A stretch of 64,000 bases of DNA from a virus. Both the position numbers and the translations under genes were made by a program. Location of the stretch: the IMG/VR virus record IMGVR_UViG_3300017963_000209, positions 43,065 to 107,064 of that record; one strand, given 5' to 3'. Below are positions 1-64,000 of the stretch, in pieces; position 1 is the first letter of the stretch, and every line of letters starts with the position of its first letter. Under the pieces are notes generated by a model. It did no database searches. It saw only the letters and a list, made by a program, of their open reading frames with translations, and was not told the origin of the DNA.

Positions 1-690
1 GAGTCCGTCAAGCGCTGTGCCGAGATCGAGAAAGGGCTGAAGGATAACGAGGTTGCCGATCAGAAGTACGACAAGGCCAAGCGGCGTCTCGACGAGCATC
101 GCGCAGCCGAGCTTCAGATCGAGCGTCTCGACGCCCTGTCGGAGTCGGCCCACAAGGAGATCCGCAGGATCACCAAGGAGGCCGATGCCCTGCGAGCCCA
201 ACTGGACCGTCGCAAGAAGGTCCGCCGGGCTTTGAAGGTCGTCGATGCCGCCAAGGACGCCTTTCACTGGTCGAAGCTCCCGCAGCTTGTGGCCCAGGGC
301 AACCTGGTCTTTCTGGAGGAGGGCATCAACGAGGTGCTCCACTGGTTCAACGACCCGTTCTGGGCCGAGGCCGGTGAGGATCTTGGCTTCCTGATCCACC
401 AGCCTGGTCATCCTCCGGGGCCAGCCGAAGCTCTCTCTGGCGGCCAGAAGGGCGTCTTCGCCGTGGCCATGCGGTGTGCGGTGGCCGACCTGTTTGGGGC
501 GGACATCGGCATGATGTTCCTCGACGAGCCCACCGCCAACATGGACGAGGCCAACGTCGACGCCTTCGGCGAGGTGTTGGGTCGTCTGGCAGCCGAGGTC
601 CGGGGCAAGCGGCAGCTTGCCATCGTCACGCATGCGCAACCGTTGCGCAGTGCCTTCGACCAGGTCATCGAGGTTTCCCGTGATGTCTGA
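1..690 (+). CDS. SbcC/Rad50-like ATPase, C-terminal part (5' end outside window)
   Basis: The reading frame is open from base 1, so the start lies upstream; 229 residues are visible. Residues 1-75 are charged and heptad-like, the descending arm of a coiled coil. The ABC signature LSGGQKG starts at L145, the Walker B strand is MMFLDEP (171-177) and the H-loop histidine is in IVTHAQ (H211). This order is typical of the C-terminal half of SbcC/Rad50/phage gp46-type ATPases, which work with an SbcD/Mre11 nuclease on DNA ends. No partner nuclease is next to it here; it may lie upstream. A generic SMC/RecN-like ATPase is the alternative. Confidence 0.85.
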   Translation, partial: ESVKRCAEIEKGLKDNEVADQKYDKAKRRLDEHRAAELQIERLDALSESAHKEIRRITKEADALRAQLDRRKKVRRALKVVDAAKDAFHWSKLPQLVAQGNLVFLEEGINEVLHWFNDPFWAEAGEDLGFLIHQPGHPPGPAEALSGGQKGVFAVAMRCAVADLFGADIGMMFLDEPTANMDEANVDAFGEVLGRLAAEVRGKRQLAIVTHAQPLRSAFDQVIEVSRDV

Positions 691-1612
691 GGTATTGAGG
701 CTGCATGTAGCGGGAAAGACCGTCTGGTGGGGGTCCTCGTCTCGTTTGGCGGAGGACAGCGGGGATACGCCCGCCCGGTTCGTTCGCCGGGAGGTCTTCC
801 TCAACGCCAAGGCAGTGCGGCTGCTCGGTTGTCACGGCAATGCGGATCTGATCGTGGAAGCCCACGAGCAGCGCGAGCGGGGCGTGCTCAGGCCAGGAGT
901 CCTACTTCTCCTGGGCAGCCCCGCCATTTGTTACCGAAGGGAGCGTCTCGACGACCCGCATTTCGTTCTGCAACGGCTGTGGCAGCCGGGTACGCTGGGT
1001 ACACAGGCTGGCTGCTGGCATCACCTGACGGTCGAGGACTACAGGCAGTATTTGCTGGCGTCCAGGCTTGCCTTCGTCGACGCGGAGGCGACGGATCTGG
1101 TGCGAGCGACATTCCGTTCCCACCCGGCCTATCCGGCCATCAGCTTCCTGCCTACTTGCTCCGTGGAGTCGGCTATCAAGCTGGTCTGTGAGATCCTGGA
1201 CCCTCGGTGGTATAATCATCCTGGGCGCCCTCACCGGGTGTCCCGATTGTTCAGTTACCTGGGTCTGGCTCCTTGCAGCATCGAATCCCTGTGGACCGGC
1301 CTGCCGTGCACCCGTTGTGCCGAGTGCAGCCGCATCCGGCGGGCCACGATGCTGGTGGACGCTTGGACAAACAGTTATCGTGGCGATTCGTGCCCGGAGG
1401 ATCGTTCCCACCCTGGGAACTTTTTGTGGAGGATCTTCGACCATGCCGGTGGTGGACCTAAAGGGTTGCTCAAAGCGACCGAGAAGTTCACCGTCTTCCT
1501 TCGCCTGGTATGGCTGCACGGGCTGGACGCAGGCGAGTTTGACCCGGTGGTGTTCTTCAAGCGGGTACCGGAGTACGAGGCTTATCAGCAACATGTGATG
1601 TGCCTGCCGTGA
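683..1612 (+). CDS. Hypothetical protein with a CxxCxxC cluster
   Basis: A 309-residue protein that I do not recognise. I chose ATG 683 because it overlaps the stop of the SbcC-like gene by 8 bases, the coupling style used throughout the window; the frame is open further upstream, but that part is a shadow of the SbcC gene. The only visible motif is a cysteine cluster at C209, C212 and C215 followed by basic residues, which could bind a metal. It is rich in Trp, Tyr and His and has no signal peptide or membrane segment. Position between a recombination ATPase and a helicase suggests DNA metabolism, which is inference only. Confidence 0.7.
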   Translation: MSEVLRLHVAGKTVWWGSSSRLAEDSGDTPARFVRREVFLNAKAVRLLGCHGNADLIVEAHEQRERGVLRPGVLLLLGSPAICYRRERLDDPHFVLQRLWQPGTLGTQAGCWHHLTVEDYRQYLLASRLAFVDAEATDLVRATFRSHPAYPAISFLPTCSVESAIKLVCEILDPRWYNHPGRPHRVSRLFSYLGLAPCSIESLWTGLPCTRCAECSRIRRATMLVDAWTNSYRGDSCPEDRSHPGNFLWRIFDHAGGGPKGLLKATEKFTVFLRLVWLHGLDAGEFDPVVFFKRVPEYEAYQQHVMCLP

Positions 1613-1643
1613 CGGAAGCGACGGGCTGAGTGGAACGGATGCC

Positions 1644-2282
1644 ATGCGTGAGTTGACGGTCAAGATCCGGTTTCTCCAACATTGTCTGGGAAACCAGAAG
1701 CTCCGGGACGGCTCGGGCCGGTTCAGGTTCAGTCGTTCGCCTTCTGGTCAGATCGTGTTCCTCTCTAGCTGGCATCGTGCCAACATGCGGTTGGCCGCTC
1801 AGCTTCTCGGCCGTCACCAGGACGAGGTCGACAAGATCCAGTGGGACATCCACATCGAAGGTAGTCTGCGTAAGGACAAGTGGCATGCCGTCTACTATCG
1901 TTCAGGCAACTCCAGGCGGCTGCGATACTCGTTGCACGAGGCTTTCTTCCCGGAGCAGACGATCCTCATCAACTGTGTCGTCCCCATGGCCATCAGTGAG
2001 CAGGACTTCTGGCAGCTCATGCAAAAGGCCGGCCAGTACAAGGGACTCTCGCCCTGGAAGCCTGGGGAGTTCGGCAAGTTCGAGGTAGTCAAGATACGCC
2101 CGCGCTATGCGCCGGCAGAGGAGGACGACTATGACACGCAGGAGCCGATAATCGAGCCGGAGCCGGCCGTCGAGGAGGTTCTCGATGAACTACAGTTCCA
2201 AGAGGCGGACCCCCTGGAACCATTGCGTCCGCCGATGACGCCGAGGCCGCGGTGGTCGCGGCGCAAAGAGCGGGCCCGGTAG
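1644..2282 (+). CDS. Hypothetical protein with acidic/proline-rich C-terminus
   Basis: A 212-residue protein. Residues 1-150 look like a compact alpha/beta domain. The last 60 residues are low-complexity, rich in Glu and Pro, and end in a short basic run (RRKERAR). No catalytic motif is visible. It lies 31 bases after the previous stop and just before the SF2 helicase, so it is probably in the same operon. A nucleic-acid-associated role would fit the position but nothing in the sequence proves it. Confidence 0.7.
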   Translation: MRELTVKIRFLQHCLGNQKLRDGSGRFRFSRSPSGQIVFLSSWHRANMRLAAQLLGRHQDEVDKIQWDIHIEGSLRKDKWHAVYYRSGNSRRLRYSLHEAFFPEQTILINCVVPMAISEQDFWQLMQKAGQYKGLSPWKPGEFGKFEVVKIRPRYAPAEEDDYDTQEPIIEPEPAVEEVLDELQFQEADPLEPLRPPMTPRPRWSRRKERAR

Positions 2283-2422
2283 GCGGAGGTGCCAGCTTCG
2301 TCTACCGGGCCCTTGAGCAGTGGGCTGTTTCCGTGGTGTGCATGGTGACGGAAGACGCCATCTACCTACAATATACGGTGGGTCCGCTGCCTTGTAAACC
2401 CAACATGTGGGAGGGGCGCGGT

Positions 2423-3952
2423 ATGCCTAGACCCAAGATCACCCTGCTGAAAAGTGGGAATCGTCTCGTCGTAGACCCAACTACGCCAAGGGTTTATGAC
2501 ACCCTGGCGCCGCTTTTGACCTTCCAGGAGAAGGAGCTTCTGGTCGGTTGGGAGCGAAAAAGAGCGCTAGAAAATGATGAGCCCGTCATTCGTTTCACCG
2601 ATTGGGAGTGTTTCGGGCAGGACCATCGCGATCGCTTGGCTTGTGGCTTTGGCTTCTGGAAACGCATCCGTGATGCTCTGGTCAAGCGCGGCTACCGCGT
2701 GGTGATGCGGGATCTCCAACCGCCGCCCGATCCTTCCATCTTCGAGCCACAATGGGACCGGCTGAGGATGTTCGACATTGAGCTGCGAGAGGATCAGCCC
2801 GAGTTCCTCCGTAAGCTCCTCGCCAACCGTTGCGGTTGTTTCGATTGCGCCACGGGGTTCGGCAAGAGCTACATGATCGGCCTGGTCGGCCTGCTGCTGC
2901 CCAAGGCACGCATCGACATCGTGTCCAAGGCCGTGGCCGTAATCCGCGACCGGATCTACCCCGAGCTGGCCACCATGCTGCCCGACGTGGGCATCGTGGG
3001 CGGCGGCAAGAAGCTCAAGGACCGGCGGGTGATGTGCTACTCGATCGACAGCAGCCACCACTCGCCGCACGACGCGGACATCCTCTTCGGCGATGAAGCC
3101 CACCAACTCGCCTCGGACGACGCCGCCTATCGCCTGGGGAAGTGGACCAGGTCACGCAACTATGGCCTGTCGGCCACCCTCAACAAGCGGCTGGACAACA
3201 AGGACCTTCGTGTGGAGGGGATCTTCGGGCCGATCCTGATGAAGGTCAGCTACCAACAGGCCCAGGCAGCACGCTCCGTGGTTCCCATCGAGGTCCACTG
3301 GCGGCCTGTGGTGATGGACTACGACATCTGTGAGGGCGAAGAGGACTTTACCAAGCGAAAGCGTCGAGCCATCTGGACCAACGACTTCCGCAACGACCTC
3401 ATCGCCGAGGATGCCAATCTCTACGACGACGACGTGCAGACGCTCATCTGCGTGGAGACCATCGAGCACGCCGTCCACCTGAAGAAGCGGCTGCCCAAGT
3501 TCACCCTCGTTTACATGGAGGACGGCCTGGCGGCCCAGAAACGCCACAAGTTCATCCGGGCCGGGTACCTGCCTCCCCGCGAGCCGCTGATGACCCTGGA
3601 TCGGAAGATCGCCCTCACCAAGGCGTTCGAGGCGGGAGAGCTGAAGAAGGCCATCGTGACCACGATATGGAACGTGGGGGTGGACTTCAAACATCTTCAG
3701 GTCCTTATCCGGGGCGACGGCGGCGGTTCCCCGGTCAACGACACCCAGATCCCAGGTCGCGTTTCGCGAATTGGGCCCGACAAGGATGTAGGGATCGTGC
3801 ACGACTACATGGATCAGTTCAACACCGGCTTCCGACGCAAGGCACGGAGCCGCGAGAAATCCTACGCGGAGCACGGTTGGACACAACATTTCCCCACCAA
3901 GGCCAGGAAGGGCACGGTGGAGAAGCAGCTTGGTTTCGAGTTTGCAGACTAA
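2423..3952 (+). CDS. SF2 DNA helicase, DEAH-box type
   Basis: A 509-residue superfamily 2 helicase/translocase. Motif I is ATGFGKS (143-149), motif II DEAH (224-227), motif III SAT (250-252), and motif VI is in QIPGRVSRIG with R446 and R449 as arginine-finger candidates. The layout resembles phage UvsW-like and restriction-type helicases, which remodel branched DNA or start recombination-dependent replication. The start is ATG 2423, 8 bases after a GGGAGGGG ribosome site. The frame is open back to 2252, but that region overlaps the previous gene. The downstream gene begins on the last base of its stop codon (TAATG). Confidence 0.9.
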   Translation: MPRPKITLLKSGNRLVVDPTTPRVYDTLAPLLTFQEKELLVGWERKRALENDEPVIRFTDWECFGQDHRDRLACGFGFWKRIRDALVKRGYRVVMRDLQPPPDPSIFEPQWDRLRMFDIELREDQPEFLRKLLANRCGCFDCATGFGKSYMIGLVGLLLPKARIDIVSKAVAVIRDRIYPELATMLPDVGIVGGGKKLKDRRVMCYSIDSSHHSPHDADILFGDEAHQLASDDAAYRLGKWTRSRNYGLSATLNKRLDNKDLRVEGIFGPILMKVSYQQAQAARSVVPIEVHWRPVVMDYDICEGEEDFTKRKRRAIWTNDFRNDLIAEDANLYDDDVQTLICVETIEHAVHLKKRLPKFTLVYMEDGLAAQKRHKFIRAGYLPPREPLMTLDRKIALTKAFEAGELKKAIVTTIWNVGVDFKHLQVLIRGDGGGSPVNDTQIPGRVSRIGPDKDVGIVHDYMDQFNTGFRRKARSREKSYAEHGWTQHFPTKARKGTVEKQLGFEFAD

Positions 3953-4716
3953 TGAAGAAGAGACCCGGTGACGAGAATCGACCGTCGCGGCAATCGAGGC
4001 GCAAGCCCCGGCCGCGAGAATCCCCGATCGTCGGCGAGGCGAGGCGGCTCAAGAGTGCCTACATTCTGGAGCGGCAGTTCTTCGACTCACAGCGTTCGGG
4101 CAAACAAGAAGCCTACAAGCCCGGCAGACGGCTTGATGGTGGTAAGCTCCTGTCCCGTGGGGCCCATGTTCACGACATGCTTGACGAGGCCGTAGAAGAC
4201 ACGGAGCTGGACAACGTCTGGCAGAAAATCGCGAAGGGGCTGTGGGCTAAGGAGATCGACCCGGTGGATTATGTCCAGAGGGTCTTCTTCATGCTCGTCG
4301 GCAAGGAGACGAATCCGCCGACTCCGGCCCAACTCCTCTCCGATCGTTATATGGAGCTGTACCGGCTATCCCGCCGCCGGCTCCGTCAGGACCTGACGGC
4401 TTCGCTGCGATGTCAGCAGACGACGGCGCGGACGGAACTTACCCATCTTCAGCAGTTCGGCGGGGAGACCATGCTCTCGGCTTTCAGCCTCGTGCTGGAC
4501 GACGAAGCCTTGGAATTGACTCCCCTGTTCCGCTACTGCCTGGCCAGGAGCCTCAGGCGGAAGGACTTTTCGGCGAGGGCCAAGAAGGAGTTTCTGGACG
4601 CTGCGGCCCTTCAATACGTGCGGGCCAGGGAGGAATACGACGTGGTCTGGGGAAATTTCATCCCTTTGGACTTCAAAAGGTTGGCCCAGAAAGCGTATGA
4701 TGATCTGATCGTATGA
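3952..4716 (+). CDS. Hypothetical protein in replication operon
   Basis: A 254-residue protein of unknown function. ATG 3952 shares its A with the helicase TAA stop, so translation is probably coupled. The first 35 residues are strongly basic (Arg/Lys/Pro) and likely disordered; the rest is predicted mainly helical with many charged residues and no cysteine pairs or nucleotide-binding motif. Its place between an SF2 helicase and a DnaB-like helicase would suit a helicase loader or DNA-binding accessory protein, but no loader motif (Walker A/B) is present, so this is only contextual. Confidence 0.7.
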   Translation: MKKRPGDENRPSRQSRRKPRPRESPIVGEARRLKSAYILERQFFDSQRSGKQEAYKPGRRLDGGKLLSRGAHVHDMLDEAVEDTELDNVWQKIAKGLWAKEIDPVDYVQRVFFMLVGKETNPPTPAQLLSDRYMELYRLSRRRLRQDLTASLRCQQTTARTELTHLQQFGGETMLSAFSLVLDDEALELTPLFRYCLARSLRRKDFSARAKKEFLDAAALQYVRAREEYDVVWGNFIPLDFKRLAQKAYDDLIV

Positions 4717-4740
4717 CGTCGTGGTCGCCAACCGCGACGT
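4716..4740 (+). other. Stem-loop between two replication genes
   Basis: Ten-base arms ACGTCGTGGT and ACCGCGACGT (one U-G wobble) enclose loop CGCCA directly at the stop of the upstream gene. There is no T-run behind it, so it may be an mRNA processing, stability or pausing element rather than an intrinsic terminator. The remaining gap to the next gene carries only the ribosome binding site. Confidence 0.4.
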
Positions 4741-4777
4741 GTGGTGTGCAGCAAAACCGTGACAAGAGGAAGAAGCC

Positions 4778-6469
4778 ATGGCCACTCCTGGCAAGAAAAC
4801 CCATTCTGTCTCCGCCGCGTCCAAGAAACGGAGCATCGTTTCGGCGAGAGACAAGGAAGTTCTGATGGTGCTCCTGCTCCGCCGCCCCGAGGTCTTCGAG
4901 GAGGCGAAGGACACGCTGAAGACGGAGCACTTCTCTGCCGCCGACGCCCATTATGCTCTGGCGTGGCGGGTCGTCTTGCAGTTCTACGAGGAGTACGACC
5001 AGCTCCCGTCCCGCGAGTTGATGTTTGCGGAGATCGACTCCGCTCTCGAAGACAATCCCGATCTCCTCACCGACGAGGAGGTGGAAAGCCTCAACGCCGT
5101 TGTCGATCTCGCGTTCGACGACGAGTATTGGGCCGAGGATGACAAGCTGAAGACCACCTGGGGGTTGAAGACTCTCCGGCGGTTTCTTCAGGAGCGTCTG
5201 GCCCATGCGATTCGCGAGGAGGTCAAGTCCGCCGGCCAGGTCGTCGTCGAGCTGGGGACCTACCTGGAGGAGACTCGCGAGCGGAGCGACGTGATCGACG
5301 CGATCGGCACGACGAGCCAGGCCACCGTCTTTCCTGACGGCTGGGACGCCGGCGGGGGCGTGCAGAAGCGTCCCACCGGACTGCCGTTCCTCGACCACTT
5401 CCTCAACGGCGGGGACGTGGACGGCGAGGTCTATGGTTTGATGGGTCCTTACGGGGCCTGCAAGACCACCATCGCCGTCAACTACGCCGTCAGCAAAGCG
5501 AAGCAGGCGGCCGAGCGGAAGCAGTCCCCGGACTGGGACGGCAGCCACGGTTTCAGCGTCCTCGTGACCTACGAAGCTCGGATGCAGGAGGTCCGTAATC
5601 GCGTCCTGATGTTCGACGCCAAGATCCCCCGCAAGTCCCTGGAGGATATGGGTCCCGGCGGGTTGGCCACGCTGTCCGACAGCGACCATCTCAAGCCGTA
5701 CGAGAAGCGGCGCTACAAGAAGGCCATCAAGGCCGGGCGCAAAGTACGGGGCGAGCAGGAGCGGGCCAAGACGACCATGGCCATGATCAACGAGCACTTG
5801 ATTGTGCTCGACATGACGGGCCACGGTGAGGGAAACCGCGGCGTCGGCTCCGGCTACGTCGAGGAGATCGCCCGCCGGATCAAGTGGGAGCTGCGGAAGC
5901 GGAAGGTGGACAACGCCACCATCGACGCGGTGGTGATCGACTACGCCGGCGTGATGGCCAAGCGGCATCTCGTCACGAGCGACAAGGACGAGAACCACCT
6001 TCGTCACCTTATCGGTGGCGCTCCGTTGCGTGCCAAGACGCTCATCGCCGACTACTACGATTGCCCGGTGTGGATCATGCACCAGCTCGACAAGAAGGGC
6101 AACGAGAAGACGGCCGGCGCCGACATGCACTACACCCTGGCCGCGGAGGCCAAGAACTTCGCGGAGAACCTCGATTTCTGCTTCGTCGTCGGAGCGCTGA
6201 CCCCGGGCGGGATTTGCGTGATCCACTCGACCAAGCATCGTCGGACCCGCGCCATGAAACAGCAGGTGCTCCGGCTGTACGGTGAGATCCACCGGATCGT
6301 AGTGGCCGACGACATGGTTCTCAAGAATCAGAAGATCGTGGCCAAGTCGGTCTTGCAGAGCACGGCCGAAGAGTCGACCCCGGTGACCACCAGTCACAAG
6401 TCGTCGACCGAGAAGAAGAAGCCTAAGAGCACTGGACACAGTGAGGCTTGGACGGCCCCCAAAGAATGA
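4778..6469 (+). CDS. DnaB-like replicative helicase (RecA fold)
   Basis: A 563-residue protein. Residues 1-180 are helical, as in DnaB N-terminal domains. The RecA-fold core starts near 200 with P-loop GPYGACKTT (223-231), has Walker B AVVIDYAG with D388, and an H3-like strand ending in Gln at WIMHQ (Q436). The tail from about 530 is Ser/Thr/Lys-rich. The P-loop has Cys228 where nearly all RecA-fold ATPases have Gly. The gene is directly followed by a DnaG-like primase in ATGA overlap, the classic helicase-primase pairing. ATG 4778 has AAGAGGAAGAAG upstream. A KaiC/RadA-like ATPase is the alternative, less likely given the neighbour. Confidence 0.82.
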   Translation: MATPGKKTHSVSAASKKRSIVSARDKEVLMVLLLRRPEVFEEAKDTLKTEHFSAADAHYALAWRVVLQFYEEYDQLPSRELMFAEIDSALEDNPDLLTDEEVESLNAVVDLAFDDEYWAEDDKLKTTWGLKTLRRFLQERLAHAIREEVKSAGQVVVELGTYLEETRERSDVIDAIGTTSQATVFPDGWDAGGGVQKRPTGLPFLDHFLNGGDVDGEVYGLMGPYGACKTTIAVNYAVSKAKQAAERKQSPDWDGSHGFSVLVTYEARMQEVRNRVLMFDAKIPRKSLEDMGPGGLATLSDSDHLKPYEKRRYKKAIKAGRKVRGEQERAKTTMAMINEHLIVLDMTGHGEGNRGVGSGYVEEIARRIKWELRKRKVDNATIDAVVIDYAGVMAKRHLVTSDKDENHLRHLIGGAPLRAKTLIADYYDCPVWIMHQLDKKGNEKTAGADMHYTLAAEAKNFAENLDFCFVVGALTPGGICVIHSTKHRRTRAMKQQVLRLYGEIHRIVVADDMVLKNQKIVAKSVLQSTAEESTPVTTSHKSSTEKKKPKSTGHSEAWTAPKE

Positions 6470-7527
6470 AACCACTCAACCCTGCGCTTTACAACATGCT
6501 CCGCCGCCGGTTCGGGACGGTGAAGGTCGGCAACCAGAACGAGAAACAAGTCTCGCGATACTGCCATGACCTGCATGGCAACGAGATGAAGGACCTCGTC
6601 CATCCGGGCGAATACTATATCGTCTGCTGCCCATTCTGTTCCGACACCAGGTTCCGTCTCTACATCAACCACATGTGGGGCAAGCGGGACGAGCGGGGCT
6701 ACCGCAATCTCTGGATGGCGATCTGCTTTAACGAGACGATGTGTCTCGGGACGGCGGATCGTCGCCTGGAGTTGTACGAGGAGGTTGCCGAGGTAGGAAC
6801 CAGTGGAGGTCTGGATCACGCTCGCATCCACGAAGGCAAGGAGGTCAACCTGGACGAGGTATATGCCGAGTGGCCAGGTCCCGTGACTCGTGTGGACCAT
6901 TTGAAGCAGAGTCACAAGGCCTACCAGTACCTTGTCTCCCGGGATTTCGATCCTCGGCGGATCGGGCCCTTCTACAATGTCCACTACTGCCACGACTCGT
7001 TTCGTTGGCTGGCTCGTCAGCGGCTGATCATTCCCGTCTATTCCAAGAAGCGGATGATCGGCTGGCAGGCGCGTGCTCCCCGGGACGATGTTCGCTGGGA
7101 CAAGGATGGTGCGCCTCCGAAGTATTACACCATGCCGGGAACTCCCCGGCGGATGGTGGTCTACAACATCGCCAACGCCCGTCGCTACCACACGGGGGTC
7201 GGCGTGGAAGGTCCAACCGATGTCTGGTCGTTCGGCCCCATGTCCTGCTGCACTCTGGGTGCGGGCATGACCCACTTCCAGAAGCAGAAGATCACCTCGG
7301 TCTTCAAGGATCGGTCGTTCGTCCTCCTGTGGGACCCCGAAGAGTATGAGAAGGAGAAGACCCAGAAGCTGATTCGTGAGTTGGAAGACGCCTTTGCCGA
7401 GGGCTTCGCCGCGGTCAAACTGCCGAAAGGCCGCGACCCCGGTAGCCTCGATCGTTGGTTCATGCGGGACTACGTCGAGCAGGAAGCCAAGAAGCAAGGC
7501 GTTCGCGTCTCCTGGGAATTGGTATGA
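6466..7527 (+). CDS. DnaG-like DNA primase
   Basis: A 353-residue primase candidate that would make RNA primers for lagging-strand synthesis. The N-terminus holds a likely zinc-binding site (C55-x2-C58, then C87 and C93). The catalytic TOPRIM domain shows glutamate E248 in VEGPTDVW and the acidic strand LLWDPEE with D290 and E292. It is shorter than bacterial DnaG (about 600 residues) and lacks an obvious helicase-binding domain, as in many phage primases. ATG 6466 overlaps the stop of the DnaB-like gene (ATGA), and its own stop overlaps the start of the polymerase. Confidence 0.85.
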   Translation: MKPLNPALYNMLRRRFGTVKVGNQNEKQVSRYCHDLHGNEMKDLVHPGEYYIVCCPFCSDTRFRLYINHMWGKRDERGYRNLWMAICFNETMCLGTADRRLELYEEVAEVGTSGGLDHARIHEGKEVNLDEVYAEWPGPVTRVDHLKQSHKAYQYLVSRDFDPRRIGPFYNVHYCHDSFRWLARQRLIIPVYSKKRMIGWQARAPRDDVRWDKDGAPPKYYTMPGTPRRMVVYNIANARRYHTGVGVEGPTDVWSFGPMSCCTLGAGMTHFQKQKITSVFKDRSFVLLWDPEEYEKEKTQKLIRELEDAFAEGFAAVKLPKGRDPGSLDRWFMRDYVEQEAKKQGVRVSWELV

Positions 7528-10500
7528 AAACTACACGACGCATCGGCAAGCTCCGCAAGCGAGACGGCAAGGGCGTGTCCCGCCGGGAAGCCCGCGAGGT
7601 GATTGCCAAAGGCGAATGGTTACGAGAGGTGCGGCATCGTGGGATGTATCCGTTGGATGCTCCAGGGATGCCGCTTCCGGGCCCGAACTTCGTCCGTCAT
7701 GCCCAGTCGTTGGGTGACGAGGAGACGAAGGAAGAGAAGATCAAGGTCGACGACCCCACGAAGAAGTCGGGGAAGCGGACCGAAACTCGTTACGCGATCG
7801 GCGGGGTGCTGGAACGGCTCTACCTGAAGGCTCTCCGCAAGCCGGGATTCTCCATCCCCATCGAGCTGCGAGGCGGACGGACGAAGGATGTGACCTTCGT
7901 TCCTGGCCACATTTGGGGTCAGCACATCCAGCAGTACAAGGACAGCATGCTGTCCCCGGACATCGACGCCACCGGCACGGATGGGCCCCACAAGGCCGAC
8001 GTCATGGTCGTGGGCAAGATGCCGGGACGCGAGGAGGAGGATCAGCTACGGAATTTCATCGGCCCTTCGGGCGAGGTTCTGATTCGCCTGCTGAGTCTGT
8101 TGCGGGTGAAGGGTTCGCCGCGCTGGTACACCACCAACCTGTTGAAGTACCGGCCGCCGGACGGCACCACCAACGTGCGAGCTGCCTGGCTGAAGGACTG
8201 CATGCCCCTGCTTCATCAGGAGCTGCGGATTGTCCGGCCCAAGTACATCCTGTGCCTGGGTGCCGACGCCTCGAAGGCCCTCCTGGGGTCCCGCTTCGGC
8301 GTCGGCTACATGGACGGCCGGGTGATGGAGCTGAAGTACAACGTGGGCATCAAGCCGGGTGACGAGGAAACCCACACCGCCTTGGTGATGACCGTCATTC
8401 ATCCGGCCCAGGTCGCCCGCGAGCAGTCTTTGGAGCGGCAGCTCGAACGCGGCCTGTCCAGGTTCAACCTTCTTCAGCAGGGCATCCGCTTCGACAAGGA
8501 GGAGAAGGGCGTCCTTCACGACGTCATCACCGACCTGGACGAACTGGAGCAGTACCTTGCCGAGATTGAGGGAGATCCGAAGAAGAAGGACAGCGTGATC
8601 GCCATGGACGCCGAATGGCACGGCGAGCATGCGGTGAATAAGAACGCTTATCTCCGCACGATCCAGTTGTCCTGGAGGCCCAAGCACTGCATCTGTGTTA
8701 AGCTGCGCAGTCAGGGCGGTAAGCTGGCGTTCTTCGACTCGGACGGGGAGCCGGCCCTCGACCAGGCGATCGACAGGCTGCGCGAGTTCATCAAAGGCAA
8801 GCGCGGCAAGTTTCGCAAGAAGCGAGTCGTCGGCCACTTCTTCAATGCTGACCTCGAACATCTCGTCGAGGCTGGCTTGGACATCGAGGACGAGTTCCAG
8901 GTCCCCCTGTACGACCTGGACCTTCGCAAGTGTGACTCGCGACGGAAGAAGCTCTATAAGAAGCTCGGTTTCAAGCGGACGGTTCCTGCCTGGGTGCGGA
9001 CTCGTTACGAGGGCGGCGCGGATACCGGCTTGATGGCTCATGCCGTCGAGGAGTCGGCTCGTTACGCTTTGGAGGCGTTGCTGATGCGGTACACGACCGT
9101 GCCCCGGTACGACGTGTGGCTGCATGACTGGCGGGAGGCCTACTGCAAGGAGCACGGCCTGAAGGCCGGCGCCTTGGAGGGTTACGGGGAGTGTCCCGAC
9201 TACATTCTCTGCCCGACGCCCGAGGAGCGGGCCAAGCATGGCACGCTGAACTATGCCTGCTACGACGCGGACGGAACCTTGCGGCTCTACTACGAGCTGA
9301 ACAAGCTCCTGGACTACGACCATGACGGCAACTGTTGTCGCGAGGCGTTCTGGGAGTCCCAGATTGCGGCCCCCGCCGTGCTGGAGATTCACCGCAACGG
9401 TATCCCCGTGGATCGACCGCGGATCGACGCCCTGACCAAGTCGTTCATGGCCGCCAGGGCCTCGCAGGAGCGGCGGGTGAAGCGTTGGGCCCAGTGGCCC
9501 GAGTTCAACATCCGCAGCGTCCAGCATGTCAAGGAGTTCCTCTTCGGCGAGGATCTCAACGGCAAGGTAACGCCGGACGGCTCCACGATCCGCATCCGTC
9601 CCGCTAAAGGGGAGACGTGCGGATTCTGCGACGGCACAGGCAAGAAGGACGGTAAATCCAAGTCCAAGTACGGCTGCAAGGCGTGCAGGGGTACCGGCAA
9701 GTCTCCCGGAGGGCGCTCGCTCTACCTGGAGCCGCTAATCACCACCAGCAAGCCGCCCAAGTTGTGGTCGGATGTGGTGTCCTGGGGCAAGGAGGATCAG
9801 TTCAGCCCCTCGACCAACAAGATGGTGCTGTCGGTTCTCGCCCAGGAGAACGAGGAGTTCGACAAGCAGGTCAACTGGATTCGAGACTACCGTTTTCTCG
9901 ACCAGGTGCTCAAGACGGTGCTTCGGCCGCCGGCCACCGACGACGAGGGCAACTGGCTCTACGAGTCCGATTCCGAAGGCGGCGGCACGGAGAACCTGAT
10001 CTACGAGGCGGGGCTGGCTTCCCAGGTCTGTGACGACGGGCGTGTCCGCACGCACATGTATCAGACCAAGGAGACCGGCCGGTGGAGTTCAGCGAGGCCC
10101 AACCTCCAGAACTTCGCCAAGCAGCGGGACCCGGACTACGAGCGGCTCTTGGGCGACGAGTACAAGCACAAGCTCCGCTCGATCCTCATGGCCAGCCCGG
10201 GGCACGTGCTCCTGGAGGCCGACTACGTGGGAGCCGAGCTGTATGGCATGGCGATCATGTCGGGCGATCGTCTGATGATCGAGCATGCCACCCGGAACCA
10301 GCTTCCCGAGGAAGATCCGTTGTTCTACGACATCCACTCCAACGTGGCTGTCATGGCCTTCAACTTGAAATGCGAGCCGACCAAAACGGGGCTGGCAAGC
10401 ATCAAGAAGAAGCACCTGCGGATCGTCGCCAAGAGCGTGATCTTCGGCATCGCGTACGGACGCGGCGCCAAGGCCATCGCGCTGGCTGCTAAGGAGCAGG

Positions 10501-11123
10501 GAGTGCGGATCACCGTCGACGAAGCACAGCGAGTGATCGACACGATCTTCGCTATGTATCCGGGTCTGATCCCGTTCTTCGACGAGTGCAAGAACCGCTC
10601 CCAGGGGATCGTCGTCCGCAGCGACGGCAGTATCGGCCGCGACCCGTCCCAGCGGTGGCTGTGCCACTGCTTCGGCCGGTTCCGCCGGTTCCCCTACGTC
10701 GACGACTTCGCCCTCCAGGGTGAGTTCGAGCGGCAGGCCATGAACTTCCCGATCCAGGGGATGATCGCGTCTGCCGTCTCCAGGGCCATTGCCTACCTGA
10801 AGGACTACAAGCGTCAGGTGGGGGACCCGGATCTGTTCCGGATTCTTCTCCAGATTCACGACGCTATCCTTCTGGAGGTGCCCTACGAGAACGTGGAGTT
10901 TGTGGCCCAGGAAGTGCTTCCGTGGGCCATGTGTAAGATGGTTCCAATCTATCCGTCCACGTTGGGCGGGAAGCCCACAGGGGCCGGACCGTACCATCTC
11001 GGCATCGAGGCGGACGTGATGGAGCACTGGGGTGAGAAGCTCTCGGTAGAGGTTGCGAAAGAGCGTGGGATGCCGACCGGAACTTGGGCCGGAGATGGTG
11101 TCGTCGTGAACTTCGCCGCCTGA
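7524..11123 (+). CDS. Uracil-DNA-glycosylase / 3'-5' exonuclease / family A DNA polymerase fusion
   Basis: A 1,199-residue replicative polymerase. Residues about 155-305 resemble family 4 uracil-DNA glycosylases (GKMPGREEED, NLLKYRPP, IHPAQ), an arrangement known from SPO1-type phage polymerases. A DEDD exonuclease domain begins at MDAEWHG (D362, E364). The polymerase has motif A EADYVGAEL (D900), motif B RIVAKSVIFGIAYG (R966, K970, Y978) and motif C QIHDAILLEV (H1112, D1113). Between exonuclease and palm sits a CxxCxGTG...CxxCxGTG zinc finger (C699, C702, C718, C721) like that of DnaJ. Start ATG 7524 is in ATGA overlap with the primase. Whether the UDG part excises uracil or only binds DNA is unknown. 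Confidence 0.93.
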   Translation: MKTTRRIGKLRKRDGKGVSRREAREVIAKGEWLREVRHRGMYPLDAPGMPLPGPNFVRHAQSLGDEETKEEKIKVDDPTKKSGKRTETRYAIGGVLERLYLKALRKPGFSIPIELRGGRTKDVTFVPGHIWGQHIQQYKDSMLSPDIDATGTDGPHKADVMVVGKMPGREEEDQLRNFIGPSGEVLIRLLSLLRVKGSPRWYTTNLLKYRPPDGTTNVRAAWLKDCMPLLHQELRIVRPKYILCLGADASKALLGSRFGVGYMDGRVMELKYNVGIKPGDEETHTALVMTVIHPAQVAREQSLERQLERGLSRFNLLQQGIRFDKEEKGVLHDVITDLDELEQYLAEIEGDPKKKDSVIAMDAEWHGEHAVNKNAYLRTIQLSWRPKHCICVKLRSQGGKLAFFDSDGEPALDQAIDRLREFIKGKRGKFRKKRVVGHFFNADLEHLVEAGLDIEDEFQVPLYDLDLRKCDSRRKKLYKKLGFKRTVPAWVRTRYEGGADTGLMAHAVEESARYALEALLMRYTTVPRYDVWLHDWREAYCKEHGLKAGALEGYGECPDYILCPTPEERAKHGTLNYACYDADGTLRLYYELNKLLDYDHDGNCCREAFWESQIAAPAVLEIHRNGIPVDRPRIDALTKSFMAARASQERRVKRWAQWPEFNIRSVQHVKEFLFGEDLNGKVTPDGSTIRIRPAKGETCGFCDGTGKKDGKSKSKYGCKACRGTGKSPGGRSLYLEPLITTSKPPKLWSDVVSWGKEDQFSPSTNKMVLSVLAQENEEFDKQVNWIRDYRFLDQVLKTVLRPPATDDEGNWLYESDSEGGGTENLIYEAGLASQVCDDGRVRTHMYQTKETGRWSSARPNLQNFAKQRDPDYERLLGDEYKHKLRSILMASPGHVLLEADYVGAELYGMAIMSGDRLMIEHATRNQLPEEDPLFYDIHSNVAVMAFNLKCEPTKTGLASIKKKHLRIVAKSVIFGIAYGRGAKAIALAAKEQGVRITVDEAQRVIDTIFAMYPGLIPFFDECKNRSQGIVVRSDGSIGRDPSQRWLCHCFGRFRRFPYVDDFALQGEFERQAMNFPIQGMIASAVSRAIAYLKDYKRQVGDPDLFRILLQIHDAILLEVPYENVEFVAQEVLPWAMCKMVPIYPSTLGGKPTGAGPYHLGIEADVMEHWGEKLSVEVAKERGMPTGTWAGDGVVVNFAA

Positions 11124-11139
11124 TAAAATGGAGGTACGG

Positions 11140-11823
11140 ATGTTCATCGTTTTGGAAGGAATCGACGGCACCGGCAAGGGCACGCAGACCTCGAAAGCCG
11201 TGGAACGCTTGAAGTCGGAACTCGGCGCGGATGTGGGCGTTTTCGCCTTCCCCCGCTACGAGGAGACGGACGGCGGGGCCCTGGTCGGAAAGTATCTGGA
11301 CGGCAGCTTTGGAGAGGTTGGGGACGTCCATCCCAAGCTGGCTGCGCTGACCTATGCTCTTGACCGGTTTGAGACCCGTGAAGACCTGGAAGCAGAGATC
11401 GCTGTACGTGAGGCGGTGCTCTGCGACCGCTATGTCCCCAGCAACGCTGCCCACCAGGGCGCGAAGCTCCGGTCGGATGAGAGAGACGAGTTCTTTCAGT
11501 GGCTTTTCCGGCTGGAGCACGAGATCTATGGCCTGCCCCACCCGGACATGGTCATCCAGCTCGACTTGCCGCCTCACATGGCAGTCGATCTTGTCCGCAA
11601 GAAGCAACCGCGGGCGTACACCGACAAAGCAGCCGACATCCACGAGGCGAATCTGGCCTACCAGCATGCGGTCAGGGGCACCTACGCGGATGTCTCCCGG
11701 CGCAACTTCGCCGGCGTGTGGAAGGTCGTTCCCGTTGAGCGGAATGGCCACGTTCGACCCATCGAGGACGTCCACGAGGACGTCTGGTCCCTTGTACGGG
11801 AGGCCGTTAGGCCCCTCACCTAG
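11140..11823 (+). CDS. tmk: Thymidylate kinase
   Basis: A 227-residue dTMP kinase converting dTMP to dTDP. The P-loop is GIDGTGKGT (7-15), the substrate motif DRY is at 96-98, and a LID-like basic segment with RKKQPRAYTDK follows around residue 155. Length matches the family (about 210-230). I chose ATG 11140, five bases after GGAGGT, over ATG 11128, which has no ribosome site. It follows the polymerase by 16 bases and complements ThyX further downstream, so the element can supply its own dTTP precursors. Confidence 0.92.
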   Translation: MFIVLEGIDGTGKGTQTSKAVERLKSELGADVGVFAFPRYEETDGGALVGKYLDGSFGEVGDVHPKLAALTYALDRFETREDLEAEIAVREAVLCDRYVPSNAAHQGAKLRSDERDEFFQWLFRLEHEIYGLPHPDMVIQLDLPPHMAVDLVRKKQPRAYTDKAADIHEANLAYQHAVRGTYADVSRRNFAGVWKVVPVERNGHVRPIEDVHEDVWSLVREAVRPLT

Positions 11824-11840
11824 AAGAAGGAGAGAGTATC

Positions 11841-13784
11841 TTGGCAAAAGCCACGCGCAGCAGCGCCCGAAAGGGCCGTGTCAACAGGGGCCTGAAGCCC
11901 CGCAAGCGAGACGACTACGACAACGAGAAGTTCGGGCGCCGGGACAGCTCGTTGCCGCCTGACGACTACACGATCAACGAGAAGATCGGTCGCGTCCAGG
12001 TGATCCGTCCCCGCGGCAAGGAAGGCATCCTCGTCTTCCGGCCGTGGCCGTCACTCGACTACGAGCGCCCCAACGAGAACCTCGATCCCGGCCGCAAGGG
12101 GACGGAAGATCGGGAGCAGGGCTACTGGATTCGGCGGATGCCGGTGGCGGCGTACATCGGCATGCCCGATTGCGAGAAGGCCACCTTCATCCTCTACCGT
12201 CCCGGTGACAAGGCGGGGCGGGCCAACAGCCCGTACTGGAAGCTCTACCGGACGGCCACTGCGGCCCACGACGCCGGTGAGTTCGCCAACGGCAAGGCCT
12301 GGAACAGCAAGTGGAATAAGCTGTTGAAGGGCAAGAAGGGGCATGGCCCCGCCCTCAGCAAGCCCACGGCGCGCTGGTATGTCCAGGGCGAAGTCTTCCG
12401 CAACGGCGAGCGCGACTACCTCGAAGACCGCGAGCTGCCCTTGGGAGCCGATCCCGACGACGATCTGGTGATCGTCGAGATGGGCGACTCCGCCGGTGAG
12501 GCCTTGATGTCCCTGCTGGCCGTCCGCAAGGATAGCTTCGAGGGCGACGAGACGGCCAACCCGGCCCTACCGTTCTTCTACGGCGACCCGTGCGGTCACT
12601 ACGACGAGGAGACTTGCATCCTCAGCGGCGGGCTGTTCTTCACCATCTGGTGTCCGAAGAACTTCCGCCAGTTCAGGCCCAAGACCAAGCATCACTCCTG
12701 GGACGGGAAGTACGGTGACTTCCCGACGTACGAGTGCCTGGTTTCCCGGAAGTACCGCCACGAGGGCCAGGTCTACACGCCCGACCGCAACGAGGCCGGC
12801 ACGGAGCAGATCTTCTCCAAGTGGCAGTTCTGGTATCCCGACATCGACGACGAGGAGGCCAGCGAGGGCCTGCTCCACATCCCGAGCGTCGAGGAGCAGT
12901 GTACGCTCATCGCCAGGGCGTTCAAGGCGGCTCCCAAGCTGCTGATGTTTGCCTGGGCGGACAACTGGGACGAGTATGGCACGGAAGAGGTCCGTGCCAT
13001 CCTGGCCGACCGCGCCCAGGGCGTCGTTCCCGGCGGCGAGGACGAGTACCAGGACGGTGAGCCTGCCGAGGACGAAGACGAGGACGAGGATGAGTTCGCC
13101 GGCGAGTCCAGCGGCAAGAAGAAGGGTGCCCGGCGCGGCAAGGACGTGACGGCCCCGGACGAGGAGGACGAGTTTGCCGAGGGCGACGACGAGGAGGAGG
13201 GTGACGAGGACGCCGAAGAGCCCGAGGACGAAGAGGGCGACGAGGAGTTCGAGGAACCCGAAGGCGAGGACGAAGAGTTCGACGAGCCCGAGGATGAAGA
13301 CGAGGGCGGCGAGGACGACGAGTTCGAGGACTCCGACGAGGAAGAGCCCGAGGAAGAGGGCGGGGACGAGGAGCCGGAAGGGGAAGACGACTACGGCTTC
13401 GACGAACCCGAGGAGGACGAGGACGAGGGTGAAGGCGGCGACGAGTTCGAGGAGGACTCCGAGGATTCGGCCGAGTTCGACCCCGATGAGGAGGCTTCCG
13501 ACAAGGAGGCCGAGATGAGCAAGTCCATGGCCAAAGCCGATGCGGCCGGGAAGAAGGCGGCTAGCCGCTCGTCCCAGCGCACCAGCAAGGCCACGTCCCC
13601 GCCGAAGAAGAAGACTTCCACCAAGAAGTCGACGAAGAAGGCCCCGGCCAAGAAGACGACGAAGAAGGCCCCGGCCAAGAAGACGACCGCATCGTCGGCG
13701 CCCAAGAAGAAGACTTCCACCAAGAAGTCGACCAAGGGCACCGCGACGAAGAAGAAGACTTCTACCAAGAAGTCGTCCAAGTAG
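11841..13784 (+). CDS. Putative DNA-binding protein with acidic then histone-H1-like lysine tail
   Basis: A 647-residue protein starting at TTG 11841, with AAGGAGAGAG upstream. Residues 1-395 form a folded, aromatic-rich domain with four or more cysteines. Residues about 396-560 are almost only Asp, Glu and Gly. Residues about 570-647 are repeats of KKxTxKK and KAPAKK, as in histone H1 and bacterial H1-like proteins. The position between tmk and a RecA-like gene suggests the phage ssDNA-binding protein, many of which have acidic C-termini, but no OB-fold could be confirmed by eye. The charge-reversed double tail is unusual. Internal DNA repeats in the tail make the region prone to length change. 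Confidence 0.85.
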   Translation: MAKATRSSARKGRVNRGLKPRKRDDYDNEKFGRRDSSLPPDDYTINEKIGRVQVIRPRGKEGILVFRPWPSLDYERPNENLDPGRKGTEDREQGYWIRRMPVAAYIGMPDCEKATFILYRPGDKAGRANSPYWKLYRTATAAHDAGEFANGKAWNSKWNKLLKGKKGHGPALSKPTARWYVQGEVFRNGERDYLEDRELPLGADPDDDLVIVEMGDSAGEALMSLLAVRKDSFEGDETANPALPFFYGDPCGHYDEETCILSGGLFFTIWCPKNFRQFRPKTKHHSWDGKYGDFPTYECLVSRKYRHEGQVYTPDRNEAGTEQIFSKWQFWYPDIDDEEASEGLLHIPSVEEQCTLIARAFKAAPKLLMFAWADNWDEYGTEEVRAILADRAQGVVPGGEDEYQDGEPAEDEDEDEDEFAGESSGKKKGARRGKDVTAPDEEDEFAEGDDEEEGDEDAEEPEDEEGDEEFEEPEGEDEEFDEPEDEDEGGEDDEFEDSDEEEPEEEGGDEEPEGEDDYGFDEPEEDEDEGEGGDEFEEDSEDSAEFDPDEEASDKEAEMSKSMAKADAAGKKAASRSSQRTSKATSPPKKKTSTKKSTKKAPAKKTTKKAPAKKTTASSAPKKKTSTKKSTKGTATKKKTSTKKSSK

Positions 13785-13799
13785 GAGGGTAGGAGACCT

Positions 13800-13828
13800 G
13801 GGGGTCGGCCGCGTATCGGCCGGCCCCC
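13800..13828 (+). terminator. Strong GC hairpin before recombinase gene
   Basis: Twelve-base arms GGGGGTCGGCCG and CGGCCGGCCCCC with one U-G wobble enclose loop CGTAT, 15 bases after the upstream stop. A C/T-rich run (tccctccct) rather than a T-run follows. It may be a weak intrinsic terminator or an mRNA stabiliser. The ribosome site GGAG for the next gene lies right behind it. Confidence 0.5.
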
Positions 13829-13846
13829 TCCCTCCCTGGAGAGCTT

Positions 13847-15394
13847 ATGGCTAAGAAACGAAGCAATCGGACTTTCAAGCGGAAGTCAGATGTCACCTCG
13901 ATCGGTGACGACTCGGTAACCGAGTTCGATACCAGTGCGCCGGCTGGCAAGGCTGCTACGCCCCGCAAGAAGACCGCCAAGAAGAAGCCGCAGGGTCGCA
14001 GGAAGACGCCCCAGGACGAGGTAATCATGGATGAGGCACACGATCAGCCGGAGGTTGTCCGCCGCAAGAAGGCCAAGCGTAGGGTGCACGACTACGACGC
14101 CCTGGAGCCCGGCCAGAAGAAGAGGCGGCTGACCAAGAAGGCCAAGAAGACCCTGGAGGAGTGGAAAGGCGCTCAGCGGGGCAAAAAGCGGGACGCCTAC
14201 TTCCGCAGCCTCGCCGAGGAGGGAAAGAAGGAGTTCGGCCACAGCGCCGTACTGGCCGGTAACGAGTCGAATCGGCTGGTGATTGGTATCCCCTTTCCCT
14301 CTCTAGCCCTGGAATGGCTGACGCTCCAAGATGTCTGGCCTCTCTCGCTGGTAGCTGTGCTCTGCGGGCGATGGGGCACTTGTAAGTCCGCCTTCCTGTA
14401 CGAGATCTTTCGTTGGTTTGCCAAGTTCAACGGCGGCGCCATCTTGCAAGAGGTGGAGACGCGGTTCTCTCCTGATTTGTGCTCGTCCATCATGGGTTAC
14501 ACCATGGATGAGTGCCCGATCATCTTGAATCGTTGCACGTCTTTGGACGACTGGCAGGAGAAGCTGAGTTTCTTCCTGGATCTCCAGAAGAGGCGGATGA
14601 TCGGTACCCAGGAGGAACCTGGCCCGGGTCGCACCATTCCAGTTTGTTTCGGCGTCGACTCCATCATGGCGAAGGCTGCCTTGGAGAAGATGGAGAAGAT
14701 CGCCAAGGCCGGCTCGGCTGGTCGCGACTTCCCCATCGAGGCCTTGCTCAACACGGAATACTTCCGTGCCACGGCTGGCAAGATCGACAACTGGCCGTTC
14801 TCCCTGGTCCTGGTCAACCATCTCAAGGAAGGCATCGACCGGGAGACCCAGCAAACAAAGAAGCGGAAGCCGGGCGGGGACTTCGTCAACTTCCAGGAGT
14901 CCTTCGAGCTTGAAATGGGCGTCTGGAAGAGTAAGATCAGCACGGCAGATTTTGACGGCCGCGGCATCCGTATTACCTGCGTGAAGAACTCCTTCGGCGA
15001 AACAGGCCGGGACATCTTCACGCGGATGCTGTGGTGGGACGAGGAGACCGGAGACCCGGACGAGCCCTACCGGCAGAAGACTGTCTGGGACTGGGACTGG
15101 TCAACGATCACCACGCTGATCAACCTGCCTGGCAAGTTCAAGGATCGTCTCAAGGAAGCCGGCTTCCAACTGAAGGTCAGATCGCCTAAGGCTGACGTGG
15201 AGTGTATGGCACAGTGCCGCAACGTCGGGATGGGTAAGGATGACTGGGAGGAGTTCCATACCGTTGGCGCCATGATCCGCGAGGATCACGAGCTGGTGGA
15301 GACGCTGCGAACGGCGCTGGGCATTAAGCGTCGAGCCATGATGAAGGGAGACTTCCTCGAACAGCTCGACGGGTTGCGAGACGAGCTAGTATGA
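13847..15394 (+). CDS. RecA/UvsX-like recombinase
   Basis: A 515-residue RecA-fold ATPase. The first 130 residues are a lysine-rich, probably disordered DNA-binding extension. The P-loop is GRWGTCKS (174-181), the Walker B strand CFGVDSIM with D271, and VLVNHL near 325 corresponds to the L2/motif 4 region. The remainder lacks the standard RecA MAW motif in a form I recognise. Cys179 replaces the usual P-loop Gly, as in the DnaB-like protein of this window. It would pair homologous DNA during recombination-dependent replication. A second DnaB/RadA-type ATPase is the alternative. The stop overlaps the next start (ATGA). Confidence 0.75.
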   Translation: MAKKRSNRTFKRKSDVTSIGDDSVTEFDTSAPAGKAATPRKKTAKKKPQGRRKTPQDEVIMDEAHDQPEVVRRKKAKRRVHDYDALEPGQKKRRLTKKAKKTLEEWKGAQRGKKRDAYFRSLAEEGKKEFGHSAVLAGNESNRLVIGIPFPSLALEWLTLQDVWPLSLVAVLCGRWGTCKSAFLYEIFRWFAKFNGGAILQEVETRFSPDLCSSIMGYTMDECPIILNRCTSLDDWQEKLSFFLDLQKRRMIGTQEEPGPGRTIPVCFGVDSIMAKAALEKMEKIAKAGSAGRDFPIEALLNTEYFRATAGKIDNWPFSLVLVNHLKEGIDRETQQTKKRKPGGDFVNFQESFELEMGVWKSKISTADFDGRGIRITCVKNSFGETGRDIFTRMLWWDEETGDPDEPYRQKTVWDWDWSTITTLINLPGKFKDRLKEAGFQLKVRSPKADVECMAQCRNVGMGKDDWEEFHTVGAMIREDHELVETLRTALGIKRRAMMKGDFLEQLDGLRDELV

Positions 15395-15969
15395 ACAAGC
15401 GAAACCCCTTCAGTATCCTAAACGAGGGCAGCATCGACGCTGTCCGCGAACGCGAGGCTCAAGAGTGGGAAAGCCGCCTGGTTCTGTTCACGATGACACG
15501 GGCGGGGCTGGGGGATCGGAAGCGGGATTTCGTCCGCGAACATCGCGATCGTACCAGCCAGCCCTTCGTGTCGTTCCGGGCCTTCAACGAGGAGTTCTCG
15601 ACGTTTCCTGTGTGGCTGGGGGGTGACAAGCTACAAGGCATCCCCCCGCTGCACCAGTACAACAAGGCCGTCTTCCCCGTGTGGCTGAAGACATTCCTCC
15701 GCCTGCCGTTCATTCCGGCATACGAGGAGCTGCATGCCTCCCTGGGCAAGCTGGCCAATGTCAAACCGGTGGCCCTGGTGTTCCCCCGCAAGGGATTTCG
15801 CCAGGGCCTCGTCGTCCACAACGGCGATTTTCACACTTTCGTGCCTCCACAATCGAGCTGCCACGTGTATCATGGTGGGGGCCGAAAGCCAGTAGACCTC
15901 ATTGTTCAGCCGTATGCCGGCTTCGTCGACCACATCTATCGACGCGGCCACGGCTGGAAACTGGACTAG
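15391..15969 (+). CDS. Hypothetical protein
   Basis: A 192-residue protein with no motif I recognise. ATG 15391 overlaps the stop of the RecA-like gene, so it is translated in the same operon. It is rich in Phe, Pro, His and Arg and appears globular, without signal peptide or membrane segment. Downstream lies a 51-base gap holding one copy of the dispersed palindrome. Confidence 0.7.
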   Translation: MNKRNPFSILNEGSIDAVREREAQEWESRLVLFTMTRAGLGDRKRDFVREHRDRTSQPFVSFRAFNEEFSTFPVWLGGDKLQGIPPLHQYNKAVFPVWLKTFLRLPFIPAYEELHASLGKLANVKPVALVFPRKGFRQGLVVHNGDFHTFVPPQSSCHVYHGGGRKPVDLIVQPYAGFVDHIYRRGHGWKLD

Positions 15970-15971
15970 AC

Positions 15972-15989
15972 CTCAAAACCGCTTTTGAG
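15972..15989. repeat. Dispersed palindrome, copy A
   Basis: CTCAAAACCGCTTTTGAG: seven-base arms around CCGC. It sits in the 51-base gap between two genes, two bases after a stop and 31 bases before the next start. Flanks extend the symmetry (GAC on the left, ATC on the right). No T-run follows, so it does not look like a terminator. Exact or near copies occur at 25997, 47451 and 56472. Confidence 0.85.
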
Positions 15990-16020
15990 ATCTGTCCCCA
16001 GACAGAAGGAGTAGTTTTCG

Positions 16021-16947
16021 ATGGCGAATGAACCCGTTCCTCAAGTAGCAAAGCGCGAGGGACTGCTCAAGGCGATGACCCCCGAGCTTCAGAAGGTCGC
16101 CAAGAGTGTTGAGAAGAAGCTGGCCACGGGCCGGCAGGGTTTGGTGCTGATTGCTTACGACATCGGTGCCATGGTCAAACGAGTGATCGACGACGAGCCC
16201 ACCTACGGGGCCAAGGCCGTCGAGCAGTTGGCCGACTACCTCCAGAACAACGGCGGCACGACGGCACTGTACGCCCTCCGCGGTTTTGCCACCGAGTTCA
16301 CCCGGGAATCGGTCAAGGCCGAGGTCGTCAAGCTGCGGGAAGACGGCCAGGCCCTGGAGACCGGCCACTTCCTGGCGATCTGCAAGGTGAAGTCGAAGAA
16401 AGAGCAGCGGAAGCTCTTCAACCGTGTCCGCAACGAGTGCCTCTCGTCCAAGCAGTTGGAAGCCGAGATCAAGGCGTGTGTCGAGACCCGCAACACCCGC
16501 AGCAGCGGGCGCAAGCCGCAGCAGCCGAAGACCCCGGCTGCCGGTCTCCAGAAGCTCTACGGACAGGCCCAGCAGTTGGGCAACTACTTGTCGATCGTCA
16601 ACGACAGCGTCTTCGAGCCGTTGCTGGAGGTCGCTCCCGACCAGGTCAACGTCAAGCTGGTCGGCAAGTTCCAGGAGGCTCGTGAACAGCTCACCCGGGT
16701 AGTCAAAGACGGCCAGGGTACGTTGCTGCTGATGGGGCCGGTGGCCGAGCGTCTCAACAAGATCCTCGGGGGCGGCGACGGCGAGGCCGAAGCTGAGCCG
16801 GCAGGGCAGACTCCGCCCCGTAAGACGGCCAAGAAGAAGACCACGGCCAAAAAGGGTACCGGTCGTAAAACGGCCGCGACCAAAAAAGGCACCAAGAAGG
16901 TTGCGAGTAAGCCGGCCAAGAAGAAGAAGCGGCCGTCCCGGGTCTAA
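16021..16947 (+). CDS. Hypothetical protein with histone-H1-like lysine tail
   Basis: A 308-residue protein. Residues 1-150 are helical; the pattern of YDIGAMVKRV followed by a later repeat of charged helices faintly recalls the DUF1016/YhcG N-terminal domain, but I am not confident. Residues 150-255 are also helical. From about 265 the sequence is Lys/Ala/Thr repeats (TAKKKTTAKKG), as in the other lysine-tailed protein of this window, so it probably binds DNA. ATG 16021 has AAGGAG nine bases upstream. The dispersed palindrome copy A lies immediately upstream and could be its operator. Confidence 0.8.
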   Translation: MANEPVPQVAKREGLLKAMTPELQKVAKSVEKKLATGRQGLVLIAYDIGAMVKRVIDDEPTYGAKAVEQLADYLQNNGGTTALYALRGFATEFTRESVKAEVVKLREDGQALETGHFLAICKVKSKKEQRKLFNRVRNECLSSKQLEAEIKACVETRNTRSSGRKPQQPKTPAAGLQKLYGQAQQLGNYLSIVNDSVFEPLLEVAPDQVNVKLVGKFQEAREQLTRVVKDGQGTLLLMGPVAERLNKILGGGDGEAEAEPAGQTPPRKTAKKKTTAKKGTGRKTAATKKGTKKVASKPAKKKKRPSRV

Positions 16948-16970
16948 GCTAGGTCCCCGTGTCATGGAGG

Positions 16971-17786
16971 ATGGCCGTGATCTCGGTCAACGTGCTTCTC
17001 TATGGCGACTTCCCGAAGTTCGCCAAGCGGGTGCTCAGCTCCATCCGGGGCTACAAGCCCGGCGTGGTGCAGGACATCCGAGTAGGGATCAACAAGGTGT
17101 GCTCGGAGACGCGCGACTGGCTCTTTGAGTCCTTCGCGCCCGGGCAGCCTGTGCCCTGCTATGTCTATGAGCCGTCGCACAACGTGGGGAAGTATCCTCT
17201 CATGCGGCGGATGTTCTACGAGGAGCGCACTCTGGCTCCGCTGACGATGTGGCTGGATGACGACTCCTGGCTGGACAAGTTCATCGCCCAGGACTGGTGG
17301 GAGGAAGTGCAGCGGTCCATGGTCACGGCGACGATGACCGGTGCGATCCACATCATCCGTCAACGAGGACGGCAGTTCGAGGGCGTCATGGCCCAGCCCT
17401 GGTACAACCAGGAGCCTGTCGGGCCGAAGCATACCTTCCGTTTCGCCACTGGAGCCTGGTGGGTGGCCAAGTCGGACTTCCTCACCGAGCACGACTATCC
17501 TTTCCCGGACATCTACCACAACGGGGGAGACTCCATGCTGGGAGAGCTGCTCCGCCAGCAGCATGGCATCCTCAAGCCGTTCAGCCGCTGCTTCTGCCAC
17601 TGCGAGTCTTGCAGTCGGAAGAAGCGGCCGGACCCGGCGGGCGTCGTCCACATCAACGAGGGTGGCCGGAAAGGAAGACGAGGGATAGGGGTAGTCGGCG
17701 AGCACTACGTGTGGCAGAATGGCCCACCAGAGCATCCCGATCTGTCCAGGCACAACTTTTCGTGCCAGATTCACAGGTTCGAGTGA
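16971..17786 (+). CDS. Glycosyltransferase-like protein (GT-A fold)
   Basis: About 271 residues. The N-terminus ISVNVLLYGDF and the acidic motif WLDDDSWLD near residue 90 match the Rossmann strand and DxD-type metal site of GT2-like glycosyltransferases. A cysteine-rich patch (CFCHCESCSRKK) around 205-215 may bind metal. Start is uncertain: GTG 16977 has GGAGG at ideal spacing, while ATG 16971 lies too close to it; GTG 16959 is also in frame. It stands alone among DNA-metabolism genes, so a role in glucosylating DNA bases is possible as well as glycan synthesis. Neither is proven. Confidence 0.65.
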   Translation: MAVISVNVLLYGDFPKFAKRVLSSIRGYKPGVVQDIRVGINKVCSETRDWLFESFAPGQPVPCYVYEPSHNVGKYPLMRRMFYEERTLAPLTMWLDDDSWLDKFIAQDWWEEVQRSMVTATMTGAIHIIRQRGRQFEGVMAQPWYNQEPVGPKHTFRFATGAWWVAKSDFLTEHDYPFPDIYHNGGDSMLGELLRQQHGILKPFSRCFCHCESCSRKKRPDPAGVVHINEGGRKGRRGIGVVGEHYVWQNGPPEHPDLSRHNFSCQIHRFE

Positions 17787-17795
17787 GGACCAGCC

Positions 17796-18233
17796 GTGCA
17801 GTACCGACCCCAGTTCATCGACGTCAACGACCACCTGGAACGGCAAGAGCAGCCCGTGTTCCTTCTGGAACGGCCGCTGCTGCATGGCGACAAGCCCAAG
17901 GGAGGCTTGTTCAATGCTTCGGAGGTCGCCCGCAAGGGTACCTTTTGGACGCCCACCACGTCCCTGCTTGAGGGCAACATCGAGTGGTCCCTGGTTGACA
18001 AGGATCAGTACGTGCGGGTTCCGATCTTCGCGTACCGGACCGCCAGCAAGGCGGCTTCTCATATTGTCGGCCTGGCGTTCCAGTGCGGGATGCTAGTCCA
18101 GCAGGCGTTTAAGCTACATCGGCAACTGGACAAGATCCTGATTTGCCATCTCATCATCGGCCATGAGATCCACGAGCTGGAGGACGACGCCTTCCGGTTC
18201 TATCTCGGCCTGACCCTCCAGACGAAGGAGTAA
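17796..18233 (+). CDS. Hypothetical protein
   Basis: A 145-residue protein starting at GTG 17796, seven bases after GAGTGAGG. No known motif is visible. The middle part (RVPIFAYRTASKAASHIVGLAFQ) looks like a buried helix-strand core; the rest is mixed. It lies between a glycosyltransferase-like gene and a small acidic protein with gaps of 9 and 2 bases, so it is in the same transcript. Confidence 0.65.
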   Translation: MQYRPQFIDVNDHLERQEQPVFLLERPLLHGDKPKGGLFNASEVARKGTFWTPTTSLLEGNIEWSLVDKDQYVRVPIFAYRTASKAASHIVGLAFQCGMLVQQAFKLHRQLDKILICHLIIGHEIHELEDDAFRFYLGLTLQTKE

Positions 18234-18235
18234 CC

Positions 18236-18721
18236 ATGAGCACCGGAACACCGCCCACGCCCCCGAAGAAGAAGCCTCGCGACGTCATCGACTTCTTCGA
18301 CGTCATCGAGGACGAGCATCATATCGGCAAGCGAGCAGCAGCCGGTTACCACCATTTGACCACAGCCCTCGGGCAATCGCAGGGCACAATGAAGAAGGTC
18401 CGGCGGAAGATTGGCATGCCGATCCTTCGCTACAGCGCCTCTGGCGGCAGCAAGGCCGTCGAGGTCGAGGCGGATCTGCGCAAGGTCCCGCCCGAGTACC
18501 TGTCGTATATTGTCTCTCCCCTGTGCAACCTCCACGCCGGGGAGATGCGAGAAGCTCTCGTTCGTATCCAGACTGCCGCTGCCACGGCCATCCAGCTCGT
18601 CGATCAGGCGATGCAGGCCCAGGCCGACGCCCAGCAGGGCCAGGAAGACTACGAGGAAGAGCAGGATTTCGAGGAAGACGACGAGGACGAGCTGGAGGAG
18701 GAAGAAGACGACGAGGAATAG
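18236..18721 (+). CDS. Small protein with acidic C-terminal tail
   Basis: A 161-residue protein. Residues 1-130 include a basic patch (MKKVRRKIG) and a helical segment. The last 30 residues are almost all Glu and Asp. Acidic C-terminal tails on small phage proteins are typical of ssDNA-binding proteins and of proteins that recruit partners, so this is an alternative SSB candidate. No OB-fold could be recognised. The start follows the previous stop by two bases. Confidence 0.65.
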   Translation: MSTGTPPTPPKKKPRDVIDFFDVIEDEHHIGKRAAAGYHHLTTALGQSQGTMKKVRRKIGMPILRYSASGGSKAVEVEADLRKVPPEYLSYIVSPLCNLHAGEMREALVRIQTAAATAIQLVDQAMQAQADAQQGQEDYEEEQDFEEDDEDELEEEEDDEE

Positions 18722-18723
18722 CC

Positions 18724-19353
18724 ATGTGCTCGAAGTCTGAAGTATTTGACTTCGATCAGTTAGACCCGGACGACGGGTTCACCGTGTTCCTCCACGAGCT
18801 GGGCCAGATCGAGGCAAGCATTTGGCTTGGCTGGCGGGAACGGGGCCATCTCAAATATGGCGGCCCCGAGGAAAGTAAAGCCGTCGAGATCTGGCGGGCG
18901 GACCACCCGACCGCCGCGGATCTCGGACGCCGAAGCCGGGCCCGCGTGCTTGCCGAGGCTGTCTGCCGCTACTTCACGGCCGGCGGAAACTGGGACGAGC
19001 TGCGGGCTCTTATCGACGAGATGGCACGCCTCATCCCCGGGGGACTTGTCTTCCCCGGCTATCATCTCTTCGACACCTACACGGACGCAAAGGGACATGT
19101 CGTCTACGTCTACGTCCGGACGGGCACGAACGAGGTGGTGCGGTGGGTTGCGCCGACAGGTGACGAGGCCGGTTTCATCGACCATATCACCCTGGAAGAC
19201 TTGCAAAGAGAGGCGGAGGAAGGCGATGCCGCCGGATGCGAAGGCGACTTATCGTGTAGCCCTGCGCTACTCGGTTCCGACGATCTACAAGCTGCGGAGC
19301 CGCCTGATGACGACCCTCCGAGGTTTCCGGGGCCAGAGGGTCAAAGGGAATGA
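18724..19353 (+). CDS. Hypothetical protein with over-running 3' end
   Basis: A 209-residue frame starting at ATG 18724. Residues 1-165 look like a real protein with an alpha/beta pattern. The last 43 residues overlap the next gene by 128 bases in another frame and look like random Cys/Pro/Asp-rich sequence. Either the overlap is real or the stop was lost by mutation. No function is recognisable. Confidence 0.6.
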   Translation: MCSKSEVFDFDQLDPDDGFTVFLHELGQIEASIWLGWRERGHLKYGGPEESKAVEIWRADHPTAADLGRRSRARVLAEAVCRYFTAGGNWDELRALIDEMARLIPGGLVFPGYHLFDTYTDAKGHVVYVYVRTGTNEVVRWVAPTGDEAGFIDHITLEDLQREAEEGDAAGCEGDLSCSPALLGSDDLQAAEPPDDDPPRFPGPEGQRE

Positions 19354-20161
19354 GTTCGAGCGACTGGTCGACCTCGTCCACCACGACTTGCCTGGCAAGA
19401 TGGACCGGGAGCCTGTCTACGAGAGCCTGACTTCCCTGGCGGGGAATCTGCTCACCGTGGGCGTGCTCTGGGAAGTGGCTTGTCGTCTGGCCGGCAACGT
19501 GGAGCGGCTTCGCAGCCATGTCGTGCCGGTCTGGCGGAAACAGCATTTCGACGAGTGGGTTCCAGCTCAGGTCTCCTGGGTGCGGCTCAAGAAGGGCGGC
19601 AAGAAGGGCCGCGAGGTGGGTCACGATTTGGCCTTCGAGATCCTCGCAGGCACGCCAGCCGGCCACACCGCCAGGCAGTGGTGGTCCAAGCGGAAAAGCT
19701 ACTACCTGGCCTACCATCGGGACAAGCAGGGCAACGGCTTCGCTTTCACCAGGCCCACACGGGCCGTGATTGGCGCTACTCCGTCCGCCTCGCCGTTCGA
19801 GGACCCCAAGCTCTTCACGACGCTCCGCTGCCTGGTTCTCGTGGAGAAGGAGCGGAGCATCGAGGAGCCCGACTTTCGTGAGGTGGCCTTCTCGTCGGCG
19901 ATGACCACCCACAATCGTCTCCAGCACAAGCGACGTGCGAGGCAGAAGAACATCTTCGAGTGCCCTGAAGGGTACGACGAGGACTATCCCTGCTTGGACT
20001 GTTGGGTGGGCTACGAGAACTGCCCGGCAGCCGTCCACCCTTACGACTACCAGCGGCGGGAATGTCCCGGCTGCAAGAAAGAAACCTGGCACAATCCGGC
20101 GGCCCCGGGAAAGCTCTGCGTGGCCTGCACGGACGCCCTAGCTTTGAAGGATGACACATGA
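19226..20161 (+). CDS. Hypothetical protein with C-terminal zinc-ribbon-like cysteines
   Basis: A 311-residue protein. I chose ATG 19226 because AGGAAGG precedes it and the protein sequence becomes convincing there; the frame stays open to 18827, but inside the previous gene. Residues 1-220 are basic and helical. The C-terminus carries cysteine pairs: CLDC and later CPGC and CVAC, suggesting one or two zinc ribbons. Such proteins often bind nucleic acid. It ends in ATGA overlap with thyX. Confidence 0.7.
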   Translation: MPPDAKATYRVALRYSVPTIYKLRSRLMTTLRGFRGQRVKGNEFERLVDLVHHDLPGKMDREPVYESLTSLAGNLLTVGVLWEVACRLAGNVERLRSHVVPVWRKQHFDEWVPAQVSWVRLKKGGKKGREVGHDLAFEILAGTPAGHTARQWWSKRKSYYLAYHRDKQGNGFAFTRPTRAVIGATPSASPFEDPKLFTTLRCLVLVEKERSIEEPDFREVAFSSAMTTHNRLQHKRRARQKNIFECPEGYDEDYPCLDCWVGYENCPAAVHPYDYQRRECPGCKKETWHNPAAPGKLCVACTDALALKDDT

Positions 20162-21192
20162 AAAGAGAACGCTTCGTCACACCCAAGACCTACTTCTTCG
20201 GGTATCCTGAGCTGAACGAGTCCGAGGTGCGGCGCTACCTGGCTGACACCCAGAACGAGGATTTCCTCAAGAGTATGACGGCGGCCCGCGAAGCCGGCTT
20301 GTCGTCGGCGGAGATCCTCTGCTCGATCTTCGCCAAGCTCTGCTACAAGGCCCTTACGTTGGGTCAGAACGCCAACGTCACCCGAACCAGGGACATCGCC
20401 GACAACCTGGCCAACTGCTTCGACACCGGCCACGGCTCGATCTTCGAGCATGTGATGTTCAACTTCGTGGTCTCCGACTGCTCGCGGGTCTTCACCCACG
20501 AGCTGGTGAGGCACAGGGTGGGTGTGGCCTTCTCGCAGACCTCCGGCCGCTACTGCCGTCTGGATCACATCCCCATCATCTGGGACCCGATCCTCGATCC
20601 CGTCAAGGATATGTGGGACCACCACTTGCAGAAGACCGAGGACCTGGTGTACCTCACCGAGTGCGCCCTCGGTCTCCGCGTGCCTACGCAGGAGCAGGAG
20701 GAGCGGGCCTACGCCCCCGACTACTGGGTCAACTGTCGAGCGCATGCGGCTCCCGGCTGCGAGGACGACTCCAAGTGGGTCCCCAACGACAAGATGCCCT
20801 TTGCCCAGAAGAAGAAGCTCACGTCGGCGATTAGACGGATTGCTCCCAACGGGCAGGCCAACGAGATCGCCGTGTCGCTGAACCTGAGGGCGCTGCGGCA
20901 TACGATCCTCATGCGGACCAACCGCGTGGCGGAGTGGGAGATCCGGTTGGTCTTCAACCAGATCTACCAGATGCTCAAGCCGCACTACCCGACCATCTTC
21001 CACGGGGCCAAGGAGACGATGGTCGAGGGTCTCCTGGAGATCTCCGGGATGAAGTGTCAGCCGTACGAGAAGGCGGCCGACATGGTCCTCGACGAGATGT
21101 CCGATGACGAGCTGACGCTCTACATTCGGACGCGACCCAAGACCTGGAACAAGATTGCCGCGGAAGGTCAGTTTGTAGATGGAGTTATTTGA
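20158..21192 (+). CDS. thyX: Flavin-dependent thymidylate synthase
   Basis: A 344-residue ThyX, converting dUMP to dTMP with methylene-tetrahydrofolate and FAD. The ThyX signature is RHRVGVAFSQTSGRY (118-132), the RHRx7-8S form, with R118, S129 and R131 in place. LRALRHTILMRTNRVAEWEIR near 240 is the second conserved helix of the family. It is longer than the usual 220-270 residues owing to an insertion around 165-225. It complements tmk and the UDG-polymerase fusion for thymine supply. ATG 20158 overlaps the previous stop. Confidence 0.92.
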   Translation: MKRERFVTPKTYFFGYPELNESEVRRYLADTQNEDFLKSMTAAREAGLSSAEILCSIFAKLCYKALTLGQNANVTRTRDIADNLANCFDTGHGSIFEHVMFNFVVSDCSRVFTHELVRHRVGVAFSQTSGRYCRLDHIPIIWDPILDPVKDMWDHHLQKTEDLVYLTECALGLRVPTQEQEERAYAPDYWVNCRAHAAPGCEDDSKWVPNDKMPFAQKKKLTSAIRRIAPNGQANEIAVSLNLRALRHTILMRTNRVAEWEIRLVFNQIYQMLKPHYPTIFHGAKETMVEGLLEISGMKCQPYEKAADMVLDEMSDDELTLYIRTRPKTWNKIAAEGQFVDGVI

Positions 21193-21827
21193 TGAACAAA
21201 GATGAGTTGCGCCGATTACGAGAGATGGTGAACCGGCGGCATCCAAAACAGCAGTTCGGCTACACTTATACCAGTGGGACATTCTCCACGGAAGACGAAG
21301 CAAAGGCAGAGTTTCTGCGAAGGATGGGCGCCACCGACGCCTTTCACGTGTACGACGTCGACGCTGGGGAGGTATTAGGCTATCTCGCTCATCGCATGCC
21401 GGGCTGTTTGGGCGTCTATGCAAAAGTTGACTACATTGTCCGACCGCTCAGGTCGGCGATAGACGCTGGGTGGACAGCCGGGCCTTTTGGGGTCGAGGTG
21501 AAGCAGTCAGGCGTAAAGATTGCGCCCGTAACCTCTCAGATGACGGACTATCGTCGGACGGTATGGCGTGTCAAGCGCACTGGTGAACAGTTGTGGTTGG
21601 ACCAGATCTTTCTCTGGCCCTCGGGTCGGCTGAAAGGTGACATCGAGAGCATCTTCATGCAGAACCGGCTCGGCTACGCGAGTAGCAGCAGCTCCGGCGG
21701 CATCACGTTTTTGTTTGGAGGTTGCTGCCCGCTTCGTATCGAGCCTGACGGAGGCATTGTTTGCCGCGTGAGTGATGTTTTTCTCAAGGCCGGGCGGAAG
21801 TCCGGTAACAGGGGAGAAAAGAAGTAG
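21192..21827 (+). CDS. Hypothetical protein of lower GC content
   Basis: A 211-residue protein, unknown. ATG 21192 overlaps the thyX stop; a TTG sits one codon before. By eye its base composition is lower in GC and its codon choice less biased than neighbours, suggesting recent acquisition. It has a serine run (SSSSSGG) near residue 160 and a basic C-terminus. No motif is recognised. Confidence 0.65.
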   Translation: MNKDELRRLREMVNRRHPKQQFGYTYTSGTFSTEDEAKAEFLRRMGATDAFHVYDVDAGEVLGYLAHRMPGCLGVYAKVDYIVRPLRSAIDAGWTAGPFGVEVKQSGVKIAPVTSQMTDYRRTVWRVKRTGEQLWLDQIFLWPSGRLKGDIESIFMQNRLGYASSSSSGGITFLFGGCCPLRIEPDGGIVCRVSDVFLKAGRKSGNRGEKK

Positions 21828-21834
21828 GAGGCCC

Positions 21835-22641
21835 ATGTCCTTACGACTGTCCGGTTTCGACGGGGTCATGGTCAACACGAGTGGAGGGAAGGACTCGCAA
21901 ACCTCCCTCCGCTTCGTCGTTGAGCAGGCCCGTAGCGAGGGCTATCCTCTCGACAGAATCACCGTGGCCCATGCCGATCTCGGCTTTGCCGAGTGGCCTG
22001 GAGCCAAGGAACTAGCCCAGGAGCAAGCGGAGCTTCACAGCGTCCGTTTCTGCTGGGAACAGTATCGCAACAAGCATGGACAGCACCCGACGCTGTTGGA
22101 CTACGTCCGTGCCCGGAAGAAGTGGCCCAGCTCCACGACTCGCTACTGCACGAGTGAGTTCAAGCGAAGCCCTTGTGGTCGCATCCTCACGAAGATCCAC
22201 CGGGAGATCGGCGGGAAGACGAAGATCCTCAACATCTTCGGGTTCCGCGCCGAGGAGTCACCGGCCCGAGCCAAGCGGAAGCAGCTCGCCCAGAACAAGC
22301 GGTTCTCTACCAAGAGCCGAGAGGTCTGGGACTGGCTGCCGATCCACGAGTGGCCCGAGCAGGAGGTGTGGGACGACATCCACGGCAGTGGTGTTCCCCA
22401 TCATCCGGCCTACGACCTCGGCATGCCCCGGCTGTCCTGTCGGTTCTGCGTGTTCGCCCCCAAGGCGGCACTGCTGATCGCCGGCAAGGCCCACCCGGAG
22501 CTGCTGCAAATCTACGTGGACCTGGAGAAGGAGATCGGTCACGATTTCCAGAACAAGAAGCCCATTAGGGCGATCAAAGAGGCCCTCGATGCCGGCGAGG
22601 AGGTCGACACCTCCGACCTGGACGGGGCCTGGAACATGTGA
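21835..22641 (+). CDS. PP-loop ATPase, PAPS-reductase-like
   Basis: A 268-residue protein of the adenine-nucleotide alpha-hydrolase superfamily. The PP-loop SGGKDS is at 16-21; cysteines occur in RYCTSEFKRSPC and in SCRFCVF near 200. Phage members are usually called PAPS reductases but may instead thiolate or modify nucleobases or DNA; the substrate is unknown. ATG 21835 has TAGGAGG upstream. A second, divergent PP-loop protein lies 1.4 kb downstream. Confidence 0.82.
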   Translation: MSLRLSGFDGVMVNTSGGKDSQTSLRFVVEQARSEGYPLDRITVAHADLGFAEWPGAKELAQEQAELHSVRFCWEQYRNKHGQHPTLLDYVRARKKWPSSTTRYCTSEFKRSPCGRILTKIHREIGGKTKILNIFGFRAEESPARAKRKQLAQNKRFSTKSREVWDWLPIHEWPEQEVWDDIHGSGVPHHPAYDLGMPRLSCRFCVFAPKAALLIAGKAHPELLQIYVDLEKEIGHDFQNKKPIRAIKEALDAGEEVDTSDLDGAWNM

Positions 22642-22649
22642 GGATTGAG

Positions 22650-23333
22650 ATGGGAGAGCTTATTAAAGGCGTCTGGCGGCCAACGAGGGCCGATCATCCT
22701 TTGTACCGGAAGCCCAACAACTGGGCGCAGGAAGTGCCCGACAACTGGTGGCACGCGCTGACCTACATCCGAACGTACGGGATCAGCACGAAGTTCGAGA
22801 CCTATCAGGCCGATTGGGAGCCGGAGCCCGGTCCCCCGGAGGCGGTGTTGCCTAAGGAGGATCACATGTCGATCGCTGCCAGGGTGTATGCGTTTGCCAT
22901 GTGGGCTTCGCAGGAAGGTTCCGCTTTCAAGTGGCAAAATCCGAAGACGGAGCAGGTCCAGTGGTTTCCGTTTTCCGGGGGCATCAGCATCGTAGATGTC
23001 CGCCGGCGTTGGGAGGACTACGGCACCACGTATGCTCCTCGGGTGAGCGAGTTGCACAAGGCTGGGATGTTCAAAGTGGTCGACGAGGTCGAGGACCCGA
23101 TCACCGGTAACACGACCGAGATCCTGTCTCCCACTCAGAGACTTGTTCCTCTTCCGAAGGCTCCGTCGTTCAAGCGGTATGCCAGGAAGGCCTTGCTGCG
23201 CTGCCGCAAGCTAGTCGATGAGTTGGACCCGGACGACGAGTGGACCCAGCAGATGCGGGAGGTACTCTATCAGCCGGCATTGGAGTATCTTCTCGACAGC
23301 AAGATTGGGGGTGTGCCCCTTTCGCAGCTCTAG
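22650..23333 (+). CDS. Hypothetical protein
   Basis: A 227-residue protein, unknown. ATG 22650 has AGGA at suitable spacing; GTG 22638, overlapping the previous stop, is an alternative. It is rich in Trp, Pro and Tyr, mostly globular, with no signal peptide. It sits between the two PP-loop proteins, so it may act in the same modification pathway, which is inference from position alone. Confidence 0.65.
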   Translation: MGELIKGVWRPTRADHPLYRKPNNWAQEVPDNWWHALTYIRTYGISTKFETYQADWEPEPGPPEAVLPKEDHMSIAARVYAFAMWASQEGSAFKWQNPKTEQVQWFPFSGGISIVDVRRRWEDYGTTYAPRVSELHKAGMFKVVDEVEDPITGNTTEILSPTQRLVPLPKAPSFKRYARKALLRCRKLVDELDPDDEWTQQMREVLYQPALEYLLDSKIGGVPLSQL

Positions 23334-23341
23334 GAGCATCC

Positions 23342-23578
23342 ATGAAGTTCGAGGTACAGAGCAAATGCGGCCGTGGCTGGACACAGCACGGCGACGTCGA
23401 GGCCGAGGACTCCATTGAGGCGGCCCGGAAGATCTTGCGAACGCATGGTCGTCGCATCCTCCGGGTTCGTCCTGCCTACTCTTTGGCCAAGTTTTTCGTC
23501 TACCGTTTTCCCAAGGCAGCGAAACCCCATGATATGTGTAAGGAGAACAAACGTGAGTATCCTTTTCAGCGTCAATAA
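23342..23578 (+). CDS. Small basic hypothetical protein
   Basis: A 78-residue protein starting at ATG 23342, just after the previous stop, with TAGGAG upstream. It looks like a single small alpha/beta domain (EVQSKCGRGW, then a helix with EAARKILRTHG). It overlaps the next gene by 26 bases. Function is unknown. Confidence 0.6.
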   Translation: MKFEVQSKCGRGWTQHGDVEAEDSIEAARKILRTHGRRILRVRPAYSLAKFFVYRFPKAAKPHDMCKENKREYPFQRQ

Positions 23579-24059
23579 CCACCAGTGTGAGGACTCGGGT
23601 CCTCCGCCCGAACTGCCGGCCGATTTCGATTCGCCGAGATACTGGAAGAGCTACTTCGAGAACAAGTACGGAGAGCAGTGGCTCTGCTACTACGATCGCG
23701 ACGAGAAGCAGCTCGTTGTCCGGGGCGGCGATTGCGGGTGGGAAAAGGTCTTGGAACCGTTCCGGATCTCCGTGGACACGCTTTGCAATTCGACTGCGGA
23801 CGGGCTGGAACAGCAGTTCTTGTTGGCCGGGAAAGCCTTGGTTCCCCAGCTTATCGCGGGAGAACCTAAGGGGCTCATTACCGTCTGGATCGACAAGGAG
23901 CGCGGTACCGGGATCACGCTGAACTCCGGTGAGAACATCTGGCTCGATGCCTGCCTCGACGCCTGCGGATTCGACGTTCCGATGAAGAACGCAAAGGAGT
24001 TTGAGGAATACCTGGACAAGTGCCGGGCAATCGTCGGAGAAGAAGACGACGAGGACTAA
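23553..24059 (+). CDS. Hypothetical acidic protein
   Basis: A 168-residue protein starting at GTG 23553 seven bases after AAGGAG. The visible pattern is a globular acidic protein ending in EEDDED. No motif is recognised. The gene sits directly upstream of the second PP-loop protein, separated by ten bases. Confidence 0.65.
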   Translation: MSILFSVNNHQCEDSGPPPELPADFDSPRYWKSYFENKYGEQWLCYYDRDEKQLVVRGGDCGWEKVLEPFRISVDTLCNSTADGLEQQFLLAGKALVPQLIAGEPKGLITVWIDKERGTGITLNSGENIWLDACLDACGFDVPMKNAKEFEEYLDKCRAIVGEEDDED

Positions 24060-24069
24060 GGAGCAGTCA

Positions 24070-25104
24070 ATGCAACAACCTATCGTCGTGGCTCACGGTG
24101 TCGGCCGAGACTCCACGGCGATGCTGATTCGGATGTGGAAGCTCGGGCAACGGCCGGATGCCATCTTATTCGCGAACGTCGGCTCCGAGAAGCGGCAGAC
24201 CTACGAGTTCATTCCCGTCTTCCGGGAGTGGCTCAAGAGCGTCGACTTTCCCCCGCTGACGATCGTGCAGTACGCGCCCAAGCTGGCGCCGTACTTCAGC
24301 CTCGAAGGCAACATGGTGCTCAACGCCACGTTACCCGGGGCGACCTTCAACCGCGGCTCCTGCACCCTGAAGTTCAAGGTGGAGCCGCAGAACAAGTGGA
24401 CCAGGCACTGGGTTCCTGCTCAGCGTGCCTGGGAAGCGGGCCTCAAGGTCCGCAAGCTGATCGGTTTCGATTGCGACGAGGAATACCGGCAGTCCCGGGC
24501 GGCCGACAAGGCCCATAAGGGAGCCGGCTCCAAGGACGCCGAGCGATACGAATACGACCATCCGCTCATCGAGTGGGGCATGGGCCTGGAAGACTGCAAG
24601 GAGGAGATCGCCTCCGTAGGTCTGCCTGTGCCTTGCAAATCGGCCTGCTATTTCTGCCCCAACCAGAAGGAGCACGAGGTCGACGAACTGGACCCGGAAG
24701 ACCGGTCCAGGATCATTCTGATCGAGCTGGTCGCTGAGCCTTACAACCAGAAGGTTCACGGTTTGTGGCGGAGGCCGCGAAAGCGGGACAACCGCCCCGG
24801 GTCGATCACTCAATACATCTTGGAGCGCGAGCTTCCCTTCGTGCCTCTGCACGAGATCTGCTCCAAGGTGGTGCTCAACGAGCACTGCAAGAAGGTCAAG
24901 GTGGACGGCGAGTACACCTTCGATCCTCCGCATCAACCCGACACGCTTCGCAAGCTGCTGGAGCATCATGGCCACCGGCCCCCGGAGGTCGTGCTCCCCG
25001 GCAGCAACGGCGTGGACGTGCCTGGGATCTATCTCGAAGATGCTCGTAAGGCCCCTCAAGACGACGAGGATGAGCTGCACGAATACTTCGAGGGTGCACT
25101 GTAA
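24070..25104 (+). CDS. Divergent PP-loop / PAPS-reductase-like protein
   Basis: A 344-residue protein. The N-terminal strand and loop IVVAHGVGRDST (5-16) occupy the place of the PP-loop SGGKDS, but the lysine is Arg13 and the first glycines are altered. A downstream NVGSEKRQTYEF matches the region that follows in PAPS reductases. C-x2-C (CYFCPNQ) near 195 may bind zinc or an iron-sulfur cluster. With the canonical PP-loop protein upstream it could form a two-subunit modification enzyme. Whether it still binds ATP is unclear. Confidence 0.7.
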   Translation: MQQPIVVAHGVGRDSTAMLIRMWKLGQRPDAILFANVGSEKRQTYEFIPVFREWLKSVDFPPLTIVQYAPKLAPYFSLEGNMVLNATLPGATFNRGSCTLKFKVEPQNKWTRHWVPAQRAWEAGLKVRKLIGFDCDEEYRQSRAADKAHKGAGSKDAERYEYDHPLIEWGMGLEDCKEEIASVGLPVPCKSACYFCPNQKEHEVDELDPEDRSRIILIELVAEPYNQKVHGLWRRPRKRDNRPGSITQYILERELPFVPLHEICSKVVLNEHCKKVKVDGEYTFDPPHQPDTLRKLLEHHGHRPPEVVLPGSNGVDVPGIYLEDARKAPQDDEDELHEYFEGAL

Positions 25105-25137
25105 GGTTCATGCAACGGACACAAAGGAGCGCTAGAA

Positions 25138-25422
25138 ATGCGCATAAACAGAGCCCGCGATCTTGCGGCAGCGGAGGTGGGCAGCCTCAATTTTGCCCAT
25201 CGGGAACAGGTAGGACATGGTGTGACACACGAAGATGCCGCGATCGCGCTTGCGATGTATCGTTGCATCCGAGCCGCGCAGGAGCGGAACAAGCATCCCT
25301 TTGGCCCGTCTTTCTATCTCCTGGAGCTGCTCAAGAAAGCACCCAAGGATGCCGCCGAGGAGAGGACAGCTCTTGTGGCTGCCGACAAGAAGCGACTGAA
25401 AGGAGCCCAACTGTCACCATGA
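25138..25422 (+). CDS. Small hypothetical protein
   Basis: A 94-residue protein with ATG 25138 preceded by AAAGGAG. It is mainly helical and Ala/Lys-rich. No motif or membrane segment is seen. Its stop overlaps the next start. Confidence 0.6.
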   Translation: MRINRARDLAAAEVGSLNFAHREQVGHGVTHEDAAIALAMYRCIRAAQERNKHPFGPSFYLLELLKKAPKDAAEERTALVAADKKRLKGAQLSP

Positions 25423-25994
25423 TTCCTCCTTGGGAACTTCCCCAGTCCAGCCATTACGAGCTGGAGATCGAAGTCTTTGCCGTCACGGGTGGGGACTTCG
25501 TGTCCTGCCACAAGCGCTCTTACCCCCTCACCTTCAACCACAACGTCATCATGACGGGCCCCGGCATGCGCCCCGGCCTGTCCTGGTCGAGCGGCCAGAC
25601 GGAGAAGGACCTAGACATCTTCCTCGGCGACAACGCCTTTGGCGAGTGCGTCTTCCAGGCCATCAACGAGTCCTCGACGTACAAGGACGTGCGTTTCTAC
25701 AACGTCGGGGACTGCAAGGCCGTGAATCCGCTAGTGATCGTCTGGGAGGTCAAGAGGTACCATCGTGGCGAGGTCCGCGACCTCGGCAGCGTGATGCGGA
25801 TGGACACCTACATCGGTCGTACCGTCTACCGGGCTAAGGGCAGTTGGTTTGCCCTTGCGTCCGCCCCGACGATGCAGCCCAAGTTGTTCGGGCCATACGA
25901 GCATGCCGCGGATGCCGAGCAAGGCCTCCAGGAGTGGCTCGACAGAGCCTTTCCAAACCCGAAGCACATGCTTCCAAAGCGTGGTCCGCTCTGA
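25419..25994 (+). CDS. Hypothetical protein
   Basis: A 191-residue protein in ATGA overlap with the previous gene and with AAAGGAG upstream. Beta-rich by appearance (many alternating hydrophobic stretches such as YELEIEVFAV). No known motif. It ends two bases before palindrome copy B. Confidence 0.65.
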   Translation: MIPPWELPQSSHYELEIEVFAVTGGDFVSCHKRSYPLTFNHNVIMTGPGMRPGLSWSSGQTEKDLDIFLGDNAFGECVFQAINESSTYKDVRFYNVGDCKAVNPLVIVWEVKRYHRGEVRDLGSVMRMDTYIGRTVYRAKGSWFALASAPTMQPKLFGPYEHAADAEQGLQEWLDRAFPNPKHMLPKRGPL

Positions 25995-25996
25995 AC

Positions 25997-26014
25997 CTCA
26001 AAAGCGGTTTTGAG
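25997..26014. repeat. Dispersed palindrome, copy B, abutting a start codon
   Basis: CTCAAAAGCGGTTTTGAG, the reverse complement of copy A. It ends exactly one base before the ATG of the Spo11/Top6A-like gene and replaces the place where a ribosome site is expected. Binding of a protein, or folding of the RNA, would directly affect expression of that gene. Confidence 0.85.
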
Positions 26015-27004
26015 ATGCCCAAGTTTCGTTACGAGCACAAGAGGATCGGCCCAGATCGGATGGAGATCATCGACCTGGCCAACGAGATCCTGGAAGAGTA
26101 TGCCGCTCAGGGTTACGAGTTGACCTTGAGGCAGGTGTACTACCAATTCATCGCCCGCGACTGGTTCCCCCAGTCCTGGTTCGACGAGGACGCCAACACC
26201 AAGAATACGGAGAAGAACTACAATCGGCTGGGCGCCACCCTCGTGACGGGTCGCCTGGCCGGCTTGATCGACTGGAAGCACCTGGTCGATCGCACCCGTA
26301 ATCTTCAGAGCCTCACCCACTGGGACGGCCCGGCCGACATCATCGAGACGGCCTCCAGGTGGTTCAATCTCGATCTGTGGGCTCGCCAGGACGTGCGGGT
26401 CCAGGTGTGGATCGAGAAAGACGCCCTCCTGGGCGTCATCGAGGATGTCTGCACCAAAAACGACGTTCCGTACTTCTCCTGCCGCGGCTACACCTCCATG
26501 TCGGAGATGTGGGCCGCTGCCCAGCGGATCGTCAGCCACGTCAAGGACGGGAACGGGCAGGGAACGGTCATCCTCCACCTCGGCGATCACGACCCCTCCG
26601 GGGTCAACATGACCGAGGACATCGGCAAGCGGCTGAAGAAGCTGGTGGAGCCCCATGTGGGTGGCGCCAGGGTCTTCGTCGTCCACCGGATCGCGCTCAC
26701 CTACGAGCAGGTCCAGCAGTATAATCCGCCACCCCAGCCTGCCAAGAAGTCGGACAGCCGCTTCAAGCAGTACCAGGCGCAGACCGGTCTCGACGAGAGC
26801 TGGGAACTGGACGCCTTGGAGCCGGACGTACTCAATACTCTGATCCAGGACAACATCGACCACTTCCGCGACGAGAAGAAGTGGAAGAAGGGTCTGGAGG
26901 AAGAGAGGCATTATCGCGATCAGCTTCTCCGGGCCTCCCTACACTGGGACAAGCTCAGCAAGAAGCTGAAGGTCAAAAAACCCGACGAGGAAGACGATGA
27001 CTAG
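26015..27004 (+). CDS. Spo11/Top6A-like protein with TOPRIM domain
   Basis: A 329-residue protein. LTLRQVYYQF (Y42, Y43) resembles the catalytic-tyrosine motif of topoisomerase VI subunit A and Spo11. The TOPRIM domain follows: VWIEKDALLG (E134) and LHLGDHDPSG (D191, D193), spaced as in Top6A. Top6A relatives without a B subunit are known from mobile elements (Mini-A-like proteins). No GHKL-ATPase B subunit is visible here. It may nick or break DNA to start recombination, or relax DNA. It has no ribosome site of its own; the palindrome copy B occupies that place. The C-terminus is acidic. Confidence 0.8.
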   Translation: MPKFRYEHKRIGPDRMEIIDLANEILEEYAAQGYELTLRQVYYQFIARDWFPQSWFDEDANTKNTEKNYNRLGATLVTGRLAGLIDWKHLVDRTRNLQSLTHWDGPADIIETASRWFNLDLWARQDVRVQVWIEKDALLGVIEDVCTKNDVPYFSCRGYTSMSEMWAAAQRIVSHVKDGNGQGTVILHLGDHDPSGVNMTEDIGKRLKKLVEPHVGGARVFVVHRIALTYEQVQQYNPPPQPAKKSDSRFKQYQAQTGLDESWELDALEPDVLNTLIQDNIDHFRDEKKWKKGLEEERHYRDQLLRASLHWDKLSKKLKVKKPDEEDDD

Positions 27005-27899
27005 GAAACGAGGCTTAGACCCGTTGAACTGGTGGAAGGGTCAGCATCCCGAGTACCGGGCCATCCCGGACACCGGCTCCACGATCTCGATCAACTTCCC
27101 GCTAAGGGACGGCCAGAGCCAGGCCACCATCCATGCCGGCGACTGGATTATCTTTCGTACGCTCCTCGACAACGGCCCCGGCAGAGACAAGACCGAGATC
27201 ACCTGCCCGCCGGCCCGGGCTCTCTGCCTGGTGGCCACGGATGGCACGGGAGAGCGTTTCAAGGCTCTCCATTTTGTCGTGGCGGCTATCGGCATGGGCA
27301 GAGATCTTGTGTTTCTCCGCTTCGTGGACCCCAAGGACATCGCGGCTGTCGTGCCCCAGGATGACGAGCTGGTGAGGTGGTTCTCCGGGGCCCCCTTCGG
27401 GGCCGAGGTGCCGACGATCCTCCAGATGTTGTCGGATTACTCCCTCAATAGCCGGCAGATCAGCAAGCGGCTGGACCGGACCAGGGAGGGTTTGTCTCTC
27501 CGTCGACTCCGCTGGCCCCGGGACAACCGCTCTCACCCGTCGAGGTTCTTGAGGGATGAGGACCGGCCTCGGGCCATCAACCAGGTCGAGATGGAGTTCG
27601 AGGAGATGCTCTGGGAGCGGGACTACCGTCCCCGGCCTCCGGTACGGACCCGCTCGGACTGCGTCAAGTTCACCACGAGCTGCAACATCTGCCAGAAGCG
27701 CATCGAGACCGGGCAGCGGTTCCATACCGTGGCCAACCATGACTACCACGAAAGCTGCTTCCAAGCGATATTCCCCTCGACGCACGCCGCCACCATGGTA
27801 GACTTATTCCTGGATACCGTACCGGTGCTCAGGAAGGAGATCTCGTGGGTCGAGGCCCACGCCAGTCGTATTGGAGGTGTCATTCGATGTGTCCAGTAG
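26997..27899 (+). CDS. Hypothetical protein with HTH-like and zinc-ribbon-like regions
   Basis: A 300-residue protein overlapping the previous gene by 8 bases. Residues 1-130 look beta-rich. LSDYSLNSRQISKRLDRTREGLSLRRLRW near 145-170 resembles a helix-turn-helix with basic recognition helix. Near 225 a CNICQKR motif and later H/C residues may form a zinc site. The final 13 bases overlap tatA. A DNA-binding regulator is plausible but unproven. Confidence 0.65.
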   Translation: MTRKRGLDPLNWWKGQHPEYRAIPDTGSTISINFPLRDGQSQATIHAGDWIIFRTLLDNGPGRDKTEITCPPARALCLVATDGTGERFKALHFVVAAIGMGRDLVFLRFVDPKDIAAVVPQDDELVRWFSGAPFGAEVPTILQMLSDYSLNSRQISKRLDRTREGLSLRRLRWPRDNRSHPSRFLRDEDRPRAINQVEMEFEEMLWERDYRPRPPVRTRSDCVKFTTSCNICQKRIETGQRFHTVANHDYHESCFQAIFPSTHAATMVDLFLDTVPVLRKEISWVEAHASRIGGVIRCVQ

Positions 27900-28120
27900 G
27901 TTTCATCGGGATGCCCGGACCCGTGGAGCTGATCATCATCGGGTTCATTGCCGTGTTGCTGTTTGGCAACCGGCTCCCCGGGGTGGCTCGCTCTGTCGGC
28001 TCCTCGTTCGTGCAGTTCAAGAAGGGCCTCAAGGAGGTCGAGGACGCCACGGACGAGATCACCGAGCCCATCAAGGAGACCGCTGAGCAGGCCGAAAGGC
28101 TTGCACGGAAGAAATTGTAA
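27887..28120 (+). CDS. tatA: TatA/E-family twin-arginine translocase subunit
   Basis: A 77-residue protein. A short N-terminal membrane helix (PVELIIIGFIAVLLF, 12-26) is followed by the FGNRLP hinge, the amphipathic helix (VARSVGSSFVQFKKGLKE) and a charged tail, exactly the TatA plan. TatA oligomers form the pore that exports folded proteins with RR signal peptides. ATG 27887 has GGAGGT eight bases upstream. Two proteins of this window carry Tat signals (52545 and 63862). No TatC is seen here, so it would have to work with the host TatC. TatA-like proteins might also act like a holin; that is speculation. Confidence 0.88.
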   Translation: MCPVGFIGMPGPVELIIIGFIAVLLFGNRLPGVARSVGSSFVQFKKGLKEVEDATDEITEPIKETAEQAERLARKKL

Positions 28121-28129
28121 GGAAGAACC

Positions 28130-28693
28130 GTGGATCAACCTCTCGTTCCCCGCGACCCGTCGTTGCCCCAAAGTCCGCCTTCGCTTCAAGCCAGAATGAG
28201 TGAGAACGACCCCCGGCTGTACAATGTCAACCGGGACGTGGCTCACAACTTCGAGCAGGTGGCGAAGCTCGTCTTCAATCGCCTCCAGAACCGGCTCTGG
28301 CCGGAACTGGAAGAGGTTATCAGCTCGGCCGAGCTGACGGACGAGGAGATGGGGCAGGCCGTGGAGGCCTTCGCTCTCTTCCTGGCCAGCGCCAAGGACG
28401 AGATGCGAACCGACATGGCCGAGGCCCTGGAGAAGGCGGGGTGGTTCCGTTGCAAGCCTGCTGCCCAAGTTGCCATCATGGCGACCCTGGGCACGGTGAC
28501 GCTCGGTTTCCATTTCGCGGGGATTCGAGAGGCGACCCTGGCTGGCAGTGGCCCGGCATTGACGCTGACGGGCCTAGCTCAACAGGGAAAACAGTGCGCC
28601 GCGTTCTTGGCTAAGCCACGTTGGAGACGGCGGCTATCATGTTGGCGGCGGCGCATCCGGAGCGCGCTGCGATCTCTCTTAGGCCATGATTGA
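28130..28693 (+). CDS. Hypothetical protein with one hydrophobic segment
   Basis: A 187-residue protein starting at GTG 28130, after TAAGGAAG; ATG 28196 is an alternative start. Residues 1-100 are helical and acidic. A hydrophobic stretch (AIMATLGTVTLGFHFAGI) lies near 118-135, and the C-terminus is strongly arginine-rich (WRRRLSCWRRRI). It is placed directly after tatA, so a membrane role is conceivable. Overlaps the next gene by 8 bases. Confidence 0.6.
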   Translation: MDQPLVPRDPSLPQSPPSLQARMSENDPRLYNVNRDVAHNFEQVAKLVFNRLQNRLWPELEEVISSAELTDEEMGQAVEAFALFLASAKDEMRTDMAEALEKAGWFRCKPAAQVAIMATLGTVTLGFHFAGIREATLAGSGPALTLTGLAQQGKQCAAFLAKPRWRRRLSCWRRRIRSALRSLLGHD

Positions 28694-29627
28694 AGCAACT
28701 CGTATGGTCATCAACCACTGGTCCGCCGACTTCACAAGACGATTCGGTCACATCTTCCCGGAAAGCTATCTCGCCTTCGACTGCGAGTACACCGGGAGAA
28801 ACGCCGAGAAAGACCTCATCCTGGAGATCGGCCACGTCCTGGTCGAGAACCGGATGATGGTCGATCGCTTGGGGCTCGTGCTGGATTGGACCAACCATCC
28901 CATTGTCCCGGACCACTGGTTGCGTGCAGCCCTCCGCCGTTCCGAGAAGCGGGCCGCTGCGGCCGGCTATCACCACCGCATCACCTACGAGGTGATGAAG
29001 GAGGAGGGCGTGCGTCCACCGGAGAAGGTCCTCCAGTTCTATCTGGACCTTTTCCACCGTATCAAACATGGCGTGGGCTTCTTCGCCGCCCATAACGGCT
29101 ACAACGCCGACGTGCCCATGCTGAGAGGAGCGTTCGAGGGTTTCCTGAACAAGGACTTCGACTTCGGCTCCAACAACCTCTTCGACACCGGCGGCCTGGA
29201 GAAGGCCAGCCAGTGCCTCATCAGCGAGGACCGCCAGATCCGTGAACGTCACGACACCTGGCTGCCCCGCACCGGCGACACGCTGGCGACCTACTTCCGT
29301 CGTGTGACGAACTCGCCGGCGAAAGGTATCTTTTGGCGGCTCGATCTGTGCGTGGAGAAATACGGGCTCGTCGAGAAGTACGATCTCGACATGAGCCAGC
29401 ACCATACGGCCGACTTCGACGCCTACGTGGTGTACCTCCTGATGGAGGAGCTTCGGAAGCTCATTAGGCACGACAACTCGGGAGAGGACCCCACGGCAAG
29501 CCCCGAGGCCCTGGGACGGATGGTCGAGCAGGAGCTGGCCAAATCACGACATCGCCAGGCCAAGGAGGAGCGGCGGAACGCCGGTGTCCTTGCGAGGCGA
29601 AGGAAACGAGGACAACGGGTACTCTGA
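28686..29627 (+). CDS. DEDDh 3'-5' exonuclease (DnaQ-like)
   Basis: A 313-residue protein. ExoI is FDCEYTG (D32, E34), ExoII HNGYNADVPML (D142), ExoIII HHTADFDA (H240, D245), giving the DEDDh set used by DnaQ/RNase T-type exonucleases. The C-terminus is basic (RRNAGVLARRRKRGQRV). It could act in proofreading, recombination or RNA turnover. The polymerase has its own exonuclease, so this is an extra activity. It is followed without gap by a RuvC-like nuclease. Confidence 0.88.
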   Translation: MIEATRMVINHWSADFTRRFGHIFPESYLAFDCEYTGRNAEKDLILEIGHVLVENRMMVDRLGLVLDWTNHPIVPDHWLRAALRRSEKRAAAAGYHHRITYEVMKEEGVRPPEKVLQFYLDLFHRIKHGVGFFAAHNGYNADVPMLRGAFEGFLNKDFDFGSNNLFDTGGLEKASQCLISEDRQIRERHDTWLPRTGDTLATYFRRVTNSPAKGIFWRLDLCVEKYGLVEKYDLDMSQHHTADFDAYVVYLLMEELRKLIRHDNSGEDPTASPEALGRMVEQELAKSRHRQAKEERRNAGVLARRRKRGQRVL

Positions 29628-30295
29628 TGGCTAAGAAAAAGCGGCAGACCAAGGCCAAGGCGGAGAAGGAAGCTCCAGAGCAGAAGCCGATCACCATCTC
29701 CGAGGCCGACATCGCCGACGCTTTCACCAGGACCCAGTGGTTCCTGGATACGCTGGAGGAGATCCGCCACTGGCGCGAGCCGCTCTACGTCGGCATCGAC
29801 CCGGGGATGGACGGCGCCATCGCCTTTCTGCACCCCAAGGACAACAACGAGTCGACCGTGGTGGACATCCCCACGGTCACGGTGGAGACGAGCAAGAAGA
29901 CTCCCAAGGGCAACAAGGCCAAGCGGACCAAGTTCGACATCGGCGGTTGCAAGCGGATCTTCGACATGCTCTGCTCGGCCTGGTCGCCCTCCCAGATCGT
30001 CGTGGCCCTGGAGCAGGGCCAGGCGAGGGCCAGCGACAGCGGACTCACCGGCTTCTCCGTGGGCAAGGGCTACTTCATGTGGCCCTTGTTCCTGTTGGAG
30101 AAGGGGATCGAGTGCGAGGAACTGCTTCCGGCGGTTTGGAAGCGGAAAATGAATCTACTGAAGAAGGACAAGGAGTGGTCGAGACTAACCGCTCAACGAC
30201 TGTTCCCGCGGGCACCCTTGTTCCGCGTGGGGGACCACAACCGGGCCGAGGCGATGTTGATCGCCGAAGCCCTCAAGAGAACCAGGAGCCAATGA
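29627..30295 (+). CDS. RuvC-like Holliday-junction resolvase
   Basis: A 222-residue RNase H-fold nuclease. YVGIDPGMDGAIAF carries the first catalytic Asp (D58), VALEQGQ the Glu (E129), and DHNRAEAMLIAEA (D203, E208) the C-terminal catalytic pair. A 50-residue Lys-rich, helical extension precedes the domain. It would cut branched DNA made by recombination or replication before packaging. ATG 29627 starts on the last base of the exonuclease stop. The next gene overlaps its stop (ATGA). Confidence 0.85.
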   Translation: MAKKKRQTKAKAEKEAPEQKPITISEADIADAFTRTQWFLDTLEEIRHWREPLYVGIDPGMDGAIAFLHPKDNNESTVVDIPTVTVETSKKTPKGNKAKRTKFDIGGCKRIFDMLCSAWSPSQIVVALEQGQARASDSGLTGFSVGKGYFMWPLFLLEKGIECEELLPAVWKRKMNLLKKDKEWSRLTAQRLFPRAPLFRVGDHNRAEAMLIAEALKRTRSQ

Positions 30296-30957
30296 ATATG
30301 CTCGCCAGTGCCAATGTGCAGAGACGGATCTTTCGCACGGTACGCCAGAAAGTCCAGCGCTACGCGGCCGGGGAGGAGCGCCGCTGCCTGTACTGGGCCT
30401 ACTTCGGACTGATCGAGCTAATCAAGCAGGGTTTCCAGGCCTGCCTCCAGGCGGGCAGCGTCTCCTGGCTCCGCGTCACCAGGGAGGAATACGACGCTGG
30501 CTGCCAGACATCGCATTTCTCCATGGTATGGAGCCCCGAGGGGGCGCTCAGCAAGGCCGCCGAGGCTATGGGAGCTTTGCCGGAGATGCACGTCTGGTTG
30601 GGACTGCTGGGCACGCGGAAGCGCGGCCCCGTGGAGCCGGCCGACACCGAGCTGGTCGACTTCTCGACCGGCCATCTCAAACAGATGTGTCAGGAGACGG
30701 GGATGCCGTGGACGGCGCCAGATCCTCCTCGGTTCCTCTGGACACGATTCGAGAACATGCCAGAGCTGGTTTCGTACGAGCCGATTCGCGAAGCGACGAT
30801 GTATGCGGATCGGACGATCAAGCAGCTCGTTGACGAAGGAAAGGTTCCGGATGCCAAGACGCTCGCCGGAGGCGGCAACATGCCGTATCTTCAAGGGAGA
30901 CTGCCTGGGGGTAATTCCCAAAAGGGTTCCCGACGACGTCGCCGCCGTGGTCGTTGA
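30292..30957 (+). CDS. Hypothetical protein with over-running 3' end
   Basis: A 221-residue frame in ATGA overlap with the RuvC-like gene. Residues 1-185 appear genuine and globular. The last 36 residues overlap the methyltransferase by 107 bases and end in an arginine run that looks like out-of-frame translation. Function unknown. Confidence 0.6.
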   Translation: MNMLASANVQRRIFRTVRQKVQRYAAGEERRCLYWAYFGLIELIKQGFQACLQAGSVSWLRVTREEYDAGCQTSHFSMVWSPEGALSKAAEAMGALPEMHVWLGLLGTRKRGPVEPADTELVDFSTGHLKQMCQETGMPWTAPDPPRFLWTRFENMPELVSYEPIREATMYADRTIKQLVDEGKVPDAKTLAGGGNMPYLQGRLPGGNSQKGSRRRRRRGR

Positions 30958-31669
30958 CCCCCCGTACAACATGGGGAAGGACTACGAGGCTTACCACGAC
31001 AAGAAGAAGGTCCATGAGTACCTGGCCTGGTTCGAGAACCGGGTCAAGCTCGCCCAGGAGACGTTGAGGGCGGGCGGTGCCCTGTGGGTCTTCATCAACG
31101 ACGGCCTCGTCTCCGAGGTCGACACGATGATCAAGGGACTGTGGGGCTTCCACAAGCGGTCCCACGTGATCTGGTACTACACGTTCGGCCAGAATCACGC
31201 AAAGAACTTCACGCCGTCCCACACGCACGTCCTCTACTACGTCGACACGGAGGAGCCGTTCGTTTGGAACCCGGCGCCGATCCGTCACCCCTCGGCCCGT
31301 CAGGTGAAGTACAAGGACAAGCGGGCCAACCCCAAAGGACGGCTGCCCGACAACACCTGGGCCATCTTTCCCGAGCTGATGCCAGAGGGCTTCGACCCGG
31401 CCGGCGATACCTGGTTGGCGAGCCGGGTCTGCGGTACGTTCAACGAGCGCGAGAAGCACTCGCCCAATCAGATCCCGGTTCCCATCATGGAGCGGATCAT
31501 CCTGGCCACCACCAATCCCGGAGACTTGGTGCTCGATCCCATGTGCGGTACGGGTTCGACGGGTGTGGCCTGCAAGAAACACGGTCGACGCTTTATCGGC
31601 ATTGACATCAGCAAGAGCTGCGTCGACAAGTCTCGGAGGAGAATCAGTGCCACCAAGCCCGAAGTTTAG
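30851..31669 (+). CDS. DNA (N4-cytosine/N6-adenine) methyltransferase, beta type
   Basis: A 272-residue methyltransferase. The catalytic motif IV VVDPPYN (D36-Y39) comes first and the S-adenosylmethionine motif LDPMCGTGSTG (229-238) near the C-terminus, the beta-class order. NPVP-like region IPVPIMERII precedes it, as in N4/N6 enzymes of type II systems. No restriction enzyme is next to it, so it is probably an orphan protecting phage DNA or regulating expression. ATG 30851 has GGAAAGG upstream; the frame is open to 30803. Confidence 0.9.
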   Translation: MPRRSPEAATCRIFKGDCLGVIPKRVPDDVAAVVVDPPYNMGKDYEAYHDKKKVHEYLAWFENRVKLAQETLRAGGALWVFINDGLVSEVDTMIKGLWGFHKRSHVIWYYTFGQNHAKNFTPSHTHVLYYVDTEEPFVWNPAPIRHPSARQVKYKDKRANPKGRLPDNTWAIFPELMPEGFDPAGDTWLASRVCGTFNEREKHSPNQIPVPIMERIILATTNPGDLVLDPMCGTGSTGVACKKHGRRFIGIDISKSCVDKSRRRISATKPEV

Positions 31670-31973
31670 CGTAGGAGATCGAAGAGTGTTGCGGCGGCCC
31701 AGGCTAAGCCTGAGTCGTCGGAAGCTGCTGGCAGGGACACTCCTGGAGGTCATCAGCAGTGAGGCCGCCGAGACTCCCCAGGGACCGACTTTTGTCTACC
31801 AACTGCGGGAGGTCGACGGTGAGGAGGTCTTGCAGATGGGCCAGCGGATGGTCCAAGTCGATACACGGGAGGTACCATGTGCTATCTCGCCATCGGGGCC
31901 ATCGACGTCGTCGTCGCCGAGCCCAACGGCTCCCACACCAACGAGCGGAGGATCTGGACGGGTGGAGACCTGA
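31647..31973 (+). CDS. Small basic hypothetical protein
   Basis: A 108-residue frame starting at GTG 31647, after GGAGGA. Residues 1-75 look real (KFSVGDRRVLRRPRLSLSRR, then an alpha/beta pattern). The tail overlaps the next gene by 97 bases and is Ser/Pro low-complexity, probably over-run. Overlaps the methyltransferase end by 23 bases. Unknown. Confidence 0.5.
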   Translation: MPPSPKFSVGDRRVLRRPRLSLSRRKLLAGTLLEVISSEAAETPQGPTFVYQLREVDGEEVLQMGQRMVQVDTREVPCAISPSGPSTSSSPSPTAPTPTSGGSGRVET

Positions 31974-32254
31974 TCCGGGCCCTCCGCTTCGCCATCGGGC
32001 ATACCCAACGCACGACACATTCAACGTACGTCGTGGAGGGCGTACGACAACCTTACTCATGGAAAATTGAGCATGAGTGTTACCTTCGACCCAAGGAAGA
32101 AGAGCGACATCCTGAACTTCGACCGGACGACTGCCCAGTTGCAGGCGTTCATGCTTTTCGGCATCCTCGCAGCCAACAAGCGGGCTGCGACTGCGGCCAG
32201 CTCCCTAGAGCGGTTGCTGCGGGAGTGCCGGGGAGAAGGGTGGCCGCCGTTTAG
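31877..32254 (+). CDS. Small hypothetical protein with over-running 3' end
   Basis: A 125-residue frame; ATG 31877 follows GGGAGGT. The first 65 residues look like a real small domain (CYLAIGAIDVVVAE...). The rest lies inside the glycosylase gene in another frame for 182 bases and looks random. No function recognised. Confidence 0.5.
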   Translation: MCYLAIGAIDVVVAEPNGSHTNERRIWTGGDLIRALRFAIGHTQRTTHSTYVVEGVRQPYSWKIEHECYLRPKEEERHPELRPDDCPVAGVHAFRHPRSQQAGCDCGQLPRAVAAGVPGRRVAAV

Positions 32255-32726
32255 AAGGCTGCGCGAGCAGCTCGACGACCTCTACAGGAACCCATTGACC
32301 CCAACCTTCCGCAACTTCGTCAAGAGTTGCGGGATCGGCAATCACGACCTCAAGAGCCGGGCCATCAAGGAGCTGGTGAGACGAGACCCCGACTTGCGGA
32401 CCTGCACGCGGGAGGAGATGGTGGAGTGGACAGGGGTTGGCTGGAAGACGGCCAGTTTCTTCCTCATGTTCACTCGGGAGGATTCCCGAGTCGCCTCGCT
32501 CGACACCCACGTGCTGGGCTGGATGCGGGACCATGCCGGCGATTTCAATCTCCGCGTGAAGGACGGATTTATCCCCAAGCAAACTCCGGGTTCGCCCAAG
32601 CGGTATCTGACCATCGAGGCGTTGTTCCTCGACATGGCCGATGTTGCGGGGTGGCACCCGGCGGAACTAGACTACGAGATCTGGTCGGCCCGCGAGGCGG
32701 GTTACGATCTCGTCTTCGAGGAGTAG
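32073..32726 (+). CDS. HhH-GPD family DNA glycosylase (EndoIII-like)
   Basis: A 217-residue protein. The helix-hairpin-helix is EWTGVGWKTASFF with the catalytic-lysine position K125, followed by SLDTHVLGW with catalytic Asp D144, as in endonuclease III and related glycosylases. It lacks the C-terminal Cys4 iron-sulfur loop. It would remove damaged or modified bases. Sitting near a DNA methyltransferase and in an element with a UDG-polymerase, it may act on modified bases, which is inference. ATG 32073 is preferred; TTG 32067 is in frame. Confidence 0.82.
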   Translation: MSVTFDPRKKSDILNFDRTTAQLQAFMLFGILAANKRAATAASSLERLLRECRGEGWPPFRRLREQLDDLYRNPLTPTFRNFVKSCGIGNHDLKSRAIKELVRRDPDLRTCTREEMVEWTGVGWKTASFFLMFTREDSRVASLDTHVLGWMRDHAGDFNLRVKDGFIPKQTPGSPKRYLTIEALFLDMADVAGWHPAELDYEIWSAREAGYDLVFEE

Positions 32727-32727
32727 C

Positions 32728-34434
32728 ATGACAAGGAGCGACGACGAAGTAGCCCTGGCCGAACGGCACGGGTTCACCCACGAGCCCGACGAGAACCGCG
32801 GCAAGGGTTGGTACAAGTTCAGGAAAGAGGAGGTGTGCGTCTGGCAGTGCATGCACCAGGGACGTCCCTGTTTCGCACGGGCCCGGTTGCAGGACGAGCG
32901 CTGGAGCGAGCATACCTACCACGATACGCTGGAGGAGGCGTTCATGGCTGAAGAAAAGCCCCCCGAAGAGAAGCCCGAGGAGGAGACGCAGTCTGCCGAG
33001 GAGGTGGTAGCAGAGGCCAAGGCCCGGGTGGCTGCGGACGATGAAGCCGCCGAGCAGGCCCGAGCCGGCCCGATGGCCGAAGTGCCTCCCACGATCCGCG
33101 AGGTCTGCGGGGCGATTGCCAGGATGCTTGTTGACCCTGAGAAGGGCTCCAAGGCGCTGGCGAAGGTCGTCGGTACGCTCGTAGCTGCCCGTCACCTCTA
33201 CGCCATGGCGGTCCACGACCTGGAGATCCGTCTTCAGGGGCTTACTGACAAGCAGAAGCGGCAGTTCTTCAAGAGGGCTGTCGACTCGATCGTCAACGGC
33301 GAGCTGCTGGAAGTGCGGATGGGCCGCTGGTTCCCCGACACGGAGAACGGCACGGAGGAGGAGCGCCGCGAGAAGGCCCACGTGCTGGAACACGAGCGGG
33401 AGACTTACGAGGCCACGGCCGAGTTGATGTTCGCCCCCGGTGACGACGAAGAGGACACCGAGGTGGTCGAGCAGGCCGAGGAGAACGCCCGCCGTTTCCT
33501 CAAGACGTGCCTGAAGGACGAGTTCGCCGACGCGGATGCCGAGGTGGCCTGGTCCCTGATGCAGGAGGTCGTGCTCCAGGCGGCGCTCTATCAGGCCTCC
33601 AAGCCTTTCAACGAGGCCATGCTTCTCGCGGGGATGGAGCAGACTGTCATCCCTTGGATGAAGGAGGCGGCCGAGGAGCACAACAAGCTCGACGCCGAGA
33701 ACCGGAGGCAGGAGATCGAGGAGTGGGAGAAGGCTCGTCGCGAGCGTCCCGTGCCTCTCGGGATTCGTGTCTTCGAGCAGGCCGAGCATCCCGAGGTGCC
33801 TCGCAACAAGCCGCTGGTCTTCGCCGGCTGGGCGCCTGCCGTGCGAGCCGTGCTCGACAAGATCATGACCACGGCGATGACGTCCAAGGACGCCGGTCAG
33901 CTTTTCTGCATCATCCGCCTGCTCACCCACATCGACGACGACGATCCCAACTACCGGGTTCGTCAGCGGCGCCTGCTGTGGTTGGGCGGCAAGACCTGGG
34001 AGGACTGCACGAAAACCAACAAGTCCTGGCCGGAGCTGTTCCAGAGGAAGATCCTCACGGGACTCTCTGAACCCCCGGACATCCTCATGTGCGACGACCT
34101 GGCCCTGGCCGGCAAGAGTCACGGTCTGGTCGGGGGCACGGCGGCCCGCAAGGCCGGGCATGCCCAGAAGAAGTTCATGGACTGGTGCAAGAAGGCCGGC
34201 TGCCTCCTGGTGGGCGGCGTAGGCTTCGTCGACCGCCAGCCCAATGAGCTGGAGACTCTTCATAGCGGCGCGGAGTGGCAACAGCTCCGCGACTTCGCCA
34301 TCTTGAGGGCGATCACCGTCCACGACAAGGGTGACGAGTATCGCCTGGAAATCGGCAAGGGGCTCGACTCGCTTACCATGCCAAAAGAGAAACTCGATGA
34401 GGGGGCCCCGAGCCGCATCATCATTCCCACGTAG
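32728..34434 (+). CDS. Large hypothetical protein
   Basis: A 568-residue protein that starts one base after the glycosylase stop. Residues 75-120 are Glu/Ala-rich and likely disordered. The middle is long, charged, helical sequence. Near residue 450 a strand PDILMCDDLALAG resembles a Walker B, and an uncertain GGTAARKAGHAQ follows, but there is no clear P-loop. A degenerate ATPase or replication scaffold is possible. I do not recognise the family. Confidence 0.7.
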   Translation: MTRSDDEVALAERHGFTHEPDENRGKGWYKFRKEEVCVWQCMHQGRPCFARARLQDERWSEHTYHDTLEEAFMAEEKPPEEKPEEETQSAEEVVAEAKARVAADDEAAEQARAGPMAEVPPTIREVCGAIARMLVDPEKGSKALAKVVGTLVAARHLYAMAVHDLEIRLQGLTDKQKRQFFKRAVDSIVNGELLEVRMGRWFPDTENGTEEERREKAHVLEHERETYEATAELMFAPGDDEEDTEVVEQAEENARRFLKTCLKDEFADADAEVAWSLMQEVVLQAALYQASKPFNEAMLLAGMEQTVIPWMKEAAEEHNKLDAENRRQEIEEWEKARRERPVPLGIRVFEQAEHPEVPRNKPLVFAGWAPAVRAVLDKIMTTAMTSKDAGQLFCIIRLLTHIDDDDPNYRVRQRRLLWLGGKTWEDCTKTNKSWPELFQRKILTGLSEPPDILMCDDLALAGKSHGLVGGTAARKAGHAQKKFMDWCKKAGCLLVGGVGFVDRQPNELETLHSGAEWQQLRDFAILRAITVHDKGDEYRLEIGKGLDSLTMPKEKLDEGAPSRIIIPT

Positions 34435-34440
34435 GAACCC

Positions 34441-35103
34441 ATGACGAAGAAACTTATCGTTGGCTACCGTACGGATCGCCGCACGAAACCCGAGCGGATC
34501 TCCGTTCCGGACTTCGAGGCTATGTGCCCCAAGTCATTCACTGGCGACAAGCGCGCAGCGCGGATCGCCGAGGACAAAGCCAAGTGGGAGGCTGCGCTTT
34601 CCAACCAGCCTTACACGGGTCATTTGGTGGAGGTCCATCTGATCGACCCCTCCAATAAGAAGGCCGAGACGTTCGCTCCCAAGCCCAAGGTCTCGGTGAC
34701 CCACCAGGTCTGCGACTACCTGAAGGAGCATTATCCGAAGGCGTGGCCGGCAGACATCCTGGAAAAGTACGTCCCCGAGGTCGCCGTTCTCGGCTTCAAC
34801 CCCAGGCACTTCCTCAAGATGCTGGGGTTGACCGCCAGCCTGCCGGCCGTGGGTTGTTCCCTGCCGCCTGCGGCCTGGTTCGGCAACGCGGACCATCGGG
34901 ACATCGAAGCGGCGCTCATGCCCTCGGACTACTCGTTCCTGGATTGGGAGCTGGTGATCGAGGCTCGACGTATCGGCCTGTCCAAGCAGGACGCGGCCCA
35001 TTACGATGACGTCCTGGAGGACTGGACGGGACCCGGGACCACTACAGCCCAGCAGGACGCCGAGGTGGCCGCCATCTTCGCCGGACAGTTGAAGTTCATC
35101 TAG
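34441..35103 (+). CDS. Hypothetical protein
   Basis: A 220-residue protein, ATG 34441, following the previous gene by six bases. Basic N-terminus (KKLIVGYRTDRR) and a mixed alpha/beta body without recognised motif. No signal peptide or membrane segment. Same-operon position only. Confidence 0.65.
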   Translation: MTKKLIVGYRTDRRTKPERISVPDFEAMCPKSFTGDKRAARIAEDKAKWEAALSNQPYTGHLVEVHLIDPSNKKAETFAPKPKVSVTHQVCDYLKEHYPKAWPADILEKYVPEVAVLGFNPRHFLKMLGLTASLPAVGCSLPPAAWFGNADHRDIEAALMPSDYSFLDWELVIEARRIGLSKQDAAHYDDVLEDWTGPGTTTAQQDAEVAAIFAGQLKFI

Positions 35104-35117
35104 CACGGACGCTCGCC

Positions 35118-35885
35118 ATGGACGGCGTTCCCACAGATTGGTCGCTTAGAACCGTGGAGATCCCCCGGGAACGGGTGGAGAAACCGGAAATGCGGTTCTC
35201 TCCGGCAGCCGATCGGTTGTTCCAGTTCCAGGATCGGTTCGTGTTCTTCACGATCGCCATTCCGTATCTGTGGGGAGGCTTCCGCGAGCGTGTGCTGATC
35301 GACTTCATCGCGTCACAGCAGCAGCCGGTCGGCTTCTATCACAAGAAGTTCGACCGGCCGCTGTTTCGCGGCCTCAACGCCCCGAACGGCGATACCGACT
35401 GGAACCATGTCTTGTGGGCCACGGAGATCGAGAACTGGGAGGCCTTCGAGGCCCACATCTGCTCGACGGTGCTCTCGTCCAGAGAGCAGCAGACGGTGGT
35501 CAAGTATCCGGCGCAGGAGCTGGTGATGCTCGATCCTCTGTTTGCCGAGCGACATCCCGTGTTGCCTTCCCAACTCCCAGTCGTCACAATTCAAGCGTTC
35601 GCCGCCAAGACGAACACCCATACTGTGGCGTTCGAGAATGATCGCCCCGCAGTGCTCCAGCCGCCGGCCGTCTACACCTATGACCCCGACGAGGAGCTGC
35701 TGCGTTACGCCCATGCCCTGTTTACGGAAGAAGATCCGCGGTTCCTGTCCGGAGATCCCGATGACGAAACACCCCCTCCCTTCTATCAGCGAGCGGTTGC
35801 TGCCCGAGACGCTCGTCGACGTGCAGGCCTTCCAGGCCCGGAGCCTCGAAGAGCTGCACGCGACGATCGACAAGTGGGTCCGTGA
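35118..35885 (+). CDS. Hypothetical protein with over-running 3' end
   Basis: A 255-residue frame starting at ATG 35118. Residues 1-213 look real, rich in Phe, Gln and Trp. The last 42 residues overlap the next gene by 125 bases and become Arg/Pro-rich, probably over-run. No function is recognised. Confidence 0.6.
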   Translation: MDGVPTDWSLRTVEIPRERVEKPEMRFSPAADRLFQFQDRFVFFTIAIPYLWGGFRERVLIDFIASQQQPVGFYHKKFDRPLFRGLNAPNGDTDWNHVLWATEIENWEAFEAHICSTVLSSREQQTVVKYPAQELVMLDPLFAERHPVLPSQLPVVTIQAFAAKTNTHTVAFENDRPAVLQPPAVYTYDPDEELLRYAHALFTEEDPRFLSGDPDDETPPPFYQRAVAARDARRRAGLPGPEPRRAARDDRQVGP

Positions 35886-36237
35886 TACGGGCAACTTGAT
35901 CGTGATGCCCAGCGCCCCCAACTACTTTCCCGATGGGGGTGGGATGTACACACTCGCCGTGACGTATGTCAAAGCCCAGGAGACAGTCGATGGCCAAGAA
36001 GAAAGCCGGGGGCAAGTCCAAGTCCAAAACGCCGCCCCAGGCGGCAACGCCCCCACCACCGCCGCCGCCTCCTCCGCAACCCGTCCCGCAGCCGAAGCCC
36101 AAGAAGAAGGCTCCGCCTCCGGAAGACCCGTTCGAGAAATTGCTCCGCCGTCTCCCCCGACAGACGAGGAAAACGCTCGAAGGATCAGCGACGGAAGCGG
36201 GAGGGGCCGGTCGCTCCGCGTACCGGAGCTTCCTTGA
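35761..36237 (+). CDS. Small hypothetical protein with over-running 3' end
   Basis: ATG 35761 follows GGAGATCCC. The first 75 residues look genuine. The following 83 residues overlap the next gene by 248 bases and are low-complexity Ala/Ser/Gly/Arg. Either a real long overlap or a lost stop. Unknown function. Confidence 0.5.
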   Translation: MTKHPLPSISERLLPETLVDVQAFQARSLEELHATIDKWVRDTGNLIVMPSAPNYFPDGGGMYTLAVTYVKAQETVDGQEESRGQVQVQNAAPGGNAPTTAAASSATRPAAEAQEEGSASGRPVREIAPPSPPTDEENARRISDGSGRGRSLRVPELP

Positions 36238-36757
36238 GCGAGTTCCCGCGGACGTGCGGACCCAGGCTATGATGCTCGCGGGTAAGGAGCCGATTCCGAC
36301 TCCCACCCTCGAAGCGCCCGGGGTCTGTCTCTGCGAGTTCCCGGACGGCGACTGGCCGAAGATGCTTCTGTTCAAGGATCTTGCCGGCCTGCTCGGGCGG
36401 CTGAAGAATCTGGAGGGGGACGAGTACACCGTGTGGCCCTTCATCGGTGTCCCCATGCGGTTCTCGAAACCCGACGCCCACGGCCATCGCTATCTCTTCC
36501 TCCCCGGCGAGGAAGAGGCCCTCCGTTTCGACGATCCGACCACCAAAGTCCCCGTGAAGTTGTTGGACCACGTGGAGTTCCAGGAGGATTGCTGGCTTGG
36601 CCATCCTTCACTGGCCGAGCCTGTGCTGGGGACCTACTTGCGTCCCGGAGGTGATCCGCCTCCGTCCAAGAAGAAGCCCGTCGACACGGTCGACGACGAC
36701 GATGACGACGAGGAGAATCAACTGGGCGACGGGGTTCCCAACGACCCTAGTGAATAA
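35990..36757 (+). CDS. Proline-rich hypothetical protein
   Basis: A 255-residue protein, ATG 35990 after AGGAG. Residues 2-50 are Lys-rich then a run of nine prolines and PQPKPKKK, likely disordered. Residues 60-230 form a globular part. The C-terminus is acidic (DDDDDDEEN). This is the last gene before a regulatory gap, so it may end the early operon. Function unknown. Confidence 0.7.
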   Translation: MAKKKAGGKSKSKTPPQAATPPPPPPPPPQPVPQPKPKKKAPPPEDPFEKLLRRLPRQTRKTLEGSATEAGGAGRSAYRSFLERVPADVRTQAMMLAGKEPIPTPTLEAPGVCLCEFPDGDWPKMLLFKDLAGLLGRLKNLEGDEYTVWPFIGVPMRFSKPDAHGHRYLFLPGEEEALRFDDPTTKVPVKLLDHVEFQEDCWLGHPSLAEPVLGTYLRPGGDPPPSKKKPVDTVDDDDDDEENQLGDGVPNDPSE

Positions 36758-36787
36758 CCCTCCTCGATGCGTCAAGTATCTTGAAGG

Positions 36788-36841
36788 ATCTTAGTTTGTG
36801 GGCGAGCTAAGATTCCTGCCGTCCGAGTATCGCCCTTTTTT
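36788..36841 (+). promoter_or_regulatory. Competing hairpins ending in a T-run (possible attenuator/terminator)
   Basis: In the 114-base gap, hairpin 1 is ATCTTAG (36788-36794) with CTAAGAT (36807-36813). Hairpin 2 pairs GGGCGA (36800-36805), lying in the loop of hairpin 1, with TCGCCC (36830-36835), directly followed by six T. Hairpin 2 looks like a Rho-independent terminator with a long loop; the two structures interfere or form a pseudoknot. It precedes a single gene that ends in a second terminator. Confidence 0.5.
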
Positions 36842-36871
36842 CCCTCTACCTTCTTCCCAGGAGTCATGCTT

Positions 36872-38257
36872 ATGACTACCAAGACCCAACCTCCGCGCGC
36901 TCGGAAGCGTAAGCGCGGACGGAAACCCCTGCCCCCTGGAGTGATCCGCAACTTCCGGGAGCTGGCGGCGCCGCCCCACCAGCGGTGGCGCGCTGCAATC
37001 GCGGACACGGAGATGGTGGCCATGAAGGACATCTGGCCCGGCTGCGTCGGCCTGGCAATGGCCTTCTCATTGGACCACATGCACCCCTGGGGAGATCGAA
37101 GCTGGCTCCCCAACTCGATGCTGGACTGGACTGTGATGTTCTCAGTTCCCCCGGGGCACTTCGCCGGCTACGAGCGTCGTGAAGTCCGATGGACTGCAAG
37201 CATGCAGGCCTGTTTGCGCTACGGCGCACCCCAGGTCAACGCGAACGATGCGTTCCTGACCTACGACTTCCGCCGCATCCCCTTCGGCAAGCGCGTCGAG
37301 CGTGGGGGGATCGTCGAGGCCGGTGACTGGCGAGAGCCCACCACGCTCAACTCGGAGACCCACCCGCGGGCTTTCGAGATCTCCACCCGCATCGTGGAGA
37401 CGATGAACGCCTACGGCTGGCGACATCGACGAAGCTGGGGCGGCAAGGACGGCAGCAAGTACCGATACGGGATTGGGACCCACGACAAGCTGCCGCCGCC
37501 GCGTAGCTGGATGCCAGTCCCGTACCTGGCTGTTCCGTGGGAGTATCCCACCGAGGCGTTGAGGACCGAGTTCGAGGACGGCATCTACTCCCTGCCGTTG
37601 CGTTCGGCGTTCGTCGCCGGCGCGGTAGATGGGCTGCGAGTGTACGCTCCCTGCGACGGGACGTACGTCGGCCCGCAGACCCTGGTCGACAGCGACACGG
37701 ACGACGCCTGGACCCGCGAGCACGTTATGTCGCATCAGTTCGACTGCAACGGCGAGATGGTGGAGATCTGGCTGCACAAAGATGTGCGGCTCCACCGCCA
37801 CGTCGGCGAACCGGTGCGGTTCATGGAAGAAATCGGATTCGCCGCCCCGGAGATGGAACGGTGGTGGCGGCGGCTGGGACCGCTTGAAAAGTGGTTCCGT
37901 CTCGGCAAGGCCGGGATGGGACGACGCCGCGTGGAGTTCGAGATGGAGTGGTTCGTGCAGCGTTCCTCCATAAACGTGGATGGCAAGGTCTGCATGCCGT
38001 TCGACCTGGTTTCGAGATTTGCTACGACCCACCCCGACCAGGTGGAATTGGTAGGCTGGCTGTTTCCCAATCTGGAGGCGTTGAACGATCTCTACGACCC
38101 GGAGATCGAAGCGGCGATCTGTCCGCCGATCCCGCTGCGGAAATGGAACCAGGTTCATCACCACCTACCTGGCGGCGTCCAGCTCGTGGCCGCCGGAGAC
38201 GACCCCAGGCTGCAACTTCGAGGGGCCGGGAAGAAGAAGAGGCGAAGGCATCGCTGA
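36872..38257 (+). CDS. Hypothetical protein, monocistronic between two terminators
   Basis: A 461-residue protein of unknown function. ATG 36872 is eight bases after AGGAG; ATG 36866 in frame is too close to it. The first 25 residues are strongly basic (RARKRKRGRKP). The body is aromatic and contains several Trp and His pairs but no motif I know; the C-terminus is basic (GKKKRRRHR). Flanked by the 36788-36841 structure and the terminator at 38297, it may be expressed separately from both the replication and virion operons. Confidence 0.75.
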   Translation: MTTKTQPPRARKRKRGRKPLPPGVIRNFRELAAPPHQRWRAAIADTEMVAMKDIWPGCVGLAMAFSLDHMHPWGDRSWLPNSMLDWTVMFSVPPGHFAGYERREVRWTASMQACLRYGAPQVNANDAFLTYDFRRIPFGKRVERGGIVEAGDWREPTTLNSETHPRAFEISTRIVETMNAYGWRHRRSWGGKDGSKYRYGIGTHDKLPPPRSWMPVPYLAVPWEYPTEALRTEFEDGIYSLPLRSAFVAGAVDGLRVYAPCDGTYVGPQTLVDSDTDDAWTREHVMSHQFDCNGEMVEIWLHKDVRLHRHVGEPVRFMEEIGFAAPEMERWWRRLGPLEKWFRLGKAGMGRRRVEFEMEWFVQRSSINVDGKVCMPFDLVSRFATTHPDQVELVGWLFPNLEALNDLYDPEIEAAICPPIPLRKWNQVHHHLPGGVQLVAAGDDPRLQLRGAGKKKRRRHR

Positions 38258-38296
38258 TCAACCGCGCGGCGGTTGGCGGTGAAGCTGCGAAAGGGA

Positions 38297-38329
38297 GGGG
38301 ACTTCGCCGAAGTCCCCTTCCTTTTCTTT
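38297..38329 (+). terminator. Rho-independent terminator
   Basis: GGGGACTTC, loop GCC, GAAGTCCCC: a perfect nine-base stem 39 bases after the upstream stop, followed by TTCCTTTTCTTT. This is the clearest terminator in the window and marks the end of the early/replication region. A partial copy of the dispersed palindrome (CTCAAACCG at 38362) lies between it and the next gene. Confidence 0.8.
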
Positions 38330-38387
38330 AGCCCATAGACAAAACTATTGGGGAAGGATTTCTCAAACCGCGAGAAGGAACTCGGTG

Positions 38388-39869
38388 ATGACCCAAGCCT
38401 CAGCGGCACCTTGGTGGGACAATCCCGGGACCGACGACACTCCCGTCATCGCTCATACGCCCGACGAGACGCAATACTGGCATCCCGACGATCGCCAGAT
38501 GGAGCGGATGCGAGGCGGTATCACTTCGGGTGTCGTGATCCCCCGGGCCAACAACGACGGCACCTCGAAAGGCTTCTACGGACCCATGGCCGGAGTCGTC
38601 CACGTCGATCCCGACGCCCCGGACGGTGGGGCAGTGGTTGATCTATCCCAGGTCAATGACGGCCAGCTCTTCGATGCCTTCTCGCAGTCCGTCTACCCGC
38701 ACCAGGTCTACTACAATCTTACAAAGGAGGCCGGCGCCAGTCCGCCGGTCCCCGCGCAGGCCCCGGCTCCCGCGGAACGTCCGCGAGTCAACCCGCTGGT
38801 GCCTGATGGTTCCTATGTCGTGCCGGCGGCTCGTGACGACGGCACGCAGACTCTATTGCAAGGATCTCAACAGGTTCAGGAGGGACCCACCATGCCCATG
38901 CAACCCGTTCCCCCGCTTCCCGGCCAGCCGCAGGCCCCGGTGGCCCAGGCTTCGCCGCAGCAAGCTCCTCCGCAGCAGGCACCGCCCCAGCAGGCACCGC
39001 CCCAGCAGGCACCGCCCCAGCAGGCACCGCCCCAGCAGGCACCGCCCCAGCCGGTTCAGCCTGTGGCCCCGGCCCCGGCTCCCCAGCCGGCTCCCCAGCC
39101 GGCCGCCTGGCCCATGCAGCAGGTCCAGCAGCAGCCTCCCGTGGCGCCGCTGCCTCCCGCTCCCGACAACAACCAGCAGGTGCTGGCCGGGCTGAATCAG
39201 CTCACCAATGTGGTGGGCCAGCTTGTCAACACGATGGCCGGACAGCAGCCCCAGCCGGCCGTCCCGCCGGTAACGCACACCCAGCCGACGACGGCCAGCC
39301 CCACGCCGTTGCAGTCCCGGAGGGGCGACCCCAGGGCCACGCAAGCGATGCGTCCGGCTATGCAGCCTACTTCCCCCATGCCTGCTCCGCAGCCCATGCA
39401 GCGGGAAGACGACGAGGAGGATTTCGAGCCCGCTCAAACGCTCCGGGAGATGGAAGTCGCCGCTCACCAGGAGACCCAGCACGGGGTGATTGTCGGCTTC
39501 GAGACGCTGGAGATGCCCTTCATTACGGGCCCTTTGCCTAAGAAGGCCAAGAAATCGGTTTTGTTCGAGATCCCCGGCAGTGGTACAATGTCAGCTCGAT
39601 ACCATGCCGTGTCGGATGGCGCAGATTGCCTTGCGCTGGTCTACGACACCCGGTACGAGGATGGAAACCAGTACCTCCCGCCCGACCTCGGCGACAAGCC
39701 GCTCGTGGTGACGTTGCCCAGGAGGGGGAAAGGCAAGCAGACTGCTCGCTACCTTTGCTCCTCGATGGGCCTGCACTTCACCGTGGGCGTTTTGGACATC
39801 GTGGTGCTCGTGAAGCATCACGACCAGGAGGTCAACATCGAGGACGAGGACGAAGACGACGAGGATTAA
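38388..39869 (+). CDS. Pro/Gln-repeat protein, probable virion-associated
   Basis: A 493-residue protein, ATG 38388 after AGAAGGAA (GTG 38385 is alternative). Residues 1-120 are globular. Residues about 125-330 are Pro/Gln/Ala-rich, containing repeats of PQQAP encoded by five perfect 15-bp DNA units. Residues 345-480 form a second domain, and the end is acidic (EDEDEDDED). As first gene after the terminator and upstream of the portal, it may be a virion or assembly protein; no family is recognised. Confidence 0.75.
38973..39047 (+). repeat. Five tandem 15-bp repeats (CAGCAGGCACCGCCC)
   Basis: Five perfect head-to-tail copies of CAGCAGGCACCGCCC inside the Pro/Gln-repeat gene, encoding a repeated QQAPP unit. 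The perfect identity suggests recent slippage expansion and probable length variation between isolates. It is coding, in frame (15 = 5 codons), and not a CRISPR. Confidence 0.9.
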
Positions 39870-39872
39870 GCC

Positions 39873-40058
39873 ATGCCCATGGAAAAACGAGGCGACGTAC
39901 ATGCGGGCACGCCCGACGTTTTGCCCGAGGAGGCGGAGGCTTGCCGCCAGGAAGACGGCCAGCCTCTTACCAAGCAAGCGGCCGATCGGATGCAGCAGCA
40001 TCCCGTCAACGAAGCCATCGACGCGGTCGCCCGGCGGACGCGGGAGAACCGTGGCTAG
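39873..40058 (+). CDS. Small hypothetical protein before portal
   Basis: A 61-residue, charged, helical protein starting three bases after the previous stop. Its size and place upstream of the portal would fit a small assembly factor. No motif is seen, and the ribosome site is weak (AGGATTAAGCC). Confidence 0.5.
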   Translation: MPMEKRGDVHAGTPDVLPEEAEACRQEDGQPLTKQAADRMQQHPVNEAIDAVARRTRENRG

Positions 40059-40092
40059 TTAGTTCTCTCGCTCCGGTCAAGGAGGACACGCG

Positions 40093-42051
40093 ATGGCGCT
40101 TCAGGGAATCCGCTCCCCGTATGGGAACTTCAGCGGCGTAGGGGGGCTCAGCTCCGAGGCCTTCCCGAATCCGTTCGACGACGTCGCCTCGCTGGCGATG
40201 CCGGACCAGTTTCGCAACGTCTTGCACTGGTGTGAGTATATCTACAGCGTGTTCGGGACGTACCGGATGGCCATGGAGCGGGTCATCTCCTACTTTCTCA
40301 CGGAGATCGAGATCTCCGGGGACGTCAGCGACGAGGAGAAGGAGAAGTTCCAGGACTTCCTCCGCGACACCGTCGACGGTCTGACAACGATCCAGAACCT
40401 GCTGCGCGACCGGATGTGCTACGGCAATGCGTTCGCCAGTGTCCTGGTGCCCTTCAAGCGGTTCCTCCGTGCTCCCGACAGCGGCGACATGTATCCGCTC
40501 CGGGAGGTCTATCGGAACTCCAAGTTCAGGTTCGAGTGGAGCAACTTCCAGTTCATCGCCACCAACCCCAAGACGGGCTGGCGCGGGCCCTGGAAGGTCG
40601 TCGACAAGCCGGACGACGAGGAGAAGAAGATCCGCATCAAGCGGTGGAACCCGCACGAGATCGAGGTCCTCCACGACCCCTATACCGACGAGACGGCCTA
40701 CCTGTGGCGCATCCCCGAGGATTACAAGAAGCTCATCAAGGACGGCAACCTGTTCCACCTGGAACGGGCCGGCGAGCAGGTCCTCAAGGCCATCAAGTAC
40801 GACCGGATGTTCCGGTTCAACCCGGAAGTCATCTACCACATGAAGGAGCCCACCCTGGGCGGCATGAAGGTTCGGGGTTGGGGCTTGCCTCGTATCCTCT
40901 CGAACTTCCGGCAGATCTACTACGTCCAGGTGCTCCGCCGCTACAACGAAGCGATCGCCCTGGACTACGTGATCCCCTTCCGGCTGATCACGCCTATGCC
41001 TCGCCCCGGTGCCGGCGGCGGTGGTGGTGGCGGCGCCATGCCCAACCAGGACCTGTTGCAGTCGTTCCACGGCGGCGACTTTGCGGCCCAGGTGAAGAGC
41101 ATGCTGCGGAAGCGGCGGCGGGACCCGGCCACCTGGCAGGTCTTGCCGTTCCCCGTCCAGTACCAGATGCTCGGAGGCGATGCCAACCAGCTTGCGCCTC
41201 GCGACCTGCTCGACCAGGGCATGGAGACGCTGCTCAACGACGCCGGCACGCCGATCGAGCTGTACAAGGGCTCCTTGCAGCTCCAAACTGCGCCGGTGGC
41301 CTTGCGTTTGTTCGAGGCTACGTGGCATCATCTTGTGCATGACGTGAACAAGTTCCTCCAGTGGCTCGTCGATCAGGTCAGCCAGATCATGAGCTGGGAG
41401 GTGGTAGAGGCCAAGCTGAAGAAGGTCACCATCGCCGACGACATGGAAAAGCAGATGGCTGCTCTCCAGTTGATGATGGGCCAGCAGCTTTCCGGCCACA
41501 GCGGACTCAAGGCCATCGGCTTCGATTGGGAGGCCGAGCAGAAACTCCTGGCGGAAGAGGCCCGGAAGCAGCAAGAGATCCAGTCTCGGATGCAGGAGGA
41601 GATGGAGCAGGCCGGTTTTGCCCAGGAGATCGCCAAGGGACAGATGGGGCCTGGTGGGGCGCCTGCTGCTGGAGGCGGAGCGGCTGCCCCGATGGGCGGC
41701 GCTGTCGGCGCTGGTGGCGCTCCTGCCGGTGGTGGCGCTCCTGGCCCCGACGCTGCTTCCGCGATGGGTGCTGGAGGCACGCCGGTTACGACCTACCTCC
41801 AGACGATGGGGCCAAACGTCCCGGTCACGCCAGAGGACTTGATGACCACGGCCGACCAGCTCGCCAACGAGCTGTTGGGCTTGCCCGAGGGCATCAAGGA
41901 CTCGGAACTCCGGCGGCTGAAGCAGTACAACGAACCGCTTCACTCGCTGGTGAAGGAGAAGATGAACGCCATGCGTCAACAGATGCGGACGCAGGGCGGC
42001 GCGATGCTACAACAACAACAGTTCGGCGGTGGTGGAATGGCTGCCGCGTAG
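40093..42051 (+). CDS. Phage portal-like protein
   Basis: A 652-residue protein. Features resembling portals are the N-terminal helical domain, YGNAFASVLVPF near 110, a RWNPHEIEVLHDPY beta region, and GWGLPRILSNFRQIYYVQVLRRY followed by a long helical part, then GTPIELYKGSL and a helical crown. A Gly-rich loop (about 305-315) and a Gly/Ala/Pro-rich stretch (515-570) are inserted. Portals form the dodecameric DNA gate of the capsid and length fits large phages. ATG 40093 follows CAAGGAGGA. No terminase is next to it. Assignment rests on pattern, not on a search. Confidence 0.7.
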   Translation: MALQGIRSPYGNFSGVGGLSSEAFPNPFDDVASLAMPDQFRNVLHWCEYIYSVFGTYRMAMERVISYFLTEIEISGDVSDEEKEKFQDFLRDTVDGLTTIQNLLRDRMCYGNAFASVLVPFKRFLRAPDSGDMYPLREVYRNSKFRFEWSNFQFIATNPKTGWRGPWKVVDKPDDEEKKIRIKRWNPHEIEVLHDPYTDETAYLWRIPEDYKKLIKDGNLFHLERAGEQVLKAIKYDRMFRFNPEVIYHMKEPTLGGMKVRGWGLPRILSNFRQIYYVQVLRRYNEAIALDYVIPFRLITPMPRPGAGGGGGGGAMPNQDLLQSFHGGDFAAQVKSMLRKRRRDPATWQVLPFPVQYQMLGGDANQLAPRDLLDQGMETLLNDAGTPIELYKGSLQLQTAPVALRLFEATWHHLVHDVNKFLQWLVDQVSQIMSWEVVEAKLKKVTIADDMEKQMAALQLMMGQQLSGHSGLKAIGFDWEAEQKLLAEEARKQQEIQSRMQEEMEQAGFAQEIAKGQMGPGGAPAAGGGAAAPMGGAVGAGGAPAGGGAPGPDAASAMGAGGTPVTTYLQTMGPNVPVTPEDLMTTADQLANELLGLPEGIKDSELRRLKQYNEPLHSLVKEKMNAMRQQMRTQGGAMLQQQQFGGGGMAAA

Positions 42052-42070
42052 ACCCGAAACAGGTGGCCCC

Positions 42071-42868
42071 ATGGCCGTGCGGATTGCCTTCGTCTGTCCC
42101 ACGTACAAGGAGACAGAACTCCACGCTTACACGATGGCTTGCCTTCACTCTTTCTTCCAGCACACGAAAGACGGGCTGGCGATCGTGGTCGATGATGCCA
42201 GTACCGGCTGGACACAGGCACTAGCCAAGAAGCTGGCCGACACCCCGATGTTCCCAGGTCAGCAGTGCGAGGTGCTTCGCTTCAAGAACTGGGGCGGCCT
42301 GACTCGCTCCTGGAATCTGGGGTTGAAGAAGGCCAGCGAGCTGAAGGCCGACTACGCAATCGCCGGCAACAACGACGTGCTCTTCACGCCCCGGTGGTAC
42401 GAAGGGTTGATGCTGGCCTTGGAGCACGGCTACCACTTGGCGGGTCCGGTCTCCAACGCCCCGGGAATTACGGCCCGGGGGCTTGCCGAGGTCTGGCGGT
42501 ACCATCCAAGCTACGAGGTCAAGGACGACCCCAACTATCTGAAGCAGGTGGCGGAGTACCTGCGAGGAGAACACGCGGGGACGTTGATCGAGGCCAAAGT
42601 CAATGGCTTCTTCCAGTTCGCGAGGATGCGAACCTGGGAGGCCGGCAAGTTCGACGCCGATCACTACTATCGGCCCCGCAACGACTTCAACAGCAAAGGG
42701 AAGCGCAATCCCACGCCGTTGATGACGCTCAACGAGGACGAGTTGCAGGGTCGGTGGCACAGGAAGGGCTGGAAGAGCGTAGTCGTTCCTTCCTCCTTCA
42801 TCTTCCACTACCGGGCCGTGACTCGCGGGAAGAAACATACCCAGGGTCGCTGGTTCCGGAAGAAATGA
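42071..42868 (+). CDS. GT2-family glycosyltransferase
   Basis: A 265-residue protein. RIAFVCPTYKE begins the nucleotide-binding strand, AIVVDDAS (near 38) is the GT2 DD motif, and GNNDVLF near 100 matches the DxD-like metal site. No membrane segment is present, so it acts in the cytoplasm. It lies between the portal and two further glycosyltransferases, suggesting glycosylation of virion proteins or host glycans. ATG 42071 is chosen because the family N-terminus begins there. Its stop overlaps the next start. Confidence 0.82.
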   Translation: MAVRIAFVCPTYKETELHAYTMACLHSFFQHTKDGLAIVVDDASTGWTQALAKKLADTPMFPGQQCEVLRFKNWGGLTRSWNLGLKKASELKADYAIAGNNDVLFTPRWYEGLMLALEHGYHLAGPVSNAPGITARGLAEVWRYHPSYEVKDDPNYLKQVAEYLRGEHAGTLIEAKVNGFFQFARMRTWEAGKFDADHYYRPRNDFNSKGKRNPTPLMTLNEDELQGRWHRKGWKSVVVPSSFIFHYRAVTRGKKHTQGRWFRKK

Positions 42869-43572
42869 TCACCGTCTACACCTGCGTCACGGGCCGCTAC
42901 GACGACCTCGTCTGGCCGCTCGAAGCCCAAGCCGTCAACGATCCGCAGGTGCGGTACATCTTCTTCGTGGACAACGTCCCCGAGGGCCACATCTGGGAGA
43001 TGGCCAAGGCCAGAGGCTGGCAGTTCCAGGAGCTGGCGTGGAAGCATGAAGATCCCACCCGCAGCGCCCGCTTCCACAAGATCAACCCCGATCTGGTCCT
43101 GCCCGAGGATACGGAGATCTCCATCTGGATCGACGGCTCGCAACAGTTCAAGGACACTATTCATCCGCGGCGGTTGGCCACCAAGGCAACCGAGAAGGTC
43201 TCCATCGCCACCTTCCGCCACCCCCTGCGGAGGTGCGTCTACGAGGAGGCCAAGGCCTGCGTGCAGCGGGAGAAGGACGATCCCGAAGTTATTCGCAGCC
43301 AGATGGCCCGCTATCGGGAGCAACTGTATCCTAGAAACAACGGGATGGTGGAAACGGCGTGTGTCATCCGCCGCCATGACAAGCTGGCGACGAGGTTCTG
43401 CGAGGCGTGGTGGCACGAGATCAGCACGGGCAGTCGACGGGACCAACTGAGCTTCAACTTTGTACACTGGAGACTGGGCATCCCCTACGGGACCATTCCC
43501 GGCCACAGGGAGGATTCCCCGTTCTTCAACTTCCAGCACCACAGGCACATGCGTCGAAATGTCAAGCGTTAG
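42865..43572 (+). CDS. TOD1/MUCI70-type (DUF616) glycosyltransferase
   Basis: A 235-residue protein. ITVYTCVTGRYDDL and FFVDN resemble the start of DUF616 proteins, and SIWIDGSQQF (88-94) matches their conserved WIDG metal-binding motif. These are GT-A-type glycosyltransferases best known from plants and also found in bacteria. It overlaps the neighbours by 4 and 14 bases. Donor and acceptor are unknown. Confidence 0.75.
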   Translation: MITVYTCVTGRYDDLVWPLEAQAVNDPQVRYIFFVDNVPEGHIWEMAKARGWQFQELAWKHEDPTRSARFHKINPDLVLPEDTEISIWIDGSQQFKDTIHPRRLATKATEKVSIATFRHPLRRCVYEEAKACVQREKDDPEVIRSQMARYREQLYPRNNGMVETACVIRRHDKLATRFCEAWWHEISTGSRRDQLSFNFVHWRLGIPYGTIPGHREDSPFFNFQHHRHMRRNVKR

Positions 43573-44572
43573 CATCTTCACACCGTACCGGCGGGGCGAG
43601 ATCACGGCCGCAGCGCTGCGGCTGGCCGATTTCTGCCTTGCAAGGGGCCTGGATCTCAAGCTCAATGCTCTCGGGCCGGTCGAGAAGGACGTCCATCCCT
43701 TCTGGGACGACCGCGTCCGGGCCAAGGCGGACTCGGACTCCTCGACCTACGCCGTGTCGTTTTCCCGTGACACCCCTCAGTACAAGGCCACGAAACACTT
43801 GCTGGCGATCCCGCCGCATCGCCTGGTTCCCTTGACGGAGGCCGTGCGGGCTGCCGGTCTGTTCGATACTGTCGTGCTTCCTTCCCGGCAGTCGATGGAC
43901 GCCCTGGTGGCGACCTCCCCGGAACTGGCGCCTGGATTGGCCTGGTGTAGCTGGGATGCCGGCGTAGAGCCTGTCTGCCGCTCCGGAACGGTCGAGGAGG
44001 ACCGCATCAAGTTCTACGTGCCGATGGGTCCTGACGCGATCAACGCCGGCGGTCTGTTCATTCTCAACGTGCTCAAGGAGCTGCTCATGCGGCGCTCCGA
44101 CGTTGACGTGATGATCGACTCGGATCGGTTGTGGGACAAGCGTGGCCGCAAGATGATCGTGGACATGGCTCGTAACTGGCCCAAACGATTCATCTCGATC
44201 ATCCGTTCGCCGTTGACGGTTCAGCTCCAGTGGCTTCATCGCCACGATTGGACTTTCGTCACGGACGTGAGAGCGGGGTTCGGGCTCATGCTGGGACGCT
44301 CCCTGGCCTGCGGAGCCCCGGTGATCGCCTACGACGTGCCACCGTGGTCCGACCTGGTCTGCCCGGGTCACCACGGGATGCTGATCCCTTGCGAGCACAG
44401 CATCTCGGTACCTTGGTCCCCCGTTGCGATCCCCACGTTGGGTCCGACCGTCGATGCCTTGTTGCGGGCTACCCGCGAGCAACTGGCTCTCTGCCGCACG
44501 AAGCAGTGGGGGTTGGAGCTGCGGAAAGCAGCCTTCGAGCGGTTCTGGGCGGGGCAATTTGAGGTCGACTGA
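43559..44572 (+). CDS. GT-B-type glycosyltransferase-like protein
   Basis: A 337-residue protein. The overall plan resembles GT4-type enzymes: VSIFTPYRRGE at the N-terminus and a C-terminal half with IRSPLTVQLQWLHRHDWTFV and GLMLGRSLACGAPVIAYDVP, the usual donor-binding segment, though the typical ExFGxxxxE glutamates are not obvious. It is the third glycosyltransferase in a row. It overlaps the preceding gene by 14 bases. Confidence 0.7.
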   Translation: MSSVSIFTPYRRGEITAAALRLADFCLARGLDLKLNALGPVEKDVHPFWDDRVRAKADSDSSTYAVSFSRDTPQYKATKHLLAIPPHRLVPLTEAVRAAGLFDTVVLPSRQSMDALVATSPELAPGLAWCSWDAGVEPVCRSGTVEEDRIKFYVPMGPDAINAGGLFILNVLKELLMRRSDVDVMIDSDRLWDKRGRKMIVDMARNWPKRFISIIRSPLTVQLQWLHRHDWTFVTDVRAGFGLMLGRSLACGAPVIAYDVPPWSDLVCPGHHGMLIPCEHSISVPWSPVAIPTLGPTVDALLRATREQLALCRTKQWGLELRKAAFERFWAGQFEVD

Positions 44573-44624
44573 GAACTCAGGCGTTGCTACCATTGAGCTT
44601 ACGATTTTCGACAAGGAGGTCGAC

Positions 44625-44834
44625 ATGATCAACAAGGACAGGATCACGGAGATGGCGATCAAGGCGGCGGCGTATCGCTCGCCGGTCTTGGTTCCCCCTA
44701 AGCGAACCACGTCCCACTCTCGCACCATCAAGGTGCGGAAGAAGAAGAAGGACGAGAAAGAATCCCAGGAGGAGTTGCGGCGCTCCACCGGGAATGTTCA
44801 ACCGCCGCATCGCTACGGAAGGAAAGTCCGATGA
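44625..44834 (+). CDS. Small basic protein upstream of tubulin-like gene
   Basis: A 69-residue, lysine/arginine-rich protein (KVRKKKKDEK). ATG 44625 has a perfect AAGGAGGT five bases upstream. It overlaps the tubulin-like gene by 4 bases (ATGA), so the two are translationally coupled. Partition systems of TubZ type have a small DNA-binding adaptor (TubR) next to the tubulin, but no winged-helix pattern is seen here; the link is speculative. Confidence 0.65.
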   Translation: MINKDRITEMAIKAAAYRSPVLVPPKRTTSHSRTIKVRKKKKDEKESQEELRRSTGNVQPPHRYGRKVR

Positions 44835-46201
44835 GTTCCGTCCCTGGCTCCTCCGGCGAGTTCGGACCCAAGCCTAGACAGAAACCCAAGAAGCCCGCGC
44901 CCGATGCCGCCATGAAGAAGTCGTTGGCCGCAGCCAGCAAACCCATGGCACCGGTCCCGCCGATCGCTCCCGAGCCGCCCAAGCCTCCGAAGCCGCCCAA
45001 GCCGGCGGAGCCTCCGGCGAAGAAAGCGGATGACCCCGGAGACGTCGCGTCTCGCTGGGTGCCGGCGGCCCGCCGCCAGGCCTCCAAGACCATCCCGTAC
45101 GTTGAGGACGACTTCGACTACGACGTGGCGTTCGGTCTCTCCTTCGTTGGAGTCGGCCAGGGCGGCGGCCGGATGTCCAACAGCTTCTACGAGCTGGGCT
45201 ACCGCCGGACGGCTGCCCTCAACACTACTGAGGCCGACTTCGACGGCCTGCCCGACGCCATGCAGAAGCACAGCTTCGACGTGGGCGGCGCCCGCAAGGA
45301 CGCCCGTTTCGCTGCCGAGCAGGTGGACGGCCGCGAGGAGGAGATCTGGGAGCTGCTGACCCGGGCCTGGGGCAACACCTTCGACTACGGCCTGGTCTGC
45401 ATCGGACTGGGCGGCGGCTCGGGCTCCGGCATGGGGCCGCAGGTCGTGCAGATCGCCCGCCAGTATATGGAGGACAAGGGATTGCCTCCTCGGGTAGGAG
45501 CCATCATCTCCCTGCCCACGATGGCCGAGGGACAGCAGGTGGCCCGCAACGCCGTGCAGGCCTTCCAGGCTTTGCTGAAGATGGGCACTAGCCCCTTGAT
45601 CGTGATCGACAACGCTCGCATCCAGAGCGTCTACCGGCCGCCCATGGCCAAGCTCTACGGCACGGCCAATGACATGGTGAGCCAGTATCTCCACCTCTTC
45701 AACCGCCTCTGCGAAGCGCGGCAGGCCCAGATGACCTTCGATCGCTCCGAGTTCGCTCAGATCCTCGACAGCGGCATCGTGGTGATGGGGGCGGCCCCGG
45801 TGGGCACGGTCGATTCGATCGACAGCCCGGCCGACATCGCTCAGGCGATTCGTGAAGAGCTTACCAACAACGTGTTGGCGGAGGTCGACTTGCGGACGGG
45901 GCACGTGGGTGCCTGTCTGTTCGTGGCCAACGATGCCGCCCTGAACACGTTTGACTTGGAGTATTTCAACGCGGGGTTCTCGCAGCTCCGTCGTACCCTG
46001 GGCACCAAGAGCAAGGAGGACCCCGTCCTGCACCGCGGCCTCTACGAAGGCAGCGGCGACGGCATTTCGGTCTACTCCATGATTGGTGGCCTTCAGCCCC
46101 CGGTGAAACGCTTGACGGCCCTGGCTCGCGAGGCCGGCCTCAACAAGCACGATTCCCCGTCCAAGATGGCCAGCTTCCTGGGCATCGACGACGCGGTTTA
46201 G
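44831..46201 (+). CDS. Tubulin/FtsZ-superfamily GTPase
   Basis: A 456-residue protein. Residues 1-95 are Pro/Lys/Ala-rich and disordered. The GTPase domain has GVGQGGGRMS (107-116), the tubulin signature GGGSGSG (194-200) and a T7-like acidic segment FDRSEF with D304 and E307, matching the FtsZ NxDxxD catalytic loop. It is not a close FtsZ, PhuZ or TubZ by eye. Phage tubulins (PhuZ) centre viral DNA in jumbo phages; TubZ segregates plasmids. Position among virion genes favours a phage cytoskeleton role. The long Pro-rich N-tail is unusual, since most relatives have C-terminal tails. Confidence 0.88.
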   Translation: MSSVPGSSGEFGPKPRQKPKKPAPDAAMKKSLAAASKPMAPVPPIAPEPPKPPKPPKPAEPPAKKADDPGDVASRWVPAARRQASKTIPYVEDDFDYDVAFGLSFVGVGQGGGRMSNSFYELGYRRTAALNTTEADFDGLPDAMQKHSFDVGGARKDARFAAEQVDGREEEIWELLTRAWGNTFDYGLVCIGLGGGSGSGMGPQVVQIARQYMEDKGLPPRVGAIISLPTMAEGQQVARNAVQAFQALLKMGTSPLIVIDNARIQSVYRPPMAKLYGTANDMVSQYLHLFNRLCEARQAQMTFDRSEFAQILDSGIVVMGAAPVGTVDSIDSPADIAQAIREELTNNVLAEVDLRTGHVGACLFVANDAALNTFDLEYFNAGFSQLRRTLGTKSKEDPVLHRGLYEGSGDGISVYSMIGGLQPPVKRLTALAREAGLNKHDSPSKMASFLGIDDAV

Positions 46202-46211
46202 AAAGACGCAT

Positions 46212-46742
46212 GTGAAGGTTCCGGTCAATTTCAACTGGGAAGGCATCCAACGCTACCTGATCCAGCGTTTGACCGAGCCTACGACGAAGAAGAAGGTCTT
46301 GATCGTCGACGAGGAGATCTACGGCCCCATCGAGCTGCCCATTTCCATGGCGCTCGGCCGGGGCCAGTTGCTCCGCTTCCCCGGTTACGGCCAGGTTCAG
46401 GTCCTGGAAGCCACGCTCGACACCCTGCGTTGCTCCCAGACCGTTGACAAGGAGCTTCACGATGAGTACCGAAGGAACCCCCCGCCGCCCGATCCCGCCC
46501 CTAAGTTCCACAAGCCAACAGCAGCCGAACTTCTCGGGGCTGCAAGGCGAGGCCGGGGGAGATCCGCTGTTCAACCCGGAGACTCACAGCCAGGGCGGGA
46601 TGCCGAACCTGCTTCAGTTCCTGGTTGCCGAGTACCTAGCGTACATGGGGCAGGCCAACAAGGACCGGGCGGAACAGGGGCAGGAGCCCCTCGATGCCCA
46701 GAAGACCGTCCAGAAAGCGAAACCCCTGCTCGCTTTCTTTGA
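46212..46742 (+). CDS. Small hypothetical protein with over-running 3' end
   Basis: A 176-residue frame starting at GTG 46212. The first 85 residues look genuine (VPVNFNWEGIQRYLIQRL and a strand VLIVDEEIYG). From there it overlaps the next gene by 281 bases and becomes Pro/Gly/Arg-rich, likely not conserved. Unknown function. It is the longest overlap in the window. Confidence 0.5.
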   Translation: MKVPVNFNWEGIQRYLIQRLTEPTTKKKVLIVDEEIYGPIELPISMALGRGQLLRFPGYGQVQVLEATLDTLRCSQTVDKELHDEYRRNPPPPDPAPKFHKPTAAELLGAARRGRGRSAVQPGDSQPGRDAEPASVPGCRVPSVHGAGQQGPGGTGAGAPRCPEDRPESETPARFL

Positions 46743-46959
46743 GGCCTACCTGAGAACCAACCGCCCCGTGAATGTCTTCCCCATCGACATGAACTACGGG
46801 GTGCAGCTCTCCAACCACAAGCGGTTCGCCGTCTCCCCGGGTGTGGTTGAAGACTTCCGCGGCTCGATGCAGAACAGCGGCGCCGTGGAGGTGACGCACG
46901 GTCGCTCGCAGCCCGGGATCAGCGGCGTCACGGACGGAGGTGGAATAGAGATGCACTGA
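46462..46959 (+). CDS. Hypothetical protein, possibly virion-related
   Basis: A 165-residue protein; ATG 46462 has AAGGAG nine bases upstream. The first 45 residues are Pro/Ser/Gln-rich. A helical globular part follows. It overlaps the next gene by one base. No recognised motif. Confidence 0.65.
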   Translation: MSTEGTPRRPIPPLSSTSQQQPNFSGLQGEAGGDPLFNPETHSQGGMPNLLQFLVAEYLAYMGQANKDRAEQGQEPLDAQKTVQKAKPLLAFFEAYLRTNRPVNVFPIDMNYGVQLSNHKRFAVSPGVVEDFRGSMQNSGAVEVTHGRSQPGISGVTDGGGIEMH

Positions 46960-47249
46960 TGGATTGGGTCCTCGGCATAATCACGATCATTGCCCTCGAA
47001 CTCACCCTGCGAAAGCGATGGGAGGGCTGGCTGCTGACCTTGTTCAATCAGTGTTTCTGGTTGTACTACATCTTCGTGACCATGCAGTGGGGCTTCCTAC
47101 TAATCAATGCTGCCATGTGGGTGCAGAGCGTACGTGGGATCATCAAGTGGCGGAAGGACGACTGGGATGCACTTCCCGACGATCAGAAGGAGGTTCACCT
47201 GGCCGCGGCCCGGATTCGAGCGAAGCATCGGGGGACAGGTCGACGATGA
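46959..47249 (+). CDS. Small membrane protein (2-3 transmembrane segments)
   Basis: A 96-residue protein. Hydrophobic segments lie at 3-14, 24-43 and 44-58; WLLTLFNQCFWLYYIF and QWGFLLINAAMWV recall parts of PnuC-like nicotinamide riboside transporters and similar small phage membrane proteins. The C-terminus is charged and cytoplasmic. A holin role is also possible given size. It overlaps genes on both sides by 1-4 bases. Confidence 0.65.
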   Translation: MDWVLGIITIIALELTLRKRWEGWLLTLFNQCFWLYYIFVTMQWGFLLINAAMWVQSVRGIIKWRKDDWDALPDDQKEVHLAAARIRAKHRGTGRR

Positions 47250-47446
47250 CAAAAGAGCCGGTTATTCTCCGCGATCCCATGACAGGCGAGCTGTTCGGCG
47301 CCGTAATGGACCCCGAGCGGCCCGACGAGATCCTGGGAGCCAACCGGATTACGCCTGATCCGTTCGCGAAACTCAGACAAGTCTTGATTCCCGGGGCGCT
47401 CAAGCATATCGCGGATAAGATGGCGGAGAAGACGAAGAATGGTTGA
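47246..47446 (+). CDS. Small hypothetical protein
   Basis: A 66-residue protein in ATGA overlap with the membrane protein. Sequence begins with a strand pattern (PVILRDPMTGELFGAVMD) and ends in a basic helix. Function unknown. Confidence 0.55.
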   Translation: MTKEPVILRDPMTGELFGAVMDPERPDEILGANRITPDPFAKLRQVLIPGALKHIADKMAEKTKNG

Positions 47447-47801
47447 AGACTTCAAAACCGCTTTTGAGGTTCAACGGTTCCTCTACGACCAGGTCGGCTT
47501 CCGCAACTGCGGTCGTCCCGAGCTGGCCTTGGATGGGCTTCGTGAGCTGTTGCAGCTCGTGCTCAAGCGACAGGAGGCCCAGGGAGAGCGTGACCAGTGG
47601 GCGATGCTCACCTGTGACATTGACGAGAAGCTCGGAGGCTACGACAATCCCTGGTACTGGTGGGTCTGGCACTGGCTGGGCCACGTCAACCTCGTGGGGC
47701 ACGGTGGAAGTGTCAGCGGGTCATGGCTGACCAGCGAAGGTAAACGACTGCTGAGGGGCTTGGAGGCGTTTAGCAGCCGGGAGATTCTCGACGCACGATG
47801 A
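47439..47801 (+). CDS. Hypothetical protein carrying palindrome copy C
   Basis: A 120-residue protein. Codons 5-10 are formed by the dispersed palindrome (FKTAFE). The middle is helical, and WYWWVWHWLGHVN near 75 is strikingly Trp-rich. It overlaps neighbours by 8 and 4 bases. No known family. Confidence 0.6.
   Translation: MVEDFKTAFEVQRFLYDQVGFRNCGRPELALDGLRELLQLVLKRQEAQGERDQWAMLTCDIDEKLGGYDNPWYWWVWHWLGHVNLVGHGGSVSGSWLTSEGKRLLRGLEAFSSREILDAR
47451..47468. repeat. Dispersed palindrome, copy C (one mismatch)
   Basis: TTCAAAACCGCTTTTGAG: matches copy A except for the first base. It lies 12 bases into a coding frame, right after a gene boundary. Its right flank (GTTCA) is identical to the reverse-complement flank of copy B, extending the match to about 22 bases. 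Confidence 0.8.
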
Positions 47802-48502
47802 CCGACGAACGAAACGACGTGTGGGTTCCTGACACACTACAGCCCGAGGAGGCGATCAAGGTCAACGACCTGACCGCGGCTACGGCCCTGGTCGACTACT
47901 GGTGGGCTTGGTGCCACGTCAAGCGGCAGGAGGTCGAGCTGGTCTACGACTTTGGCTGCGACAGCGGCTACGGTAGTCGGATTCTCATCGAGGACACCAA
48001 GGCTTTCGTGCAGGGCTTCGACGGGGACACGGCCGCCCTGGCCTATGCCCGAGGTGAATACCACCAGCCTTCCCGGAACAGCTTCAAACGTGTCGATTTC
48101 GACATGGGGTGGGCCGAGATCCTCCACAACATGGCTCCTCAACTGATCATCGCCTTCGACCTGCTGGAGAAGCTCAAGCACCGCGAGCTGTTCCTCGAAC
48201 AGGTCACGGAGGCCCTCGACAAGGGGGGCTGGTTTTTCCTGTCGAGTTGGAATCTCCGCCCCGTCACTGGGCATCGCGGCAAGAAGCCGTACCGCGTCGG
48301 CTACAGCCGGAGCGATCTCAAGCATCTGTTGATGCGCTATTTCAAGGAAGTCTTCACGCTCCAGGACGAGGGTTTCCCCGAGGCCCACTACCTGGAGAAG
48401 ATGGACGAAGTCGTTGCCGCACAGGAGGAGTTCGCCCACAAGAACCAGGGCTTCACCTTCGGCACTCACCTTTTCGCTTGCCACTTACCGATCAAGTTCT
48501 AG
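47798..48502 (+). CDS. SAM-dependent methyltransferase (class I)
   Basis: A 234-residue protein. Motif I is VYDFGCDSGYGSRIL (near 49-63), the acidic motif II GFDGDTAALAYAR follows, and LIIAFDLLEKLKHRELFLEQ with GGWFFLSSWN corresponds to motifs IV-V of class I small-molecule or glycan methyltransferases. The substrate is unknown. Given neighbouring glycosyltransferases, glycan O-methylation is a reasonable guess. Confidence 0.8.
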   Translation: MTDERNDVWVPDTLQPEEAIKVNDLTAATALVDYWWAWCHVKRQEVELVYDFGCDSGYGSRILIEDTKAFVQGFDGDTAALAYARGEYHQPSRNSFKRVDFDMGWAEILHNMAPQLIIAFDLLEKLKHRELFLEQVTEALDKGGWFFLSSWNLRPVTGHRGKKPYRVGYSRSDLKHLLMRYFKEVFTLQDEGFPEAHYLEKMDEVVAAQEEFAHKNQGFTFGTHLFACHLPIKF

Positions 48503-48504
48503 CC

Positions 48505-49320
48505 ATGCCTCCCGATCCCAATACCGATCCTGTAATCCGCCAGACGGAGCAGATGCTCATTCTCTGCGGACATTTCTTCAACGTCTTCTGCGAGCAGAAC
48601 GACGTCTCGCTGGACGACAGAGCCAAGGTGCCTATCCAAGACTTCGTGATGTGGCTCCAGCAGATGCTGACCACCATGGGGCTGGAGGGCGAGCTGGCCC
48701 ACTGCGAGATGGCCGGCGTCGACCACGACGAGACCTGGAACTTCTTCTACGACAAGATCCACCAGCAGGACGGCATCAACCAGCTTGCCGGCGTCTGGTA
48801 CCAGATCTGCCTGAAGCATCGTGGCGAGCCGGCGCACGAGCTAGACTCGATTCATCTGGCCGTGATCCTGAAGTACAAGGACGGCCAGGTCTGTCCCCTC
48901 TCCTCGTTCGTGCCTTCGGAGCTGTCAAGCATGGGCGGCAAGTTCACGGACGGTACGGCCTGCACGCTGGTGCAGAGCAACGCCCACGGGCTGATGGAGA
49001 TGATCCGCGACATGGGCCTCGACGGGCTCTACCACCAGTCGACCTCGGCGCCCGACCAGGCCTACGAGGAGCTGATGGGGTTGATCGTGATGATCCTCAA
49101 CGGGGCGGCGATCATCCCGCCCGGCAAGGAAATCAAGCACGAGAACCACGTGAAGCTCAACGAGGCTTCCCGGGACCCGTGCCTCAACGTGCAGCGGCTC
49201 TTGCAGGGTTTGTTCCGGCCGATCATCCCGCCCCAGGTGAAGGAGATGATCGCCAACCGGCGGGCCCGGTTGGAGCAGCAGGAGGGTGACCCCGGCAAGC
49301 CTTCCGGCGGCTGGGATTGA
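48505..49320 (+). CDS. Hypothetical protein
   Basis: A 271-residue globular protein starting two bases after the methyltransferase stop. It is Met-, Cys- and His-rich in the N-terminal half (HCEMAGVDHDETW). No motif recognised. It may be a structural or assembly protein; evidence is position only. Confidence 0.65.
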   Translation: MPPDPNTDPVIRQTEQMLILCGHFFNVFCEQNDVSLDDRAKVPIQDFVMWLQQMLTTMGLEGELAHCEMAGVDHDETWNFFYDKIHQQDGINQLAGVWYQICLKHRGEPAHELDSIHLAVILKYKDGQVCPLSSFVPSELSSMGGKFTDGTACTLVQSNAHGLMEMIRDMGLDGLYHQSTSAPDQAYEELMGLIVMILNGAAIIPPGKEIKHENHVKLNEASRDPCLNVQRLLQGLFRPIIPPQVKEMIANRRARLEQQEGDPGKPSGGWD

Positions 49321-49379
49321 CCGTCGTCTCCGGGCGGCGGCACAATGCGCTTGGACATTGGAGCACAAGGAGGTGAGCC

Positions 49380-49925
49380 ATGTCGACCAAGCTGCTACCT
49401 ACGAACTTCCTTTCACGCCGTGAGACTCAGCAGTTGGCCGAACGCCTGGTCAGCTTGCACAGCCAGCTCTCGGACGATCCAGATCTCCGCTGCCTGATCC
49501 GGGGCCTCGTATCCCGGCTCAGCGCGATTGACGGGATCTTGGCCGAACGGGCCACGGAGTATGCCGACAAGCCAGCTTACGAGCGGCTCTTCGAGACCGG
49601 CGAGGCAAAGCACGAGTGGATGGAGGCCAAGCACTGCATCCATACTGCAAATGGATTGTTCTTCCTCGCGATCGGCCAAGAGGTTATGATAATCCCTGGG
49701 TCGGGTGGTGCCCGGTTGGGTTCCGGGAGATTCCGCCTGACACTGGGCAGCCCCAACGCCAAGCCCATCTACGCTACGGAGCTTAGGCACTTGCGGGGCT
49801 ACGCGGAGGAGTACATGGCCCGCTACAAGGATGTCATGCCGGGCGACACCAAGTACCTTCTCGAACGAGTGTTCGGCGAGGAGGATCTTCCCCAGGTCGG
49901 CACGGAGGCCGCTCATGCCCTTTGA
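49380..49925 (+). CDS. Hypothetical protein
   Basis: A 181-residue protein with an excellent ribosome site (AAGGAGGTGAGCC) before ATG 49380. The first 60 residues are helical; a Gly-rich strand pattern (IIPGSGGARLGSGRFRL) follows. It overlaps the next gene by 11 bases. Unknown. Confidence 0.65.
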   Translation: MSTKLLPTNFLSRRETQQLAERLVSLHSQLSDDPDLRCLIRGLVSRLSAIDGILAERATEYADKPAYERLFETGEAKHEWMEAKHCIHTANGLFFLAIGQEVMIIPGSGGARLGSGRFRLTLGSPNAKPIYATELRHLRGYAEEYMARYKDVMPGDTKYLLERVFGEEDLPQVGTEAAHAL

Positions 49926-51531
49926 ATCCAAAGCTCAGCAGAGGAAATGTTACGCCCTGAAAGCTCGGGGAGAGGCCGGTAGTTGGGACTGCACGGAATG
50001 GTCCCACGCCACGGACTTCGACGAGATCCCCGACAAGAAGAAAAAGCGCAAGGAGGCGAAAGCCATGGACGCGATTGCAGGATTGGCCAAGGAAGCCGCC
50101 GCCGGGGCAATGATCCCCAAAGCTACCAGTGCGCTGGCCGGACGAGCCAGCAGGGCCTTGGTTCCCCAGGCGGCAGCGACGGCCAAGAAGGGATTGCCTT
50201 GGGGCAAGATCGGCCTCGGGGCCGGAGCCTTGGGAGCCGGACTTGGCGGTGCAGCCGCGCTCAGCGGCAACCAGGACGCCAGTCGCGGCACGACCTCCAA
50301 GCCTCCCACGGGGCAAGGCATCACGGCCAAGCCCGCAGCACCCGCTCAGGCGGCTCCTGCGCCTGCTGCCAAGCCGGCGGGCGGCGGCGGAGGCGTACTC
50401 CAGTGGATCATGGCCAACCCGGGCAAGGCGTCGTTGCTGGGCCTGGCAGGCGGTGGCATCGGCTACGGACTCTATCGGCTGTTGCGTGGCCGGCGGGGCC
50501 GGGACGAGGAGAAGGAAGGCAAGGACCACCTGCTCAAGCGGGCGTCCGACATCAAGCAGCACAACGCCGCCGTGATTCTCGATCGCCACCTCATCAAGAT
50601 GGCCGACGACGCCAGCCCGGCTCTGGCCAAGAGCTTCAACGCGGTCCGCTCCCGCCTGGCCGCCGGAGAGTCGATCTCCACGGCGATGCACCGGGCGTTC
50701 CCCAAGATGGCTGCCGAGCGGCGAACCATCCTGTCCGGGCGCCTGTGTAAGCAGGCCATGGCCCATTTCGTCAAGGAGGCGTTCAAGGATCTCACGCCCA
50801 CCGACGTGGCGGCTACCGGGGCGGCGGGCTACGGTGGCGCCCGGCTCGGAGAAGGGCTCGGTAAGCAGGTCGGAGCTTCAACGGCGAAGAGTGAGGCCTC
50901 GGGTGGTTTCCGAGAGATGCTCAAAAAGGTCCGGGGCGCCAAGGAGAAGTCGGTTGGCGAGTTCTCCAAAGCCACGGGTCCGTGGTGGAACACGCAGCGG
51001 GCGTTCGGGAACACCAGGGTCCAGCCCGGCGAAGGGAACTACCACCCGTTCGCCCGCGGCACCGGTGAGACATACCAGGGGGTAAGTCGGAGTCCCCACC
51101 GCGTGATGCCTGGCGGCTCCAGGACGAAGAATCTTGCCGAGGAGTTCGTGCAAAACCGTAGAGCGGTTGGCAAGAACACGGTCAAGTCGCTCAGAGCAAA
51201 GCGGCTGGCCGCCGGCCTGCAAGGTGGACGTATTGGCGGCAAGTGGGGCAAGGGCATCGGTGCCGCGCTCGGCATCCTCCTGCCGTTGATCCTCGGCAAG
51301 CATCGCTCGGCGACGATGAAGAAACAGCCTCAGGCTGCCACGCAGGCCAAGGCGGCCTGTGATCGCTACTTCGCTCTCTGCCAGCGGGCGGGCATCCCGA
51401 GAGCCCAGATCAAGCAGGCAGTCGACCAGTTCGTCAAGCAGGCGACCTGGCCGAGCTGCAAGCACAACAAGAAGAAGTCTTTCAGTGGAAAACCCAAGGA
51501 GGCCACTAACTGGATGAAGCAAAACTCCTGA
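49915..51531 (+). CDS. Large Ala/Gly/Lys-rich putative virion protein
   Basis: A 538-residue protein. It opens with MPFESKAQQRKCYALKARG, a short motif common at the start of phage structural or head-associated proteins. Gly/Ala-rich hydrophobic stretches (GKIGLGAGALGAGLGGAAAL; LLGLAGGGIGYGLYRLL) could insert into membranes. Near 485-510 the sequence YFALCQRAGIPRAQIKQAVD resembles a segment of the 1,124-residue protein (FFGCCLAKGMDEGQVKQAMD). Probably an internal virion protein or one of a related family. No enzymatic domain is seen. Confidence 0.7.
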   Translation: MPFESKAQQRKCYALKARGEAGSWDCTEWSHATDFDEIPDKKKKRKEAKAMDAIAGLAKEAAAGAMIPKATSALAGRASRALVPQAAATAKKGLPWGKIGLGAGALGAGLGGAAALSGNQDASRGTTSKPPTGQGITAKPAAPAQAAPAPAAKPAGGGGGVLQWIMANPGKASLLGLAGGGIGYGLYRLLRGRRGRDEEKEGKDHLLKRASDIKQHNAAVILDRHLIKMADDASPALAKSFNAVRSRLAAGESISTAMHRAFPKMAAERRTILSGRLCKQAMAHFVKEAFKDLTPTDVAATGAAGYGGARLGEGLGKQVGASTAKSEASGGFREMLKKVRGAKEKSVGEFSKATGPWWNTQRAFGNTRVQPGEGNYHPFARGTGETYQGVSRSPHRVMPGGSRTKNLAEEFVQNRRAVGKNTVKSLRAKRLAAGLQGGRIGGKWGKGIGAALGILLPLILGKHRSATMKKQPQAATQAKAACDRYFALCQRAGIPRAQIKQAVDQFVKQATWPSCKHNKKKSFSGKPKEATNWMKQNS

Positions 51532-51566
51532 GTTTCATCCGGCTCAGGTCCTTACATCGTGGTGAG

Positions 51567-51608
51567 GCCCTCCGCCGGACCGGCCGGCGAGGGGCTTAGC
51601 TTCGCCCC
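51567..51608 (+). promoter_or_regulatory. Two alternative GC hairpins in leader of phosphoesterase gene
   Basis: Hairpin 1 pairs GCCCTCCGCCGG (51567-51578) imperfectly with CCGGCGAGGGGC (51584-51595). Hairpin 2 pairs GGGGC (51591-51595) with GCCCC (51604-51608). They share GGGGC, so only one can form. The ribosome site AAGGGAG follows 9 bases after hairpin 2. It may be a leader switch or merely a terminator remnant. Confidence 0.4.
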
Positions 51609-51628
51609 GGTATGGCAAGGGAGTGCCG

Positions 51629-52663
51629 ATGAAATCCGTCCGAGTCACCGTACCTACGGTCTACAGATCAATCTTCATTGGAGACATCCACGTACCCTTT
51701 CACGACCACGTCGCCGTCAAGCTGCTGGTGGAGTTTCTCAAATGGTTCCAGCCGCAGCGGATCTACCTGATCGGCGACGTCGTCGACTTCTATCCTCTCT
51801 CGCGGTTCGACCGCGATCCGGCACGCATCGGAACGCTCCAGATCGAGCTGGACGAGTGCGTCGACCTGTTCACGGAGATCCGTGACATCTGTCCTCACGC
51901 GGAGATGTTCTTCCGCGAGGGCAACCACGAGAAACGGCTCACCCGCTACCTCTGGCAGCACGACGAGATCGAGTCGCTCCGCTGCCTGGACATCAAGGAG
52001 CTGCTCAACCTCGAAGAGCTGCACATCGAGCATATCGAGTACAACGGGCATCTCGACCACTACCGCAGCTTCCTCGTGGAGCACGGCGATCTCTGCCGCA
52101 AGCACAGCGGCTACACGGCCAGGGCCATGATGGAGAAGCGGCAGCTCTCCGGCATCTGCGGCCACACGCACCGGCTGGGCGCTCACTACCAGACCGATCA
52201 CGCCGGGCAGAAGGTCTGGTACGAGAACGGCTGCCTCTGCCGGCTCGACCCCGAGTACATCGTGGGCAAGCCGAACTGGCAGCAGGGCTTCACGATCGCT
52301 CACAACTGGGAGAACCGCTTCCAGGTGGAGCAGGTGCCCGTGATGCGCGGCAGGATCTTCTGCCACGGCCGGCTCTGGGAGGCCGTCGAGGAGGCCAAGC
52401 CGGAGAAGCAACCCCTGAAACTCGTTGTTCCTGATCTTGACCCCGTTCCCAAGGCAAGTTCTACTCCACAGGAGAGTTCTACTGTTCAGAAGAAACCGGC
52501 GGGCCGCGTTCCGCCTCGTCGGTCCAGACAGAAGGGGAACAACAATGCCCTCAAACCCGACCCGCCGCAGCTTCCTCCAGACGGCGATGGGGAGCCTGGC
52601 AGCCGCCCTGGTCCCCTGGACGGCCGAGGCGACGGAGACGACGACTTCCTCTCCGCCGATTGA
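51629..52663 (+). CDS. Calcineurin-like metallophosphoesterase
   Basis: A 344-residue protein. The five metal-binding motifs appear in order: GDIH (18-21), GDVVD (49-53), GNHE (98-101), a histidine at EHGD (152) and GHTH (178-181). Such enzymes hydrolyse phosphodiesters in DNA, cyclic nucleotides or 3'-5' RNA ends. It is not SbcD-like at the C-terminus. From about 305 the frame overlaps the next gene by 119 bases and becomes Pro/Gly/Asp-rich. ATG 51629 has AAGGGAG upstream; GTG 51623 is also in frame. Confidence 0.85.
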   Translation: MKSVRVTVPTVYRSIFIGDIHVPFHDHVAVKLLVEFLKWFQPQRIYLIGDVVDFYPLSRFDRDPARIGTLQIELDECVDLFTEIRDICPHAEMFFREGNHEKRLTRYLWQHDEIESLRCLDIKELLNLEELHIEHIEYNGHLDHYRSFLVEHGDLCRKHSGYTARAMMEKRQLSGICGHTHRLGAHYQTDHAGQKVWYENGCLCRLDPEYIVGKPNWQQGFTIAHNWENRFQVEQVPVMRGRIFCHGRLWEAVEEAKPEKQPLKLVVPDLDPVPKASSTPQESSTVQKKPAGRVPPRRSRQKGNNNALKPDPPQLPPDGDGEPGSRPGPLDGRGDGDDDFLSAD

Positions 52664-53546
52664 TCTCGACACGATCGAGGCGGAGCTGAAGAACCTCGAC
52701 AAGCTCACGGCGATCCAGCAGGAGATGGTTTCCTACTGCACGTTCAACGTGCCCCGGAACATCGCCTTGGGAATCGTCGGCAGCAGCAACCTCTTGCTCT
52801 GCGAGGGGCTGTCGATGCGCTTTCCCATCAGCCCTGCGCAACTTCATCAGATGCCGCTGGAGATCTCGATCGCTCGTGTCGTGGGCACCGCGTCCAACGC
52901 GCACAAGTTCTACGAGACCTTCGGGAACATCACGCACACCGAGAAGATGATCATGGGGATCTCCTACCACGACGTCCCCTCGGTCAACCAGATCCACGAC
53001 GCCGGGCTGCGTCACAGCCTGGCGCATCTTCCCATGAAGAAGACGATGGCTTTCGTCCTGGACCGGCCCATCCTCACGCAGATCGGCATCCAGGCGGAGA
53101 CCCCGGCGTGCAGGATCGACTCCTTCGGAGACAACGACGGCAAGGACGTCGAGGTCCCGGAGTCGGCGAGGATGGCGATCGCCGAGAACGTCCACATGAT
53201 GTGTCATCGGCCCCCGGTGTGGACGAACGACTACGACCCCGACAACATCCACCAGTTCTTCCGTACGATCCCCAGTGGGTTCGTCTACGACAACCTGGTC
53301 CGCCAGGCCAGGAATCGGCGGCTCTACCAGGACCACCGGGAGAGAGCCGCGGAAGAGGCCAGGGTCAAGGCCTACGCCGACAACAACAAGGACCTCTCCG
53401 CCTGGGAAGAGGCCAAGGTGGATCTCGACGATCCCAGCACCTATCCCGTGCCGGAAACAAGGAGGCACTTCGGCGATAACCCCGAGCCGCTGGCACCGAG
53501 GCCCAGCGACCCGCCCAAGATCGGACCGAAGCCTCATCTCCTGTAA
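52545..53546 (+). CDS. Tat-exported protein of unknown function
   Basis: A 333-residue protein. NPTRRSFLQ (RR at 7-8) and a hydrophobic stretch to AEA (about 29) make a clear twin-arginine signal peptide. The mature part has no enzymatic motif I recognise; the C-terminus is charged then Pro-rich. ATG 52545 follows GAAGGGGAAC. It would be exported folded through the Tat pore, for which the phage supplies TatA. Confidence 0.75.
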   Translation: MPSNPTRRSFLQTAMGSLAAALVPWTAEATETTTSSPPIDLDTIEAELKNLDKLTAIQQEMVSYCTFNVPRNIALGIVGSSNLLLCEGLSMRFPISPAQLHQMPLEISIARVVGTASNAHKFYETFGNITHTEKMIMGISYHDVPSVNQIHDAGLRHSLAHLPMKKTMAFVLDRPILTQIGIQAETPACRIDSFGDNDGKDVEVPESARMAIAENVHMMCHRPPVWTNDYDPDNIHQFFRTIPSGFVYDNLVRQARNRRLYQDHRERAAEEARVKAYADNNKDLSAWEEAKVDLDDPSTYPVPETRRHFGDNPEPLAPRPSDPPKIGPKPHLL

Positions 53547-53971
53547 TGATTATCCGCATTACGAAAGACAGCCGGGGAATAGTGGCTGACTCCGACCTCC
53601 CCGGCTGTCCTCCGGTTGGAATCGGCTATACTCCACACGAGGCGATCGGCATGTTGATCGCCCTGTTGGCCAGCGAGAACAAATGCTGGGCTGCTCACGG
53701 CGCCGACTTCATCATCGAGGACAAGCGCGGCCAAATCTGCGAGTTCTGCGGCAAGAGCTTCCGCACCAAGAAGCAGCTAGGAGGGCATCTAAATTTCCAG
53801 CATCGCACGGTGGATTACACCCGCCACGACATCTTTAGGGCGCTGGGGTACCGCCATGCGTCCAAGATGTCTCCCCGGCATAAACGAGATTTGTTCATCC
53901 TCTCCGGTATCTCGCGAACTGACGCCGAGAAGATGGCGGGGCTCAACAGCAAAGACTACCCGAAACAGTAG
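53546..53971 (+). CDS. HicB-like / C2H2 zinc-finger protein
   Basis: A 141-residue protein. Residues 1-42 (IVADSDLPGCPPVG...PHEAIGMLIALL) resemble a HicB-like fold. C65-x2-C68-x12-H81-x4-H86 forms a classical C2H2 finger with KQLGGHLNFQH, close to the QALGGH motif of plant zinc fingers and distinct from bacterial Ros/MucR. The C-terminal part is basic and helical. It starts on the last base of the preceding stop. It may be a transcription regulator. Compositionally it is less GC-rich than neighbours. Confidence 0.75.
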   Translation: MIIRITKDSRGIVADSDLPGCPPVGIGYTPHEAIGMLIALLASENKCWAAHGADFIIEDKRGQICEFCGKSFRTKKQLGGHLNFQHRTVDYTRHDIFRALGYRHASKMSPRHKRDLFILSGISRTDAEKMAGLNSKDYPKQ

Positions 53972-53993
53972 GTCACTACCGAGGAGAACAGTC

Positions 53994-54284
53994 ATGAGTT
54001 GTGGAATACCGTGCAGCGGCTGCGGGGCGATGACGGACGAGGCCGACCTCGAATACTACACCGTGCACTGCGCCTGCCAGGCGGAGTCGCAGCTCCCCTG
54101 CGAGCACGGCTACTGCGAGGCCTGCATGAAGGAAGAGGAGCCCGACTTCAAGTCCCAGGTGATCGAGACCCTGGGCGAGTGCGTGGGCTTGCTCCCGGCC
54201 GGAGAGACGTGGGCGGCTACGGAGGACGGGGTGCTGATGTACCTCAGGGACATCGTCAACCACGTCAATGCGAGCGAAGCATGA
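53994..54284 (+). CDS. Small cysteine-rich protein
   Basis: A 96-residue protein with GAGGAG nine bases before ATG 53994. Cysteines at 3, 7, 10, 26, 28, 36, 41 and 44 (CSGCG, CEACMKE) suggest one or two zinc sites. The second half is a helical acidic region. Function unknown. Confidence 0.65.
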   Translation: MSCGIPCSGCGAMTDEADLEYYTVHCACQAESQLPCEHGYCEACMKEEEPDFKSQVIETLGECVGLLPAGETWAATEDGVLMYLRDIVNHVNASEA

Positions 54285-54451
54285 GCACGGGATTCCCCGG
54301 ACATAACCGCAAGCGCACGGCACAGAAGCGCCAAGATCCCAAGTGCGAGACGTGCAAGACCAGGCCCGCCTATCGCTGGTTCACCTGGTGCGGCTATATC
54401 TGCAAACCCTGCCTGGAAGATCGCTTGCCCCGGAAGGCCCCGGCCGGGTAG
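54281..54451 (+). CDS. Small zinc-ribbon protein
   Basis: A 56-residue basic protein in ATGA overlap with the previous gene. CETC and CKPC, with an extra Cys between (WCGYICKPC), form a probable zinc ribbon. Unknown target; such proteins often bind nucleic acid. Confidence 0.6.
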   Translation: MSTGFPGHNRKRTAQKRQDPKCETCKTRPAYRWFTWCGYICKPCLEDRLPRKAPAG

Positions 54452-54485
54452 GATAAAGCCACGGCTGATGACTAAAAGAAAGCAC

Positions 54486-54554
54486 ATGCGCAACCGCGCA
54501 TAACACCTCTTCCGGTCATCTCGTAACATCCCGGCTGCACGGTAACATCCGCGG
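54486..54554 (+). promoter_or_regulatory. Structured leader before the largest virion gene
   Basis: The 181-base gap from 54452 to 54632 is the longest in the window. It has inverted repeat ATGCGC-AACC-GCGCAT (54486-54501) and two direct copies of GTAACATCC (54523 and 54542, 19 bases apart, about two helical turns). No convincing -10/-35 pair is seen. The spacing suits a dimeric regulator. The strong AAGGAGG ribosome site lies at the end. Confidence 0.4.
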
Positions 54555-54632
54555 TGTTGTCGTGCGTCAGGAACGTGCACAGAACCAGGTCCCCCGGTAC
54601 TGTGCAACGTCGTGGACATCAAGGAGGATGCT

Positions 54633-57600
54633 ATGACTCAGGGAATGGGTCTTGGGCTCGGAGGGATGCCCCCTTGGGGTCGGATGTTTCAGAACGCCGG
54701 CAGCTTCAGCGGCCGGTTCCCCATGGGAGGGTTTAGCTGGGGAGCTGTCCCCGGCATGGCACCAGGTAAGGCTCCTCCTAATCCTGCCGCTCAGGTCGCC
54801 CCACAGGGCCCTGTGAAGGCAGACGCGCAGGGTGTCCAGCAAGCCTTTGCCAAGCTGGGCGGCTGCGAGAAGCAGGCACAGGGCGTCTCAGAGGAAAATA
54901 GAGGCAGTCACACGTCGGGCCCGTCGAGACCGGTCTCTCCCAGCGCCGTTCTCACCGGAAGGCCTGGCCCCGGGCGTAGTGGAGCACCAGTTGGCTCGTC
55001 CACTACACTACCCCGGGGCCGGGCTGACGGGTCTAGTCTTCCTGGCTTGCCCAAGTTCGCGTCTGACGCGGAGATCCTTGCCGCTCTCCCCCGTCTGGGC
55101 GGCTTCCCCCTCTCTGGAACCCGCACGGCCGCGGGCAAGGAGCACGAAAAACTAGCAGCGCAGGACAACACGGCTGCTCCCCCCTCGCTAGACCCGAAGG
55201 GGATAGCTGCGCTGACGGCAATGAACGTCGGCGGGGGCGCGTTGGCCGGCAACAAAGTGGGCACGATGCTCGCCGAAAAACACACCCAACGCTGGCGGAA
55301 TCTGGCGAATAGGGCCGCGAACACTAGCTACGATCGTGGCCGGCACCAGGAGAGTCGCCTGCTGAATAACTTCACCCGCAACGGCAAGCTGCGGCAGATG
55401 TTCAAGCGTCTGCCGCGTCGGGGTCGTTGGATTGGTGGGGGCATCGGCGGCGGGCTTTCGTTGGCGTTGACGCTGTTGTTGCAGAAGCTCTCCGGCGGCA
55501 AGCCGACTGCCGACGCGGGGACGACCAAGCCTACTGTTGACGCCCAAGGAAAGCCGATCACCAAGTCAGCGGCACAGGACAACACGGCTCCCCGGCTCTC
55601 CGCGACGGGGGATTCGAGCGGCCTGACGTTCGCCCACAAGAGCGATGACTACGCCCAGGGCCAGGACGCCTGGGGCTCGTTGCACAAGTATTTCAAGGGC
55701 GGCAGCAAGCTGCGTTCGCAGCCCTCGCCGCTGACCGGCAAGCACCGGGGAGAGGAGAAGGCCGTGCGCCAGATGAAGGCCGACTCCTTCCTCAAGGACG
55801 CATCGAACGGAGGCAAGGAGATGGAGAAGGACGCCATCGCTTTCGAGGCCCTGCCGCCTGATTTCCAGGCCAGGTACCAGCGGAATTTTGCCTCTGGGCG
55901 GACGCAGATGTCGCCCCGGGAGGCGGCTGCCTACTACGCCAAGAACTACGAGACGCCGCAGCAGCGGGCGACTCGGTTTTCCTCCGAGCGTGCGCAGCAG
56001 TTGCGCACTACTCCGCAGCAGAAGTACGAGGCTGCGTTGGCCCGGGGAGACACGGGCATGGCCGACTACTACCGCTCCAAGATGAGTGGTGGCGGCCAGC
56101 AGTTTCTCGACCAGGCGAGGCAGCAGGCCAGCCAGGCTGCCGCCCGGATCGGCAAGCCGGCACAGCTTCCCAGCATGGGAGGTTTCTCCCGCAATCTCGA
56201 CGCGGGTCCGCCCGCGATCATCGGCTCCCAGGCCCCCGGTGGACAGAGGCCGCCTAAGCCGCCGTCCGTGGGTGGATTTCGTCCCCGGCGTCCGCCGGCC
56301 ACTATGGGCCAGGCTCGCGGCATCCCCGGGATGCCCAAGCTGGGAGAGGATCTCTCGCCTTTCGCTCGCGGCTTCTTCGGCTGTTGCCTGGCCAAGGGCA
56401 TGGACGAGGGCCAGGTCAAGCAGGCCATGGACGCAGCCATCGAGAGGTTCGGCAAGCTCGTGGAGGAGGATCTCAAAAGCGGTTTTGAGAAGTGTGCCTT
56501 CTTCGGGAAGGCCCGCGGTCTGCTCAACCAGGGGCTCCAGTGGGGCGCCCGCAAGCTCGCTCCCAAGGTGATGCAGGAGGGAGCCAGGCAGGCCGGGAAG
56601 GCCGCTCCGCAGGCGGCCAAGGTCGTTACCACGAAGGTCACTCCCTACTCCGCCTCGCGGGCCATGGTGCCCTACAGCGCCGAGTTCGCCGCCCGGCAGG
56701 CTGCTCGCCAGGGTGCGCGCAGGGGCACGCAGATGGCCACCAGGGCCGGCTTGCCCGCCGCCACCCAGGGAGGCAAGCTCGCTCTTCCCCGAGCCGTCAA
56801 GGGGCAGATCGGCAGCCGGCTGGGCCACGGCACGGCGACGGGAGTAGCCCAGGGTTTTGCCGAGCCTGCTTTGCTCAATCAACGCGATCCTGTCACCGGC
56901 GAGCCCACGATCTTCAGTTGGGGAGGCGCGGCTCGGGGCTTCGGTCTCGGTGCCCTTCTCGGCAAGAACCGGGCCGTCAGGAGCTGGTACGGTCGTCCCG
57001 TCACCCGTGCCGGTATCGCCTCGATCGGCGGTGAAGTTGCCGACACGGGGCTCGGCGCCATGGGCATCGACACCGGCGGCCGACTTCGCCAGGCTGCGGC
57101 CTGGGGAGCCGGCGGCCTGAGCACGCCGTGGGGTCGTCGCATGATGGGAACGGCCGCTCCCAAAGTCCTCAGCGGCATCGACGACTTCGCTATCCCCAGG
57201 CTCCTGCCGCAGGGCGCTCAGGGTGCTTGGGGCCGTGGGGCACGCGGTCTGGGTCGTGGCATGAGCAATCTCACCGGTGGCCGCATGGGCAAGGGCCTGA
57301 TGCGTCACGGGGAGCGGATGATACGTCCCGAGAGCGCTGCCTCGAAGTGGGGCCGGCGTACGTTGGGCGGCTCCATGGCCCTGGCCGGTGGAACGGCCTT
57401 TGCCGGAGCCACGATGGACAATCTCCGTGCCCAGATCGGCGACGAGATGACCATGCAGTTCCAGCAGCAAGCCCCCGCCATGATCAAGCAGCTCACCGGG
57501 AAGACGCCCGAGGAGCTGCAAGCGATCCTCGCCCAGGCCGACTCGATGGGGCAGATCGGCAACGTCCTCGGCGGCATGGAGGGGATCTTCGACAAGATCC

Positions 57601-58007
57601 TCGGCTTCTTCAATGCCGACCCCAGCTCGATGAACCTGATGCAGAAGGCCTTGCTGGTTCTCGGCGGAGGTGCGCTGCTCGGCGGTGCCCTGACTGGCTC
57701 CGGCACGATGGCGGGCGTGGGCGGTCTGGCGATGGCCGGCGGCCTGCTGCCTATGATGGGAGGCTTCGGCGGCCAGGGTGCTCCGGCAGGTCAAGGTGCT
57801 CCCCCGCCTCCCGCCGATCCCGCGGCAGCGGCACAACCTCAAGCCCAGGCGGCGATGCCCAGCCCCGAGCAGCAGACGGCCAGTATGCTCCGGACGGGAC
57901 CCGACGAGCTTCAGCGGATGCTGGAGCGCACGGGACAGGTTCGGCCTCACAACATCAACCCGAACGCCACGGCGGCTCTCCAGGACGAACTGGCGGGAGT
58001 GGCGTAA
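54633..58007 (+). CDS. Very large Ala/Gly-rich putative virion protein
   Basis: A 1,124-residue protein, ATG 54633 five bases after AAGGAGG (GTG 54612 also in frame). It is Gly/Ala/Gln/Arg-rich with possible membrane stretches near 270-290 and 1005-1045. A segment near 581-600 (FFGCCLAKGMDEGQVKQAMD) resembles one in the 538-residue virion protein. Residues 614-619 (LKSGFE) come from palindrome copy D. Such size and composition suit an internal virion, tail-tape-like or membrane-penetration protein. No enzymatic domain is visible. Confidence 0.75.
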   Translation: MTQGMGLGLGGMPPWGRMFQNAGSFSGRFPMGGFSWGAVPGMAPGKAPPNPAAQVAPQGPVKADAQGVQQAFAKLGGCEKQAQGVSEENRGSHTSGPSRPVSPSAVLTGRPGPGRSGAPVGSSTTLPRGRADGSSLPGLPKFASDAEILAALPRLGGFPLSGTRTAAGKEHEKLAAQDNTAAPPSLDPKGIAALTAMNVGGGALAGNKVGTMLAEKHTQRWRNLANRAANTSYDRGRHQESRLLNNFTRNGKLRQMFKRLPRRGRWIGGGIGGGLSLALTLLLQKLSGGKPTADAGTTKPTVDAQGKPITKSAAQDNTAPRLSATGDSSGLTFAHKSDDYAQGQDAWGSLHKYFKGGSKLRSQPSPLTGKHRGEEKAVRQMKADSFLKDASNGGKEMEKDAIAFEALPPDFQARYQRNFASGRTQMSPREAAAYYAKNYETPQQRATRFSSERAQQLRTTPQQKYEAALARGDTGMADYYRSKMSGGGQQFLDQARQQASQAAARIGKPAQLPSMGGFSRNLDAGPPAIIGSQAPGGQRPPKPPSVGGFRPRRPPATMGQARGIPGMPKLGEDLSPFARGFFGCCLAKGMDEGQVKQAMDAAIERFGKLVEEDLKSGFEKCAFFGKARGLLNQGLQWGARKLAPKVMQEGARQAGKAAPQAAKVVTTKVTPYSASRAMVPYSAEFAARQAARQGARRGTQMATRAGLPAATQGGKLALPRAVKGQIGSRLGHGTATGVAQGFAEPALLNQRDPVTGEPTIFSWGGAARGFGLGALLGKNRAVRSWYGRPVTRAGIASIGGEVADTGLGAMGIDTGGRLRQAAAWGAGGLSTPWGRRMMGTAAPKVLSGIDDFAIPRLLPQGAQGAWGRGARGLGRGMSNLTGGRMGKGLMRHGERMIRPESAASKWGRRTLGGSMALAGGTAFAGATMDNLRAQIGDEMTMQFQQQAPAMIKQLTGKTPEELQAILAQADSMGQIGNVLGGMEGIFDKILGFFNADPSSMNLMQKALLVLGGGALLGGALTGSGTMAGVGGLAMAGGLLPMMGGFGGQGAPAGQGAPPPPADPAAAAQPQAQAAMPSPEQQTASMLRTGPDELQRMLERTGQVRPHNINPNATAALQDELAGVA
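56472..56489. repeat. Dispersed palindrome, copy D
   Basis: CTCAAAAGCGGTTTTGAG, identical to copy B and the reverse complement of copy A. It is in the coding part of the 1,124-residue protein, codons 614-619. The left flank GAT matches the reverse complement of the right flank of copy A. Confidence 0.85.
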
Positions 58008-58074
58008 CGAGGTAGCTCGGGCGGCATTTCCTTGGTAGTATGATGCTGCGCCGCTCGGGCAGGTCGCTATCTGG

Positions 58075-58096
58075 GGACGGTTGGAACCAACCGTCC
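58075..58096 (+). other. Strong 10-bp hairpin in intergenic gap
   Basis: GGACGGTTGG-AA-CCAACCGTCC, a perfect ten-base inverted repeat in the 143-base gap after the largest gene. No T-run follows. It may be an mRNA stability or processing element, or a protein site. Nothing resembling a tRNA was found around it. Confidence 0.55.
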
Positions 58097-58150
58097 TGAA
58101 GCGAGTTGAACTCTCGCCTTGCGGGCGCTCTTTAACGTCCGGAGAAACCC

Positions 58151-58426
58151 GTGCACTGGATCTTCACCGCCATCCTGTGGATCGTCTGCGTCTGCGTCGG
58201 CCTCTTCGGGCTGGCGATGCTGGCGGCGCTCGCCATCATCATCCTCAAAGCCGTCTGGCGGAAGGTCGTCATCCCGCTCTACTGCCGCGTGGCCATCTTC
58301 CTGCAATACTGGGTGCTGTATCGCATGCTCAAGCGCTGCCCCATGTGCTGGCACAGGATGCGTGACACTGGGATTCGCTTCGACGACGGTCCGTGGTACA
58401 AGTGTGGAAACTGTGAGGGCCACTGA
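58151..58426 (+). CDS. Small membrane protein with zinc-ribbon tail
   Basis: A 91-residue protein starting at GTG 58151 after GGAGAAACCC. Residues 3-35 form one or two hydrophobic helices; the C-terminus has CPMC and CGNC, a zinc-ribbon pattern. It would sit in the inner membrane with the ribbon in the cytoplasm. Function unknown. Confidence 0.65.
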   Translation: MHWIFTAILWIVCVCVGLFGLAMLAALAIIILKAVWRKVVIPLYCRVAIFLQYWVLYRMLKRCPMCWHRMRDTGIRFDDGPWYKCGNCEGH

Positions 58427-58454
58427 AAGTCGTAGCTCCAAGGAGGGCAGTACG

Positions 58455-58799
58455 ATGATGGCAGCGCTGTTCAAGTGGTTGGCGCAGTGGGCCTTGAAGG
58501 CCGGGGCCAACTGGCTGGCCGGCTTTCTCCTGTACTACTATCGCAAGTGGATGCGGGAGCTGGCCAAGGAGCGGAAGGAGATCCGCCGGGCGCTGATGCG
58601 GCGGATGACCAGGCAGGAAGTCCACGACTGGAACGCGAGGGCGATCATCGAGTCGGCAGGCTGGGTCGGAGGCAGCTACACGGAGCGGGACATCCGTGAG
58701 ACGGCGCTGAACGCCCACGCCGACCAGTTCCGCGAACCCCAGATCGCTTTCATGAAGCAGCGGATCGAGGAGACGGCCGACGACGAGTTCACGTTGTGA
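58455..58799 (+). CDS. Small membrane-anchored charged protein
   Basis: A 114-residue protein, ATG 58455 with AAGGAGG upstream. An N-terminal hydrophobic region (ALFKWLAQWALKAGANWLAGFLLYYY) is followed by a highly charged helical part. Possibly a spanin- or holin-like lysis protein, but no diagnostic motif. The stop overlaps an alternative GTG start of the next gene. Confidence 0.6.
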   Translation: MMAALFKWLAQWALKAGANWLAGFLLYYYRKWMRELAKERKEIRRALMRRMTRQEVHDWNARAIIESAGWVGGSYTERDIRETALNAHADQFREPQIAFMKQRIEETADDEFTL

Positions 58800-58807
58800 G
58801 GAAGCTA

Positions 58808-59440
58808 ATGAAGGTATTCTGCGTTGGAGCCGGCCGCACGGGCAGCTTGTCCCTCTCGCTGGCCTTGAAGCGGCTGGGCTACAACGTGGCCGGCCAGGCC
58901 AAACGCTACGCCCTCATCCAAGACTGGGCCGTGCGGCGCTGGGGTCCGCTGCTGGAGCACTGCCGCACGGCCGAGGCCTTTCACGACGCCCCTTTCAGCC
59001 ACCCCTTCACCTATGTGGTGTTGGACCAGGCGTTCCCATCGAGTAAGTTCATTCTCACGGTAAGGGACTGCTCCGCGCAGTGGTACAAGTCGCTGGTGGG
59101 CTTCCACTCCGTCCTCACTGCGGACGGCAAACGAACGCCCACGGCGGACGACTTGAAGGCTTTTGCCGGTGGCTGGTTGTACCGCACGGTGAAGATTCTC
59201 CGGGACGTACCGGACGACGATCTCTACAACCGGGAGACGTGCATCCGCTACTATGAGCGCCACTGCGAGAGCGTCCGGGAGTATTTTCGTTTTCGCGAGG
59301 ACCTGCTGGTGCTGAACGTGAGCGAGGAGGATGCCTTCCCCCGGCTCTGCCGGTTCCTGGACAAACCCGTCATCGAGGAGCCGTTCCCTCACACAAACTC
59401 CACCGCCGCTTGGCGAGATCATATACAGGGGAAGCAATGA
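58808..59440 (+). CDS. P-loop sulfotransferase-like protein
   Basis: A 210-residue protein. VGAGRTGSLSLSLALKRLG (6-24) matches the 5'-phosphosulfate-binding loop of Sulfotransfer_4-type proteins, and FILTVRDCSAQWYKS (81-95, R86) is the 3'-phosphate loop. Such enzymes use PAPS to sulfate sugars or other acceptors. It starts the glycan cluster; GAGGAAG precedes ATG 58808. Acceptor unknown. Its stop overlaps the fusion gene (ATGA). Confidence 0.82.
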   Translation: MKVFCVGAGRTGSLSLSLALKRLGYNVAGQAKRYALIQDWAVRRWGPLLEHCRTAEAFHDAPFSHPFTYVVLDQAFPSSKFILTVRDCSAQWYKSLVGFHSVLTADGKRTPTADDLKAFAGGWLYRTVKILRDVPDDDLYNRETCIRYYERHCESVREYFRFREDLLVLNVSEEDAFPRLCRFLDKPVIEEPFPHTNSTAAWRDHIQGKQ

Positions 59441-61017
59441 GCGCCGACGTCGACATCGTCATCATCTCCTGCGGCAAGCTGCCGCATCTCCGCAAGTTCA
59501 CGCAGGGCGCCATCGCGAGCTGCCGAAAGTCGTCCGACAAGCTCATCTTCAACATCACCGTGGTCGAGACCCACGAGGACGGGGAGAAGGAGTACGAGGG
59601 AGCCGACCGCACGGTCTTCTGGGTGCCTTCGGACGGGCAGTTCAACTACAACCGCGTGCTGAACTTCGGCACCCACTTCGGCGATGCACCCTACGTGGTG
59701 CACGCCAACAACGACCTGCGATTCCACCCGCACTGGGCGGAACGGCTGATCCAGACAATGCAGAAGTACAAGATCCGCAGCGTCTCTCCCCGCTGTCCCC
59801 GGCACGCCGAGCAGAAGAAGTTCCGCGGCCAGAAGGAGCCGGCCTACGGCTATGCGATCCGCCAGGAGATGTCCGGCTGGTGCGTGATGATGGAGAGGTC
59901 GCTCTGGCGTGAGCTGGGCGGTTTGTGGGAAGATGTGCCCTACTGGTACTCGGACGTGATGTACGTCGACCAGCTCCAGGCGGCCGACGTGAAGCATGCC
60001 CTGGTGCCGCTGAGCCTGGTGACGCACTGGGCCAACCGCACGACGCGGAAACTGCCCAAGGAGCCTCGCCGGGAGATGACCCAGGGCGCCAAGCCCCACT
60101 ACCAGAAGGCCAAGAGAATCCGAGCCGCCACGATGACCAGCCCCTATGCCAACCTCGGCTTCGCCAAGGAGAACGTCCCCGGCAAGGAGCTGAGCACGCT
60201 GAAGATCGGCGGCCCCCTGCGTCATGTCCTCCGCCCCAACAACCTGGAGTCGCTGAAGAAGGCCTGCTTGCGGGCCGACGACCGCGACGACCCCGTCCTC
60301 ATGCTGGGCGGCGGCAGCAACATCCTCTTCCCCGACGAAGGCTGGCCCGGGCTGGTGATCCTCACCAAGGATCTCAGCCACTTCCACATGGAAAACAAGC
60401 TCGCCGTGGCCTGGCCGGGGCTGATGTACGCCAGCTTCCTCCGCCAGGCGGCCCTGCGCAACCTGGCCGGCGTGTTCCAGATCGCCCACGTGCCGGGGAC
60501 GATGGGTGGCAGCGTGGTGATGAACGCCGGTTTCGGCCCCACGGAGGGCAAGGACATCGCCAAGTACCTGGTCCGCGTGGAGGTCTTCAACCGCGAGAAA
60601 GCCAAGACGGTAACGCTCACCAAGGAGCAGTGCCAGTTCGGCTACCGCACGAGCATCTTCCGCGGCCGTCCCGACCTGCTGGTGCTGCGGAGCTACTTCA
60701 CCTTGCCGGCGATGGACCGCAAGGCTGCTGAGTCGACGATCGTCTCCTCCCAGAAGAGCGCTGCCAAGTTCATCCGGGCCTGCGGCCAGGGCTGTCCCAA
60801 CGCCGGCAGCGTGTTCATTCACACGAGCTACGACCCTCCCAAGGGCGTCAAGGGGATGAACCGGGGCGGCGCCTGCTGGTCGGAGACCAACCCCAACTGG
60901 ATCAACAATCTCGGAGGAGCGACGGCCGCCGACGTCAAGTGGCTGATCGACGAGGCCAAGCGTCTCTGCAAGGAGCAAGGAAAACCGGAACCCGAATTGG
61001 AACTGATCGTGGTATGA
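59437..61017 (+). CDS. Glycosyltransferase-MurB fusion protein
   Basis: A 526-residue protein. Residues 1-230 are GT2-like (DIVIISCGK; HANNDL near 85). Residues about 255-526 match MurB, the FAD enzyme reducing UDP-GlcNAc-enolpyruvate to UDP-MurNAc: FAD site LGGGSNILF (290-298), PGTMGGSVVMNAG, GYRTSIF with R404, PNAGS with S458, and the C-terminal glutamate in ELELIVV (E520 or E522). These correspond to the Arg, Ser and Glu catalytic set. I know of no such fusion. Whether it makes MurNAc or another lactyl sugar is open. ATG 59437 overlaps the previous stop; the next gene overlaps its stop. Confidence 0.9.
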   Translation: MSADVDIVIISCGKLPHLRKFTQGAIASCRKSSDKLIFNITVVETHEDGEKEYEGADRTVFWVPSDGQFNYNRVLNFGTHFGDAPYVVHANNDLRFHPHWAERLIQTMQKYKIRSVSPRCPRHAEQKKFRGQKEPAYGYAIRQEMSGWCVMMERSLWRELGGLWEDVPYWYSDVMYVDQLQAADVKHALVPLSLVTHWANRTTRKLPKEPRREMTQGAKPHYQKAKRIRAATMTSPYANLGFAKENVPGKELSTLKIGGPLRHVLRPNNLESLKKACLRADDRDDPVLMLGGGSNILFPDEGWPGLVILTKDLSHFHMENKLAVAWPGLMYASFLRQAALRNLAGVFQIAHVPGTMGGSVVMNAGFGPTEGKDIAKYLVRVEVFNREKAKTVTLTKEQCQFGYRTSIFRGRPDLLVLRSYFTLPAMDRKAAESTIVSSQKSAAKFIRACGQGCPNAGSVFIHTSYDPPKGVKGMNRGGACWSETNPNWINNLGGATAADVKWLIDEAKRLCKEQGKPEPELELIVV

Positions 61018-61922
61018 AGAAGACTAAGCGTTGCGTCGAACTCTTGACCGTTGGCCTGTGGCACGACTCGGTGGGCGACATCGCCCTGATGCAGGCCACG
61101 GCCCAGCAGCTTTCCATCCGCGGCGTCCCCGTAATGTGCCGCAGCATCTCCACTGGAAGCCGGCCCTGCGTGGTGGGAGGCGGCTACCTGCTGTCGAACA
61201 TCACCAGCGGCATGTGGAGCCACGTCCTAAGGCCCTTCCAGGTCCGCGGCGGCCACTTCCTCAACGCCGTGGGCGTGGGCGGCAGGGGAGACTACGGCTT
61301 CGTCGGGGACTGGAAGTATGTCTCCGTGCGTGACCATGTCAGCCGCGACTTCCTCGCCCCCTCGCTGCCCAAGGACAAGGAGATCCACCTCGTTCCCTGC
61401 CCGGCCGTGTTGTTGGAGGTGCCCAACGTCACCTACCTGCGGCGCTGTCCCGGCGGCGAGGTGATGAAGGATCTGCCGCTCCAGGGCTTCGTGGTCGTGG
61501 ACTGCGAAGCGGAGTGGGCCCACGGCAAGATCAAGGAGCCGCTCTTGCCCCTGGACACGCGGCCCTGGATGAAGAAGGGCTGGCTGGGCAAGCCGCTGCG
61601 CAACCAGACGCGGTCCCCGGAGATGATGATGGGGATCATGAAGTGCGCCAAGGCGGTGATCACCGAGAGCCTTCACATGTCCATCATGGCGATGGCCGTT
61701 GGGGTGCCCTTCGTCGTCTCCGCCAGGGGAGGCACGGCTGCCAAGCCGGCCGCCTATTTCAAGCGGGCCGGCATCCCGGAGATCGTCGTCAAGCCCAACG
61801 CCAACATCGTCAACCAGGCTTTGGAGCTGCACACCAAGATGCTGGCGGTCCGCAAGCTGGAGCAGGATCGGGCCCGCAAGCATCTCGATGCCATGGTGGA
61901 GCTGATGGATGAGCCCGTTTGA
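61014..61922 (+). CDS. Polysaccharide pyruvyl transferase-like protein
   Basis: A 302-residue protein. The early SVGDIALMQA motif and the late ITESLHMSIMAMAVGVPFV match the GT-B-like polysaccharide pyruvyl transferase family, which moves pyruvate from phosphoenolpyruvate to sugars as a ketal. It directly follows the GT-MurB gene, which also deals with an enolpyruvyl-derived group. It overlaps neighbours by 4 and 14 bases. Confidence 0.75.
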   Translation: MKKTKRCVELLTVGLWHDSVGDIALMQATAQQLSIRGVPVMCRSISTGSRPCVVGGGYLLSNITSGMWSHVLRPFQVRGGHFLNAVGVGGRGDYGFVGDWKYVSVRDHVSRDFLAPSLPKDKEIHLVPCPAVLLEVPNVTYLRRCPGGEVMKDLPLQGFVVVDCEAEWAHGKIKEPLLPLDTRPWMKKGWLGKPLRNQTRSPEMMMGIMKCAKAVITESLHMSIMAMAVGVPFVVSARGGTAAKPAAYFKRAGIPEIVVKPNANIVNQALELHTKMLAVRKLEQDRARKHLDAMVELMDEPV

Positions 61923-62424
61923 TGGCCGTACGATCGACGAAGAGGAGTTTGGGATCATCGCCAGGCTCGTCCGCGAGCTGGCGATCGAGTCCGTCGTGGA
62001 GTTCGGGATGGGTGTGTCGACGCATCTGTTCCGGACGCTGAAGTTCTATGCCGGCTTGGAGACGCACGAGCCCACGATCGCCTGCTTCCCCGAGCTGGAT
62101 AGGGCCGGCAAGGTCTACCGCGTGGATCTCTATAGGGAGGTCAAGCTGCTTCCGGTAAAGATGACCGTCGACCTGGTCTTCGTCGACGCCCCCGAGGCCT
62201 GGGACGAGACGATGCTGCACGAAAGTTGCGCCCGCTTCTTCCCTGTGCAGGCGGCTGCGGAGATCGCCGAGATGATCATCATGCACGACACCAAGCGGGA
62301 GGGAGAGCGGGCCACGATCTCTCGCTTGCTGGGTGATTGGACGGAGAAGCGGTTCGATACTGCACGCGGTCTATCGTTGTTCAACAGAAAGAGGAAGAAG
62401 TCATGTGGCTCTGTACCCGAGTAG
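61909..62424 (+). CDS. Methyltransferase-fold-like protein
   Basis: A 171-residue protein. LAIESVVEFGMGVSTHLF near 30-45 resembles SAM-binding motif I, and VDLVFVDAPEAWDE near 86-99 resembles motif IV of class I methyltransferases. IIMHDTKREGE fits a cephalosporin-hydroxylase or FkbM-like glycan methyltransferase. Small for the family. It lies in the glycan cluster. Overlaps the next gene by 22 bases. Confidence 0.6.
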   Translation: MSPFDGRTIDEEEFGIIARLVRELAIESVVEFGMGVSTHLFRTLKFYAGLETHEPTIACFPELDRAGKVYRVDLYREVKLLPVKMTVDLVFVDAPEAWDETMLHESCARFFPVQAAAEIAEMIIMHDTKREGERATISRLLGDWTEKRFDTARGLSLFNRKRKKSCGSVPE

Positions 62425-62732
62425 GGATGTGGGAGCAGCCTCCCGGCACCATCTACCAGACCTTCGAGCCTATGATCCTCGGTCCCTTGATGATCAAAGG
62501 GGAGAACGTCGGGGACAACGACTGGTTTGAGATGCCGTTGGGCCTCCAGATGCAGGAATCACCGGACGACGGGCGCTGGCAGGCCGTGCTCGATTGCTCA
62601 ACCTGCCGCGAGGCCACCTTCGATCCCGAGCTGCGGTACCTGGTCTACGACTCCCGGGATGTCGAGTCGTTGATCGCCAAGCTGAAAGGCGAGATGCACG
62701 AGGTGATGGACGTCAACTATCCGGTGGAATGA
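62403..62732 (+). CDS. Small hypothetical protein
   Basis: A 109-residue protein; AGAGGAAG precedes ATG 62403. It appears globular with two cysteines close together (DCSTCRE). No function recognised. It lies between the methyltransferase-like and sulfotransferase-like genes. Confidence 0.6.
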   Translation: MWLCTRVGMWEQPPGTIYQTFEPMILGPLMIKGENVGDNDWFEMPLGLQMQESPDDGRWQAVLDCSTCREATFDPELRYLVYDSRDVESLIAKLKGEMHEVMDVNYPVE

Positions 62733-62733
62733 C

Positions 62734-63384
62734 ATGTTCTTCTCCTACGCCCACAAGCTGCTGTTCGTCCATCCGCCCAAGTGCGGCGGCTCCTCGATCG
62801 CGCAGATCCTGGCCCGGGCCACGGGGGCCAGGGAGAACGCCCTGGACATGGAGCCGGAGCTGCCCAAGCTCTGCTCCGTGAGGCTAAAGCACCTGCCCGC
62901 CAAGGCCATCAAGGAGCTGCTGCGCAACGACCCGCTCTGGGATGAGCTGTACATCTTCACCACGGCCCGCAACTCCTGGGCTCGCTTCGTCTCGCTCTAC
63001 TTCCACCTGCGGGAGAAGGTGCCCAAGAACTTCGGCGGCACGCCGTTCCACCGGCAGTTCGTGGCGGACGCCCAGCGTTACGGTTTTCGTCACTGGCTGG
63101 ACAAGTACCTGGGCGGCCCCTACTGCGAGTCATTGGCCTTCTACGTGATCGGGGAAGGGCGTAAGCTGTTGGTCGATCGGATCTTCCCCGAGCCTTGGAA
63201 CGACGACGTCCGTAACGCTCTCAGGAGTCTGGGATTGAATACCCCGGCGCAGATGCCCGTGCTCAACCGGAGAAGGAAGAGCCGCAAGCACTACAGCGAC
63301 TACTACAACACTCCACTTCGCCGCAAGGTCCGCAAGGCGTGTGCCTGGGAGATCGAGCGGTTTGGCTTCACTTTCGACGAGTGA
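62734..63384 (+). CDS. Sulfotransferase family 2-like protein
   Basis: A 216-residue protein. FVHPPKCGGSSI (11-22) is the PAPS-binding 5' loop of Sulfotransfer_2-type (carbohydrate) sulfotransferases, and FTTARNSWARFVSLYF (75-90, R79) the 3' loop. It would sulfate a sugar in the same cluster. It is unlike the first sulfotransferase and so is not a recent duplicate. It starts one base after the previous stop. Confidence 0.82.
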   Translation: MFFSYAHKLLFVHPPKCGGSSIAQILARATGARENALDMEPELPKLCSVRLKHLPAKAIKELLRNDPLWDELYIFTTARNSWARFVSLYFHLREKVPKNFGGTPFHRQFVADAQRYGFRHWLDKYLGGPYCESLAFYVIGEGRKLLVDRIFPEPWNDDVRNALRSLGLNTPAQMPVLNRRRKSRKHYSDYYNTPLRRKVRKACAWEIERFGFTFDE

Positions 63385-63402
63385 TTACGGGAGAAAGACG
63401 CC

Positions 63403-63852
63403 ATGTACGTGAAAAACGTGCTTGTAGCTTTGTTGTTTGCGATAATCGTGCTCGCCGGACAGGCTCCCTGCCCGGCGAACGAACCTCTTGCCTACTACTC
63501 CAGGCCTCACAGGGCGTTGGACCGCCTGGCCGAGGGCTATGCTCGGTGGATGGCGATTCATCGGACTCAGGGTGGTCATCACGGGTGGAGCGAGGGCCGG
63601 TGGCAGGCAGCATTGAGAGCGACGGGAGGAAGCAGGGCAGCCGAGATTACCGCCGAGACGTGGCCGAACCAGCCGAACCTCTCTTGGGAGGAGCAGTGGG
63701 CGGAGTATGCCAAGGACTGGTCTCGATCCAGGGGGCAAGGAGGTGGCGCCAATCATTGGGGCGTAGCCGGCAGGAGACATCGCTGGATCGGAACCGGTTC
63801 AGCTCGTGGGCGTAACGGCACCTGGTATGGGTGCTTGATCGCCGTAGATTAG
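63403..63852 (+). CDS. Secreted CAP-like protein
   Basis: A 149-residue protein. A standard signal peptide (VKNVLVALLFAIIVLAGQAPCPA, with a lipobox-like LAGQAPC) leads to a mature part whose end (NHWGVAGRRHRWIGTGSARGRNGTWYGCL) resembles the C-terminal half of CAP/SCP-domain proteins. Their function in bacteria is largely unknown. Gene start ATG 63403 follows GGGAGAAAGACG. Confidence 0.6.
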   Translation: MYVKNVLVALLFAIIVLAGQAPCPANEPLAYYSRPHRALDRLAEGYARWMAIHRTQGGHHGWSEGRWQAALRATGGSRAAEITAETWPNQPNLSWEEQWAEYAKDWSRSRGQGGGANHWGVAGRRHRWIGTGSARGRNGTWYGCLIAVD

Positions 63853-63861
63853 GAGGAACTC

Positions 63862-64000
63862 ATGAACAGACGTGACTTCATCATCAAGACGGCCGGTGCC
63901 GGTGCTTTGGCTGCGACCGGTCTCGGTTTCACCGGCAAGTCCGAGGCAAAGGAGGCTTCGCCGGCAGCTTCTTGCGTGGCCAAAGATGAGAGGCTGTACC
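63862..64000 (+). CDS. Tat-signal protein, 3' end outside window
   Basis: Only 46 codons are visible. NRRDFIIKTAGAGALAATG is a typical twin-arginine signal (RR at 3-4), with a hydrophobic core and probable cleavage near SEA. AGGAGG lies right before ATG 63862. Such signals often precede oxidoreductases, sulfatases or hydrolases, but the mature part is not in the window. Confidence 0.8.
   Translation, partial: MNRRDFIIKTAGAGALAATGLGFTGKSEAKEASPAASCVAKDERLY

What the first reader, a model, noticed from the sequence alone, without database searches (positions are those of the whole stretch)
59437..61017. Glycosyltransferase fused to a complete MurB domain
One polypeptide joins a GT2-like domain and MurB with FAD site, R404, S458 and C-terminal Glu in place. 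MurB belongs to peptidoglycan precursor synthesis and is not expected in a phage. The fusion suggests channelled synthesis and transfer of a lactyl/MurNAc-like sugar, possibly to a virion or surface glycan. The next gene is a pyruvyl transferase, another user of enolpyruvate chemistry.
Basis: partly seen in the sequence, partly recalled or inferred. Interest (0 to 1): 0.8.

Follow-up and report, generated by a model that had tools for sequence, protein, structure and literature searches.

The report
Phage sugar-transferase fused to MurB-like reductase
A bacteriophage carries one gene that joins a sugar-transferring enzyme to a relative of a cell-wall enzyme, next to a pyruvate-adding enzyme, and the same reductase–pyruvate enzyme pairing recurs in bacteria and even an archaeon without peptidoglycan, which suggests a little-described way to put lactic-acid groups on surface sugars.

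Summary
Window 59437-61017 is one uninterrupted 526-aa frame: an N-terminal GT2-like domain of a phage glycosyltransferase family and a C-terminal MurB-fold FAD domain with the catalytic Arg404, Ser458 and C-terminal Glu in place. GC3 and codon usage are the same in both halves and in the next gene (polysaccharide pyruvyl transferase, ATGA overlap). A chimeric assembly is therefore unlikely.
The domain is not a peptidoglycan MurB. It misses the curated MurB equivalog cut-offs and has a shortened loop before the catalytic Ser. It lacks a His found in 123 of 124 other MurBs. I found five cellular MurB-like proteins encoded beside, near or fused to a polysaccharide pyruvyl transferase (Paracoccus, Novosphingobium, Cetobacterium, Levilactobacillus, and the archaeon Natrinema). 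All five also lack that His, whereas four MurBs paired with MurA keep it. The phage domain groups with Natrinema and Cetobacterium (support 85/92).
Best explanation (inferred): the pyruvyl transferase puts an enolpyruvyl group on a sugar, the MurB-like domain reduces it to a lactyl (1-carboxyethyl) ether, and the fused GT adds or acts on that sugar, in an anionic-glycan island with two sulfotransferases. No activity was tested.

The parts
59437..61017 (+). GT2-like / MurB-like fusion protein (526 aa)
   Evidence: single open frame with an SD-like stretch before the ATG; domain hits; fold; uniform GC3 and codon usage
59437..60120 (+). Glycosyltransferase domain (residues 1-228), ANND and SGWC motifs shared with Gordonia and Mycobacterium phage GTs
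   Evidence: phrog_22332 4e-33; tblastn to Gordonia phage Keelan 5e-30; alignment A7 with invariant NND, SGWC, W-x-SD, V-x-H
60154..61014 (+). MurB-like FAD domain (residues 240-526): GGGSN, PGTMGG, MNAG (FAD), YR404, NAGS458, C-terminal EPELE (catalytic), N485 in place of a nearly invariant His
61014..61922 (+). Polysaccharide pyruvyl transferase (302 aa), start codon overlaps the fusion's stop (ATGA)
   Evidence: PF04230 9e-16, over the curated cut-off in the genome search; overlap seen; GC3 matches the fusion
58796..59440 (+). Sulfotransferase, stop overlaps the start of the fusion gene
   Evidence: PF17784 1.2e-28
61909..62424 (+). Small protein, SAM-methyltransferase-like by eye only (function unproven)
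   Evidence: no Pfam or PHROG hit; ORF overlaps the end of the pyruvyl transferase
62734..63384 (+). Second sulfotransferase-like gene
   Evidence: phrog_3347 galactose-3-O-sulfotransferase 7.8e-7; PF03567 weak

Best explanation
The gene encodes a bifunctional glycan-decorating enzyme, working with the translationally coupled pyruvyl transferase downstream. Proposed steps: (1) the PF04230 enzyme transfers a C3 unit from phosphoenolpyruvate to a sugar hydroxyl and leaves an enolpyruvyl (vinyl) ether; (2) the MurB-like FAD domain reduces that vinyl ether to a lactyl (1-carboxyethyl) ether with NAD(P)H, using MurB chemistry on a sugar that is not UDP-GlcNAc; (3) the fused GT2-like domain adds the sugar to be modified, or the modified sugar, to a growing glycan. 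With two sulfotransferases next door the product would be a strongly acidic glycan on the virion or on the infected host's surface. Shown here by sequence: the fusion, both domains, intact catalytic and FAD residues, the coupled pyruvyl transferase, the recurring MurB-like/pyruvyl-transferase pairing, and loss of a MurB-invariant His in all paired members. Inferred: every enzymatic step, the order of steps, and the acceptor.
For: Pairing: a MurB-like domain is fused to PS_pyruv_trans in Paracoccus aestuarii pAES7 (Pfam), overlaps it in the archaeon Natrinema pellirubrum and Novosphingobium P6W, lies directly after it in Cetobacterium somerae, and one gene away in Levilactobacillus brevis. All lie among glycosyltransferase, flippase or polymerase genes, except that L. 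brevis has only a flippase between IS elements. No such neighbour was found at 110 genomic MurB loci. Signature: His at P0001 position 485 is present in 123/124 other MurBs and 4/4 MurA-paired MurBs, absent in 6/6 pyruvyl-transferase-paired ones. The six do not form one clade (p-AU 0.047), so the association and the His loss probably arose more than once. Phage + Natrinema + Cetobacterium group together (SH-aLRT 98; 85/92). Catalytic Arg is kept in all six and Ser in five (Thr in L. brevis). No MurA homologue on the contig. Chemistry: MurB reduces an enolpyruvyl to a lactoyl ether with conserved Arg-166/Ser-239/Glu-335 (PMC3689657). Literature: Klebsiella K8, K22, K37 and K66 have pyruvyltransferase genes but no pyruvate in the capsule (PMC4616057), and K22 carries 4-O-[(S)-1-carboxyethyl]-GlcA (title of Parolis 1988) with the same sugars in K37 (PMC7246685).
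Against: No biochemical data. Known PF04230 enzymes form pyruvate ketals, and enolpyruvyl transfer by this family is an inference. The phage pyruvyl transferase has a GGG-type motif rather than the GSDQxW-like motif of the paired enzymes (alignment), so the phage pair was not inherited intact from one of them. Three of the five pairs were opened because their annotation said 'FAD-binding protein' and one because it said 'polysaccharide pyruvyl transferase', so the frequency is biased; only L. brevis was opened without such a hint. The phage clade is only moderately supported and rests on long branches. Whether Klebsiella K22/K37/K66 loci carry a MurB-like gene was not tested.
Confidence: 0.5

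Rival explanations
1. The domain is a working MurB that reduces UDP-GlcNAc-enolpyruvate supplied by host MurA, and the fused GT transfers MurNAc (or a derivative) from UDP-MurNAc to a glycan: the first reader's channelling idea.
For: MurB fold and catalytic residues intact. Second MurA+MurB pairs do occur in polysaccharide clusters beside GT genes (Rhizobium, Qingshengfaniella, Haematobacter, Agrobacterium), so MurNAc-type sugars in surface glycans are plausible.
Against: Those MurBs keep the invariant His and pass the TIGR00179 cut-off (167-191 bits), while the phage domain does neither (129.4 bits; N485). The contig has no MurA and the adjacent gene is a pyruvyl transferase.
Confidence: 0.17
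2. The pyruvyl transferase makes ordinary pyruvate ketals; the MurB-like domain is a separate flavin enzyme acting on another sugar intermediate, adjacent only because all these genes belong to a glycan-modification island.
For: Characterised PF04230 enzymes are ketal pyruvyltransferases (PMC6801904). The phage island mixes unrelated modifying enzymes (sulfotransferases). The phage PF04230 protein differs in motif from the paired ones.
Against: The same two families pair in five other organisms across four phyla, once as a fusion, and MurB catalytic residues for vinyl-ether reduction are kept.
Confidence: 0.2
3. A degraded or structural remnant: the MurB-like domain has lost activity and serves only as a binding or oligomerisation module for the GT.
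For: Long branch; shortened substrate loop and lost His.
Against: Catalytic Arg, Ser and Glu and the FAD motifs are all retained after deep divergence, at about 35% identity to the nearest MurB.
Confidence: 0.08
4. An assembly or frameshift artefact joins two separate genes.
For: One contig only; no second contig carrying the fusion was found.
Against: A single frame with uniform GC3 and codon usage, coupled start and stop signals, and related phage GTs that are also fused to modifying domains (methyltransferase-GT in Lucky2013).
Confidence: 0.03

Closest known systems
MurB, UDP-N-acetylenolpyruvoylglucosamine reductase (type II; PF01565 + PF02873, TIGR00179)
   Same: Fold (4pyt TM 0.84), FAD motifs, catalytic Arg/Ser/Glu
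   Different: Under all equivalog cut-offs; invariant His replaced by Asn; shortened substrate loop; fused to a GT; no mur genes nearby
MurB-like 'FAD-binding protein' paired with polysaccharide pyruvyl transferase (Natrinema, Cetobacterium, Novosphingobium, P. aestuarii, L. brevis)
   Same: Pairing with PF04230, loss of the same His, glycan gene context; the phage groups with Natrinema and Cetobacterium
   Different: The phage domain is fused to a GT; the order is reversed (reductase upstream of the transferase); its PF04230 protein has a different motif type
Phage GT family phrog_22332 (Gordonia and Omega-type Mycobacterium phages)
   Same: GT domain 32-38% identical with shared NND/SGWC motifs; also fused to another domain: methyltransferase in Lucky2013 gp17, near the major capsid gene
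   Different: No MurB-like partner in any; here the extra domain is C-terminal
MurA+MurB pairs in exopolysaccharide clusters (Rhizobium, Haematobacter, Agrobacterium, Qingshengfaniella)
   Same: MurB recruited away from peptidoglycan, near GT genes
   Different: True MurB by cut-off with the His kept; partner is MurA, not PF04230
Glucolactilic-acid O-antigen genes of Shigella boydii 17 (Senchenkova 2006; only the title was seen)
   Same: The title reports two genes for a lactyl-ether sugar, matching a two-enzyme route
   Different: The gene identities could not be read or compared here

Membership tests
MurB (UDP-N-acetylmuramate dehydrogenase) | FAD_binding_4 and MurB_C domains, MurB fold | tested here: met
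   PF01565 over cut-off, PF02873 at cut-off; 18 best structural matches all MurB
MurB (UDP-N-acetylmuramate dehydrogenase) | Catalytic Arg, Ser/Cys, Glu | tested here: met
   R404, S458, E520 or E522
MurB (UDP-N-acetylmuramate dehydrogenase) | Score over a curated equivalog cut-off | tested here: not met
   TIGR00179 129.4 against 144.5; NF010480 145.4 against 259
MurB (UDP-N-acetylmuramate dehydrogenase) | Nearly invariant His in the S-x-x-H-x-N-F motif | tested here: not met
   N485; His in 123/124 other MurBs
MurB (UDP-N-acetylmuramate dehydrogenase) | MurA partner or peptidoglycan gene context | tested here: not met
   no EPSP-synthase/MurA family match on the contig; neighbours are sulfotransferases and PF04230
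MurB (UDP-N-acetylmuramate dehydrogenase) | Reduces UDP-GlcNAc-enolpyruvate | not testable with these tools
   needs enzyme assay
MurB-like partner of polysaccharide pyruvyl transferase | Gene adjacent or fused to PF04230 | tested here: met
   ATGA overlap with the PF04230 gene
MurB-like partner of polysaccharide pyruvyl transferase | Loss of the MurB His with catalytic residues kept | tested here: met
MurB-like partner of polysaccharide pyruvyl transferase | Common descent with other members | tested here: inconclusive
   groups with Natrinema and Cetobacterium (85/92) but the six are not one clade (p-AU 0.047)
GT2-like phage glycosyltransferase (phrog_22332) | Profile match and NND motif | tested here: met
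   4e-33; ANND, SGWC, W-x-SD invariant in three proteins
Polysaccharide pyruvyl transferase (PF04230), downstream gene | Match over gathering score | tested here: met
   58-59 bits against 25.3
Polysaccharide pyruvyl transferase (PF04230), downstream gene | PEP-dependent pyruvyl or enolpyruvyl transfer | not testable with these tools
   needs enzyme assay

The most novel reading that the evidence does not exclude
A polysaccharide pyruvyl transferase plus a MurB-derived reductase form a general two-enzyme route to lactyl (1-carboxyethyl) ether sugars, assembled more than once in bacteria and archaea, and this phage has captured it and fused the reductase to a glycosyltransferase to make an acidic, lactylated, possibly sulfated glycan on its virion or on the infected cell.
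Probability: 0.42. Interest if true: 0.8.

Novelty: new variant of a known kind. Interest (0 to 1): 0.62.

Why it matters
MurB is treated as a peptidoglycan-only enzyme, and automatic annotation calls some of these relatives 'murB' or 'FAD-binding protein'. A sequence signature (loss of one His) and a partner gene that separate a glycan-modifying group from true MurB would correct annotation. They would also give a testable route to lactyl-ether sugars, known in capsules such as Klebsiella K22 and in O-antigens. They would explain why an archaeon without peptidoglycan has a MurB relative, and would add a glycan chemistry to phages.

Tried and rejected
Hits of the MurB domain in the 'phages' collection were unannotated UNVERIFIED fecal or wastewater contigs or contigs annotated with bacterial MurB; I treated them as likely bacterial contamination and not as phage MurBs. 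Four pattern scans of IMG/VR for the MurB domain or the whole protein and scans with the pyruvyl transferase and GT found no relative; these need short near-exact peptides, so absence is weak evidence. The genome scan returned true MurBs only. 118 Bacteroidota genomes gave no PF04230-paired case among the best 30 matches. I first thought loss of an Arg after the catalytic Glu (E-x-R) and of a Lys before the catalytic Ser marked the group; a wider count showed both vary in ordinary MurBs, so I dropped them. R445 (invariant in others) looked lost in three members, but the loop is gapped and a nearby Arg may substitute, so I make no claim. A distant DNA search of E. coli genomes with the Cetobacterium pair found nothing. 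No terminase or capsid family was recognised, so the virion target is unidentified.

Full report
OBSERVATION. Window 59437-61017 is one open frame of 526 aa on the + strand. The ATG follows an SD-like stretch (caggggaagcaATG), and the stop TGA overlaps the ATG of the next gene, a PF04230 polysaccharide pyruvyl transferase at 61014-61922. The N-terminal ~228 residues match the phage glycosyltransferase family phrog_22332 (4e-33). Their closest annotated relatives are glycosyltransferases of Gordonia and Mycobacterium phages (mostly 30-38% identity), with the ANND, SGWC and W-x-SD positions invariant in the three proteins aligned. Residues ~240-526 match MurB: NCBIfam MurB models at 1e-37 to 2e-42, solved MurBs to 2.7e-26, a confident AlphaFold2 model of that part, and 18 MurB structures as the 18 best structural matches.

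IS IT AN ARTEFACT? GC at third positions is 0.909 in the GT half, 0.905 in the MurB half and 0.904 in the pyruvyl transferase, against 0.78-0.86 in most other genes tested (the second sulfotransferase has 0.88); codon usage agrees. The fusion and the pyruvyl transferase therefore look like one compositional unit. The relative in mycobacteriophage Lucky2013 (gp17, near the major capsid gene) is also a fusion, of a methyltransferase with this GT. The contig is a 107-kb IMG/VR record with a phage-type replication module (helicases, DNA polymerase, thymidylate synthase, UvsX, methyltransferase). A collinear relative exists in IMG/VR for the replication genes (L105), but that 48-kb contig does not contain the fusion. 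The host is unknown.

IT IS NOT A PEPTIDOGLYCAN MurB. The domain falls below every MurB equivalog cut-off (TIGR00179: 129.4 against 144.5 bits). No MurA/EPSP-synthase homologue is on the contig. PHROGs has no MurB family matching it, and no annotated phage genome in the collection has a MurB-like match that looks viral.

THE PAIRING. A tblastn of the domain against plasmids led to MurB-like genes tied to a polysaccharide pyruvyl transferase. In Paracoccus aestuarii pAES7 one 845-aa protein carries both PF04230 and MurB domains. In the archaeon Natrinema pellirubrum the genes overlap. In Cetobacterium somerae they are adjacent, in a capsule or O-antigen-like cluster. In Novosphingobium P6W they overlap by 4 bases. 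In Levilactobacillus brevis they are separated by a flippase. A different arrangement, MurB with MurA in polysaccharide clusters, occurs in Rhizobium, Qingshengfaniella, Haematobacter and Agrobacterium. A profile of the pyruvyl transferases found none at 110 genomic MurB loci. Bias: four of the five pairs were opened because an annotation hinted at them; L. brevis was not.

THE SIGNATURE. In an alignment of 134 MurB homologues, position 485 of the phage protein is His in 123 of 124 other MurBs and in all four MurA-paired ones. It is Asn, Gly, Thr, Thr, Gln and Ser in the six pyruvyl-transferase-paired proteins. It is the only well-conserved column that separates the paired group completely from both others. 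The catalytic Arg is kept in all six and the catalytic Ser in five, with Thr in L. brevis. Five of the six fail the TIGR00179 cut-off (phage; the other four and the exception, L. brevis), and all four MurA-paired MurBs pass. The phage domain groups with Natrinema and Cetobacterium (SH-aLRT 98; bootstrap/SH-aLRT 85/92, not decisive, long branches). The six together are rejected as one clade, narrowly (p-AU 0.047), so the pairing and the His loss probably arose more than once. I do not know what the His does.

MECHANISM (INFERRED). MurB reduces an enolpyruvyl ether to a lactoyl ether through FAD, with Arg, Ser and Glu (PMC3689657). A MurB-like enzyme that keeps this machinery but sits beside a PEP-dependent pyruvyl transferase most simply reduces an enolpyruvyl ether made by that neighbour, giving a lactyl (1-carboxyethyl) ether on a sugar. 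Independent support comes from Klebsiella: capsule types K8, K22, K37 and K66 carry pyruvyltransferase genes but have no pyruvate (PMC4616057), while K22 contains 4-O-[(S)-1-carboxyethyl]-D-glucuronic acid (title of Parolis 1988 in PMC3857182) and K37 has the same sugars (PMC7246685). From memory K66 also carries the lactyl ether. I could not check whether those loci hold a MurB-like gene. A 2006 paper title reports two genes for glucolactilic acid in Shigella boydii 17, but I could not read which genes.

IN THE PHAGE. The island also has two sulfotransferase genes (58796-59440 and 62734-63384), so the expected product is a very acidic glycan. The target may be a virion protein: related GT genes sit near the capsid gene in an Omega-type mycobacteriophage, and capsid glycosylation is reported for cluster F mycobacteriophages (PMC11256854, citing Freeman 2023). 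It may also be the host surface. I cannot choose between them. The phage pyruvyl transferase has a GGG motif instead of the GSDQxW-like motif of the paired ones, so the phage pair was assembled separately or has diverged far.

VERDICT. It works like a MurB reductase, but I do not file it as a MurB because defining tests (equivalog cut-off, invariant His, peptidoglycan context) were not met. Interest lies in the GT fusion in a phage and, more, in the recurring pyruvyl-transferase/MurB-like pair with its own signature residue.

Noticed in passing
window 44831-46201: Tubulin/FtsZ-like GTPase (PF00091 6.7e-12) encoded by the phage; the comparison with known phage tubulins was not made.
   Followed up: no
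window 42265-43572 and 43460-44572: Two further glycosyltransferase-like genes: TOD1/MUCI70-type (PF04765 3.6e-18) and a weak GT group 1 match.
   Followed up: no
window 24001-25104: Phosphoadenosine phosphosulfate reductase family gene (phrog_424); may relate to sulfur or DNA modification rather than to the sulfotransferases.
   Followed up: no
L015, L016, L020, L137: Second MurA+MurB pairs inside exopolysaccharide clusters on alphaproteobacterial plasmids; their MurBs form a well-supported clade (100/100) with a distinctive NGGSQRKG motif in three of them, and suggest MurNAc-type sugars in exopolysaccharide.
   Followed up: partly
L104:5079-6792: Burkholderia cenocepacia plasmid MurB next to a carbamoyltransferase and a NUDIX gene, not in a peptidoglycan context.
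   Followed up: no
L105 (IMGVR_UViG_3300017990_000023): Collinear relative of this phage across the replication module (DNA polymerase 67% identical) from another metagenome.
   Followed up: partly
L124, L127-L135: Several Bacteroidota MurB open frames run to 537-655 aa, with ~200 or more extra residues, usually C-terminal, of unidentified nature.
   Followed up: no
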